From a virus: a DNA stretch of 39,113 bases. A program made the position numbers and the translations under genes. Position 1 is the first letter of the stretch, and each line of letters opens with the position of its first letter. The stretch lies in IMG/VR virus record IMGVR_UViG_3300033567_000006, positions 1 to 39,113 of that record; one strand, given 5' to 3'. Shown here in pieces: positions 1-39,113 of this stretch. The notes under the pieces were generated by a model. The model was not told the DNA's origin, did not search any database, and saw only the letters and a list, made by a program, of their open reading frames with translations.

Positions 1-50
1 CATGCGCATTTTTTGTACGATAGTGCATGTGTCATCTCGTCGCAAGATGT

Positions 51-125
51 GCCACTTTGGCTCAGGGGTAGAGCGGCTCACTCGTAATGAGCAGGTCCCC
101 GGTTCGAATCCGGGAAGTGGCTCCA
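51..125 (+). tRNA. tRNA-Thr (anticodon CGT), probable attachment gene
   Basis: A full cloverleaf can be folded. The 7-bp acceptor stem is GCCACTT (51-57) with AAGTGGC (115-121). The anticodon stem is GCTCA/TGAGC around loop CTCGTAA, so the anticodon is CGT. The T-arm carries GGTTCGAATCC and CCA is encoded at 123-125. It lies immediately beside the integrase, as expected for a phage that integrates in a tRNA 3' end and restores it. Confidence 0.96.
84..125 (+). other. Candidate attL core in the tRNA-Thr 3' half
   Basis: Tyrosine integrases commonly recombine at the anticodon/T-arm half of a tRNA gene, and here the integrase gene ends only 94 bp from the tRNA 3' end. The core boundaries are inferred, because no second copy lies in the window to define them. 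Confidence 0.4.
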
Positions 126-151
126 GTAAAAACCTTGTACCTACAAGGAAA

Positions 152-185
152 AATGAAGGCCATCCAGAAATGGACGGCCTTTTGT
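152..185. terminator. Bidirectional intrinsic terminator between tRNA and integrase
   Basis: Arms AAGGCCATCC and GGACGGCCTT pair over ten positions with one A/C mismatch around loop AGAAAT. The second arm runs into a T-rich tract on the plus strand, and A residues before the first arm give a U-tract on the minus strand. It can end both the tRNA transcript and the leftward lysogeny operon. Confidence 0.7.
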
Positions 186-219
186 TTTGCTCATTGTGTG
201 CAGATAGTGTGCGAAAACT

Positions 220-1371
220 TTATGACTTGTCCAAAAGGTGTGCGAGTTGCTCTGCGGCATCCTTCTGCAAAGTCGGAACAACGTGCGAATATGTGTTCAA
301 TGTTAAGGTGATATCGGAGTGTCCCAACATTTCCGCAACAACCTTTGGATGAACATTCAAACGCAATAACAACGAAGCTGTACTATGGCGCAAATCGTAC
401 AATCGAACATCAGAAGATATGCCGGCGTGTTTTAATAATGGTTTGAAATGTCGCTGCACAATGTTCCGGTCGTGAACCGGCGTTCCTGTGTCGGTGGTAA
501 ATACGAATCCCTTGTCGTCAAATCCAAGTCCATCATGCAGAGCCTTTTCTTTTGCCTCGGTTCGCAATTCCTTCAAATCAGCCAGAAGCCATTTGTCATA
601 GATGTGTATCTGTCGATTACCTCGATTTGTTTTAGGCGAAGTTAATCTATATCCGCCACCTTTGCGTGTTAGAGTGCGGCGGATGGATACTTCTTGCTTG
701 GTGAAATCTAAGTCATGCCATTGGAGCCCGAACGCTTCACCTGGTCGGCATCCGGTCAGTAACATAAACCGAAACATTACGCCGTATTGGTCGCATGCGC
801 ATGAATTCATAAACCGTACCGCTTCATCTTCATTCAGCGCGCGCATTTCTTTCTTAACCAATTTTGGGATCGTCACATGCTCGCACGGATTCTGGGAAAT
901 CAATTGCCAACGTACAGCTTGTTTCATTGCGTTGTTCAGTGTCGCATGCACCCGACGAATTGTTGACGGGCTCAATCCGTTGATTCCTAACTTGTCGTAT
1001 GCTTTCTGAACGTTAAGCGGTTTGATTTGATCCAGTTTTACAGTCCCGATAAATGGCACTACGTAACGTTGAATCATTTCTTTATCGCTGATGAAAGTGC
1101 GCTCTTTAACGGATGAGCGGTGTGATTCTAGCCAACGGGTTAGATACAAGGCCAAACTCTCTTTGGCTGGTTGCTTGAGTGTACCTCCGTCTCGCTCGGC
1201 TAATAATTCTCGTTGGATGCGCTGTGCTTCACGGATTCCACCGTATACAGTTTTGTTGATGTGCAAACGTTTGCCGTTTGTGTCCATCCCGTTTGGTATT
1301 CGGATTAGCCACGCATGCTTTCCATTTTTAAGAACGCCGCGGTCAATAATTTGACCCTCTGACCGAGCCAT
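220..1371 (-). CDS. int: Tyrosine-recombinase integrase
   Basis: This 383-residue integrase catalyses phage integration, presumably at the adjacent tRNA-Thr. It has an N-terminal arm-binding region (about 1-60), a SAM-like core-binding domain (about 70-165) and a C-terminal catalytic domain. Visible catalytic motifs are the box I arginine in LTGCRPGEA (about residue 209), the box II arginine in LYDLRHSTA (about 328), the LGHS histidine (about 351) and the nucleophile in NTYSHV (Tyr about 361). The box II HxxR histidine is replaced by Tyr. The start at 1371 has AGGCGG just upstream; a start at 1413 would add 14 residues without a better site. It is the last gene of the repressor-ImmA-integrase operon and overlaps ImmA by 67 nt, so it may be transcribed during lysogeny. 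Confidence 0.95.
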   Translation of the reverse strand: MARSEGQIIDRGVLKNGKHAWLIRIPNGMDTNGKRLHINKTVYGGIREAQRIQRELLAERDGGTLKQPAKESLALYLTRWLESHRSSVKERTFISDKEMIQRYVVPFIGTVKLDQIKPLNVQKAYDKLGINGLSPSTIRRVHATLNNAMKQAVRWQLISQNPCEHVTIPKLVKKEMRALNEDEAVRFMNSCACDQYGVMFRFMLLTGCRPGEAFGLQWHDLDFTKQEVSIRRTLTRKGGGYRLTSPKTNRGNRQIHIYDKWLLADLKELRTEAKEKALHDGLGFDDKGFVFTTDTGTPVHDRNIVQRHFKPLLKHAGISSDVRLYDLRHSTASLLLRLNVHPKVVAEMLGHSDITLTLNTYSHVVPTLQKDAAEQLAHLLDKS

Positions 1372-1850
1372 ACAACCGCCTCGTTTCGTTTTTCGTGATA
1401 TTTTAACAAGCAATCATTGCGCGCGAATTCAATTCTCCAGTTCACGAGACAAGCGGTTACACTGAAGTATTCCGCTAATTCTTCGATGGTCGTCAATCCG
1501 GAACTAATGGCCTTTTTAAAGGCGATCACCGGTAGCAGGAAATTGCACGCCCACTTAATGGCGCGCCGCTCATCTCGCCCGAGTATAATGGCGCGAGAAT
1601 ATGATGTATAGGGCAATAGGAAATTGCCTTGTGGGATCGTGAAGTAATGGCCTAATTCCTCCGCCATAACACATCTATATAAGATGTGATTGTGTTTTAA
1701 CGAATTATCCAAAAGGATGATCGGAAGATTGCGTTCGGGGTCGTATTGATAAGAACCAAACAACGGGTAACCAGGAATCGCTAAATCTTGATAGGAAACA
1801 AAAATCCCTTCTTCTTCTGCTATGCGCATCAATGGATCCAAAGATGTCAC
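1305..1850 (-). CDS. ImmA/IrrE-family metallopeptidase
   Basis: This 181-residue protein belongs to the family whose characterised member ImmA of ICEBs1 cleaves its cognate repressor ImmR to induce the element. The metal-site motif is MAEELGHYF (about residues 62-70). The first histidine of HExxH is Glu, a form I recall as common in phage members. It starts with GTG at 1850 and overlaps the repressor stop by four bases (GTGA), so the pair is translationally coupled. The extended C-terminus (about 95-181) could sense the inducing signal. The neighbouring repressor is its probable target. The family call is firm and the substrate is inferred. Confidence 0.88.
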   Translation of the reverse strand: MTSLDPLMRIAEEEGIFVSYQDLAIPGYPLFGSYQYDPERNLPIILLDNSLKHNHILYRCVMAEELGHYFTIPQGNFLLPYTSYSRAIILGRDERRAIKWACNFLLPVIAFKKAISSGLTTIEELAEYFSVTACLVNWRIEFARNDCLLKYHEKRNEAVVWLGQRVKLLTAAFLKMESMRG

Positions 1851-2365
1851 CCTCGTTTATCTTTTTTCCTTTTCTCCCCGTCGTACTCTGCTTGTGCCAG
1901 CTTAATCTTGTTCAGGAGATGTTCCGCCAATGCCTCGTCGTAAATTCCATATTCACCTTCCAAGTGGGCTGCAACTTGTTCAACGGAAGGGATGATGTTA
2001 TTCGACAAGTTATTTGAATTTTCCTTCATATTTTTAATAGGTATTTCTTTCCTCTGGTGTCCGGTGATCATCGTCAGAAAAGAAGTCAGCAAAGACCTTT
2101 CTTCGGTCGTCATGTTTTGCGCAACATTCACAAGCCTTTTCACGTCAACCGGGATGCTTTCAATATCATCCGCAAAAAATTCAGCTAGCGTGATTCCTAG
2201 CGCAGCGCAAATCCGGCTGAGCAAGTCTGTTGTTGGAGCGGCTTTTCCTAATTCAACCGCACTCACTGAAGTTTGTGCGATGCCAGCGATTTTGGCGAGT
2301 TGGTTCCCGCTTAATCCCGCCTGTATCCTCAATTCTCGAACACGAGAACCGACATTCACGACCAT
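1847..2365 (-). CDS. CI-like lysogeny repressor (HTH_3)
   Basis: This 172-residue protein has an N-terminal Xre/Cro-type helix-turn-helix at about residues 6-60, with helices around QLAKIAGIAQTSVSAVE. A middle helical region and a charged C-terminal tail (about 120-172) follow. It has no LexA/S24-type autoprotease segment, which fits removal by the ImmA-like partner instead of RecA-stimulated self-cleavage. The start at 2365 has AGAGG five bases upstream; longer starts at 2395-2413 lack a good site and would run into the operator-like repeats. It is the first gene of the leftward operon and presumably binds the repeats at 2406-2483 to silence the early promoter. Confidence 0.88.
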   Translation of the reverse strand: MVVNVGSRVRELRIQAGLSGNQLAKIAGIAQTSVSAVELGKAAPTTDLLSRICAALGITLAEFFADDIESIPVDVKRLVNVAQNMTTEERSLLTSFLTMITGHQRKEIPIKNMKENSNNLSNNIIPSVEQVAAHLEGEYGIYDEALAEHLLNKIKLAQAEYDGEKRKKDKRG

Positions 2366-2405
2366 CACATCCTCTAATTTTTTAGACACGATCATCATCC
2401 CCAAT

Positions 2406-2483
2406 CGTAACACAATATATTGCTAATTATTTTTGTCTAATAAGCAAAATACTGTTGACACGTTACGAATATAGTGCTAACTT
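2406..2483. promoter_or_regulatory. Three operator-like repeats in the divergent immunity region
   Basis: A 13-bp motif occurs three times: ATATTGCTAATTA at 2417-2429 (+), ATTTTGCTTATTA on the minus strand at 2438-2450, and ATAGTGCTAACTT at 2471-2483 (+). The first two form an inverted repeat with 10-bp arms (9 of 10 matching) and an 8-bp spacer. The first and third also share flanking bases, CGTAACACAATAT versus CGTTACGAATAT. The third lies across the -10 side of the early promoter, as expected for repressor or Cro sites. Confidence 0.65.
2455..2483 (+). promoter_or_regulatory. Putative early rightward promoter
   Basis: A perfect -35 box TTGACA (2455-2460) is followed after 17 bp by TAACTT (2478-2483), which keeps the key T, A and final T of the -10 consensus. 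It sits 25 bp before the Cro-like start and overlaps the third operator-like repeat, so bound repressor would block it. Confidence 0.6.
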
Positions 2484-2507
2484 GTTAACAACGGGAGGTG
2501 ATTGGTG

Positions 2508-2747
2508 GTGATTAAACTTCGTCCGATGCGCCGGGAACGCAAGATGTCGCAAAGTGATTTGAGTAAACTGTCGGGCGTTTCGCAGACCATGATTGGAGCG
2601 ATTGAGCGCGGCGTTACGAGTCCGACACTCGGGATTGTGGTTAAGTTGGCAAATGCGTTAGGCGTTTCAGTTTCTGAACTCATTGGAGAAACAAAGCCCG
2701 GGGGTGGCCGAGGTGGAAAAACTACTCAGCATGTCGCAAACCGCTGA
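2508..2747 (+). CDS. Cro-like HTH regulator
   Basis: This 79-residue protein is almost entirely one Xre-type helix-turn-helix (about residues 5-60, recognition region around GVSQTMIGAIERG). It is the first gene of the rightward operon and divergent from the repressor, the Cro position. TTG, GTG and GTG start codons lie at 2502, 2505 and 2508. GGAGGTG at 2494-2500 gives the best spacing (7 nt) to GTG 2508. The glycine-rich tail overlaps the next gene. It probably competes for the operator-like repeats and promotes lytic development; that role is inferred. Confidence 0.85.
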   Translation: MIKLRPMRRERKMSQSDLSKLSGVSQTMIGAIERGVTSPTLGIVVKLANALGVSVSELIGETKPGGGRGGKTTQHVANR

Positions 2748-2910
2748 AATTCTCGGCGTTAGAGAACAGAAAGTATACATCATGGCACGAGAGGGTTTGC
2801 TTCCGGTGGTGCACCTAGGTCGTCAACTCCGGGTCGACCCACAGAAACTTCAACAATGGATCGAAAGTGGCGGACAGTCATTCGACGGTGGGTGGCGCAA
2901 GGAAGCGTAA
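2713..2910 (+). CDS. Excisionase-like MerR/HTH_17 DNA-binding protein
   Basis: This protein of about 65 residues carries the HTH_17 (excisionase/MerR-like) fold: MSQTAEILGV followed by KVYIMAREG and a wing containing GRQLRVDPQKLQQWI. Xis proteins of this type bend attachment-site DNA and favour excision, but similar small proteins also act as transcription regulators. GTG 2713 is taken as the start, overlapping the Cro-like gene by 35 nt; ATG 2731 and TTG 2683 are alternatives. It lies opposite the integrase operon in the early transcript, where a Xis would be expected. Confidence 0.7.
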   Translation: MEKLLSMSQTAEILGVREQKVYIMAREGLLPVVHLGRQLRVDPQKLQQWIESGGQSFDGGWRKEA

Positions 2911-2930
2911 ACGGAAAGGGGGAGGCAAAC

Positions 2931-3671
2931 GTGGGTCAATTGGTTTTTATCGAAAACAACCGAGTGGTAACTGACAGTTTAACGGTGGCGACGGTATTTG
3001 ACAAAACACACGACAAGGTGCTTCGCGATATTCGCGAACTTGGATGCAGCCGGGAATTCTCACTCGCCAATTTTGGAGAGTCAACGTACACCAATGAACG
3101 CGGCCGCAAGTACACAAAAATAATCATTACCGAGCAGGGATTCACACTTCTTGTCATGGGTTACACAGGTCAACGCGCGATGGAATTCAAGGAACGCTAC
3201 ATTTCCGAGTTTGAGCAAATGAAAAACAAACTCAACGGCAGGAACTTAGCGGAACGATTCAACTTGCCACGTAGTTATCCCGAAGCACTCCGTGCCTTAG
3301 CGGAAGAAGCTGAACGCAACGAATCAATGCAAAAGCTAATCGAAGAACAGGCACCGAAAGTCGCGCTCTATGATGTCGCAATGTCAGCGGATAACGCACA
3401 GCCGATTGGCACGATTGCAAAAACGCTGAACATCGGCCCGAACAAACTGTTTTCGTTCCTGCGTGAGAAGAAGGTCCTTATCTCGACAGGCAGTCGATAC
3501 AACCAACCGTACCAAGAGTACATCGACCGTGGTTACTTTGCGGTTCGCCAGTACACAATTACACACTTTGCAAACGGTATTGAGAACAAGATGCAAACAC
3601 TGGTGACTCCGAAAGGCATGGCGTACATCAATCGATTGGTTGAAGAAAGCAAACTCGCGGTAACGGTATGA
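2931..3671 (+). CDS. rha: Phage antirepressor, Rha domain plus KilAC (ANT) domain
   Basis: This 246-residue protein has an N-terminal Rha regulatory domain (about 1-95), with the typical VATVFDKTHDKVLRDIREL and ITEQGFTLLVMGYTG segments. A C-terminal KilAC/ANT-type DNA-binding domain (about 120-246) follows, recognisable by IGTIAKTLNIGPNKLFSFLR and VTPKGMAYI. Proteins with these modules act as antirepressors or early regulators in temperate phages. The GTG start at 2931 is preceded by AAAGGGGGAGG with 6-nt spacing; an upstream ATG at 2856 lacks such a site and would overlap the Xis-like gene. The stop overlaps the next start as ATGA. Confidence 0.9.
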   Translation: MGQLVFIENNRVVTDSLTVATVFDKTHDKVLRDIRELGCSREFSLANFGESTYTNERGRKYTKIIITEQGFTLLVMGYTGQRAMEFKERYISEFEQMKNKLNGRNLAERFNLPRSYPEALRALAEEAERNESMQKLIEEQAPKVALYDVAMSADNAQPIGTIAKTLNIGPNKLFSFLREKKVLISTGSRYNQPYQEYIDRGYFAVRQYTITHFANGIENKMQTLVTPKGMAYINRLVEESKLAVTV

Positions 3672-4015
3672 AACGCAGTCCACTGAAACGAAGCGCACCA
3701 CTACAGCAAAAGTCACCTATGCGCAAACGTCGTAGCGCAAGAGCAAGAGCGCGGGACTTCTCACCGAGTGTTCGGATGCAAGTCATGGATCGCTCGGGAG
3801 GCATTTGTGAGATATGCAAGCAACGACCGATAGCGCATCTGCATCACGCGATTTTTCGTCGGCACGTGAAGGTCGGAACACTCGATATCGCGCTTGGCCT
3901 GTGTGTTCAATGTCACGACTCGGCACACGAAACACGAGCGGCAAGGGAACGCGCAGTGGTACTTGCGAAGGAGTTGGCGGCGAGTGAAGTGTCAAGCGAA
4001 GGAATGCGTGTTTAA
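3668..4015 (+). CDS. Small HNH-type endonuclease-like protein
   Basis: This 115-residue protein has a very basic N-terminus (about 1-30, rich in Arg and Lys). A compact HNH/treble-clef region follows: CEICKQR (about 47-53), then HLHHAIFRR with the candidate catalytic histidine pair, and LCVQCHDSAH at the end. It starts by an ATGA overlap with the antirepressor. Phage HNH proteins may nick DNA in packaging or recombination. Packaging-type HNH genes usually lie beside the terminase, but this one is about 13 kb from TerS, so an early recombination or DNA-processing role is equally possible. Confidence 0.78.
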   Translation: MKRSPLKRSAPLQQKSPMRKRRSARARARDFSPSVRMQVMDRSGGICEICKQRPIAHLHHAIFRRHVKVGTLDIALGLCVQCHDSAHETRAARERAVVLAKELAASEVSSEGMRV

Positions 4016-4148
4016 CTCCGGCGGATGGTGCAAGTCGGTGCCGGAGTTAGTCCTCAGCGAAAATGCCGGTGCACATGGCGGCCGGATGATGGAGTGCCTA
4101 ACATACCAACCGGATCGACGACGCCCGACGCGGCAACAGACACCTTAA
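3984..4148 (+). CDS. Small Cys protein resembling DUF1540
   Basis: This 54-residue reading frame starts with GTG at 3984 inside the 3' end of the HNH gene. Its spacing of cysteines, KCQAKECVFNSGGWC, then ELVLSEN and MECLTYQP, resembles the metal-binding DUF1540 pattern (C-x4-C-x-N-x4-C ... C-x-T-x). GGAG lies about 11 nt upstream. No function is known for such proteins; metal binding is inferred from the cysteines. Its last third overlaps, in antisense, the possible gene at 4054-4248. Confidence 0.55.
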   Translation: MKCQAKECVFNSGGWCKSVPELVLSENAGAHGGRMMECLTYQPDRRRPTRQQTP

Positions 4149-4248
4149 TCTCGACGTCGGCGTAACGCTCAGATAACACATCACGGAAGTCGCAAAGCAG
4201 TGTTTCAAGTAATTCCAAGTGGGCATCAAGTCGGTCAGTGTACGTCAT
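4054..4248 (-). CDS. Possible small antisense gene of unknown function
   Basis: This would be the only leftward gene outside the lysogeny operon. The 64-residue product starts with an amphipathic, Leu-rich helical segment (TDRLDAHLELLETLLCDFRD) and then IKVSVAASGVV; the C-terminal third overlaps the DUF1540-like gene in antisense. AAGGAG sits seven bases before ATG 4248, a textbook ribosome binding site. The gene also fills a gap that has no rightward frame (4149-4339). No family is recognised. It could be chance, and the strong binding site is the main argument for it. Confidence 0.42.
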   Translation of the reverse strand: MTYTDRLDAHLELLETLLCDFRDVLSERYADVEIKVSVAASGVVDPVGMLGTPSSGRHVHRHFR

Positions 4249-4339
4249 GGTCATTCTCCTTCAAGTGGGGGATGGCGGCGCGGCAACTGGTACCGCGCCA
4301 GAGGGAAATTAGACAAGCCTAGAAAGGCGGTGAGAGGAA

Positions 4340-4597
4340 TTGAATCGGAGACAGTCAGGCGGGGCGGTACTTAAAGCCTTGCGGGTGTACGTTCGGAAAC
4401 ACCAAATGAGGGTTGCGGCAGAAATTAACACGGATCAGAGTACGGTATCGCGGATAGAAAACGGGGAGTCATTTGTTGCGTACGATTCCGTTCGGCGGTA
4501 CGTAGAAGCGTGCGGCGGGGAATCGACGATACGTAAGCTAATTGACCACCTCCAAAGTTTGCTACAGCAGAATCGTTTTCCACTGATGCCAGCGTAA
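4340..4597 (+). CDS. HTH DNA-binding protein
   Basis: This 85-residue protein has an Xre-like helix-turn-helix: VRKHQMRVAAEINTDQSTVS followed by RIENGESFVAYDSVRRYVEA. The TTG start at 4340 is supported by AGAAAGGCGGTGAGA (4321-4335), which matches nearly the whole anti-16S sequence. The C-terminal helix TIRKLIDHLQSLLQQ may be for dimerisation. It probably regulates transcription of the early operon, but its target cannot be told from the sequence. Confidence 0.72.
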   Translation: MNRRQSGGAVLKALRVYVRKHQMRVAAEINTDQSTVSRIENGESFVAYDSVRRYVEACGGESTIRKLIDHLQSLLQQNRFPLMPA

Positions 4598-4646
4598 ATC
4601 TTTTGGGTGCATATGGTATGCGAGTTTTCGAAAGGAGAGATTGACG

Positions 4647-4958
4647 GTGGATGCTTTCGCGATGGATTTGAAAAGTCAATTGCAATCGGCGTTAGTCAAA
4701 GAACAAGTGGCAGACGAGCAAACGAAAGCTGTTGTCGAGATTTACGGATTGCTCGGCGATATGCAAAAGGATGCGCACTGGTACTACAGTATGGCACGAG
4801 ATGCGCGGCATACATCTAGTCAAAGCGTGAACATCAAGGACCGCATTGTTGGTATCGAGTCAGCGGAGATATACGAAATGTTGGCGCGAAACATCGAACG
4901 ACGCAGGGGAGCGATATCAGTACAAATGAGAAAACTCGCCTCCCGACTGGACATCTAG
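4647..4958 (+). CDS. Hypothetical all-helical phage protein
   Basis: This 103-residue protein is predicted to be almost wholly alpha-helical and is rich in Ala, Glu, Lys and Arg, without cysteines or membrane segments. AAAGGAG lies nine bases before GTG 4647; TTG 4641 is a closer alternative. It stands between the HTH gene and a zinc-ribbon protein in the early operon. I do not recognise the family. The basic, helical composition would fit a nucleic-acid-associated or adaptor protein, but that is speculation. Confidence 0.6.
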   Translation: MDAFAMDLKSQLQSALVKEQVADEQTKAVVEIYGLLGDMQKDAHWYYSMARDARHTSSQSVNIKDRIVGIESAEIYEMLARNIERRRGAISVQMRKLASRLDI

Positions 4959-4985
4959 GGCGAGTCATCACAAAGGAAATTCAAT

Positions 4986-5306
4986 TTGAGCCAAGTGTAC
5001 ACGAAACGCTGTGCACTGGCAATGGAGGCGTGGAACATGAGTGTCGGACAAATGATGGAGTACAACCACAAAATTTCGATTCACCGTTGTGACGAATGTC
5101 AAATTTTAATCGACCCGCGCCACGATGAACCACACGAGGTCATGCACGATGGCGAATCCATCGTCGTGTGCGACAGCTGCCGAGCTGACAATTACAACGT
5201 CTGCAACGGATGCACAGAGACACACCACGACAGCGACGGTAAGCAGATGGGCGATGGTGAGTGGTACTGCAAAAAGTGTATGGGAGAAAGGTGGTTGACG
5301 GCATGA
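4986..5306 (+). CDS. Multi-CxxC zinc-binding protein
   Basis: This 106-residue protein has four CxxC pairs: CDEC (about 35-38), CDSC (about 62-65), CNGC (about 72-75) and CKKC (about 96-99), plus several histidines. It should hold two structural zinc ions in a LIM- or treble-clef-like arrangement. The TTG start at 4986 has AAAGGA eight bases upstream. Its stop overlaps the Gam-like start as ATGA, so the two are translationally coupled. A role with the neighbouring recombination proteins is suggested only by position. Confidence 0.68.
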   Translation: MSQVYTKRCALAMEAWNMSVGQMMEYNHKISIHRCDECQILIDPRHDEPHEVMHDGESIVVCDSCRADNYNVCNGCTETHHDSDGKQMGDGEWYCKKCMGERWLTA

Positions 5307-5839
5307 GCGCGTTAGAACAGAACCTTTTGGATTACTTGTTGGAAACTGACGAAGAAAACTTGGCGACATCGAACGAAGGTTTTAGCGTTGACACCATCGA
5401 GAAAGCCGAGTGGTGCATGCGTAAACTCGCAAAACTTGCTCAAGACGATGCGGACGATGAAGCTATGGCTGAGCGTGAGATTGAACGCATTAAAAAGTGG
5501 CTAGAGGAACGCAATAAGCCGCGTCAACAGAGCCGAGAGTTCTTCGAACGTCACCTGACTTCCTTCCACCAACGGTTGCTTTTGCAAGATGACCGCATGA
5601 AAACGGTGAAACTTCCACATGGCGCATTAAAAGCGCGGAAGGTGGCCGACAAGTTCGAGTATGACGAAAAGACCATCGTTGCATGGGCAAAGGAGCAAGG
5701 GCGCGCTGAATTTATTCGCGTGAAAGAAGAAGTCGTAAAGGATGCCGTAAAACGCACCATCAAAGAAGATGGCGAGAGTGTACCGGGTGTATTGATTGTT
5801 CCGCAAGGCATGTCATTCACAGTGGAGGTATCGCGATAA
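5303..5839 (+). CDS. gam: Gam-like host-nuclease inhibitor
   Basis: This 178-residue protein matches the Mu-Gam-like family that binds DNA ends and protects them from host RecBCD/AddAB-type exonucleases. A long N-terminal coiled-coil (about 25-90, with EREIERIKKWLEERNKPRQQ) is followed by the family's conserved core, TVKLPHGALKARKVADKFEY, and then AEFIRVKEEVVKDAVKR. ATG 5303 is chosen because GGAGAAAGGTGG precedes it and it overlaps the previous stop (ATGA). It lies directly before the putative annealing protein, the standard pairing of end protection with recombination, and its stop overlaps that gene's start. Confidence 0.85.
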   Translation: MSALEQNLLDYLLETDEENLATSNEGFSVDTIEKAEWCMRKLAKLAQDDADDEAMAEREIERIKKWLEERNKPRQQSREFFERHLTSFHQRLLLQDDRMKTVKLPHGALKARKVADKFEYDEKTIVAWAKEQGRAEFIRVKEEVVKDAVKRTIKEDGESVPGVLIVPQGMSFTVEVSR

Positions 5840-6816
5840 TGGCAGTCACGGAACGTAGTGTCCAAACGCAATCCGCACCAAACGCTGGACTTACGATGGT
5901 TGTGGATTTTTCTTTTCTCAAACAGCGTATTGCACAACTGCAACAATTCGTTAAAGAGTACATGGTTCCTGGTGAAGATTACGGCGTGATTGAAGGTACT
6001 GGGAAACCAACATTACTAAAGCCGGGCGCTGAAAAGCTGTGTGACGTATATGGATTGTCAGCGGGCGAAGCGCAGATTTCCTTCACGCGTGACGACACGA
6101 AAAATCCAGTCTACATCAGTTATCAGCTGTCATTGCCGATTATAAGCCGTGCTGATGGCCGCGTAATCATGGTTGGCGTTGGATCGGCGAATTCATGGGA
6201 AAAGAAATACAAGTGGCGTTGGGCGTTTGATAACGAATTACCTGCGGGAATGTCGACAGAAGGTTTGCGTACAAAGAACGGAACAGGCAAGAATGGACGC
6301 CCTTACACGCAGTACCGAGTCCCTAATGACGACATCGACGACATCGACAATACATTGCTCAAAATGGCTAAGAAACGAGCGCTTGTAGACGCAGTATTGT
6401 CTGCCACTCGAAGCAGCGCACTATTTACGCAGGATATTGAGAATTTGGATAGGACAATCCGTGGAAATGAAACAAGCGAACGCGATGAAAAGCGTCAGCA
6501 GCAACCGCGCCAAGGTCAATCATCAACTATTAGTAATGATGGTGGTGGTAGAAAGGCCTCGGAAAAGCAAATCAATTTCCTTAAGTCAATCGCCAAAGGG
6601 AAGTCGATGGATGATTCAGCACTGGACACTTTCATAACCACACATTGCGAATCGAATTCATTGTCGGAGATAAGCGGGAAAGAGGCGTCAGACTTAATCG
6701 GAGTTTTGAAAGCCTATAAGCCACCTACACCTACAACTAATTCAAATAAAAATGATGATCCGTTCGCGGACGACGGCGAAGTTCTCGACATCAATGAAGA
6801 TGACTTACCGTTTTGA
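5839..6816 (+). CDS. Putative recombination or ssDNA-annealing protein with SSB-like tail
   Basis: This 325-residue protein contains the phage motif GKPTLLKPGAEKL (about 55-67) and the helix KMAKKRALVDAVL. Both are familiar from recombination-module proteins found next to Gam, although no experimental role is known to me. A low-complexity Gln/Ser/Gly linker (about 210-240) leads to a helical domain (KASEKQINFLKSIAKG). The last residues, DINEDDLPF, closely resemble the acidic tip of bacterial SSB. No separate SSB gene occurs in this window, so the protein may recruit SSB-partner proteins itself. An ssDNA-annealing function is inferred from position and motif. Confidence 0.6.
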   Translation: MAVTERSVQTQSAPNAGLTMVVDFSFLKQRIAQLQQFVKEYMVPGEDYGVIEGTGKPTLLKPGAEKLCDVYGLSAGEAQISFTRDDTKNPVYISYQLSLPIISRADGRVIMVGVGSANSWEKKYKWRWAFDNELPAGMSTEGLRTKNGTGKNGRPYTQYRVPNDDIDDIDNTLLKMAKKRALVDAVLSATRSSALFTQDIENLDRTIRGNETSERDEKRQQQPRQGQSSTISNDGGGRKASEKQINFLKSIAKGKSMDDSALDTFITTHCESNSLSEISGKEASDLIGVLKAYKPPTPTTNSNKNDDPFADDGEVLDINEDDLPF

Positions 6817-6827
6817 GGTGGCCGCCG

Positions 6828-7124
6828 ATGACTAAATCAAAGTGGCTGCGGCGTATCATCGCCGCGGCCGCTATCCTAGCAACACTATGGATATTCAACG
6901 CAGTTACAGTAGCCGCTATGACCGCAGGAAGCGTGCCTACAGACACCAAGACCACTACATACACGATACACACAGGCGACACGCTGTGGACGATAGCAGC
7001 ACGGTTTGACGGGCGGGACGATACGCGACAGGTAATCAACTGGATGGAGGCCCGCAATGGGCTGCAGGATGGACGAGCGTTGCGAGTGGGAAGAAATTTG
7101 ATTGTGCCCATAGGAGGCCGATGA
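6828..7124 (+). CDS. YneA-like membrane-anchored LysM protein
   Basis: This 98-residue protein has one N-terminal membrane segment (about 10-32, RRIIAAAAILATLWIFNAV), a short linker and a single LysM domain. The domain starts TYTIHTGDTLWTIAARF and ends GRNLIVPI. This is the size and plan of YneA, the SOS-induced division suppressor of Bacilli, including the INWMEARNGL stretch. ATG 6828 has GAGGTGG six bases upstream. It overlaps the pentapeptide gene's first possible start by ATGA. It should sit in the membrane with LysM in the wall. Halting division during lytic growth is a plausible role but unproven. Confidence 0.7.
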   Translation: MTKSKWLRRIIAAAAILATLWIFNAVTVAAMTAGSVPTDTKTTTYTIHTGDTLWTIAARFDGRDDTRQVINWMEARNGLQDGRALRVGRNLIVPIGGR

Positions 7125-7126
7125 TT

Positions 7127-7915
7127 ATGGACGTTAAAAAATTGCAAGAAATGAACAAACACAAATCGTGGTTGCGTGGAGAAGAAGGCGGCGAGCGTGC
7201 CGACCTGCGCGGTGCCGACCTGACGCGTGCCAACCTGACGGATGCCAACCTAACGGATGCCAACCTAACGGATGCCGACCTGCGCGGTGCCAACCTGCGC
7301 GGTGCCAACCTGACGCGTGCCGACCTGCGCGGTGCCAACCTGACGCGTGCCGACCTGCGCGGTGCCGACCTGACGGATGCCGACCTGACGGATGCCGACC
7401 TGACGCGTGCCAACCTGACGGATGCCAACCTAACGGATGCCAACCTAACGGATGCCAACCTAACGGATGCCGACCTGCGCGGTGCCAACCTGACGCGTGC
7501 CGACCTGCGCGGTGCCAACCTGACGCGTGCCGACCTGCGCGGTGCCAACCTGACGCGTGCCGACCTGCGCGGTGCCAACCTGACGGATGCCAACCTGAAT
7601 GTCATCAAGCACGATCTGTGGTCTATCTTGCTACCTGCTCAAGCAGAGATAGATGGACTTGTTAATGCACTTAATGAAGGTCGCGTAGACGGCTCAACGT
7701 ATCAAGGTGAGTGCGCTTGTTTAGTGGGTACAATCGCGAATGTTCGCGGTGTGATGTATGACCAATTGGTTACTGTAAAGCCTGATGCAGAAAGACCAGC
7801 GGAACGATGGTTCCTTGGGATTCGTGAGGGTGATACGCCGGAGAATAGCGCGATTGCAAAGCTAACGATGGAGTGGATCGAGGAGTTTTTGAGTTATATA
7901 AGTACGAAGTCATGA
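7127..7915 (+). CDS. Pentapeptide-repeat protein
   Basis: This protein of about 262 residues contains 27 uninterrupted pentapeptides of the form A-(D/N)-L-(T/R)-(D/G/R), about residues 25-159. They should fold as a right-handed quadrilateral beta-helix of nearly seven coils. A non-repeat C-terminal domain of about 100 residues follows, with ECACLVGTIANVRG and ERWFLGIREGDTPENSA. The family includes DNA mimics such as MfpA and Qnr that bind gyrase, but most members are uncharacterised. TAGGAGG lies nine bases before ATG 7127; ATG 7121 is also possible and would overlap the LysM gene by ATGA. The neighbouring replication genes make a DNA-mimic role attractive but unproven. Confidence 0.85.
   Translation: MDVKKLQEMNKHKSWLRGEEGGERADLRGADLTRANLTDANLTDANLTDADLRGANLRGANLTRADLRGANLTRADLRGADLTDADLTDADLTRANLTDANLTDANLTDANLTDADLRGANLTRADLRGANLTRADLRGANLTRADLRGANLTDANLNVIKHDLWSILLPAQAEIDGLVNALNEGRVDGSTYQGECACLVGTIANVRGVMYDQLVTVKPDAERPAERWFLGIREGDTPENSAIAKLTMEWIEEFLSYISTKS
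7199..7603 (+). repeat. 27 tandem 15-bp units encoding the pentapeptides
   Basis: Units are near-identical at the DNA level, with a handful of variants such as GCCGACCTGCGCGGT, GCCAACCTGACGCGT and GCCAACCTAACGGAT. The CTA codon marks only one unit type. A block of about ten units starting at 7214 recurs from 7394 with one unit gained and one variant changed, indicating recent block duplication. Confidence 0.95.
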
Positions 7916-7933
7916 GATCGGGGAGACGAAAAT

Positions 7934-8785
7934 ATGGATATGCCGTACTTTCCGTTTTATCCAGGGGATTGGTTATCCGACCCAAATGTACAGTTCCTCT
8001 CACTCGAAGAATCAGGAGCGTACATCACACTTTTGGCTTACATGTGGAGGGACGGGAAAGACTGCGCATTGACAGATGATGACACCTATCTCGCGCGGTT
8101 ATTACACGTCTCGACGCGGAAATGGGCAAAACTTCGCGAGATTTTAATCGATGGCGAACACGCAGTGTTGAAAAAAACATCTGACGGGTTGATTCGAAAT
8201 AATCGTTTAGATGAAGAGTGGAAAAAGGTCAATAATACATCGAAATCCCGCGCCATTGCGGCAAAGGTTCGTTGGGATAACGAGAAAAAATACCATGCAA
8301 ATGGTATGCAAACGGTATGCAAAAGCAATGCAAATGCATCTGGTTTGCATATGCAAAACGATGCTATATCAGATCCAGAGTCAGAATCAGATCCAGATAA
8401 ACATATAAAAGACAGGAGGATCTTAGGCGAGACACTTTCCAAACTTTTTCCGCACGGTATGTCAAGCACAGCGCAACACGACATATTCGAGTATATGGAC
8501 AAGGGGTTGGAATTAGAACTACTCTCGGTCGCCTATCAAATTTCGGTCAGCAAAAATGCGCGCGACAAACCATCGTACACAGCGAGTGTGCTTCGTGGAT
8601 TTCTGAACGACAAGATAACAACCGTTGCTGGATATCAAGCGGTCGAAGCACAACGCGAGTCAGCCGCAGGGAGCGTGAATTATGAGCTTACAGCTAATCG
8701 GCAATCAGGCGTTAAGCCTGGAAGAACGACTGCGCTCACGGCAGCAGAATACGCCAAGCAACTCATTGCCGAGCGCGGCGGATAA
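7934..8785 (+). CDS. Replication initiator (DUF1376/YdaU-type N-terminus, DnaD-like C-terminus)
   Basis: This 283-residue protein begins with the DUF1376 signature YFPFYPGDWLSDPNVQFLSL and a winged-helix-like domain (about 1-110). A variable middle (about 110-160) is encoded by iteron-like DNA. The C-terminal part, with PSYTASVLRGFLNDKITTV, resembles DnaD/DnaB_2 domains. Such proteins bind the phage origin and recruit a helicase loader, here encoded next. GGGGAG lies about eight bases before ATG 7934. The gene overlaps the loader by 104 nt. Confidence 0.8.
   Translation: MDMPYFPFYPGDWLSDPNVQFLSLEESGAYITLLAYMWRDGKDCALTDDDTYLARLLHVSTRKWAKLREILIDGEHAVLKKTSDGLIRNNRLDEEWKKVNNTSKSRAIAAKVRWDNEKKYHANGMQTVCKSNANASGLHMQNDAISDPESESDPDKHIKDRRILGETLSKLFPHGMSSTAQHDIFEYMDKGLELELLSVAYQISVSKNARDKPSYTASVLRGFLNDKITTVAGYQAVEAQRESAAGSVNYELTANRQSGVKPGRTTALTAAEYAKQLIAERGG
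8295..8412 (+). other. Candidate phage replication origin inside the initiator gene
   Basis: Four 11-bp direct repeats start at exactly 11-bp intervals (8295, 8306, 8317, 8328): ATGCAAATGGT, ATGCAAACGGT, ATGCAAAAGCA, ATGCAAATGCA. They are followed by the perfect 14-bp palindrome TTTGCATATGCAAA (8344-8357). Next come two copies of ATCAGATCCAGA (8368-8379 and 8386-8397) and an AT-rich run (8397-8412). Iterons, dyad and AT-rich DNA within an initiator gene match the lambda O/ori plan. Confidence 0.62.
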
Positions 8786-9539
8786 GTATGAGTGTGACGA
8801 TTGCAAAGACGAGTGTGTGATTGTGGACCACGAGCGTATGACGGCTATCCAGTGTCCGTGCGTCAAACGCAAACGTGTGAATCGGGTACTCAAACACAGT
8901 CACATCAGCGACGAATTTCGCAAACGGACGTTCGATAATTTTGATACCGCCGACAAGGATGCGCGAATCTCTTATGCCTATCGGCTCGCGAAACGGTACG
9001 TAGAGAAGTTTGATGATATACGCAACACAGACCAAAACGGACTTGGCATCGTCGGCGCGGTCGGCGTCGGCAAAACGCATCTGTTGTGCGCGGTGGCGAA
9101 TGCACTGCTCGAGCGTGGTGTAGCAGTCCGATACTTCAACTTCGTGACCGGCTTCAAAGAAATGTTCGCGAAGTATGATTCCGGCGCGCAGGCGGTCGAG
9201 GAAATACGGTGGGAATTGATGACTTGCGAAGTCCTGATGCTCGATGACCTCGCGAAAGGCAAAGTGGACAGGCGCACAGGCGTCGTTGATATCAAAGAAT
9301 CCGTGTTCAACGAGACCTACGCCATTGTCGATTACCGCTACGAAAACGGTCTGCCGATACTCTGGTCGAGCGAAATGTACACAGACCTTGCGGATGACGG
9401 TGTGCTCGGTCAGGCGACAGCTACAAGGCTGTATGAGCGAAGCCACATTGCGGATGTGACATACAAAGGTGGCGAGGCAAGCGGCGCGTTGAATCATCGG
9501 TTTCGGAATTTCGGAAAGCCGAGTTCGCTGATGGAATGA
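8682..9539 (+). CDS. DnaC/DnaI-like helicase loader (AAA+ ATPase)
   Basis: This 285-residue protein should load the replicative helicase at the phage origin. The N-terminal part carries clustered cysteines (C38, C41, C45, C58, C60), as in phage DnaC-like proteins. The AAA+ core has Walker A GAVGVGKTHL (about 125-134, Lys131) and Walker B VLMLDDL (about 184-190). A later Ser/Arg segment WSSEMYTD may be sensor I, and TRLYERS resembles the arginine-finger region. ATG 8682 has an AGGGAG site but lies 104 nt inside the preceding gene; the Cys cluster supports this long form. Confidence 0.88.
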   Translation: MSLQLIGNQALSLEERLRSRQQNTPSNSLPSAADKYECDDCKDECVIVDHERMTAIQCPCVKRKRVNRVLKHSHISDEFRKRTFDNFDTADKDARISYAYRLAKRYVEKFDDIRNTDQNGLGIVGAVGVGKTHLLCAVANALLERGVAVRYFNFVTGFKEMFAKYDSGAQAVEEIRWELMTCEVLMLDDLAKGKVDRRTGVVDIKESVFNETYAIVDYRYENGLPILWSSEMYTDLADDGVLGQATATRLYERSHIADVTYKGGEASGALNHRFRNFGKPSSLME

Positions 9540-9576
9540 GGAAGTTAGAGCAACAGGTGAGAGGGGACGTCACGGA

Positions 9577-11139
9577 ATGCACAAAAGCAATGTGCAACTC
9601 AATTTATTCAACACAGCAACGCGAGAAATCATCGTCGACAACTTCGCGGGCGGCGGCGGCGCATCAACCGGAATCGAACTCGCCACGGGTCGCAGCGTAG
9701 ACATTGCCATCAACCACGACCCAGCATCCATTGCGATGCACAAGGCTAACCACCCGACGACTGAGCACTACTGCGAGTCAGTGTGGGAAGTAAATCCACG
9801 CAAAGCAACATTTGGTCGCCCGGTAGCGTTGTGTTGGTTGTCGCCAGACTGCAAACACTTCTCGAAAGCCAAAGGTGGCAAGCCGGTAGAAAAGACGATT
9901 CGCGGGCTTGCGTGGGTGGCTGTTAAATGGGCAGCTACAGTTCGGCCGCGTGTCATCATCTTGGAGAATGTTGAGGAGTTCAAGACATGGGGGCCATTGA
10001 CCAAGGATGGATACCCGGACCCGAAACAAAAAGGACGCACGTTCAACTCGTTCATCAACGCACTCGAACGTCATGGATATCACGTTGAGTGGCGTGAGCT
10101 ACGAGCATGTGACTATGGGGCACCGACAATCCGCAAACGGTTCTTCCTGATTGCTCGGTGTGATGGTCAGCCTATCGTGTGGCCAGAACCGACACATGGA
10201 GCGCCTGAGGGTTTAATGGTCAAATCTGGTCGATTAAAACCATGGCGTACGTCTGCCGAAATCATCGACTGGTCGCTGTCGTGTCCATCCATCTTCGAGC
10301 GTAAGAAGCCATTGGCGGAGAACACGATGCGACGGATAGCGCGTGGGATCGTGAAGTTTGTCATCGAGGATCCGCAACCATTTGTCATCAAGGTCAACCA
10401 CCATGGGCTGGGGTTTCGTGGGCAAAGTATCGACGAACCATTGCAGACCATCACATCAAAGAACGGTTGGGGCATCGTTGCTCCATTCCTCGCTCAGTAT
10501 CACACCGAAACGGCGTACAGCGAGGTTCGCGGGCAAACACTCAAGGAACCGATTCTCACGCTGGACACGTCGAATCGATATGGATTGGTGGCCGCGTTCC
10601 TTGCGAAGCATTATGGCGGCAATTATACAGGGCCCGGGACTCCGATGAATGCGCCAGTACACACGGTGACGACAACGGACCATAATGCGCTGGTAGTTAG
10701 TCATCTAACCAAGATGTATAGCACGAACATTGGACAATCACTCTATGAACCGCTTCATACCGTGACGAGCGGTGGAAACAAATTTGGAGAGGTCAGAGCC
10801 TTCTTGACACAGTACAACGGCTCGAGCATCGGCCAAGACTTGCGAGAACCATTGAACACCATCAGCACCCATGACCGCTTTGGACTGGTGACAGTGAGTG
10901 GTCAAGACTACTGCATCGCCGATATCGGCATGAGGATGCTTGAACCGCATGAACTGTTTGCCGCTCAGGGATTCCCGGATGACTACATTATTGACCGCGA
11001 TATCGACGGCAATAAGTATCCAAAATCGGCACAAGTAGCGCGTTGCGGAAATGCAGTTCCACCACCTTTTGCAAAGCACCTGGTGCGCGCGAATCTTCCG
11101 GAAATGTGCGCGTCTAGCGGAGAAAGAAAAGCCAATTGA
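9577..11139 (+). CDS. DNA (cytosine-5) methyltransferase with repeat-rich target domain
   Basis: This 520-residue C5 methyltransferase probably modifies phage DNA to escape host restriction. Motif I is DNFAGGGGASTG (about 21-32). The catalytic motif IV is SPDCKHFS (Cys92), with Asp inserted between the usual Pro and Cys. Motif VI is ENVEEF (about 130), motif VIII RKRFFLIAR (about 186) and motif X GNAVPPPFA (about 491). Between motifs VIII and IX lie five tandem copies of a 35-40 residue unit (about 269-440), each with G-(Q/T)-x-(L/M/I)-x-(E/A)-P-(L/I/V)-x-T and often a GLV/GIV ending. A weak GAGGGG site precedes ATG 9577. No partner endonuclease gene is seen. Confidence 0.9.
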   Translation: MHKSNVQLNLFNTATREIIVDNFAGGGGASTGIELATGRSVDIAINHDPASIAMHKANHPTTEHYCESVWEVNPRKATFGRPVALCWLSPDCKHFSKAKGGKPVEKTIRGLAWVAVKWAATVRPRVIILENVEEFKTWGPLTKDGYPDPKQKGRTFNSFINALERHGYHVEWRELRACDYGAPTIRKRFFLIARCDGQPIVWPEPTHGAPEGLMVKSGRLKPWRTSAEIIDWSLSCPSIFERKKPLAENTMRRIARGIVKFVIEDPQPFVIKVNHHGLGFRGQSIDEPLQTITSKNGWGIVAPFLAQYHTETAYSEVRGQTLKEPILTLDTSNRYGLVAAFLAKHYGGNYTGPGTPMNAPVHTVTTTDHNALVVSHLTKMYSTNIGQSLYEPLHTVTSGGNKFGEVRAFLTQYNGSSIGQDLREPLNTISTHDRFGLVTVSGQDYCIADIGMRMLEPHELFAAQGFPDDYIIDRDIDGNKYPKSAQVARCGNAVPPPFAKHLVRANLPEMCASSGERKAN

Positions 11140-11153
11140 AAGGAGCGAATCAC

Positions 11154-11327
11154 ATGAACCTACAAGCCGAGATTGAAGCAGCGATACACGACGTGGAGGA
11201 CGCTAGACAACGCTGGCACATGGCATCCACTGATATGCACGATGCCACGCTATACGCGCTAAGGAGCGCAGAGTTACGACTTGATGCGCTGTATGCAGAG
11301 GCTAAGCGGATGGAGGTAGGCGTGTGA
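11154..11327 (+). CDS. Small helical phage protein, unknown function
   Basis: This 57-residue protein is probably a coiled-coil (IEAAIHDVEDARQRW, then AELRLDALYAEAKRM). ATG 11154 has AAAGGAG nine bases upstream, which is better than the in-frame codon at 11136. The end overlaps a 27-codon frame by GTGA. I do not recognise a family with a known role. Confidence 0.65.
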   Translation: MNLQAEIEAAIHDVEDARQRWHMASTDMHDATLYALRSAELRLDALYAEAKRMEVGV

Positions 11328-11407
11328 ACAAACACCGCATGCACAAACCTGTACAAGTAACAGCGGGATGTACGGAAGTGAGCAAGAGGGAGGATGACGG
11401 ATTATGA
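11324..11407 (+). CDS. Tiny 27-residue reading frame between coupled genes
   Basis: GTG 11324 overlaps the previous stop (GTGA) and is preceded by GGAGG (11312-11316) with 7-nt spacing. The stop overlaps the next start (ATGA at 11404-11407). The product is basic, with one Cys. Perfect coupling at both ends argues that it is translated, either as a real micropeptide or as a translational bridge that keeps ribosomes moving to the next gene. Confidence 0.5.
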   Translation: MNKHRMHKPVQVTAGCTEVSKREDDGL

Positions 11408-11706
11408 CTGACCAATCTTTCCAAGGTGTATGGGTATTTTCCGAAGCTGAGGTTGTTGGGCGTGTGAGCGAGTTTACGCACGAGGAAGATTTTCTTACGG
11501 CTGTGCAAGAGGAATATACGGGTATGTACGCAGAAGTGACGCCCGAAATGGTTACTAAGCGATTCGTCAGATTCTACATTAATCCCCCTGAAAGTTGTAG
11601 TGGAAATGAGTTTCCTGATGGGTGCTATTCATTTTGTGACAAAGCAGGGCGCGGCGCATTCGAGTGCTTCGTATTTGACGGAAGGAGGCCAACGAATCAT
11701 GACTGA
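11404..11706 (+). CDS. Hypothetical phage protein
   Basis: This 100-residue acidic protein has four cysteines in its C-terminal half (ESCSGNEFPDGCYSFCDKAG and FECFVF). It is of unknown function and shows no membrane segment. It starts at ATG 11404 inside the overlap with the preceding micro-frame, with GGGAGG about ten bases upstream, and overlaps the following gene by 8 nt. It sits in a block of small accessory early genes between the two methyltransferases. Confidence 0.65.
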   Translation: MTDQSFQGVWVFSEAEVVGRVSEFTHEEDFLTAVQEEYTGMYAEVTPEMVTKRFVRFYINPPESCSGNEFPDGCYSFCDKAGRGAFECFVFDGRRPTNHD

Positions 11707-12151
11707 CGAGAAGAATCGAGGCATTGTAACGAAGCCGGGGCGTAGTGGAGCATTTACCGGAAACAACGTAGAAGATTCAAACCGAATAATCCATGGATAC
11801 GCGAAAGACCTTGAAGCGTCTCAAGACCGCGAACGTGCACTACAAGCCGCACTGGTGGGAATGCGGCAGGCGTTGAACAGAGTAGTCAACGAGGCCGACA
11901 CTATACCATTCGCGGGGTGCATGGTGAGCAGGCTGGCAATAGACGAGGCGCGTCAAGCCCTCTCTACTATAGTAGGAGAAGCGACAGCACGTAGGATGAA
12001 AGCATTTGAACGACTTCGCGAGGCCAGCCAAAGACGAGTTGATGCAATCCATGAAGTTGTGGTTGGTTCCCTTGGATCGCGCAAGAGAGAATTGGATGCA
12101 CATTTGGATATTGTGATGATTCTTGAACAGTTGGAGGCGATGGGCGGATGA
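11699..12151 (+). CDS. Hypothetical helical phage protein
   Basis: This 150-residue protein has a flexible N-terminus (about 1-35) followed by long alpha-helices (ARQALSTIVGEATARRMKAF, then a second helical run to the end). It is probably a coiled-coil oligomer. ATG 11699 is supported by GGAAGGAGG about ten bases upstream, and the frame overlaps the previous stop by 8 nt. Its own stop overlaps the adenine methyltransferase start by ATGA, so the two are made together. A regulatory or partner role for that enzyme is possible but unsupported. Confidence 0.62.
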   Translation: MTDEKNRGIVTKPGRSGAFTGNNVEDSNRIIHGYAKDLEASQDRERALQAALVGMRQALNRVVNEADTIPFAGCMVSRLAIDEARQALSTIVGEATARRMKAFERLREASQRRVDAIHEVVVGSLGSRKRELDAHLDIVMILEQLEAMGG

Positions 12152-12666
12152 GCGCGACAGGTCGGGCATTGACCAAACGACACGCATATGACGCCTACAG
12201 CACGCCTCCGTGGTGTACAGATGCTATCGCGCGGGAGATTGTCTGGGGCACGAAACCCAGAATCATGGAGCCGTGTATCGGAGAAGGCATGATAAGTAGT
12301 CTTTTGATATTGCGTGGTATCACGCCGTCGATACAATGGTGCGAAATACAGAAGGGAAGAGATTTTTTCGAACTTTCAAACGCCGAACTACGTTACGACT
12401 TCATCATCACCAACCCGCCATTCGGATTGGCTCAGGAATTTATAGAGAAGTCGCTCACACTCGCCAACTGTGTGGTCATGTTGCTTCGGCTAAACTTCCT
12501 AGCCTCGTCAAAGCGCAAGGAGTTTTGGCAGAAGCACCGGCCAACCGCAGTACACGTGCTGACGAAACGACCTAGCTTCACTGGTAAGGGTACGGACGCT
12601 TGCGACTATGCATGGTTTGTGTGGGATGCGACAGGTCGGCAGAAGGTGGGGTTCCATTGGCTGTGA
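12148..12666 (+). CDS. Putative N6-adenine DNA methyltransferase
   Basis: This 172-residue protein has the class I methyltransferase hallmarks: motif I PRIMEPCIGEGMI (SAM binding, about 38-50) and the catalytic motif IV ITNPPFGLA (about 86-94). An N-terminal AYSTPPWCTDAIARE stretch is typical of small phage adenine methyltransferases. The target-recognition region is minimal, so specificity may be short or provided by a partner. It is a second modification enzyme beside the C5 methyltransferase, suggesting layered anti-restriction. It starts in an ATGA overlap and ends in a GTGA overlap with the next gene. Confidence 0.78.
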   Translation: MSATGRALTKRHAYDAYSTPPWCTDAIAREIVWGTKPRIMEPCIGEGMISSLLILRGITPSIQWCEIQKGRDFFELSNAELRYDFIITNPPFGLAQEFIEKSLTLANCVVMLLRLNFLASSKRKEFWQKHRPTAVHVLTKRPSFTGKGTDACDYAWFVWDATGRQKVGFHWL

Positions 12667-12848
12667 CACTTGCGATATTACACCGCCGTTTGGAAGCCGC
12701 TACAAAAGCCGCGCATAAGGCGTCCGAGGCGCGCCGAGCACTACTGGAGCGAGTGATAACCGCCAACGCAAGGTGGATGAGTAGATGTGAGGAACGCGAC
12801 AGGATAGCGGCGCAGATTGCGGAGATGGAGGCGTTGGGAAATGAGTGA
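12663..12848 (+). CDS. Small coiled-coil phage protein
   Basis: This protein of about 61 residues is almost one continuous amphipathic helix rich in Ala, Arg and Glu (LHRRLEAATKAAHKASEARR). GTG 12663 overlaps the methyltransferase stop as GTGA; AAGGTGG lies further upstream than usual (about 12 nt), so expression probably depends on coupling. It is of unknown function, and the end overlaps the next small gene by 8 nt. Confidence 0.58.
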   Translation: MTLAILHRRLEAATKAAHKASEARRALLERVITANARWMSRCEERDRIAAQIAEMEALGNE

Positions 12849-12972
12849 GTGCAAACATTCGTGGTGCTACATCGAAACAATTGAAAAAAATAAAGGTTAC
12901 GAAAGTTATCACAAGAGATACGTGTTCTACTGTGTCAAATGTCTTGAATTGCGCGATGTGAAGAAGGTATGA
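12841..12972 (+). CDS. Tiny zinc-finger-like protein (43 aa)
   Basis: The product begins MSECKHSWCYIE and ends with YVFYCVKCLELRDVKKV, giving a C-x-H/C pair and a CxxC pair that could hold one zinc. The gene overlaps its predecessor by 8 nt and RusA by ATGA, so it lies fully inside the coupled operon. This type of C-x-H-x-W plus CxxC mini-protein recurs in siphovirus early operons; its function is unknown. Confidence 0.65.
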   Translation: MSECKHSWCYIETIEKNKGYESYHKRYVFYCVKCLELRDVKKV

Positions 12973-13343
12973 CGCGCCTGATACTCCCACTACCACCGTC
13001 CGTCAACGCGAGTCACCGCAACGTATCCATCAACCGCCGTATTAAGACATCAGCGGCCAGAGGCTACATAGACGCGGCAGGATGGACAACTAAATCGTGG
13101 ATGCAACAAAGTGGATGGACGATGCCTAGTAAGTCTACCAAAGTCGTGATGCGCGTGTGGATCTGGTGGGCAAACAAGCGCAGGCGCGACGCGGACAACA
13201 TATTCAAAATTCTGTCCGACAGCCTGACAGGGATCGCATATGTGGATGATTGCATGGTGCTACCGCGTGTAATGGATTTTTCGGTAGACACGCAAAACCC
13301 GCGCATTGAGATTGAACTAGAACTCATGGAGGTGACGAAATGA
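12969..13343 (+). CDS. rusA: RusA-like Holliday junction resolvase
   Basis: This 124-residue protein is a full-length RusA homologue, which cuts four-way DNA junctions formed during replication and recombination. The N-terminal LPLPPSVNASHR is typical. The catalytic acids correspond to RRRDADNIFK (Asp74, Asp76, Lys80) and AYVDDCMV (Asp93/94), with SDSLTG between them. It probably resolves intermediates made by the annealing and Gam functions before packaging. ATGA overlaps occur at both ends. Confidence 0.93.
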   Translation: MTRLILPLPPSVNASHRNVSINRRIKTSAARGYIDAAGWTTKSWMQQSGWTMPSKSTKVVMRVWIWWANKRRRDADNIFKILSDSLTGIAYVDDCMVLPRVMDFSVDTQNPRIEIELELMEVTK

Positions 13344-13540
13344 CACTTATCAACGGACGCGCACATCAATCGCATACACACGTTCCGCAGTACGATAAGT
13401 CCCGCGACGAACGCATGGTTGGAGGCGTCGTATCCTACCAACTCTCGCCGGAGGAATTGGCGAAGTATCGCGCGCTGCCGAAGCCGGCGAAAGACGCACC
13501 TGTAACGAGTGGGCGCGCATGGCAGGGGAGAACGCTATGA
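13340..13540 (+). CDS. Hypothetical small phage protein
   Basis: This 66-residue protein is polar, His- and Arg-rich at its start, with SPEELAKYRALPKPAKDAP in the second half. GGAGGTG precedes ATG 13340, which overlaps the RusA stop (ATGA), and the stop overlaps the MazG-fusion start (ATGA). No family is recognised. It may be a short adaptor expressed with RusA. Confidence 0.6.
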   Translation: MTLINGRAHQSHTHVPQYDKSRDERMVGGVVSYQLSPEELAKYRALPKPAKDAPVTSGRAWQGRTL

Positions 13541-14508
13541 CACCGACATTTGCAAGTGGACGCATCGACTGGGAAATGGTCATCCGCGACTACGCCAAAG
13601 ACAACGATTGCACCTACGGCGATGCGGTCCGGTACATGACACAACGTGACAGCCTAGAGACCGCCGCATCATTACTCGGAGTCCAGCTGCCAAGCACGCA
13701 AGGATTGATTATTCCGGTGATTGATTCCTTGGCGGAGTTCCTCGACAGCCGAGGTTTCACGCCACCGAAGCGATTCAGCAACGCGAACGAATTTATTATC
13801 GGCAAGACGGAATCCATGAACACGCGTAACTCAGTATGGGAGCGGAAAGGGGCTAGAAAGGTGATTACACTGACGCGGGAAGAGTATCTGGAGGCACTAC
13901 GAAAGGGTGAAAAACGAACCGCCATAAAGACACGATACGGAATAGCAGCCACCACCTTTTACTCGCTACTCTCCACATGGGGGATACACGATGCGCATGC
14001 AGAAGCGACGGAACTCGCGAAATATTCCGCGCAGATCGAAGTCTCCGCAACGCGCGAAGCGCAAAAGGAGAACCCGACGAAACTTGCGCCAAGCGTTGCT
14101 ATACCAACCGACGCGAACATCAGTTCTGTGCAAGTTGTGGACAAGCCGACGGAGCCCCGACGCGAATGCAGGGTGTCATTGTCGATGACGCTGAATGACG
14201 CGGTGGCGCGCGCTGTGATGAACGACCTGATCGACGAGGCTCATGAGACCGCTGTAGACAGAGGGTGGTATGAGCAGGAAGTTCAACTACCCGTGCAACT
14301 CGCGCTCATCCACAGCGAGGTGTCAGAGGCCTTGGAAGCCGACCGAAAGAAGCAGGGAGCTGATAAGGTAGCCGAGGAACTCGCAGACGTCGTTATTCGC
14401 GTGATGGATACAGCTGCCGCGCACAAACTAGACCTGACCGGCGCACTATTTGCAAAGATGGCGCATAACCGAGGCAGAGAGCACCGGCATGGCGGGCTAT
14501 CGTACTGA
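13537..14508 (+). CDS. Putative HTH protein fused to a MazG-like NTP pyrophosphohydrolase domain
   Basis: This 323-residue protein has two parts. The N-terminal half contains helix-turn-helix-like segments (about 10-50, and AIKTRYGIAATTFYSLLSTW around 130-150). The C-terminal 100 residues are MazG-like: LIHSEVSEALEADRK carries the first acidic motif and EELADVVIRVMDTAA the second, followed by KMAHNRGREHRHGG. MazG-type enzymes hydrolyse (d)NTPs, and phage versions are thought to adjust nucleotide or alarmone pools. ATG 13537 is preferred because AGGGGAG lies six bases upstream and it overlaps the previous stop. Confidence 0.75.
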   Translation: MTPTFASGRIDWEMVIRDYAKDNDCTYGDAVRYMTQRDSLETAASLLGVQLPSTQGLIIPVIDSLAEFLDSRGFTPPKRFSNANEFIIGKTESMNTRNSVWERKGARKVITLTREEYLEALRKGEKRTAIKTRYGIAATTFYSLLSTWGIHDAHAEATELAKYSAQIEVSATREAQKENPTKLAPSVAIPTDANISSVQVVDKPTEPRRECRVSLSMTLNDAVARAVMNDLIDEAHETAVDRGWYEQEVQLPVQLALIHSEVSEALEADRKKQGADKVAEELADVVIRVMDTAAAHKLDLTGALFAKMAHNRGREHRHGGLSY

Positions 14509-14525
14509 TTAAAGGGGGTGGCGAC

Positions 14526-15230
14526 GTGACACAAACACAACTCGACATCGATGTGGAAACTTTTAGTGATCGAGAAAAAATCATCACCAAACGATTACGC
14601 GAATACCGCACGATTGACCGTGATATCCGTGCGCAACAACGCATTGTATCTGGGGCAATGACGCGTTGTCTACCGTCACTCTCGCCTGCGCCGGTACCTG
14701 AAGATGATATTGACATATTGGCGTCACTGCGTACTCAGGAAATGACAGATGGTTTCCGATCGATGGTGCAAGCGGTTAGTAAAAATGTGGACATGAAGAA
14801 TGCGAAATACGCGAATAGACACCGAGTGGCCAGGCGCTTGCGTTATACTTATTCCAACGATGAAAAAGAGGATCAAGCTCTGCAATATGCTTATGCGATA
14901 CTTACAGAAAGGATTGATGATGAACCTGTTAAGTTGACCGGACCAGAGGCGTTTGCACAGTGTAGAATCGGAGAGGTCGCGGACGCAAAGGAGGAATTAG
15001 TTAGATTGGAACGGGTAAGAGATATCATCAAGACTACACTCGATGACATGCAAACGTACGAACACGAGTGGTGGACAATTCTTTGGCATAAATACGTTAT
15101 GCGCGAACATTGGCGACGTGTATGTGAACTTGCAGCTCGAAATGGATCTCCACTTACAACAGACGAGTATCGTTGGTCCAGAAGAAAAGCATTAAACAAA
15201 TTCAATGAATGGGCGGTCGGCTTATGCTGA
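14526..15230 (+). CDS. Putative late-gene regulator (ArpU/RinA- or sigma-like)
   Basis: This 234-residue protein lies at the end of the early genes, just before the non-coding block and terminase, the place of ArpU/RinA-type late activators. Its C-terminal 60 residues resemble a sigma region 4-like helix-turn-helix: WWTILWHKYVMREHWRRVC followed by YRWSRRKALNKFNEW. The longer N-terminal half (about 1-150) is charged and helical and is not recognised. GTG 14526 follows AAAGGGGGTG. From about 14.8 kb the composition becomes more AT-rich. The regulator role rests on position and the weak HTH. Confidence 0.5.
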   Translation: MTQTQLDIDVETFSDREKIITKRLREYRTIDRDIRAQQRIVSGAMTRCLPSLSPAPVPEDDIDILASLRTQEMTDGFRSMVQAVSKNVDMKNAKYANRHRVARRLRYTYSNDEKEDQALQYAYAILTERIDDEPVKLTGPEAFAQCRIGEVADAKEELVRLERVRDIIKTTLDDMQTYEHEWWTILWHKYVMREHWRRVCELAARNGSPLTTDEYRWSRRKALNKFNEWAVGLC

Positions 15231-15263
15231 CCGCTTCAACATCACCTACAAGGAGGATTATCC

Positions 15264-15797
15264 ATGATTTATTTTATTCAAGGAGAAAATGGTGGGCCAA
15301 TCAAGATTGGATACACAAAAAATTTAGTGAATCGTATGTTTGTACTACAAGAAGGAAATCCGTATAAATTAGTTGTGTTGGGTACTATGGATGGAACATT
15401 GGCGGCTGAACAACGATTACATACTAAATTCGAGAAGCACCGTTTTCGTAGCGAGTGGTTTGAAGACTGCGAAGAGATTAGAGAATTTATTAAACACTGC
15501 AATGAGTTTGATTATCGCACGCTACTTATGATACCTAAAAAACCGCATAAAAAGCCGAGATCGTTCGGTTACCGAGAATTTATAGACCGCTATCAAAACA
15601 CAATCAAAGTGAATCGATGGACCCGCGAGGAAGCAATAACAAAAACAATGGATGCGTTGTATCAAGAGTTGAGAACATTCGGTCACACAGAACACCGTTC
15701 GAAAAAATTAGCGTTCAACTATCGGTCAGCTATTATTGGGATGGTGGATTATTCGACATCGCAAACACAAATTTTACTCCCTATAGATTGCTTATAA
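15264..15797 (+). CDS. GIY-YIG nuclease domain protein (T5orf172/MUG113-like)
   Basis: This 177-residue protein has an N-terminal GIY-YIG-type domain of the T5orf172/MUG113 subgroup: MIYFIQGENGGPIKIGYTKN, then GTMDGTLAAEQRLHTKF and RSEWFED. The first catalytic motif is the YFI...KIGYT pair and the Arg lies in NLVNRM. The C-terminal half (about 90-177) is basic and unrecognised, perhaps for DNA binding. AAGGAGG precedes ATG 15264. The gene is clearly more AT-rich than the early operon, which suggests separate acquisition, possibly as a free-standing homing nuclease. Confidence 0.75.
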   Translation: MIYFIQGENGGPIKIGYTKNLVNRMFVLQEGNPYKLVVLGTMDGTLAAEQRLHTKFEKHRFRSEWFEDCEEIREFIKHCNEFDYRTLLMIPKKPHKKPRSFGYREFIDRYQNTIKVNRWTREEAITKTMDALYQELRTFGHTEHRSKKLAFNYRSAIIGMVDYSTSQTQILLPIDCL

Positions 15798-16034
15798 ATT
15801 GCCGATTGATTGCCGTTTCAAACTAACCAAACCGTGATAAATTGATATTGTGCATTAGTGCACGGATGAGAGAGCGGAATGTTAATACACTCGAAGCTAC
15901 GCCAGTTCACCGCTGGCGTTGGTGCTCGGAATCATCGGGGCACGAACGCTGTTGGTGAGCCATCGCCGCAGCACCTTTCAACGCCCTCTGTATTATTTCA
16001 GCCGCGCCGCAATGCGGTTCCTTTTTTAAACTGA

Positions 16035-16060
16035 GGCACTCGTTAATTCGGGTGTCTTTT
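16035..16060 (+). terminator. Intrinsic terminator
   Basis: GGCACTCG pairs with CGGGTGTC (two G-T wobbles) around TTAATT, followed by TTTTAATTTTTT. It probably ends transcripts from the late-regulator/GIY-YIG genes. A weaker CCGC-AAT-GCGG hairpin with a T6 tract lies just upstream at 16007-16026. Confidence 0.65.
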
Positions 16061-16323
16061 AATTTTTTAAAATGCGGCGTGCCACATGCAATGTAACATG
16101 TGTTATATTTACGGTACCAAATGCAACATGCCATATTGTACGTCGTCGGTTACGTCTGATTAACGTGACCAAGATATCCTAAGCGGATGGACGCCTAATG
16201 CAATGGTGTCGAAATACCTTGCATTGAGTGATTTAAACGAAGTATGCCGGAGGGGAAACACTTGCAACGTACGCTTATGCGTTCGTAACAATTGACTCCG
16301 TCCGACTTACGGATATCACATAA

Positions 16324-16360
16324 CGAAAAGGAGAGGCTGGCGGCCTCTCCTTTTCGTGTT
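16324..16360. terminator. Strong symmetrical intrinsic terminator
   Basis: A perfect 14-bp stem, CGAAAAGGAGAGGC with GCCTCTCCTTTTCG, surrounds loop TGGCG. The flanking A4 and T4 tracts make it work as a terminator in both directions. Confidence 0.8.
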
Positions 16361-16500
16361 GCGCCAAAATACCTAGTGGCGCAGATGATGCGATGTAGCC
16401 CGCCCGAACGACAATGAGCAATTTTTGTGGGGTGATTAATCCCTAGTTCAGACTCCAACACTTTTATGCATCAAACAGCGCCATTTTGGATACTCTAGCT

Positions 16501-16694
16501 TTAGGTTACTTCTTCAGTTTCAGGTAAATACTGCACAATTCGACGGTGATAACGCCGAGTTGTACAACCAAATGCACAATACCCATGTAGCCGCCTTTCC
16601 GCTACATCGTCTGGGTGCATATGAAGTCTACCATGTTTATGGAATTTTTGTGGTAGATTATTTCCCCTTTCCCGCCGATGCGGGATTTTTTATT
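16501..16694 (+). ncRNA. Candidate structured RNA ending in a terminator
   Basis: Three consecutive stem-loops are visible. 16535-16563 has 11 positions with one mismatch. 16572-16620 has an outer ATGCAC/GTGCAT and an inner ATGTAGC/GCTACAT perfect helix separated by an internal loop. 16627-16657 has TCTACCA/TGGTAGA. A terminator with a T6 tract follows at once. There is no open frame or Shine-Dalgarno site. The 5' end and promoter are not determined, and no known RNA family was recognised. Confidence 0.45.
16671..16691 (+). terminator. Intrinsic terminator of the candidate RNA
   Basis: CCCGC-CGAT-GCGGG forms a tight 5-bp GC stem with a tetraloop, followed by ATTTTTTATT. Confidence 0.75.
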
Positions 16695-16711
16695 GACATA
16701 GTTTAACCCAA

Positions 16712-16742
16712 GACACTCGCACTTGACGCGGGTGTCTTTTTA
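16712..16742 (+). terminator. Second intrinsic terminator 20 bp downstream
   Basis: GACACTCGC pairs with GCGGGTGTC (one G-T wobble) around ACTTGAC, then TTTTTT. Its 3' half, CGGGTGTCTTTT, is nearly the same as in the terminator at 16035-16060. Confidence 0.75.
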
Positions 16743-16761
16743 ATTCGCACATAACGAACAC

Positions 16762-16826
16762 CCCTCGTTCGGCGGAGTCGTGATCCGCCTCCTACGCTGT
16801 CCGGTGGCGTCCGGGCGAGGGACCGG
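16762..16826 (+). other. GC-rich potential pseudoknot upstream of the late operon
   Basis: CCCTCG (16762-16767) pairs with CGAGGG (16816-16821), while CCGGT (16801-16805) pairs with ACCGG (16822-16826). The two helices cross, giving an H-type pseudoknot. A GGCGGA/TCCGCC hairpin (16771-16789) sits inside. It could be a translational control element, an RNA structure, or part of a packaging site. Confidence 0.3.
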
Positions 16827-16914
16827 GCTAAATACATACACCGTGAGCGCGCAGATACAAAACATAAATCACAGCATGACCAAGCGAACAAACCTGCCAA
16901 AAGAAGGTGAGCAC

Positions 16915-17088
16915 ATGCCGCAAAGTAAACCATGCCAATCCGGTTACAACTGTGTATGGGGTCGTAAACACAAAACAAACGACGAGAAGCACGCAGCGGT
17001 CGTGGTATGCACAATGCCAAGATGCGTAATGGAGCAAAGCGGCAAGGTGACGATAGATAAAATGATGCGTACGACGGAACACATCTAA
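16915..17088 (+). CDS. Small Cys-rich protein at the start of the late operon
   Basis: This 57-residue protein has CQSGYNC near its start and VVCTMPRC in the middle, a likely four-cysteine metal site, in a basic background. ATG 16915 follows GAAGGTGA; an in-frame ATG at 16780 has no site and would run through the possible pseudoknot. Its TAA overlaps the next ATG (TAATG). Its function is unknown. Being the first late gene, it may help regulate or assemble the packaging machinery, but this is only positional. Confidence 0.55.
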   Translation: MPQSKPCQSGYNCVWGRKHKTNDEKHAAVVVCTMPRCVMEQSGKVTIDKMMRTTEHI

Positions 17089-17246
17089 TGGTCAAATACA
17101 CCGTAACCTGCACATGCAAGCGTAAGCGCACGTATGAAGCACATAGCGTCGGCGAGTGCATCGAACTTGCAGAGACCGACGGATGGACGCGTGTAGGCGA
17201 CATGACAGCGCGAGCGTGTAAGGCGTGTGTGGATGCGGATAAGTGA
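17088..17246 (+). CDS. Small Cys protein (52 aa)
   Basis: The start ATG overlaps the previous stop as TAATG, so translation is probably by termination-reinitiation. CTCKRKR near the N-terminus, a lone Cys in GECIEL and the C-terminal ACKACVD give five cysteines, suggesting zinc binding. The gene lies directly before TerS, with only 11 nt between. Confidence 0.6.
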   Translation: MVKYTVTCTCKRKRTYEAHSVGECIELAETDGWTRVGDMTARACKACVDADK

Positions 17247-17257
17247 GGTGATGACGG

Positions 17258-17719
17258 ATGGCGAAGAGCAAATATGAGACGCATGTAGCGCCCAAACTAT
17301 TGCTGATTGAAGCATGGGCGCGTGATGGACTTATACTTGATCAAATTGCCAAGAACCTCGGAATTTCCAAGACAACACTCATCCAGTATCGTGTGGATCA
17401 TTCTGAACTTCTGAACGCCCTAAAAAGAGGGAAGGAAGAAGCGGATGTTGAAGTTGAGAATTCGCTATTTAAGCGAGCTAACGGTTATGAGTATGAGGAA
17501 GTTACACGTGAGTTGATGGATATTGTCGACGGCAATCGTGAACGTAGCAAGCAACTCGTTGTCACAAAGATAGTCACGAAACAAGTGGCGCCGGATGTGA
17601 CCGCACAAATATTCTGGCTCAAGAATCGTAAGCCTAATGATTGGCGGGACCGTCAACAGATAGACCATAACGTCACTATGACATTAGAGGATGCTCTGGA
17701 TGCCATCAACGATGGATAA
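17258..17719 (+). CDS. terS: Terminase small subunit
   Basis: This 153-residue protein has an N-terminal helix-turn-helix for packaging-site recognition: IEAWARDGLILDQIAKNLGI and then SKTTLIQYR. A central oligomerisation region follows (KRGKEEADVEVENSLFKRA). The C-terminal PDVTAQIFWLKNRKPNDWRD is the conserved ending of this terminase small-subunit group. ATG 17258 is preceded by GAGGTGATG. It overlaps the large subunit start by 20 nt, as is usual for the pair. Confidence 0.9.
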   Translation: MAKSKYETHVAPKLLLIEAWARDGLILDQIAKNLGISKTTLIQYRVDHSELLNALKRGKEEADVEVENSLFKRANGYEYEEVTRELMDIVDGNRERSKQLVVTKIVTKQVAPDVTAQIFWLKNRKPNDWRDRQQIDHNVTMTLEDALDAINDG

Positions 17720-19334
17720 GATACGCATGCTCCGTGATAACGCGGCACATTACATCCAGTCGCTATTGTGGATTCGAGACAAACGCGGTCAACTCGTCCC
17801 ATTCCTTTTCAACGATGCACAAAAACGCGATGTGGAAGCCATCAAGCAGATGCGCAGCGATAGGAAACCCATCCGCATCCTCAAGCCTAAGGCGCGTCAG
17901 TTGGGATTCTCTACATTATCCGAGGGATTGGTGTTTCAAGACACAGCAACGCACAAGTTTGTGGAATCGCTCATTATTGGATATGACGACGATAATACGC
18001 AGAAATTGTTTGAAATGTCGCGTCTATTCTACGAAAAGTTACCGGACCCACTCAAGCCAATGAAACGATACTCCAACCGCAAGGAACTGTGGTTCGAGAA
18101 CCCGGACGAACGAACACGTAGCGATAAACCTGGGCTACGCTCCAAAATCACGGTGGAGACAGCGCGTAACGTTAAGGCGGGCCGTGGCTCAACACTCCAA
18201 AACTTGCACGGTTCCGAGGTCGCGTTCTGGGATAACGCAAAAACGCTGATGAGCGGCCTTATGCAGGCTGTTCCGCGTGAGCCGAATACGATGATCCTGT
18301 TGGAATCTACGGCCAATGGTGTCGGCGGTTACTGGTACGACATGATCATGGCTGCACAACGCGGAGAGAATGAATGGTGGCTGTCATTCACGCCATGGTT
18401 CGATGGTCGAGAGTATTCCATGTCTACTCCACATGGATTCGTAAAGACCGAAGAAGAACGCACGCTACAGAAGGTATACAAGGTCACTGATGAGCAGTTA
18501 GCGTGGCGTAGATGGTCGATACAGAACCTGTGTATGGGTGACATCGATATCTTCATGCAAGAGTATCCGAGTAACCTCGAAGAGTCGTTTCTTGTGTCTG
18601 GGCGTCCAGTGTTCGACACTATGCGACTACATCAGATGCGCCGCAATTGTACGCCGGGTGATAGATACAGCATCGACGACTCATATCAGATTCACCCAGC
18701 AGACCGCGGCGAACTCATCATATGGGAGTTACCACAAGAAGGACGAGAGTACGACATAGGCGCAGACGTTTCCGAGGGGTTGCCAAGTGGAGACTATAGC
18801 GCAGGCGTTGTGATTGACCATGAAACGGGCGATATGGTTGCCATGCTTCATGGTCATTTTGATGAGAATAGATACAGTTGGATGCTAGATTCACTCGGTA
18901 GATTCTACAACAATGCGCTACTCGGCCCCGAGGTCAACAACATGGGACACGCGGTTGTGAATGTGCTGCTCAATTATAGTTACTACCCAGCCCTCTACTT
19001 CCACGATGATTACAACGCCGAATCAGGCAAGAACGAACAGAAGCCCGGGTGGCCCACAACGCCAAAGACGCGACCCATTATGGTTGCGGAAGGTCAGTCA
19101 ATCATCCGTGACGGTTCAATGCGCATACCTAGCGTTGACCTGATTGGCGAGATGATGACGTTCGTGCGCAACAACAAAGGTAAGCCCGAGGCACAAGGTA
19201 AAGGCCAAGACGGCGGATGCGCGGATGACATTGTGATGGCGTGGCTGATAGCGCAACAACTCAGGTTACGCCGCCCGGCATCCATCGGTCATGTTATGCC
19301 ACCTGTGATTGGTAGCGTGGCGATAAGGAGGTAA
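17700..19334 (+). CDS. terL: Terminase large subunit
   Basis: This protein of about 544 residues is the ATP-driven DNA packaging motor and nuclease. A variant Walker A, KPKARQLGFST, lies at about 62-72. GSEVAFW (about 171-177) stands at the Walker B position and LLESTANG (about 200-207) is the coupling motif. The C-terminal RNase H-like nuclease has YDIGADVS (about 351-358) and ends with an acidic CADDIVMAWLIA. ATG 17700 is chosen for TTAGAGG nine bases upstream; ATG 17691 and 17712 are alternatives. Cos or headful mode cannot be decided from the sequence. Confidence 0.94.
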   Translation: MPSTMDKIRMLRDNAAHYIQSLLWIRDKRGQLVPFLFNDAQKRDVEAIKQMRSDRKPIRILKPKARQLGFSTLSEGLVFQDTATHKFVESLIIGYDDDNTQKLFEMSRLFYEKLPDPLKPMKRYSNRKELWFENPDERTRSDKPGLRSKITVETARNVKAGRGSTLQNLHGSEVAFWDNAKTLMSGLMQAVPREPNTMILLESTANGVGGYWYDMIMAAQRGENEWWLSFTPWFDGREYSMSTPHGFVKTEEERTLQKVYKVTDEQLAWRRWSIQNLCMGDIDIFMQEYPSNLEESFLVSGRPVFDTMRLHQMRRNCTPGDRYSIDDSYQIHPADRGELIIWELPQEGREYDIGADVSEGLPSGDYSAGVVIDHETGDMVAMLHGHFDENRYSWMLDSLGRFYNNALLGPEVNNMGHAVVNVLLNYSYYPALYFHDDYNAESGKNEQKPGWPTTPKTRPIMVAEGQSIIRDGSMRIPSVDLIGEMMTFVRNNKGKPEAQGKGQDGGCADDIVMAWLIAQQLRLRRPASIGHVMPPVIGSVAIRR

Positions 19335-19339
19335 TACAG

Positions 19340-19480
19340 TTGCACATTCACTGGTTCAAAACAGATTGGGAATCCCCTGTATATATCTACCAAGAGTGTC
19401 GATGTGGGGATCGTCGGGCCGTGAGGTATAACCGTTATCTCCATCAACCGCTCGATAAACGTTGGTTGCAAAGGGGGTGA
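19340..19480 (+). CDS. Tiny zinc-type protein (46 aa) between terminase and portal
   Basis: TTG 19340 has a perfect AAGGAGGT seven bases upstream. The product starts MHIHWFKTDW and contains YQECRCGDRRAVR, a His/Cys arrangement (H-x-H plus C-x-C) seen in short phage proteins that bind zinc. It ends 4 nt before the portal start. The strong ribosome site implies real translation. Its role is unknown. Confidence 0.65.
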   Translation: MHIHWFKTDWESPVYIYQECRCGDRRAVRYNRYLHQPLDKRWLQRG

Positions 19481-19484
19481 CAAC

Positions 19485-21659
19485 TTGAAGTGGTATCAGA
19501 AGGCACTCTATAGCGCAGCTATGGCCGTCCTGCCCGCTAACGTGAAGGCTCAAATGCTCGGCGTTGGCCGAATGACGGTTCCGTCCAATGCGAATCCGTG
19601 GAGCATGTTCAACTGGCTCCCAAAGAAGTTTCAGACGGCGCATACACTCGACCTGACGAAGTTGCAGAGTTACACAGCGGAGGAATTAATAGAACTCCTG
19701 ATCAGTGTGCATCCTGACGTTTCACATGCGATTCACACATACCTGCGCATGGGTGACACGGAAATGTCCATGGAGGCTGACAACGAGGGCGCACAGTCTA
19801 CCATGGACGCCTTGGTGGAGATGCTGAACACGGCATTACCGTCACCTGGCTATCAGCACGGTCGAAGTTTGGACAAGTTAGACGGCATTCAGCGCCTGAT
19901 GGTCATGGTGCGCGGTGCATGCGCCGGTGAAGTTGTGCTAAACGCCGCGTGTAACGATGTGATAGACATTGTACCCGTAGACCCTGCGCTCATCTGGTTC
20001 AAACGGGAGCCCGACACCAACCGCCTAATTCCGTGGCAATTTGTCAAGTATCCAAAGTATGACCAACAAGCACCTGGCGAATGGTTTGGCCAGTATAAGC
20101 GAATTGACACGCCGACATTCATCTACGAAGAATTAGACCCATTGGTCGATGATCCGTATGGACGAAACCCAATCCTACCCGCACTTCAAGTGGTATTTTT
20201 CCACATCCAAGTGTTGCAGGATTTGAAAGCCGTCGTTCACAACCAAGGCTATCCGCGCATGACGGTGAGTTTGCTCGAAGAATTGATGCTCAAAAACATG
20301 CCGGCACCATTCAAAAACGACCCGAACGCACAGCGCACATGGCTCAGTCAACGTTTGACGGATACGCAGACGATGATGCAGAACCTGAACCCAGATGATG
20401 CGTTAATAGGCTTCGACTCCGTGAAGTATGACTATGTACGCGGCGGCGGTGGTCCGGTTGTAGATGTGACGAAGCTTATCAACGTCATTGATACCCAACT
20501 CGCCACATCCCTGAAAACCCTGCTCACACTATTATCGCGTCACCAAGGCAGCACCGAGACATATTCGTCCGTTGACACGCAAATATACATCAAGACCGTA
20601 GAGTCCGCGAGAAGCATCACCAAACGCTTCTGGGCGCGGTCTTTTTCGATTGCAGCGCGCGTCAAAGGTGTGCAGACGACGGTTGACGTAGATTATGCGC
20701 CAATTGACCTGCGTAGTGAGCAACAGCAGGAAAATGATCGAAAGTCGTTCATCGAGAATATTGAGTCGGCGGATTCAAACTTTTATATCACGCCGGAAGA
20801 AGCGGCCGAGCAGGTACGAAGGGCGCTTGGTTTGGATGTCACGATTCCGCCGGAACTCGCGGATAAGCTCAAGACGAAACACGATCCCGTTGCGACGCCA
20901 ACACAGGAGAATCCGTCCGTTCCGCCAACGCCGCCACCAACTGCAAACAGTCGTATGAAACTGAGTGCGGACCCGCAACAGACGAGTGAATTGCAGACGC
21001 AACAAGAGTTTATTTCCGTCTACATCTCACTGATGGGTTATGTTCGCGACCAAGTGAAACACGCAACAACGATCGATGCCATAAAAGCGAGTTTGTTTGT
21101 CTCGTCCGGCGTCGCGACACAGTTACAACGGGCGCTATTCGTGTTATACCGCCAAGCTTACGTAGACTCATACAACGCCCGTGCAATTGCCAGTGGAACG
21201 GCGCGCATACGGTTCCCCGACACACAGACATCTGTCGAATTGCAGATGCAAGCGAGTCGTGTGTTCCAAGGTATCAACGAGACTTATCAGTCGGAAATGG
21301 AGAATGCGCTCCAACAGGCGATTACAGATGCATCCAGCCTGCCAGAGTCCGAACAACTCGCGCATGTCAAAAAAGAGATGTCCGATTGGGCGGATCAACG
21401 GATGGCGTACAAGTCGCAAGAAGTCGCGCAGTATGAGTCCGGTGTAGCCTACCACAAAGGCATGATTGCTCATGATGAGGTTCATTTTCCGGAGACGATG
21501 TACAGCGTTCAACCAACAACGACCGAGCATGAAGCATGTGCAGAGATTATCGCCGGCGCGCCATATACGGTTGACGAAGCGAAGTCAGTGACACTTCCAC
21601 TCCATCCGCATTGCCCGCACATGCTCGTGCCCATTCCGCCGGAAGGAGGTGATAACTAA
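19485..21659 (+). CDS. Portal protein fused to a MuF-like head morphogenesis domain
   Basis: At 724 residues this is much longer than a standard portal. Residues about 1-450 form the portal part (LDLTKLQSYTAEELIELL and MVMVRGACAGEVVLN are typical). A proline-rich linker (about 466-490, NPSVPPTPPPTANS) leads to a helical C-terminal region that ends with the SPP1 gp7/MuF-type tail, HPHCPHMLVPI, preceded by ACAEIIAGAPY. The portal forms the dodecameric DNA gate, and MuF proteins enter the head and influence ejection. TTG 19485 follows AAGGGGGTGA. No separate MuF gene is present, which supports a true fusion. Confidence 0.88.
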   Translation: MKWYQKALYSAAMAVLPANVKAQMLGVGRMTVPSNANPWSMFNWLPKKFQTAHTLDLTKLQSYTAEELIELLISVHPDVSHAIHTYLRMGDTEMSMEADNEGAQSTMDALVEMLNTALPSPGYQHGRSLDKLDGIQRLMVMVRGACAGEVVLNAACNDVIDIVPVDPALIWFKREPDTNRLIPWQFVKYPKYDQQAPGEWFGQYKRIDTPTFIYEELDPLVDDPYGRNPILPALQVVFFHIQVLQDLKAVVHNQGYPRMTVSLLEELMLKNMPAPFKNDPNAQRTWLSQRLTDTQTMMQNLNPDDALIGFDSVKYDYVRGGGGPVVDVTKLINVIDTQLATSLKTLLTLLSRHQGSTETYSSVDTQIYIKTVESARSITKRFWARSFSIAARVKGVQTTVDVDYAPIDLRSEQQQENDRKSFIENIESADSNFYITPEEAAEQVRRALGLDVTIPPELADKLKTKHDPVATPTQENPSVPPTPPPTANSRMKLSADPQQTSELQTQQEFISVYISLMGYVRDQVKHATTIDAIKASLFVSSGVATQLQRALFVLYRQAYVDSYNARAIASGTARIRFPDTQTSVELQMQASRVFQGINETYQSEMENALQQAITDASSLPESEQLAHVKKEMSDWADQRMAYKSQEVAQYESGVAYHKGMIAHDEVHFPETMYSVQPTTTEHEACAEIIAGAPYTVDEAKSVTLPLHPHCPHMLVPIPPEGGDN

Positions 21660-21660
21660 G

Positions 21661-22884
21661 GTGAAACCGACACCAGAACAATTGGCGCGTATCAATCAGT
21701 TGGCGAAGTCGCCGCTGAGCGAGGATCAGGTGTATGTATTCAATGCGAAGCTGATTGGTGACAAACTAATACCCGAACGCTACCAGAGAGTTACGCCGAA
21801 CTTCCTGCGCAAGATGGCTGACGACGCCAAACAAGGCGTGTCGCTTATGTTAGACCATTCGTGGGCGAGTTTCGGTCAGTTGGCATTACCGTATGGGCGT
21901 ACATTCGATGCATCGTTACAGAGTGAGCCTGATGGCGAACTTGCACTGTATGCAGACCACTACATGGTGCGTGGGCAATCGTTAAATGGTATCTCGACTG
22001 ATGACATTATCTCTGCAGTAGATGCGGGAACGATGTTTGACACATCAGTTGGATTCACCATCACGAAGCTCACATGCGACTTGGATGGACTCGATTATTG
22101 GGGAGGTATTTGTCCCCATTGGCGAGGTGATACGTACGATGGGCAAGTCTGTACGGTCAGTGCTGACGATGGCTCGTTGATGGAGAATTCGCTCGTATTC
22201 GATGGTGCTTATCCGGGCGCGGGGGTGGTGGCCGCAAGTAAACATCATCACTCGCATGACAACAAAAAAGCATGGGTTTTACAAGAGGATGCCAAGGCGC
22301 TCAAGAGTGCTGACAGCATCCTCTGTTCATTTAGCAACAAATCTGGATTGCGTACGTTTTCAATGCAATCCGAAACCGAATCCGAAGGAGTTGATCAAGT
22401 GGACGAATTAGCAAAAGCACAGGCGCAAGCAACCGCACTTAGCGGAGTCCTCACAAGTGTACGCACAGCCCTTGGCGTAACGTCCGACGACGCTGTAGAG
22501 GGCGCTATCATCGCACTCAAGGCACAGGCGCAAGTTGGACAGCAATATGCAACCAAGGTGACTGACGAGGCTTTGGCAGCTGGCGTACGCGCTCAAGGTG
22601 CTGCATTCAACGCAGAAGCCATGAAGTCGGCTCTATCACATCTACCCGTTGCAGAAGTAGAGAAGATTCGCGACAGCTACAACGCGCAGGCGGTGTCGGC
22701 TCTCGGCGGCGGCGGCCAACATGTCGTTACGGCATCCGCAGAATTGCCGGAAGACCCGAATGCAAACCCGCACGCGCAAACCGCAGGAAAGACCGTTGAC
22801 CGAGAAGCACTTCGTAAAGAGGCTGCCGAATCTCTGAAACGTCACGGCCATGCGGATGTCCTTGATAAGGAGGCTAAACAATGA
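21661..22884 (+). CDS. Head maturation protease with C-terminal scaffold
   Basis: This 407-residue protein has an N-terminal protease domain (about 1-200), with the catalytic His probably in LMLDHSW and the Ser in MFDTSVGF, the arrangement of HK97-like prohead proteases. A Cys/His insertion (CDLDGLDYWGGICPHW) may bind metal. A helical Ala/Gln-rich region follows (about 245-350), suited to scaffolding, and a charged tail. It sits between portal and decoration/capsid genes. GTG 21661 follows AAGGAGGTGAT; an in-frame GTG lies within the binding site itself. It overlaps the decoration gene by ATGA. Confidence 0.8.
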   Translation: MKPTPEQLARINQLAKSPLSEDQVYVFNAKLIGDKLIPERYQRVTPNFLRKMADDAKQGVSLMLDHSWASFGQLALPYGRTFDASLQSEPDGELALYADHYMVRGQSLNGISTDDIISAVDAGTMFDTSVGFTITKLTCDLDGLDYWGGICPHWRGDTYDGQVCTVSADDGSLMENSLVFDGAYPGAGVVAASKHHHSHDNKKAWVLQEDAKALKSADSILCSFSNKSGLRTFSMQSETESEGVDQVDELAKAQAQATALSGVLTSVRTALGVTSDDAVEGAIIALKAQAQVGQQYATKVTDEALAAGVRAQGAAFNAEAMKSALSHLPVAEVEKIRDSYNAQAVSALGGGGQHVVTASAELPEDPNANPHAQTAGKTVDREALRKEAAESLKRHGHADVLDKEAKQ

Positions 22885-23249
22885 ACAACACAACGTACAA
22901 CGGAACGCCCGGCCCTGGTGCAACAACCACCCAATCTTTCCTTGAGGTCTTAGCATCCACCGACCTCCAAGCGAAGTTGCCAGGCGGCGTTCTACTCGCA
23001 TCTGGTCATGGTGTCGTTGCTAAGGGCACGGTGCTTGGTAAAGTGACGGCAACTGGCAAGTTTATTCCGTATCTGTCAACCAACACAGACGGCAGTCAAA
23101 CGGCAGTATGTATTCTCGACAACGACACAGATACCACAAATTCCGATGCGGGCGCATCAGCGTGGTTCTCTGGCGTTTTCAATTCCGCAGCATTAACAGG
23201 ACTAGATGCAGGTGCGAAAACCTCGCTCAGTCACTGCTACTTCGTATAA
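22881..23249 (+). CDS. Head decoration protein (lambda gpD-like)
   Basis: This 122-residue protein matches the gpD-type cement protein that trimerises on the expanded capsid. It has a flexible Gly/Thr N-terminus, LPGGVLLASGHGVVAKGTVLG (the conserved beta-tongue region), and DGSQTAVCILDNDTD, ending near FNSAALTGLD. It lies immediately before the gpE-like capsid protein, as in lambda. It starts in an ATGA overlap with the protease. Confidence 0.88.
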   Translation: MNNTTYNGTPGPGATTTQSFLEVLASTDLQAKLPGGVLLASGHGVVAKGTVLGKVTATGKFIPYLSTNTDGSQTAVCILDNDTDTTNSDAGASAWFSGVFNSAALTGLDAGAKTSLSHCYFV

Positions 23250-23265
23250 CAAGGAGGCGATTTGA

Positions 23266-24279
23266 TTGGCTAACGTTTTAGATCCATATTTTCTAACCGA
23301 AATGGTACGAAATATCCGCATCGACATCACAAAATTCCAAGGTGCGCAAATCCTCACAGGTGGCGCGGACTTGAAAACGGAACTCGGACAAACCATTGAG
23401 TACGACGTCACGTATGACGACACCGGAATGACGCCGGCGACGCAGTTGAACGATCCGTCGCCCATTCGCGCAAAGCAAAAAGTTGATCACATGAACTTCA
23501 CGAACCAAGAATGGCGTGAAAAGAAGGTCATCGACCGCGCGAAAATCGCTGTCATTCGTGCGCCTGGAAACAACTTAGAACGTCTGTATGCGGAAGAATA
23601 CATGACGGATTCCATGGTGGAACTGAACCAACGTCTCGAAACTCGTTTAGAGTGGATGCGTTGGAACGTACTGACGGGGACTATCAATATTCCGGCTACC
23701 GTCAATATGCCGGCCCGCGCGCTCAGCTACAATGTGCCATCTTCACAGAAGCCGACTGCATCCACCTTGTGGAGCACGGTCGCAACTGCAAACCCGTTGC
23801 AGGACATCGACAACTGGAAACTATTGTTCCGTGGAACAGGTGCGCGCCCGATGAAGATTGTCGTCAACCAAAAGGGCGACAGCTACCTGAAACAGAACGC
23901 CGCCATTCAGAACTTGATCCGCAACTTGTACGGACGTGATTTGGTGGCCGCTGACTCGCTCAAAGAAGCCATCTCGACCACGCTAGACGGTTTAGAGTAC
24001 ATCGTCTATGACGGCGGCTACCTCGATGACACTGGCGTGTTCAATCCGTTCATCCCAGACAACGCCTGCATCATCGTTGGCGAAGGAACAACGGGCAACC
24101 TGATGGACCTCGTATCCTCACCGAACAACTATGCCGATATGTTCAACGGCGAAGTTGGGAAGTTTGCGCTGACCAAGATGATCCCTGGTGACCCTGACGA
24201 ATGGTCCGTCATCAACGGCGTCACTGCATTGCCGCGTCTGCGCCACGTAAACTGGCATGTATACGCGACGATTGCGTAA
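23266..24279 (+). CDS. Major capsid protein (lambda gpE-like)
   Basis: This 337-residue protein is of the lambda gpE type within the HK97 fold. Family-typical segments are VDHMNFTNQEWREKKVIDR near residue 80 and the RLETRLEWMRWNVLTG helix near 130. Others are MKIVVNQKGDSYL and the C-terminal NGVTALPRLRHVNWHVYATI. TTG 23266 has AAGGAGG eight bases upstream, the strong site expected for a highly made protein. Confidence 0.93.
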   Translation: MANVLDPYFLTEMVRNIRIDITKFQGAQILTGGADLKTELGQTIEYDVTYDDTGMTPATQLNDPSPIRAKQKVDHMNFTNQEWREKKVIDRAKIAVIRAPGNNLERLYAEEYMTDSMVELNQRLETRLEWMRWNVLTGTINIPATVNMPARALSYNVPSSQKPTASTLWSTVATANPLQDIDNWKLLFRGTGARPMKIVVNQKGDSYLKQNAAIQNLIRNLYGRDLVAADSLKEAISTTLDGLEYIVYDGGYLDDTGVFNPFIPDNACIIVGEGTTGNLMDLVSSPNNYADMFNGEVGKFALTKMIPGDPDEWSVINGVTALPRLRHVNWHVYATIA

Positions 24280-24294
24280 GGAGGCGGCTAACGC

Positions 24295-24477
24295 ATGGCA
24301 GACGTAAAGATTCTACACGCTGGCGGTGTTGGTGGTTATACGCAGGGTGAAGTCGTCAAAGACGCACATGATGGACTTGTGGAAATCGCCACGAAAGGCG
24401 TTGTGAATGCAGCTGACGGACAACCTGTGGCCGAACTCGTAAAGGGCAAGAAGGATAAGTCCGACAAGGAAGAGTAG
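24295..24477 (+). CDS. Small head-module protein
   Basis: This 60-residue protein has a beta-rich N-terminal part (MADVKILHAGGVGGYTQGEV) and a lysine/glutamate tail (GKKDKSDKEE). AAGGAGG precedes ATG 24295. It lies between the capsid and connector genes, a site often used by small head proteins of unknown role. I cannot assign a function. Confidence 0.65.
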   Translation: MADVKILHAGGVGGYTQGEVVKDAHDGLVEIATKGVVNAADGQPVAELVKGKKDKSDKEE

Positions 24478-24487
24478 GTGACGGTAT

Positions 24488-25003
24488 ATGGCTTATACGC
24501 CTAGAATCGTCACCCTGAACGGAGATACCACCTACCACGACGAAGTGAGGGCGCGACTCGGTGTCACTCTGGCAACTCTGCCGGATACAGACATCGACGC
24601 GCCTTCTGTTTTACCTGTCGCGGAAGGTATGGTTGTCGCGCGCGTTCCGGACTATGCCACGCTCACAGTGGATAACCAGTCGTTCGTGTATGCCGCTGCC
24701 ATCTGCATGATTGGGGCTGTGTTGTCCCCTTCCATGGCGGCGAGAATCAAAGCGTCTGAGGGCGACAGCGACTACAAGTACACGAATCAAGCGGTGGCGT
24801 GGGAGGAACGAAAGCGCGATTTAACTGCCGAAGCATACTCGCTCATGGATCTGATATCGACGCAGATCACCGTGGAACTCCCACAGGTCGGTGTCGCTGG
24901 TCCAACGAGATATGCGGATCAGAAGATCATCGCGGCTGGTGGTTCAACGGATGTATTCCCTGACTCGGGCGATGCGTACCTATACCCGACGGATGTTGAC
25001 TGA
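24488..25003 (+). CDS. Putative head-tail adaptor
   Basis: This 171-residue protein directly follows the capsid genes, where siphoviruses encode the first connector protein (HK97 gp6/SPP1 gp15 type). It has a helical core (FVYAAAICMIGAVLSPSMA and AWEERKRDLTAEAYSLMDLI) and a flexible C-terminus ending TDVD. Adaptor helices of this kind pack against the portal. The assignment rests mainly on position and length. Its stop overlaps the next start as TGATG. Confidence 0.6.
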   Translation: MAYTPRIVTLNGDTTYHDEVRARLGVTLATLPDTDIDAPSVLPVAEGMVVARVPDYATLTVDNQSFVYAAAICMIGAVLSPSMAARIKASEGDSDYKYTNQAVAWEERKRDLTAEAYSLMDLISTQITVELPQVGVAGPTRYADQKIIAAGGSTDVFPDSGDAYLYPTDVD

Positions 25004-25614
25004 TGGAAATATTAGACCAGAAAATCGCGTTCATCGAGGCCAATGGCGACCCCATCACCATCATCCGCCCGGGCGGCAATGTATCCACGTATGCAAGGAT
25101 CGTCAAAGGCAGGCAATTATTGTCGCCGTATGAAATCAACTTCGTGCGGTTCATGTTGTTCATGCCGAGTAGCGGTCTGCAGCGTGGGGACCTGATTCAG
25201 AATGCAACAACCGGCGAGCAATCGTTTGTGGCCGCGATGCAGGATAGGACGCTGCAAGGTGCGGTCAGTGGCGTATACACAGAGCTGTATAACGCCAATT
25301 ACCCAAGTGTCACACCACAGCGTCTTGTGCCAGGCACCGTTGACCAATACGGCAACACAACACCTGCGACATGGACGAATCTCGCGACAGTGCCGATGAA
25401 CGTCGAGCACGTCAACGGCAATGTCCCCTACAAGGATGGCTTGTTACTCGCGGATACGGTGTATCGAATCATCATGCAGACAGCGACACCGCTGCAATTG
25501 ATTCCGAATTCCGACCGCGTTGTCATCGATGGGCGAAACTTTCAGGTGTCGGATATTAACCTGAGTATAGCGCCTGGTCTCCAAGTCGTCCAAGTCAAGA
25601 CGGACATGAGGTGA
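25003..25614 (+). CDS. Putative head-closure protein
   Basis: This 203-residue beta-rich protein occupies the second connector position (SPP1 gp16-like stopper). ITIIRPGGNVSTYARIVKG at the start and DRVVIDGRNFQVSDINLSI near the end fit the small beta-barrel of stoppers, which close the portal channel until the tail docks. ATG 25003 overlaps the previous TGA. Functional assignment is by gene order and fold impression. Confidence 0.6.
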   Translation: MEILDQKIAFIEANGDPITIIRPGGNVSTYARIVKGRQLLSPYEINFVRFMLFMPSSGLQRGDLIQNATTGEQSFVAAMQDRTLQGAVSGVYTELYNANYPSVTPQRLVPGTVDQYGNTTPATWTNLATVPMNVEHVNGNVPYKDGLLLADTVYRIIMQTATPLQLIPNSDRVVIDGRNFQVSDINLSIAPGLQVVQVKTDMR

Positions 25615-25618
25615 CGCC

Positions 25619-26230
25619 ATGACGATTGAACCGCTAATTAGCTTCAATGCCACAGGTGCGTATGAAGGGTTGGGAAAACAATTCGAGACCGTCATCCTAA
25701 AAATGACCGAGACCGTGATGGAGTACGCGAGGCAGTCTTTACCGGGCGATGAATTCTATGGTCCGGTCAGGGATACGCTCCAAGGTCGTCTGGTGCAACT
25801 CGCATCTAGCGGTATCGTCACAGGTCGAATCGCATCGGGTGCGTGGGAATCGTTCATTGCAGAGTGGGGGTCGGGTTCCGAAATGGACCGTGTGAACCCG
25901 CAACTGACAGCCTACATGTCATCTGACCTATGGAACCCTGCGCGCGCCGGATTCGCCATCACAGGGCGTCCGGAAGGTCCGTATCTCGGCTTAGACGGAA
26001 CCATACACGATAGTTCAGGGAAGCTGTCTGGCGTCGATCTAGAAGTGTATTCGCGTACGGACAGCGAGTTTCAAGCGTGGATGGCGCGTGTTGGTCTGCC
26101 GAGTGATGCGTTTCAACCGAAGCTACCGTATCACTTCATGCGCAACGCTTTGGAGACGTATCGGGGCGACATCATCGACCAACTGAATGCTGTGCTGAGG
26201 GTGTTCAACTTTGGCACCTTTTTTGTTTGA
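25619..26230 (+). CDS. Putative HK97 gp10-like tail completion protein
   Basis: This 203-residue protein stands between the head-closure and tail-terminator genes, the gp10-like neck position. An N-terminal helix (GLGKQFETVILKMTETVMEY) and the stretch LPYHFMRNALETYRGDII resemble gp10 proteins, which often end with such a helix. GAGGTGA precedes ATG 25619. The call is positional with modest sequence support. Confidence 0.6.
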   Translation: MTIEPLISFNATGAYEGLGKQFETVILKMTETVMEYARQSLPGDEFYGPVRDTLQGRLVQLASSGIVTGRIASGAWESFIAEWGSGSEMDRVNPQLTAYMSSDLWNPARAGFAITGRPEGPYLGLDGTIHDSSGKLSGVDLEVYSRTDSEFQAWMARVGLPSDAFQPKLPYHFMRNALETYRGDIIDQLNAVLRVFNFGTFFV

Positions 26231-26247
26231 GAGGGGAGTGATGCCTA

Positions 26248-26673
26248 TTGAATTCAGCCGGGTTGTTAAATCAAGTGTGGGCGTTGTTGGCCAATGACCC
26301 GACGTTCTTGGGATTCAAAGGTCTCACTCCTGCATCAAGCGGCGCCGACAAACTTGCCTACATTGTCAAGGGTAGGCAGACCGACAGTGTTGTGACTGGA
26401 ACGAGTATTCCTATAAACCTGATGTATGTCATGCCGGGATACTTCGACCATGGCACAACCCAAGTGTTTATTTCCAAGGTGGTCGTTGAATGTTACGCCA
26501 AAGACTTGAATACCGCATGCCAGATGAGCGATCGGGTGGGGAAGTTGACCCAAAATTGGACGCCACCTGGCTTTTTCGTTTCAAGGTTTTCGAACGACAC
26601 ATCAAAACCAACTGGTATTACAGGTATTGAGTGTCAACAAGTGACGTTTGGCGTCTCGTATTATATTGGTTAG
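26248..26673 (+). CDS. Putative tail terminator
   Basis: This 141-residue protein lies directly upstream of the tail tube module, matching tail terminators that cap the growing tube. It has an N-terminal helix (GLLNQVWALLANDPTFLGF) and a beta sheet with VFISKVVVECYAKDL, a pattern shared with this small alpha/beta fold. TTG 26248 is supported by GAGGGGAG; the nearer ATG 26241 is out of frame and soon stops. Confidence 0.65.
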   Translation: MNSAGLLNQVWALLANDPTFLGFKGLTPASSGADKLAYIVKGRQTDSVVTGTSIPINLMYVMPGYFDHGTTQVFISKVVVECYAKDLNTACQMSDRVGKLTQNWTPPGFFVSRFSNDTSKPTGITGIECQQVTFGVSYYIG

Positions 26674-26685
26674 GGAGTTGGTCGG

Positions 26686-26853
26686 ATGGAAGAACTTCAA
26701 CAACAGTTCGATGACCTCACAGAGCAGAAGGTAGCGCTTTGGGAGTCCATTAAAGGCAACAACCTCTACGAAAGAACGTCGGAATGGCAAGAGATTCGCG
26801 AGTTAGATAACAAGCTGCTTGAATTACGCAGCAAAATAGAAGGAGGTATTTAG
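26686..26853 (+). CDS. Small coiled-coil protein (55 aa) before the tail tube gene
   Basis: ATG 26686 opens a 55-residue, charged, helical protein: MEELQQQFDDLTEQKVALWE, later EIRELDNKLLELRSKIEGG. It follows GGGAG and stops 3 nt before the major tail protein start, whose AAGGAGG site is inside its last codons. The clean fit between neighbours supports a real gene. A chaperone-like role for the tail tube is possible but untested. Confidence 0.6.
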   Translation: MEELQQQFDDLTEQKVALWESIKGNNLYERTSEWQEIRELDNKLLELRSKIEGGI

Positions 26854-26856
26854 TCC

Positions 26857-27648
26857 ATGGCATTGATCATCCCGAACATCGGCGTTGCGTCATTTAACGA
26901 CCCCGGAACAGGCGTACCTCGTGGATTCTTCAGCAAAATGGATAGTTTCGTGCTTGATGGCGACTTCAAGTTAACACCTCAATACGGCGGCGCGGGTATG
27001 AGTCCGATTGCGTACACATCTGCTGACCGCAAATCCAAATTATCAATGAAGGGTCTTGAGGTTCCGTTGAATGTTGCCTCGACCATCGTTGGTGGGTCAA
27101 ACACAATCGCGGCCGTTGGCAGTCTCGTGCAAATCCCAATTAACAAAGTTTATACCATCCCGACGGGTGGCGTTCTGGATCTGACGGATGGTGATGCAAT
27201 TTCGGCGACTGTCACGACTGTATATGTCACTGGAGCGTCTGATAACAAACCATTCGCTGGTGTTGCATCTGCGCCGACCGCAGGCCAATTCATCAACGGC
27301 GTTGCAAGCGCGACGACGATCACATTCAACACTGCCGATGCGGACAAAGTGGTGTATGTCTCGTATACGATTGACACGTCAACAGGTGGCGCGATTCATG
27401 CGACTGCTTCCTCCATGCCGAACACGCAGAAGTTAATTATCTCTGGCAAAATCCTCAGCACAGAGGATCCGAACAGCGCATTGGTGCCGATCACAATCGT
27501 TATCCCGAAAAGTATCTTTGTCGGAAGTTGGCAGGTTGAAATGGCCCGTCAGAAAGCATCTAGCACATCAATTGACCTTGAGTTGATGGATCCGGGTGGA
27601 ACGACCGACTTGTTCACCATCTACACAGCAGCCAAATTCGCGGGGTGA
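26857..27648 (+). CDS. Major tail (tube) protein
   Basis: This 263-residue, beta-rich, Thr/Ser/Val-rich protein is located just before the tail chaperones and tape measure, the standard place of the tube protein. Features include LDGDFKLTPQYGGAGM near the start and SWQVEMARQKASSTSIDLEL near the end, the region that packs between hexamer rings. A middle segment (about 90-175) looks like an inserted Ig-like beta domain. AGAAGGAGGT supports ATG 26857. Confidence 0.82.
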   Translation: MALIIPNIGVASFNDPGTGVPRGFFSKMDSFVLDGDFKLTPQYGGAGMSPIAYTSADRKSKLSMKGLEVPLNVASTIVGGSNTIAAVGSLVQIPINKVYTIPTGGVLDLTDGDAISATVTTVYVTGASDNKPFAGVASAPTAGQFINGVASATTITFNTADADKVVYVSYTIDTSTGGAIHATASSMPNTQKLIISGKILSTEDPNSALVPITIVIPKSIFVGSWQVEMARQKASSTSIDLELMDPGGTTDLFTIYTAAKFAG

Positions 27649-27654
27649 TAAATC

Positions 27655-28008
27655 GTGACTAAGAAGCCGATTAGAGAATCTCTCGGCCTCGGTGAAACGA
27701 TGGAGTTGGCAAACGGGACGCTGTTACAATGCGTCCCCGCCACTCTCGCGAACCTTGAGGATGCGATGGGTCACTGGGCAACGTGGAAACAGTCGCAGTT
27801 GAGTGTTCAGGGCTGTTACATACCAGGCAACGAGGAAGCCAAGAATGCGTTCGAGGCGTTGCTTGTGATCGCGTGTGGGCGCAAATTCACGATTGAACAA
27901 TTGCGCACAATGATTGATATGTCAGATGGTGGCCGCGGGGTTATCAAATACATCGACCGATTTCTTGGTTTTGAGCCAAGAGAAGCCGGAGACAGCGAAG
28001 AAAGTTAA
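27655..28008 (+). CDS. Tail assembly chaperone (gpG-like)
   Basis: This 117-residue protein has the G-like placement between tube protein and tape measure. Helices such as PATLANLEDAMGHW and KNAFEALLVIACGRKFTIEQ fit the helical chaperones that coat the tape measure. GTG 27655 follows GGGGTGAT. Its 3' end overlaps the downstream T-frame by 95 nt, which implies a frameshifted G-T product. Confidence 0.75.
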   Translation: MTKKPIRESLGLGETMELANGTLLQCVPATLANLEDAMGHWATWKQSQLSVQGCYIPGNEEAKNAFEALLVIACGRKFTIEQLRTMIDMSDGGRGVIKYIDRFLGFEPREAGDSEES

Positions 28009-28228
28009 CGAGAACGCAAAAACAATGACGTGGCATCAAGTTGTCGCACGGTTCGCGGTGCACAGTATTACAGCACGCGAAGTATCCGAGATGACGCTGA
28101 TGCAAATGTACTCAGCACTCGACGAATTTGGCGAGGACATCAAGTTCCGCGTTCGTCTCGCCGGTGGTGAGGTTCCAGACGAGGACAAGGTAGCGACATT
28201 ACAGGACTTATTGGCATTAGGATCGTAG
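27914..28228 (+). CDS. T-frame of the tail chaperone, reached by +1 or -2 frameshift
   Basis: The reading frame overlapping the end of the G-like gene has no well-placed ribosome site, and its first ATG (28024) lacks one too, so it is probably made as a G-T fusion. The frame lies +1 relative to G, so the usual -1 slip of lambda would not reach it. TTTC in the G codons CGA-TTT-CTT (27958-27966) is one possible +1 slip point, because tRNA-Phe could re-pair on TTC. The T part contains TWHQVVARFAVHSITAREVS and MTLMQMYSALDEF, typical for tape-measure chaperones. Confidence 0.65.
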   Translation: MICQMVAAGLSNTSTDFLVLSQEKPETAKKVNENAKTMTWHQVVARFAVHSITAREVSEMTLMQMYSALDEFGEDIKFRVRLAGGEVPDEDKVATLQDLLALGS

Positions 28229-28242
28229 CGGAGGTGGTCGAA

Positions 28243-28338
28243 ATGGCTGATTTACATGAAAGAATCTCCATTGATATTGAACCAGCGTTAGAGGCATTAT
28301 CCGAACTCAAGAAAGCCTTGGACGATGTTCAAGCGTAA
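28243..28338 (+). pseudogene. Remnant of a tape-measure N-terminus (31 codons)
   Basis: An excellent site (CGGAGGTGG) and ATG 28243 open a 31-residue frame, where a tape-measure gene would be expected to begin. Its SIDIEPALEALSELKKALDD aligns with SLNVDPALAELQKLKTALDD near the start of the intact tape measure; about half of 24 compared residues are identical. It stops before the inserted cassette, so it looks like the displaced 5' end of an older tape-measure gene. Confidence 0.65.
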
Positions 28339-28408
28339 AGGACAAGCGGAGGATTGCCCCTCTGCCTGAATCGTAAAAAATATTTTCGATTGAGTCAGAT
28401 GGACAAGT

Positions 28409-28435
28409 TTGGACAAAGGTAGGATGTGGTAGAAT
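28409..28435 (+). promoter_or_regulatory. Putative independent promoter of the inserted cassette
   Basis: TTGGAC (28409-28414) and TAGAAT (28430-28435) are 15 bp apart. The short spacer is offset by an extended -10 (TGG directly before TAGAAT). Transcription would begin about 14 bp before the nuclease gene's first GTG, allowing expression from the silent prophage. Confidence 0.55.
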
Positions 28436-28455
28436 ATCTTCACAATGTCTGATAC

Positions 28456-29154
28456 GTGGAGGTGTTCGTCATTGGTGGCTTTCTATTGCTAATACTCGTG
28501 CCAATCACCCTTATGGCGTTCGGCATGCCTGGTTGGCTCGTTGTCACATTGTTCTCTCTTATCGGCGTCACAGGAGCGACGGTGAGCGTTGTCAGTGTAT
28601 ATGACCATCGTCGTTCCACTCGTCGCAATTACGAGTTCAACGCACGCGTGGGTGAGTTTGCGCCGACTGAGCAAGAATTAGCAGAGATAACTGAATGTGA
28701 GCGGCAGGTCGAAGAGGAAGAGCAACAAAACGAAACTAAGACGCGCAAGAGTCCTTTCAACCCTTGGACGGAACCCGCGTTCTGGCCGCGCATGTTCGAG
28801 GAACAAATGGCAGAAATGTTCAGGCGACTGGGATACCGTGTTACCCTCACACCATTTCAAGGGGATCATGGTATAGACCTGAAAATCATCAACCCGACTG
28901 AATTCGCCATCGTCCAGTGTAAGCGGTACGCACAACACAACAAAGTGGGCGAGGAATATGTACGGGAGTTTTTCGGATGCATGCAACACGAATCAGCAGA
29001 CATCGGGTACATGATCACAACATCGGATTTCACAGAGAATGCGTACAAGTGGGCGAAAGGTAAGCGGATCGTGTTGATAAACGAGGAATGGTTGCGAGAT
29101 ATGCTAAGAGAAACAGAGCATCTTGCACAGGTTGGGGGCGTGGAAGTTGTTTGA
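28456..29154 (+). CDS. Membrane-anchored Mrr-type restriction endonuclease-like protein
   Basis: Two N-terminal membrane helices (about 3-22 and 26-48) are followed by RRSTRR, placing the rest in the cytoplasm by the positive-inside rule. An acidic helical linker (about 60-100) leads to an Mrr_cat-type PD-(D/E)xK nuclease. The motifs are QGDHGIDL (Asp141) and IVQCKRYAQ (Gln154, Lys156), then VREFFGCMQHESADIGYM and ITTSDFTENA. Mrr-type enzymes cut foreign or modified DNA. Start choice is unusual: GTG 28456 has no site, whereas GGAGGTG (28458-28464) is well placed only for an ATT at 28471. It overlaps the lipoprotein gene by 8 nt. Its autonomous promoter and odd location suggest superinfection exclusion. 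Confidence 0.82.
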   Translation: MEVFVIGGFLLLILVPITLMAFGMPGWLVVTLFSLIGVTGATVSVVSVYDHRRSTRRNYEFNARVGEFAPTEQELAEITECERQVEEEEQQNETKTRKSPFNPWTEPAFWPRMFEEQMAEMFRRLGYRVTLTPFQGDHGIDLKIINPTEFAIVQCKRYAQHNKVGEEYVREFFGCMQHESADIGYMITTSDFTENAYKWAKGKRIVLINEEWLRDMLRETEHLAQVGGVEVV

Positions 29155-29680
29155 TGCCAAAAGGTTGTTTATCGCTCCGGTGTTACTGGTGATGATGTTA
29201 TCGGGTTGTGGGCAAAATTCAAACACAGCCACAAACAAACCGGATTTCTCGAACGCGGATCCAGTGAATACAACGAAACAGGTTGATGCAACAACATTCC
29301 TCGCGACGATTCAACCGTATGTGGATCAGTATCAAGGGATTGTGAAACAGTATCAAACCATCATGGCCAAAGAATCAAAAAACGAATATTCATCATCCGC
29401 GATAATCAGTCAAATGGGCAACATCGGGATTGAACTTGAACACATTCAACTCGGTCTCGCGGCGACAACGATACCTGATGACATGCAAGTATATTCGCAA
29501 CAATTCATGCAAGCAGTAGCCGACTTGAGTAGTTCCGAGCAAGACATGGAACAAGCGGCTGTCGATTCCGTTTCGGGTAGTTCATCGCCCGATGTGCAAC
29601 ACGCCAACGATTTATACAAACAATCGCTGTCAGATATGATTCAATTCATCACGAGCGAGAAAACACTCGCAAGCCAATGA
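29147..29680 (+). CDS. Prophage lipoprotein
   Basis: This protein of about 177 residues has a short lipoprotein signal (Lys5-Arg6, hydrophobic 7-18) and lipobox LSGCG, with Cys21 as the probable lipid anchor. A polar Asn/Thr linker and a helical, Gln/Ser-rich domain follow (about 45-177, VDQYQGIVKQYQTIMAKES). TTG 29147 is taken because it overlaps the nuclease stop (29152-29154); TTG 29123 would give a longer leader. Phage lipoproteins such as Ltp of TP-J34 block entry of related phage DNA by acting on the incoming tape measure. The present protein shows no recognised similarity to Ltp, so that role is only a hypothesis. Confidence 0.8.
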   Translation: MFDAKRLFIAPVLLVMMLSGCGQNSNTATNKPDFSNADPVNTTKQVDATTFLATIQPYVDQYQGIVKQYQTIMAKESKNEYSSSAIISQMGNIGIELEHIQLGLAATTIPDDMQVYSQQFMQAVADLSSSEQDMEQAAVDSVSGSSSPDVQHANDLYKQSLSDMIQFITSEKTLASQ

Positions 29681-29699
29681 AATAATATTCGCAATCATC

Positions 29700-29721
29700 G
29701 AGGCCCTTCGGGGCCTTTTTT
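29700..29721 (+). terminator. UUCG-tetraloop terminator closing the cassette
   Basis: AGGCCC-TTCG-GGGCCT forms a perfect 6-bp stem capped by the very stable UUCG loop, followed by TTTTTTATTT. It lies inside the late operon between the lipoprotein and tape measure, so late transcription must pass it. Confidence 0.9.
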
Positions 29722-29738
29722 ATTTGGGGGTGTAAGTT

Positions 29739-32700
29739 GTGAGTATAAACGATCCCAACGCAGTAAACAAAGTCGCGGCGAATATCAGTCTGAATGTTGA
29801 TCCAGCGTTAGCTGAGTTACAGAAACTAAAGACAGCACTCGACGATACACTAGGCAGTAGTTCGGTTGGCACTCGTGGCGCACGTTCAAGCGGGGATCAA
29901 TTCCTAGCAGGCGCAGATGGTGCGATTCGTACGGTTCGACAACAAATCCAAGAATTAGAGTTGCAATTCAAGGAAGGCTCACTCGCGGCACAGGACTTAT
30001 ACGACAAACTCGTATCGTTACGGACCGCCTATTCCAATGCATTTGATACAACAACTTCGAACGGATTGATTAACGACACAGCCTTACGCAAGGCTATTGT
30101 GAGCGCGGAAAGCCAGATATCGAAGTATCAAGACTTCCAAATGAATGGCGCCACGGCGGTAGAAAGCAGACAGGAAGAATTAACGGCGCAAGAGTTGCAA
30201 AAATACAATGAATCCGTAGATGCAAAGGTTAAGCAAGTAAAACTACTGCACGACCTGCAAATGCAGTCTGCACAGGACTCACTTGACCAACTGAGCGTGA
30301 TATATGTTGAAGATGCAGACCGATTCGCGGCAGATGTGGATAAGAAAACGCAGATGCTCAAAACGATGTACACCTACGAGAAGGAAGCCGCCGCACAAAG
30401 CGCAGCCGCGATGAATCCGGTGTCTGGATCAAGCGCAAGCAAATCATCTGGATCGAGTCACTACAACGGCGTCGTCGGTATCACAGGCATGGCGACGATG
30501 ATGGCTGAGTTTACCGGACTCTCAATGCTCATGCAGAACGTGCAAGAGGGACTTGTCGGAATATCGAAACAGCAACAAGGACTAGAACAGGTGTTCGGGA
30601 ACAGTGTGCAAGGACAGCAACAACTCAACCAAGTTACCAACGAATTTATCGACATTGCGAAGCAGTATGGCACATCCGTACAAGACGTACTAGATGCCGG
30701 TAAACAATGGGGTCGTCAATACAAAGATGTGAACACCGCACTCACGCTCACACGCAACTCCACGCTACTCGCCATCGTCGATAATCTGCAAATGGCCGAT
30801 GCGAACAAGGCTGTTGAGGCGACGATGAACGCAATGGGCATGGCTGCGACGAACCAGGCATCTGCAATGACGAACAGCATGCGCATTGTCGATAGTTGGT
30901 CAGCACTTGCGCACGAAGCGTCCGTGTCTGCAAACGACCTCGCAGCAGGCGTTGAACGGTCCGCGGGTGCCGCGAGGCAAGCGGGCCTATCCATCGACCA
31001 ACTAAACGCACTGATTGCCGCAGGCGTACGGAATACGGGTCTGTCGGGTGATAATGTCGGGAACATGTGGAAGTCTGTTCTCGCGAGTATATCCGCCGGT
31101 ACGCCGAAAGTACAAAAGGCGTTCCAAGAACTCGGTATCTCGCTCACGGAAACAGGTGCTAACGGACAGAAAGTCATGAAGCCGGTGTATCAGGTCATTC
31201 TTGACCTATCGACCGCTGCACAGCATGCTACGGCGAGTCAGACGCAATACTTCGAGGCGATTGCCGGTGGCAAATACCAATACTCGAAACTAATGAGTGC
31301 CATCAGCGATACAAAGACCATTCAGGACGATTACAACAAGTCGCTGAACTCGACAGGAAAAGCGAATCAATATGCAACCGAGCAAATGCACACTTTGTCC
31401 GCTGAACTCATACGGCTGAAAGATAGCATTCAGCAATTGGCGTACAATGCGGGATCAGGTGGTCTTGGGGATGTCTTGACAGGACTTGTGACCCATATCG
31501 CAGACCTCGTGAACGGACTGCAAAAGTTGCCGGCATCTGTTGACTGGACAGCAGCGGGATTCGTCGGCTTGTTGTTAACAGGAAAAGCGCTCACGAGTAT
31601 GTTCAACACAGCTAAATCCGCAGTAACGGGTATCTATAGCGGGTTTAACTTCTTCCGAGAAGCGATTGCATCAACGAGCGGGGCAATCGTCAATATGACC
31701 GGCGCATCCGCCGCGCTTACAGCAGACCTAAACGCCAAAGTAATCGCCACCGAAGCGGATGTTGCGGCAAATGAAGCGGAAGTTGTGAGCGTGGAAGAAG
31801 CTACAGTTGCACTAGAAGCAGAGGGCGCGGCGGCTGATGTCGCATCGACTTCGTTTTTCACGCTTGATGCAGCGATGGCGGGCGCGACACTTGGATTGTC
31901 TATTCTCCTCCCAATCCTCGCTGTGGTTGTCATGAATATGGGTAAACAAAAGGATGCCGCGATAGGTGCAACGCAGTCTGCACAGCAATTAACGCAAGCC
32001 ATACAAGCACAGACACAAGCTGATATGCAAGCGGCGCAACAGACAGAAACGAACGTTGGTTCACTGCAACAACTGAAACAGCAGTATGTGGATACACTCA
32101 CCGCCATAAACAACGCCAAAGCAGGATCGAGCGCTTATCAACAGGCGCAAGCGGAGCTCATTACCATCCACCAACAACTCGCGAAAGTGGTCGGGGAAGC
32201 AGCGGCCGCCGAGATACTTGGATCAAAAAACATAGCACAAGCGTTCAACGATGAAGCGTCGGCGATGATAAAGGCGCAGATTGTTGAGTTGCAAGCCAAA
32301 CAAGCACTTGCGGATGGTGAGTTTGCGTTGACAACGACAGTCATCGAGCAAACATCCAAGAGAATCGAAGCGTATCAAACGGAAGCAGATGCAATCGCGG
32401 CAACTCAGTCCAAGATAAACTCTGGTCCATTGGCGGGCCGTTTCGGGGTTTCTCCGAACGGAAGTGCGCTCGATGGTTCAAACCAATCTGGCGCGTATTT
32501 GTCGGGGAATGAAAACAGCATCCTGCGTAATATGCAGCTTAAAAACAGGCAAATCCAACAAAGCATCATTAACCAACAAGGATCAGGCGCAGACCCATAC
32601 CAACTAGAGATTGATAAACTAAAATCCGCACTGAACGACCCGAATCCAGGCTCTAGCTTTGGTAACATCCCCGGAATTTCAAGCGGGGGCGCAGCCGGAA

Positions 32701-34253
32701 CAAGCGCATCCAAGGGTTCAGGGGCATCCGCCTACAAAGCACCATTCCAAGACCTTGCGCAAAACGACGATCAAGCCATGAAGGTGTACGATGACCGCAT
32801 CAAAGCGATAGCCGCATCTGTTAGTGCATTTTCGGACGCCATGAAGAATGCGGATGCCGCGCTGAAAGCCAACAACACAGACACCACAGCCGCAGCGCAA
32901 CTCGTCAAAGGTTACAACGGTGAAGTCGCGTCGTTGAAATCGCAGATTTCCGCTTACAACGCCGAGAGCGCGAAAGTGAATCAACTCCTGCCGCAAGTGG
33001 AGAGGGACATTAAAAACGTCAACGCACAGTTCGCGGCGGGCACGATAACAGACCAAGAACACCGCGATGCTCTATCTACACTGAATGCGGAGTATGACCG
33101 CTTAAAACAGAAGCTAGATGACAATGCAAAGGCTGTTATTGCAGACAACCAAGCAATCGCCACATCGACACAAACCATCACATCCGAAATCACAAGTATG
33201 CTCCAGACCGCCTACCAAGACCAACAGTCGATGCAAGATGATGCACTCACCAACACGTATCAACCGCAGATTGACGCGCTGAACGCACAAAAGACCGCGA
33301 TTGACGGCGTGATATCATCCCTGCAAGCGCAGTGGTCAGCGCAGGATGCCGTCAATCAACTCTCCGACCTCCAGAATCAATTGTTGGCGGTGCAGGCGGA
33401 TAAACGATTCGAGATTGTCGGATTAGATGGCAAGTTGAGTTACACCTACGACACCGCGAAAGCCACAGACTTGCAAAAGCAAATCGCGGATCAGCAAACG
33501 AAGATGGCACACGACGCGCAGATTGCACAGTTGAACGACCAAAAGACCGCGCTCGATGCGGAAATCAAGAATTTGCAGGATGCCTACAACGAGAAGAAAA
33601 AGCAACTCGACGATTACTGGAAGTGGAAGTTATCTACCGACCAAATCAACCAAGATGCCGATAACCTCATCCTGAAAGATGGTCTCACAGGCGCGCTCAG
33701 CTACGTGCAGACGTATACCACACAGATGATCGATAAGTACAATGCGTTGCAGGCGGCGGCAGCAGCGGCGGGTCAAGGGATTGCGGCAGGTCTCGGCGGT
33801 TCCGGTGTATCAGCGGGTGCTGGTAGTGGTACTTCGGCTGGCGCATCATCCACCGGAAAAACATATTCGATGGCGGACAAAAATGGTCACGTTGACACGG
33901 GCACGAGTATAAACGCGCTGGTCAATCAGCACGGAGGACAGTGGGAATATGGCAAGTGGGTAAATGGTCACTATGACAGCAGTGGCCAATTCCTGCATAT
34001 GTCCACAGGCGGAGAGGTTCCACTCAACATGGGCACGCCGAACATGGACTCCGTACCCGCTATGCTGACACCTGGCGAAATTGTCGTGCCGAGTTGGGAT
34101 CATCTGCTACAAGGGATGAAACAAGTCAGCAATTCAGCGTCCACCACAATCCATGTCAGCGGCAACCTTGAGTTCCCGAATATTAAGGGGGCGGGTGACG
34201 CAGAGGCGTTCCTCGCTGACCTCACTGAAATGGTCGGCGTACATCGCGTATAA
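29739..34253 (+). CDS. Tail tape measure protein
   Basis: This 1504-residue protein is by far the longest here and sets tail length. Residues about 270-620 form the conserved tape-measure region (VLDAGKQWGRQYKDVNTALT, NLAAG-like NDLAAGVERSAGAARQAGLS). Hydrophobic segments occur at about 610-630 and 710-735 (LGLSILLPILAVVVMNMG) and may insert in the host membrane during ejection. Long coiled-coil regions (about 1000-1310) follow, and the C-terminus has the classic DSVPAMLTPGEIVVPS. GTG 29739 has GGGGGTG six bases upstream. Its first 40 residues resemble the 31-codon remnant upstream of the cassette. Confidence 0.95.
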   Translation: MSINDPNAVNKVAANISLNVDPALAELQKLKTALDDTLGSSSVGTRGARSSGDQFLAGADGAIRTVRQQIQELELQFKEGSLAAQDLYDKLVSLRTAYSNAFDTTTSNGLINDTALRKAIVSAESQISKYQDFQMNGATAVESRQEELTAQELQKYNESVDAKVKQVKLLHDLQMQSAQDSLDQLSVIYVEDADRFAADVDKKTQMLKTMYTYEKEAAAQSAAAMNPVSGSSASKSSGSSHYNGVVGITGMATMMAEFTGLSMLMQNVQEGLVGISKQQQGLEQVFGNSVQGQQQLNQVTNEFIDIAKQYGTSVQDVLDAGKQWGRQYKDVNTALTLTRNSTLLAIVDNLQMADANKAVEATMNAMGMAATNQASAMTNSMRIVDSWSALAHEASVSANDLAAGVERSAGAARQAGLSIDQLNALIAAGVRNTGLSGDNVGNMWKSVLASISAGTPKVQKAFQELGISLTETGANGQKVMKPVYQVILDLSTAAQHATASQTQYFEAIAGGKYQYSKLMSAISDTKTIQDDYNKSLNSTGKANQYATEQMHTLSAELIRLKDSIQQLAYNAGSGGLGDVLTGLVTHIADLVNGLQKLPASVDWTAAGFVGLLLTGKALTSMFNTAKSAVTGIYSGFNFFREAIASTSGAIVNMTGASAALTADLNAKVIATEADVAANEAEVVSVEEATVALEAEGAAADVASTSFFTLDAAMAGATLGLSILLPILAVVVMNMGKQKDAAIGATQSAQQLTQAIQAQTQADMQAAQQTETNVGSLQQLKQQYVDTLTAINNAKAGSSAYQQAQAELITIHQQLAKVVGEAAAAEILGSKNIAQAFNDEASAMIKAQIVELQAKQALADGEFALTTTVIEQTSKRIEAYQTEADAIAATQSKINSGPLAGRFGVSPNGSALDGSNQSGAYLSGNENSILRNMQLKNRQIQQSIINQQGSGADPYQLEIDKLKSALNDPNPGSSFGNIPGISSGGAAGTSASKGSGASAYKAPFQDLAQNDDQAMKVYDDRIKAIAASVSAFSDAMKNADAALKANNTDTTAAAQLVKGYNGEVASLKSQISAYNAESAKVNQLLPQVERDIKNVNAQFAAGTITDQEHRDALSTLNAEYDRLKQKLDDNAKAVIADNQAIATSTQTITSEITSMLQTAYQDQQSMQDDALTNTYQPQIDALNAQKTAIDGVISSLQAQWSAQDAVNQLSDLQNQLLAVQADKRFEIVGLDGKLSYTYDTAKATDLQKQIADQQTKMAHDAQIAQLNDQKTALDAEIKNLQDAYNEKKKQLDDYWKWKLSTDQINQDADNLILKDGLTGALSYVQTYTTQMIDKYNALQAAAAAAGQGIAAGLGGSGVSAGAGSGTSAGASSTGKTYSMADKNGHVDTGTSINALVNQHGGQWEYGKWVNGHYDSSGQFLHMSTGGEVPLNMGTPNMDSVPAMLTPGEIVVPSWDHLLQGMKQVSNSASTTIHVSGNLEFPNIKGAGDAEAFLADLTEMVGVHRV

Positions 34254-34269
34254 CATCATCATCCATTCT

Positions 34270-34300
34270 AGGGCGTCCATATGGGCGCTCTTTGCGTTTT
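34270..34300 (+). terminator. Terminator after the tape measure gene
   Basis: AGGGCGTCC and GGGCGCTCT pair over nine positions (two G-T wobbles) around ATAT, followed by TTTGCGTTTT. The next gene starts 18 bp on, so it probably attenuates rather than ends the late transcript. Confidence 0.6.
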
Positions 34301-34317
34301 AGAGAGGAGTTACATAT

Positions 34318-34581
34318 ATGCATCTACTCATGTGGCGCACAGGTGGCAAACACATCAATGCGCACGGTGGCAAGCAGAATCCTATCGACACAGCATCGGA
34401 TCGGCTCATCTTCTATGATGTCTCAGGTTCCACCGTCTACGATACGCTCACGGATACTTGGTATAAGGACGGTCAGCCGTTCACGCCAACGTATCCGTTT
34501 TCTTTTCCGCTCGAAGATGGACGCACGGTCACGGCAAACGTCACAGGTAAAGGGGGTAAGGTGAAGTGGCAAATACAATAG
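34318..34581 (+). CDS. Small tail-module protein
   Basis: This 87-residue beta-rich protein has MHLLMWRTGGKHINAHGGKQ at the start and FPLEDGRTVTANVTGKGG near the end. GAGAGGAG precedes ATG 34318. It overlaps the beta-propeller protein by 16 nt and is therefore made with it. Its position after the tape measure suggests a tail-tip part, but no known distal-tail family is recognised. Confidence 0.6.
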   Translation: MHLLMWRTGGKHINAHGGKQNPIDTASDRLIFYDVSGSTVYDTLTDTWYKDGQPFTPTYPFSFPLEDGRTVTANVTGKGGKVKWQIQ

Positions 34582-37500
34582 TCCAACCACCAGTGGCCGA
34601 CGTTACGCCTATCACCGATCCCGTCTACGCCTACAAGTCGGATAACGGGTTCTTCGCCGCCGAGTTCGCGTCAACCATCGGTACAGACAACGCCGTCATG
34701 TTTACTACGGGTGGATATATGTTCGGCTGGAAGCCAGAGAACGTCATCTACGTGGACGATGCCGGAAACATGGATGTCATATTCGGTGTCAACGCGTCGG
34801 CTACCGCGCAAGTGTACAAGTCTCGCGTGTCGTTCGTTGGCACATCGCAGATTACGACGGATATATTCGATTGCGATAATAACCAACTCAAGCACACTAT
34901 ACAGATGGTCGCGCCTCCACGCATCCCTGCTGGATATGTTGGTACGCCTGTGCAGATGGCGAGTGGTGGTGTCATCACCTATGACCAGACGCTAACGGTG
35001 TTCGCAGGTGGTCAGGCGCAAACGACGGACTTTGAAGTCATGGGCGACATCGGCTTCAAGGATGCGAACGGGAAACTCATCTACAAACTCCCGATGATCA
35101 CCGTCGAGGATGCGAACGGGCAGACGACACAGGGCACGTATAAAGTAACGTTCAACGCAGACGGTACGATTAGCTTCTATGGCATGGTTCCGTGGGACTT
35201 CCTCCAGACTGCCGTTTATCCAGTTGTGATTGACCCTACGGTTGTCGTGGCGAGCGCATACGACACAAGCGGCAACGGTGGGCGGAAGATGGTTCGGTTG
35301 TCGAATGGGTGGATTGTGACAAGTGCGTTTAATTCATCAAATTCAACTATTTATTTCTACAAGTCCACTGATAACGGGCAAACTTGGACGCAACTATGTT
35401 TTCAGTTATTAACAACAGGTCAATCTTCGATGAGTTTTGCCATAGCAAGTACAGGCACGACAGTTTATGTATTGTCTGCAAGTGGAAACACAGCAATGGG
35501 CTATCAAAAATTTGATGCAACAACGGTAACAAATAATGACATTGGTCATAATGGGGTAAATGTTGATACATCACAATCCTCATTCGGTTCCGGCGATTCC
35601 CTCGCCATCGACGGAAACGGAAAATTGTGGGCGACGTGGTGTAGCAAAAACTCGACGTATCCGAACAGCTTCAATATTCGCGTGTCAAGCAGTACGGACG
35701 GTGGGGCGACATGGGCGACACCCACGCAGGTTACGACATACAATACGAGCGGGGACGACTACACGAATCCATGCATTGTCCTCCGTTCAAATAACTATCC
35801 GAATGTAATTTTTATACGTGTTAATTCCGGCAATAACGAAATATTGGTGTCTAATTGGAATGGAACATCTTTCTCCGCGGCGGCGGGAATCTACAACGGA
35901 ATAAGCTACGCCCAATCCAACCCATGCGCCGCAGTAGACAGCAACGATGTGATTCATTTGACGTGGCAAGGTGAAGATGCCACGCATCCGACGTTTCAAA
36001 TCAAGTACAGTAGATCAACAGACGGTGGAAGTACGTGGTCCGCTATGATCAATCTAACGTCCGTTTCCTCTTATCACCAGCAAGAACCGACGATTGCAAT
36101 CGATCCCGCAACGAACAACCTTTATGTGTTGTTCTTCGGTATAGATTCTGCGATCAACACGTCATATAACCAAGTCCGTAAAATCATCAACACAGGTGGT
36201 ACATGGGGAAGTATTGTTTCTATTACAAGCAATACCACTGGTAATGCGTCTTACCCACAAAGTTTGTGGTCTAAATTCAACATGAACAGCGCGGATGCAA
36301 TTCGCATGATATACGACGACTCGCAAGCAGGGGCGGTTGAATATTACTCCATCACACTAAACAATCCGCCGAATGCGCCGACACTCACGGCACACGGAAA
36401 CTTCGATGCAACGACGGCTCAGGCTCTCGCGTGGCTGTTCAGCGATCCAGACAGCGGCAACACACAGTCGGCGTATCAATTACAGATACTCGATGTGGCA
36501 CTCGGCACAAACACGGTGGACACGGGCAAGGTGGGCTCAACAGTATCATCCTATGCACTCGCGGCGAACGCGCTAACCAACGGCAAAAACTATCAATGGC
36601 GGGTGCAGACGTGGGATCAGAGTGGCGCACAAGGTCCGTATAGTGGATACTCCACGTTCAGCACATCGGCGGCTCCTGTCGCAACGGTAACGGCTCCTGC
36701 GTCCGGTGGCACGATTACGGCTGACAACTACACCTTCACAGGTGGATACACGCAACCGCAGGGTGTGGTCGAACAATCGTTCCAGTTTAAGTTGTGGAAT
36801 GCGGCGGGTACAACGCTCATTTCCGATAGCGGAACCATTGTCGGCACAAGTAACGCGAAAACGTTCAGCGGTCTCAGCAACAACACGTCATATGAGATTG
36901 AGTTTATCGCGACATCGCAATCGGGCGTATCGGCATCAAGTGGGAAGATGCCATTCAGTGTGGCTTATACTCCGCCTGCTACACCAACAGCAACCACATC
37001 CAACGATGCGACGAATGCGCGGGTCGCGGTGACGTTCACAAACCCAACGCCGACAGGTGGACAACCTACTGTATCCTCCAACACTGTGAGCCGACGCAAG
37101 ACGGGTGACACAACGTGGACGCAACTGCAAACAGGCGCAACGTCACCATACTACGACTATACGTGTCCTGTAGGCTCGCACGACTACGGTGTCACAGGCG
37201 TATCGTCGGCAGGTGCTGTGTCTGGATATGGCGCATCTACAGTATCCGCATCATTCAGCGGTGAGTGGGTGGTTGACGAATCTAACTCCGCGAACAACGT
37301 GACGTTCCTCTACAACCAACGGCAATCGGACGCCACGGTGAATCAGTCGTACACACCTGTACAGACGTTCGCCAAGTATCCACGTATCCGCAAGGGTCAG
37401 GCGCGCTACCGCACAGGCAATCTAACTGCACTGAAACTCGACGATGACGGCGACGTGAACGCACAGGTGGACGCTATCGATAATATGTGCAACTCAGACA

Positions 37501-37631
37501 ACACCTATCTGCTCAAGTCGGTGAATGGGCGCATCTACCGCGTGTCACTCAGCCAGTTTAAGTACACGGGCAAATATGGCAACTCTCAGGCTGATGTGAG
37601 CGTCGTATGGACGGAGGTTGGTGACGTATGA
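34566..37631 (+). CDS. Tail protein with sialidase-type beta-propeller and FN3-like domains
   Basis: This 1021-residue protein has an N-terminal domain (about 1-225) that ends in VYPVVIDPT, a segment also seen in large bacterial surface proteins. Residues about 240-600 form a BNR/sialidase-like beta-propeller with three Asp-box motifs: STDNGQTW (about 267), STDGGATW (about 376) and STDGGSTW (about 484). Two or three FN3-like domains follow (about 605-890) and a phage-type C-terminal domain. It is probably a receptor-binding or glycan-contacting tail component. The propeller DNA is visibly richer in A+T (especially 35.3-35.6 kb) than its flanks, suggesting a swapped domain. GTG 34566 follows AAGGTGA. 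Confidence 0.8.
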   Translation: MANTIVQPPVADVTPITDPVYAYKSDNGFFAAEFASTIGTDNAVMFTTGGYMFGWKPENVIYVDDAGNMDVIFGVNASATAQVYKSRVSFVGTSQITTDIFDCDNNQLKHTIQMVAPPRIPAGYVGTPVQMASGGVITYDQTLTVFAGGQAQTTDFEVMGDIGFKDANGKLIYKLPMITVEDANGQTTQGTYKVTFNADGTISFYGMVPWDFLQTAVYPVVIDPTVVVASAYDTSGNGGRKMVRLSNGWIVTSAFNSSNSTIYFYKSTDNGQTWTQLCFQLLTTGQSSMSFAIASTGTTVYVLSASGNTAMGYQKFDATTVTNNDIGHNGVNVDTSQSSFGSGDSLAIDGNGKLWATWCSKNSTYPNSFNIRVSSSTDGGATWATPTQVTTYNTSGDDYTNPCIVLRSNNYPNVIFIRVNSGNNEILVSNWNGTSFSAAAGIYNGISYAQSNPCAAVDSNDVIHLTWQGEDATHPTFQIKYSRSTDGGSTWSAMINLTSVSSYHQQEPTIAIDPATNNLYVLFFGIDSAINTSYNQVRKIINTGGTWGSIVSITSNTTGNASYPQSLWSKFNMNSADAIRMIYDDSQAGAVEYYSITLNNPPNAPTLTAHGNFDATTAQALAWLFSDPDSGNTQSAYQLQILDVALGTNTVDTGKVGSTVSSYALAANALTNGKNYQWRVQTWDQSGAQGPYSGYSTFSTSAAPVATVTAPASGGTITADNYTFTGGYTQPQGVVEQSFQFKLWNAAGTTLISDSGTIVGTSNAKTFSGLSNNTSYEIEFIATSQSGVSASSGKMPFSVAYTPPATPTATTSNDATNARVAVTFTNPTPTGGQPTVSSNTVSRRKTGDTTWTQLQTGATSPYYDYTCPVGSHDYGVTGVSSAGAVSGYGASTVSASFSGEWVVDESNSANNVTFLYNQRQSDATVNQSYTPVQTFAKYPRIRKGQARYRTGNLTALKLDDDGDVNAQVDAIDNMCNSDNTYLLKSVNGRIYRVSLSQFKYTGKYGNSQADVSVVWTEVGDV

Positions 37632-38764
37632 TAAGCGCATCCCAAAACTTCATCAACACGATGACCGCCGATGTGTCCACCATCTATGCGAGGATAAACC
37701 TGCTCGACAAGTCGGAGAACATCCTACAGCAGATCGACACGGCGGTAGTGGATGGCTCCATCGACATTGACCGCGATAGAGACGCTAGGCGACAGTTTAA
37801 GCTCACGGTAGACAACACGGACAATTCGTTCACGTGGTCGCCCGGCGGAACGATATGGATTGACAAGAAGATACAGCTGTTCGTCGGCTTCATGACACCG
37901 AGTGGCATTGAGTACGCGCCGCTCGGTGTCTTTATGCTATCGGCTCCCACAACCACGTCTAAAGCCGACGGAACGCGCGAGGTGACGCTACAGGGAGACG
38001 ACAAGTGGCATCAATTCGACGGGCAACCACTCGGCACGTTTCAGGACGTGACCACAGTGTCAGCGGGCGTGAATGTCGGCACAGCGATACAGACGCTCGC
38101 GCAACAGTTCGGCGAGACTAAGTTTGCGTTCGACAATTGTAGTGTGACAGTGCCGGGCAACTACACATATCAACCTGGTTCGTCGGTGGCGGCGGCTATG
38201 AAGGAATTGGCGGGCATCGCGGTATACTCGCTGTTCTATGATGTCAATGGGTATCTGCGATTCAGACCAATCAACCAAAATTTAACGACGAGTTCGAGCA
38301 CATGGACGTATGACAAAGGCGAATACACACTCTACGCGGGAGCGGATAAAACATTCGACGAAACCCTGCTATACAACCGTGTGTTCGTCATTGGTGGATC
38401 AACGACAACTGGTACCGTATCGGCAACATCCTCCAACGATAACGCAAACAATCCGCTATCCACCGTGAACATCGGTGTGCGGCTATTCGCATACAACAAC
38501 GGCTCACCCGATCCGTTAATCACGACCACGGCATTGGCACAGGCGCGCGCAGACTATGAGTTGACACAACGGGCACGTATTGTGGAGCAGCAGAAGATTA
38601 CCGCGCTACCTAACTATCTACAGGAAGCTGAGGACGTGGTGACACTGGTCGATGACTGGACAGGGACGAATGGGCTTTACCAAGTCGTCAAGCTTTCGAT
38701 TCCATTGAAGCCCGGCAGCACAATGACTGGCGAAGTATGGCGCGTTACGGGGGTGGGGACGTGA
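37628..38764 (+). CDS. Putative tail-tip or baseplate hub protein
   Basis: This 378-residue protein follows the beta-propeller protein with an ATGA overlap. The early DGSIDIDRDRDARRQFKLTV and the following FVGFMTPSGIEYAPLGVFML resemble hub proteins of the DUF5048/gp27-like kind, which adapt the tail tube to tip proteins. The later part (EAEDVVTLVDDWTGTNGLYQ, LSIPLKPGSTMTG) matches the beta-rich fold end. The assignment comes from those patterns and gene order. Confidence 0.62.
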   Translation: MISASQNFINTMTADVSTIYARINLLDKSENILQQIDTAVVDGSIDIDRDRDARRQFKLTVDNTDNSFTWSPGGTIWIDKKIQLFVGFMTPSGIEYAPLGVFMLSAPTTTSKADGTREVTLQGDDKWHQFDGQPLGTFQDVTTVSAGVNVGTAIQTLAQQFGETKFAFDNCSVTVPGNYTYQPGSSVAAAMKELAGIAVYSLFYDVNGYLRFRPINQNLTTSSSTWTYDKGEYTLYAGADKTFDETLLYNRVFVIGGSTTTGTVSATSSNDNANNPLSTVNIGVRLFAYNNGSPDPLITTTALAQARADYELTQRARIVEQQKITALPNYLQEAEDVVTLVDDWTGTNGLYQVVKLSIPLKPGSTMTGEVWRVTGVGT

Positions 38765-39060
38765 TCATAAAGACACCAAATCAATTCCTGCTTAATTTCA
38801 AGGGTATGGTCAAAGGCTGGATATACGAAGTCCTGCGAGAAAAGGAAGTGTACAACGCAACCATGTGGTGCTTTGGCGTCGTGAACGCGGTGAACGCTGA
38901 CGGGAAACATGTAGACTGCTACATCAACGCGGCGTCTACTGTGACAGCTAACGTGCCGATTTCGCCGCATGTCGGGGCACTTGTGGTCGGTGACAAGGTG
39001 CTCATCCTCAATCGGTCGGGGATGCGGGATTTGTTTATCATATCTAAGACGTTGCAATAA
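38761..39060 (+). CDS. Putative small baseplate protein with OB-like fold
   Basis: This 99-residue protein starts with GTG 38761 in a GTGA overlap with the preceding gene and has a GGGGGTGGGG site. VVNAVNADGKHVDCYINAAS and GALVVGDKVLILNRSGMRD have the strand and turn pattern of the short OB-fold baseplate proteins that often follow hub genes. It is followed by a terminator and no further gene in the window. Confidence 0.55.
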   Translation: MIIKTPNQFLLNFKGMVKGWIYEVLREKEVYNATMWCFGVVNAVNADGKHVDCYINAASTVTANVPISPHVGALVVGDKVLILNRSGMRDLFIISKTLQ

Positions 39061-39091
39061 CGCGAACGTTGCGCGCATCCATAGATGACCG

Positions 39092-39113
39092 AGCGTCCCT
39101 TGTGGGCGTTTTT
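39092..39113 (+). terminator. Terminator at the window edge
   Basis: AGCG-T-CCC pairs with GGG-CGTT (T bulge, one wobble) around TTGT, followed by a T run that continues to the last base of the window. Confidence 0.55.

Follow-up and report, generated by a model that had tools for sequence, protein, structure and literature searches.

The window, i.e. the whole stretch of DNA analysed, is a 39.1-kb viral record (39,113 nt; IMG/VR IMGVR_UViG_3300033567_000006) from a temperate siphophage. The phage is called temperate because it encodes a tyrosine integrase and a CI-like repressor; both genes are on the minus strand, together with that of an IrrE-like protein. A tRNA is found at 51-122. The other genes are those of a Rha/ANT antirepressor, Gam, replication proteins and a C5 methylase, then the terminase and portal genes and the tail genes. 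Elsewhere in the same phage, a MUG113/T5orf172 protein (GIY-YIG type; 15264-15797) is encoded, which has no DUF4041 match. Since the closest relatives of the phage belong to the Alicyclobacillaceae, its host, a monoderm, is probably an Alicyclobacillus-type bacterium.

A cassette separates the frameshifted tail assembly chaperone from the tape measure protein (TMP) gene. Behind a TMP-like stub at its left edge, it comprises, in this order, a leader/promoter, a gene for a two-TM Mrr_cat protein, a lipoprotein gene that overlaps the latter and a terminator with a UUCG loop. These features and the flanking genes are all on the plus strand. On the left, chaperone G (27655..28008) is 57% identical to the chaperone ORFs present at the same position in A. 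contaminans and G008, two relatives presented below. It is overlapped by an ORF (27914..28228) that presumably provides the GT extension via a frameshift and that has counterparts at L010:3034-3237 and L018:425-694. On the right lies an intact TMP gene (29739..34253; 1504 aa; PhageMin_Tail E 1.1e-20; PHROG tape measure). A preliminary description of the locus had placed the same elements here, with an intact TMP downstream, and it was accurate: every one of them is present.

Genes and signals of the cassette

The Mrr gene (28456..29154) encodes a protein of the PD-(D/E)XK type matching Pfam Mrr_cat at E 2.5e-27. All motif residues are retained, as GID139-141 and QCK154-156 (Asp141/Gln154/Lys156). 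Two hydrophobic segments are found at the N-terminus, TM1 by hydropathy and TM2 as read from the sequence, and the second is followed by a positive stretch, HRRSTRR; the predicted topology leaves the nuclease domain in the cytoplasm. The exact start is uncertain because a ribosome site is missing before GTG 28456. An AlphaFold model of this protein was too poor for use (pLDDT 46). The association of TM segments with Mrr_cat is common among chromosomal proteins of the Bacillota. Another Alicyclobacillaceae genome has, on its chromosome, a lipoprotein gene 14 nt upstream of one encoding a TM-Mrr_cat protein (L077:4593-6810). A 59%-identical lipoprotein in G016 has no adjoining Mrr; as the pairing is not conserved, it was left out of the support for the cassette.

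The lipoprotein gene (29147..29680; ORF listed from 29123) most likely starts at TTG 29147 and thus overlaps the Mrr stop. Its signal peptide and lipobox cysteine, FDAKRLFIAPVLLVMMLSGC, were read from the sequence; the LSGC lipobox is also present in the lipoprotein of the A. contaminans slot, to which the protein is 25% identical (E 8e-11). A Ser/Thr/Asn-rich linker is followed by a predicted four-helix bundle (helices 47-76, 82-104, 110-142 and 149-175), from a model built on two sequences and of moderate confidence (mean pLDDT 68). Up to E 1, no relative turned up among 50,697 phage records, and a profile run on 399 Bacilli genomes matched only A. contaminans strongly. There was no Ltp model among the Pfam or NCBIfam matches, no match by sequence to solved structures and no confident fold match for the model. 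By these searches, the lipoprotein belongs to no known family.

The leader/promoter (28340..28435) aligns with the leaders of A. contaminans and G008. It contains ATTGCCCCTCTGC (28353-28365), an inverted repeat (28369-28391), TGGACAAGTTT and an extended -10, TGGTAGAAT, which reads TGG-TAGAAT (28427-28435). The standard -35 is absent at 16-18 nt spacing, which is why a consensus promoter scan makes no call at the leader. The extended -10 is nevertheless supported by the conservation of this non-coding block in the two relatives. The three leaders have in common ATTGCCCCTNTGC, an inverted repeat, GAC.AGT.T and then the -10 region, the sequence of the inverted repeat differing from phage to phage. 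The local score of the window leader is 36 with A. contaminans (shuffle maximum 19.5; 1000 shuffles) and 20.5 with G008 (shuffle maximum 20). A search of 59 genomes from the order found this leader pattern only in the A. contaminans and G008 prophages (G001, G008). Two copies of the motif AWTCGTAAM adjoin the repressor promoter region (2403-2411 and 2462-2470) and a third is in the leader (28369-28377). This is within chance, 8/100 shuffles matching as often, and gives a mere hint of repressor control.

On the other side, an intrinsic terminator with a UUCG loop, GAGGCCC-UUCG-GGGCCUU, is followed by a T-run (29700..29717; -13.1 kcal/mol, z -2.9). Terminators are found at the equivalent place in L010, L018 and L008. 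We infer that a promoter of its own drives the cassette in the lysogen. Thus the two-TM Mrr_cat protein, the overlapping lipoprotein gene, the extended -10 and the terminator of the preliminary description all hold, the topology being predicted and the -35 poor.

The chaperone-TMP slot in related prophages

Alicyclobacillus contaminans DSM 17975 (L010) and L009, a Bacilli MAG, were identified by profile searches based on the conserved block of TMP; the chromosome G008 (L018, L047) came from a family search. A first genome scan with another profile (A1) gave no match. Scans of viral contigs with single proteins (Mrr, TMP, TerL) gave almost nothing; L002, which came from one of them, shows no relationship along the greater part of its sequence. 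The comparison rests on few relatives.

In the A. contaminans and G008 prophages, both of Alicyclobacillaceae, this slot is filled by a homologous cassette with a common leader; the chaperone-TMP gap is 1311-1794 nt in these two and in the window. It is only 4-95 nt in L004, L006, L007 and L009; L006, L007, L009 and phage KKP_3916 all have 95 nt or less. In eight further prophages (L086-L089, L092-L095) the last small tail gene is directly before the TMP gene; as L086-L089 are mutually close and L093/L094 likewise, these eight count as about four, hence about eight distinct empty slots with the first four. By its position in the slot, its absence from these relatives and its terminator, the cassette is a genuine moron, as had been proposed beforehand. 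Its composition is little different from that of the structural genes and a foreign origin is not evident from it.

The content of the slot varies. In A. contaminans, an Mrr_cat-like ORF is followed by an overlapping lipoprotein gene. This Mrr protein still matches Mrr_cat (E 1.8e-12), but the TM segments are lost and it has GFQ for GID and RCK for QCK. In G008, a 169-aa protein precedes a two-TM Mrr with an intact motif, 61% identical to the window protein over the Mrr domain, then a terminator and the TMP, without any lipoprotein. The 169-aa partner has a TM segment at its N-terminus and a stretch rich in glycine, and judged by eye it is possibly PH-like. The preliminary description saw a two-component system in the Mrr and lipoprotein genes. 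An obligate pair is not supported: G008 has the TM-Mrr with another membrane protein in place of the lipoprotein, and A. contaminans keeps the lipoprotein beside an Mrr partner lacking the TM helices and the catalytic Asp and Gln. The two genes are separable, which weakens the obligate model, and the losses in A. contaminans indicate that nuclease activity is not under universal selection.

Other inserts were observed around this position. In a second, near-identical G008 prophage, a transposase-like ORF (IS1380-like by eye) is directly after the slot leader (L053:2361-3333). Between chaperone and TMP, L005 encodes a zinc-ribbon protein with two TM segments (6980-7297, minus strand), and its gene is accompanied by a terminator-like hairpin. 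L008 (1783-3690) has, between a tyrosine recombinase gene and the TMP gene, genes for a zinc-ribbon protein (CapR/DUF723) and for a lone lipoprotein, the latter with a promoter-like sequence and a terminator; its homology to the window lipoprotein was not demonstrable by a shuffle test. All filled slots encode at least one product that looks membrane-bound or exported. Independent cases are few (the cassette group, L005, L008 and HK97), so this is a pattern to test and no rule. Tyrosine recombinase genes lie shortly upstream of TMP in SPbeta-like tail clusters (L090, L091, L008:545-1555, L004:3169-4123, and also KKP_3916). Group I introns (Rfam RF00028) interrupt two TMP genes, at L061:5771-6004 (minus strand) in the A. 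contaminans prophage and at L008:5381-5606 (plus strand) in IMGVR_UViG_3300037467_000853; both are near the conserved PhageMin_Tail block.

The stub (28243..28338; 31 codons) is preceded by GGAGG. Its residues 8-28 align to residues 16-36 of the TMP of the same phage, with 12/21 identical, for a BLOSUM62 score of 62 (shuffle mean 20, maximum 48; 5000 shuffles), which upholds the resemblance to the TMP N-terminus pointed out previously. At the DNA level, an imperfect direct repeat joins the stub (left copy, 28274..28326) to TMP codons (right copy, 29794..29846), in frame and with 38/53 nt identical, a value that 0/1000 shuffles equal. With TMPs of relatives the stub scores just 24-30, so it is closest to the TMP of its own phage and is, by this homology, a partial copy of its start. 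Similarity to TMP ends 3 codons short of the stop, and similarity to the A. contaminans leader begins directly after the stub. No counterpart of the stub was seen in the relatives compared, cassette-bearing or cassette-free, and in particular no free-standing stub gene in the cassette-free ones, which supports a TMP-derived remnant. The simplest reading is that a truncated TMP start was left as the stub when a block made of leader, Mrr, lipoprotein, terminator and TMP recombined in. Alternatively the stub could be a small functional gene, e.g. a chaperone partner or a translational coupler, in keeping with its strong ribosome site and intact frame. Homology to its own TMP start, the abrupt passage from TMP-like to leader-like sequence and the lack of counterparts all speak against this idea, which we consider highly improbable. 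As the two copies are in one frame, recombination between them could delete the cassette and leave a readable TMP.

A proposed role at phage DNA entry

We propose, with about an even chance of being right (roughly 0.5), that the cassette protects the lysogen at the entry of phage DNA, the membrane Mrr cutting and the lipoprotein being an exterior accessory or a separate exclusion factor. In the lysogen, the cassette would be transcribed from its own promoter; the Mrr protein would be anchored in the cytoplasmic membrane by its two helices, with the nuclease domain inside, and would cut DNA arriving via the incoming tail or TMP channel. The chromosome would be spared because Mrr is tethered. 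The lipoprotein would be attached to that membrane from outside and may serve as an exclusion factor or a sensor, helpful and not obligatory. Recombination near the TMP 5' end would have brought in the cassette and left the 31-codon stub, and the in-frame repeat shared by stub and TMP is a possible route of its loss.

Several observations argue for exclusion at DNA entry: the Mrr_cat domain with its catalytic motif; cassettes occupying this slot in A. contaminans and in G008, their leader and terminator being conserved; the TM-Mrr of G008, intact despite a different partner; the slot being tight or empty in the other relatives; the HK97 gp15 slot and the SNIPE and Ltp precedents; the envelope-type inserts of L008 and L005; and the temperate nature of the phage. 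It is disfavoured by the degenerate Mrr of A. contaminans, by two genes that are not co-inherited, by the poor -35, by the ribosome site missing at the annotated Mrr start and by the frequency of TM-Mrr proteins in Bacillota chromosomes. A narrower version, which we hold as tentative and rather doubtful, makes the cassette a prophage-borne analogue of SNIPE with a different nuclease: tethered Mrr, helped by an exchangeable exterior or membrane partner, would cut the DNA of superinfecting siphophages as it threads through TMP, and the genetic linkage to the TMP gene of the same phage would reflect a specificity that co-evolves with TMP. If so, envelope exclusion morons would have a general hotspot at the chaperone-TMP junction, in phages of Gram-negative and Gram-positive bacteria.

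Exclusion could also be due to the lipoprotein alone, which would block the incoming TMP from outside in the manner of Ltp or Sie2009, the Mrr-like gene being a DNA-binding or regulatory passenger or being lost. The A. contaminans cassette, with a full lipoprotein beside a TM-less, catalytically degenerate Mrr, keeps this explanation alive; so do the lone lipoprotein of L008, with its own promoter-like sequence and terminator directly before TMP, and the Ltp precedent. We nevertheless find it unlikely, since G008 has an intact TM-Mrr and no lipoprotein, the window Mrr keeps every motif residue, and the lipoprotein has neither an Ltp model match nor a confident match to a solved structure. That the cassette is cargo of a selfish or decaying kind, with a lipoprotein and a restriction gene of the Mrr type acquired by chance and without selected function in the phage, would fit the free swapping of its content and the degenerate Mrr of A. 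contaminans; but with an Mrr domain 61% identical and its motif intact between window and G008, and a leader and terminator conserved in three prophages, this is quite improbable. Lastly, the cassette might serve the late programme of the phage itself (assembly, host DNA breakdown or lysis), its promoter being incidental, which would agree with its place within the late operon, its late direction and its composition. This too is very unlikely: about eight distinct related tails do without it, so assembly does not require it; a terminator stands between it and TMP; and it has a conserved leader with an inverted repeat in front of a variable content.

Comparison with known exclusion systems

For exclusion at DNA entry, the closest precedent by position is gp15 of coliphage HK97, whose record is annotated in the order chaperone (-1 frameshift), gp15 moron, putative terminator and TMP. 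According to PMC10883804, gp15 blocks DNA injection; whether an incoming phage is excluded depends on its tail/TMP genes, and hybrids with the HK022 tail tube and TMP genes escape. The cassette shares with gp15 the chaperone-TMP slot, the terminator after the moron and a membrane product. However HK97 has just one small membrane protein there, from a 189-bp gene, and no nuclease, whereas the window has a TM-Mrr and a lipoprotein, in a monoderm host.

SNIPE, a membrane nuclease that associates with TMP, cleaves phage DNA while it is being injected; its catalytic residue is required and SNIPE without TM is toxic (PMC13190303). The window Mrr resembles it by its predicted N-terminal membrane anchor and cytoplasmic nuclease domain. 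But SNIPE is of the DUF4041/GIY-YIG type and neither domain was found in the window Mrr protein, for which Pfam gives Mrr_cat-type domains only; moreover the window nuclease is prophage-borne and its second gene encodes a lipoprotein. By domain content, the cassette nuclease is an analogue of SNIPE and does not belong to it.

Ltp is a surface lipoprotein that targets TMP, and its gene is in the lysogeny module (PMC3952083). Like Ltp and Sie2009, the window lipoprotein is prophage-encoded and likely sits on the outside of the membrane in a Gram-positive cell. By its location in the chaperone-TMP slot, the absence of an Ltp model match and its predicted four-helix bundle, it is not Ltp. In mEpimmI phages, lipoprotein exclusion genes have been reported within a structural cluster (PMC11893012). 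The link to exclusion factors acting on tape measures made in the preliminary description is supported.

The Mrr_cat domain itself is shared with type IV Mrr restriction enzymes and with chromosomal TM-Mrr proteins (PADLOC mREase_IV, PDC-S02, ZorD). Mrr of E. coli has an N-terminal target-recognition domain; the window Mrr has none and is located in a phage late operon.

The slot is thus already known from HK97 and the cargo is new, combining the HK97 position and a SNIPE-like layout with another nuclease. If the proposal is right, a membrane nuclease has been placed in this exclusion slot, and it becomes testable whether exclusion factors adjoin the TMP gene because they act on tape measures. 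For this, the related cassettes offer natural separation-of-function variants, an intact Mrr without lipoprotein and a lipoprotein with a degenerate Mrr.
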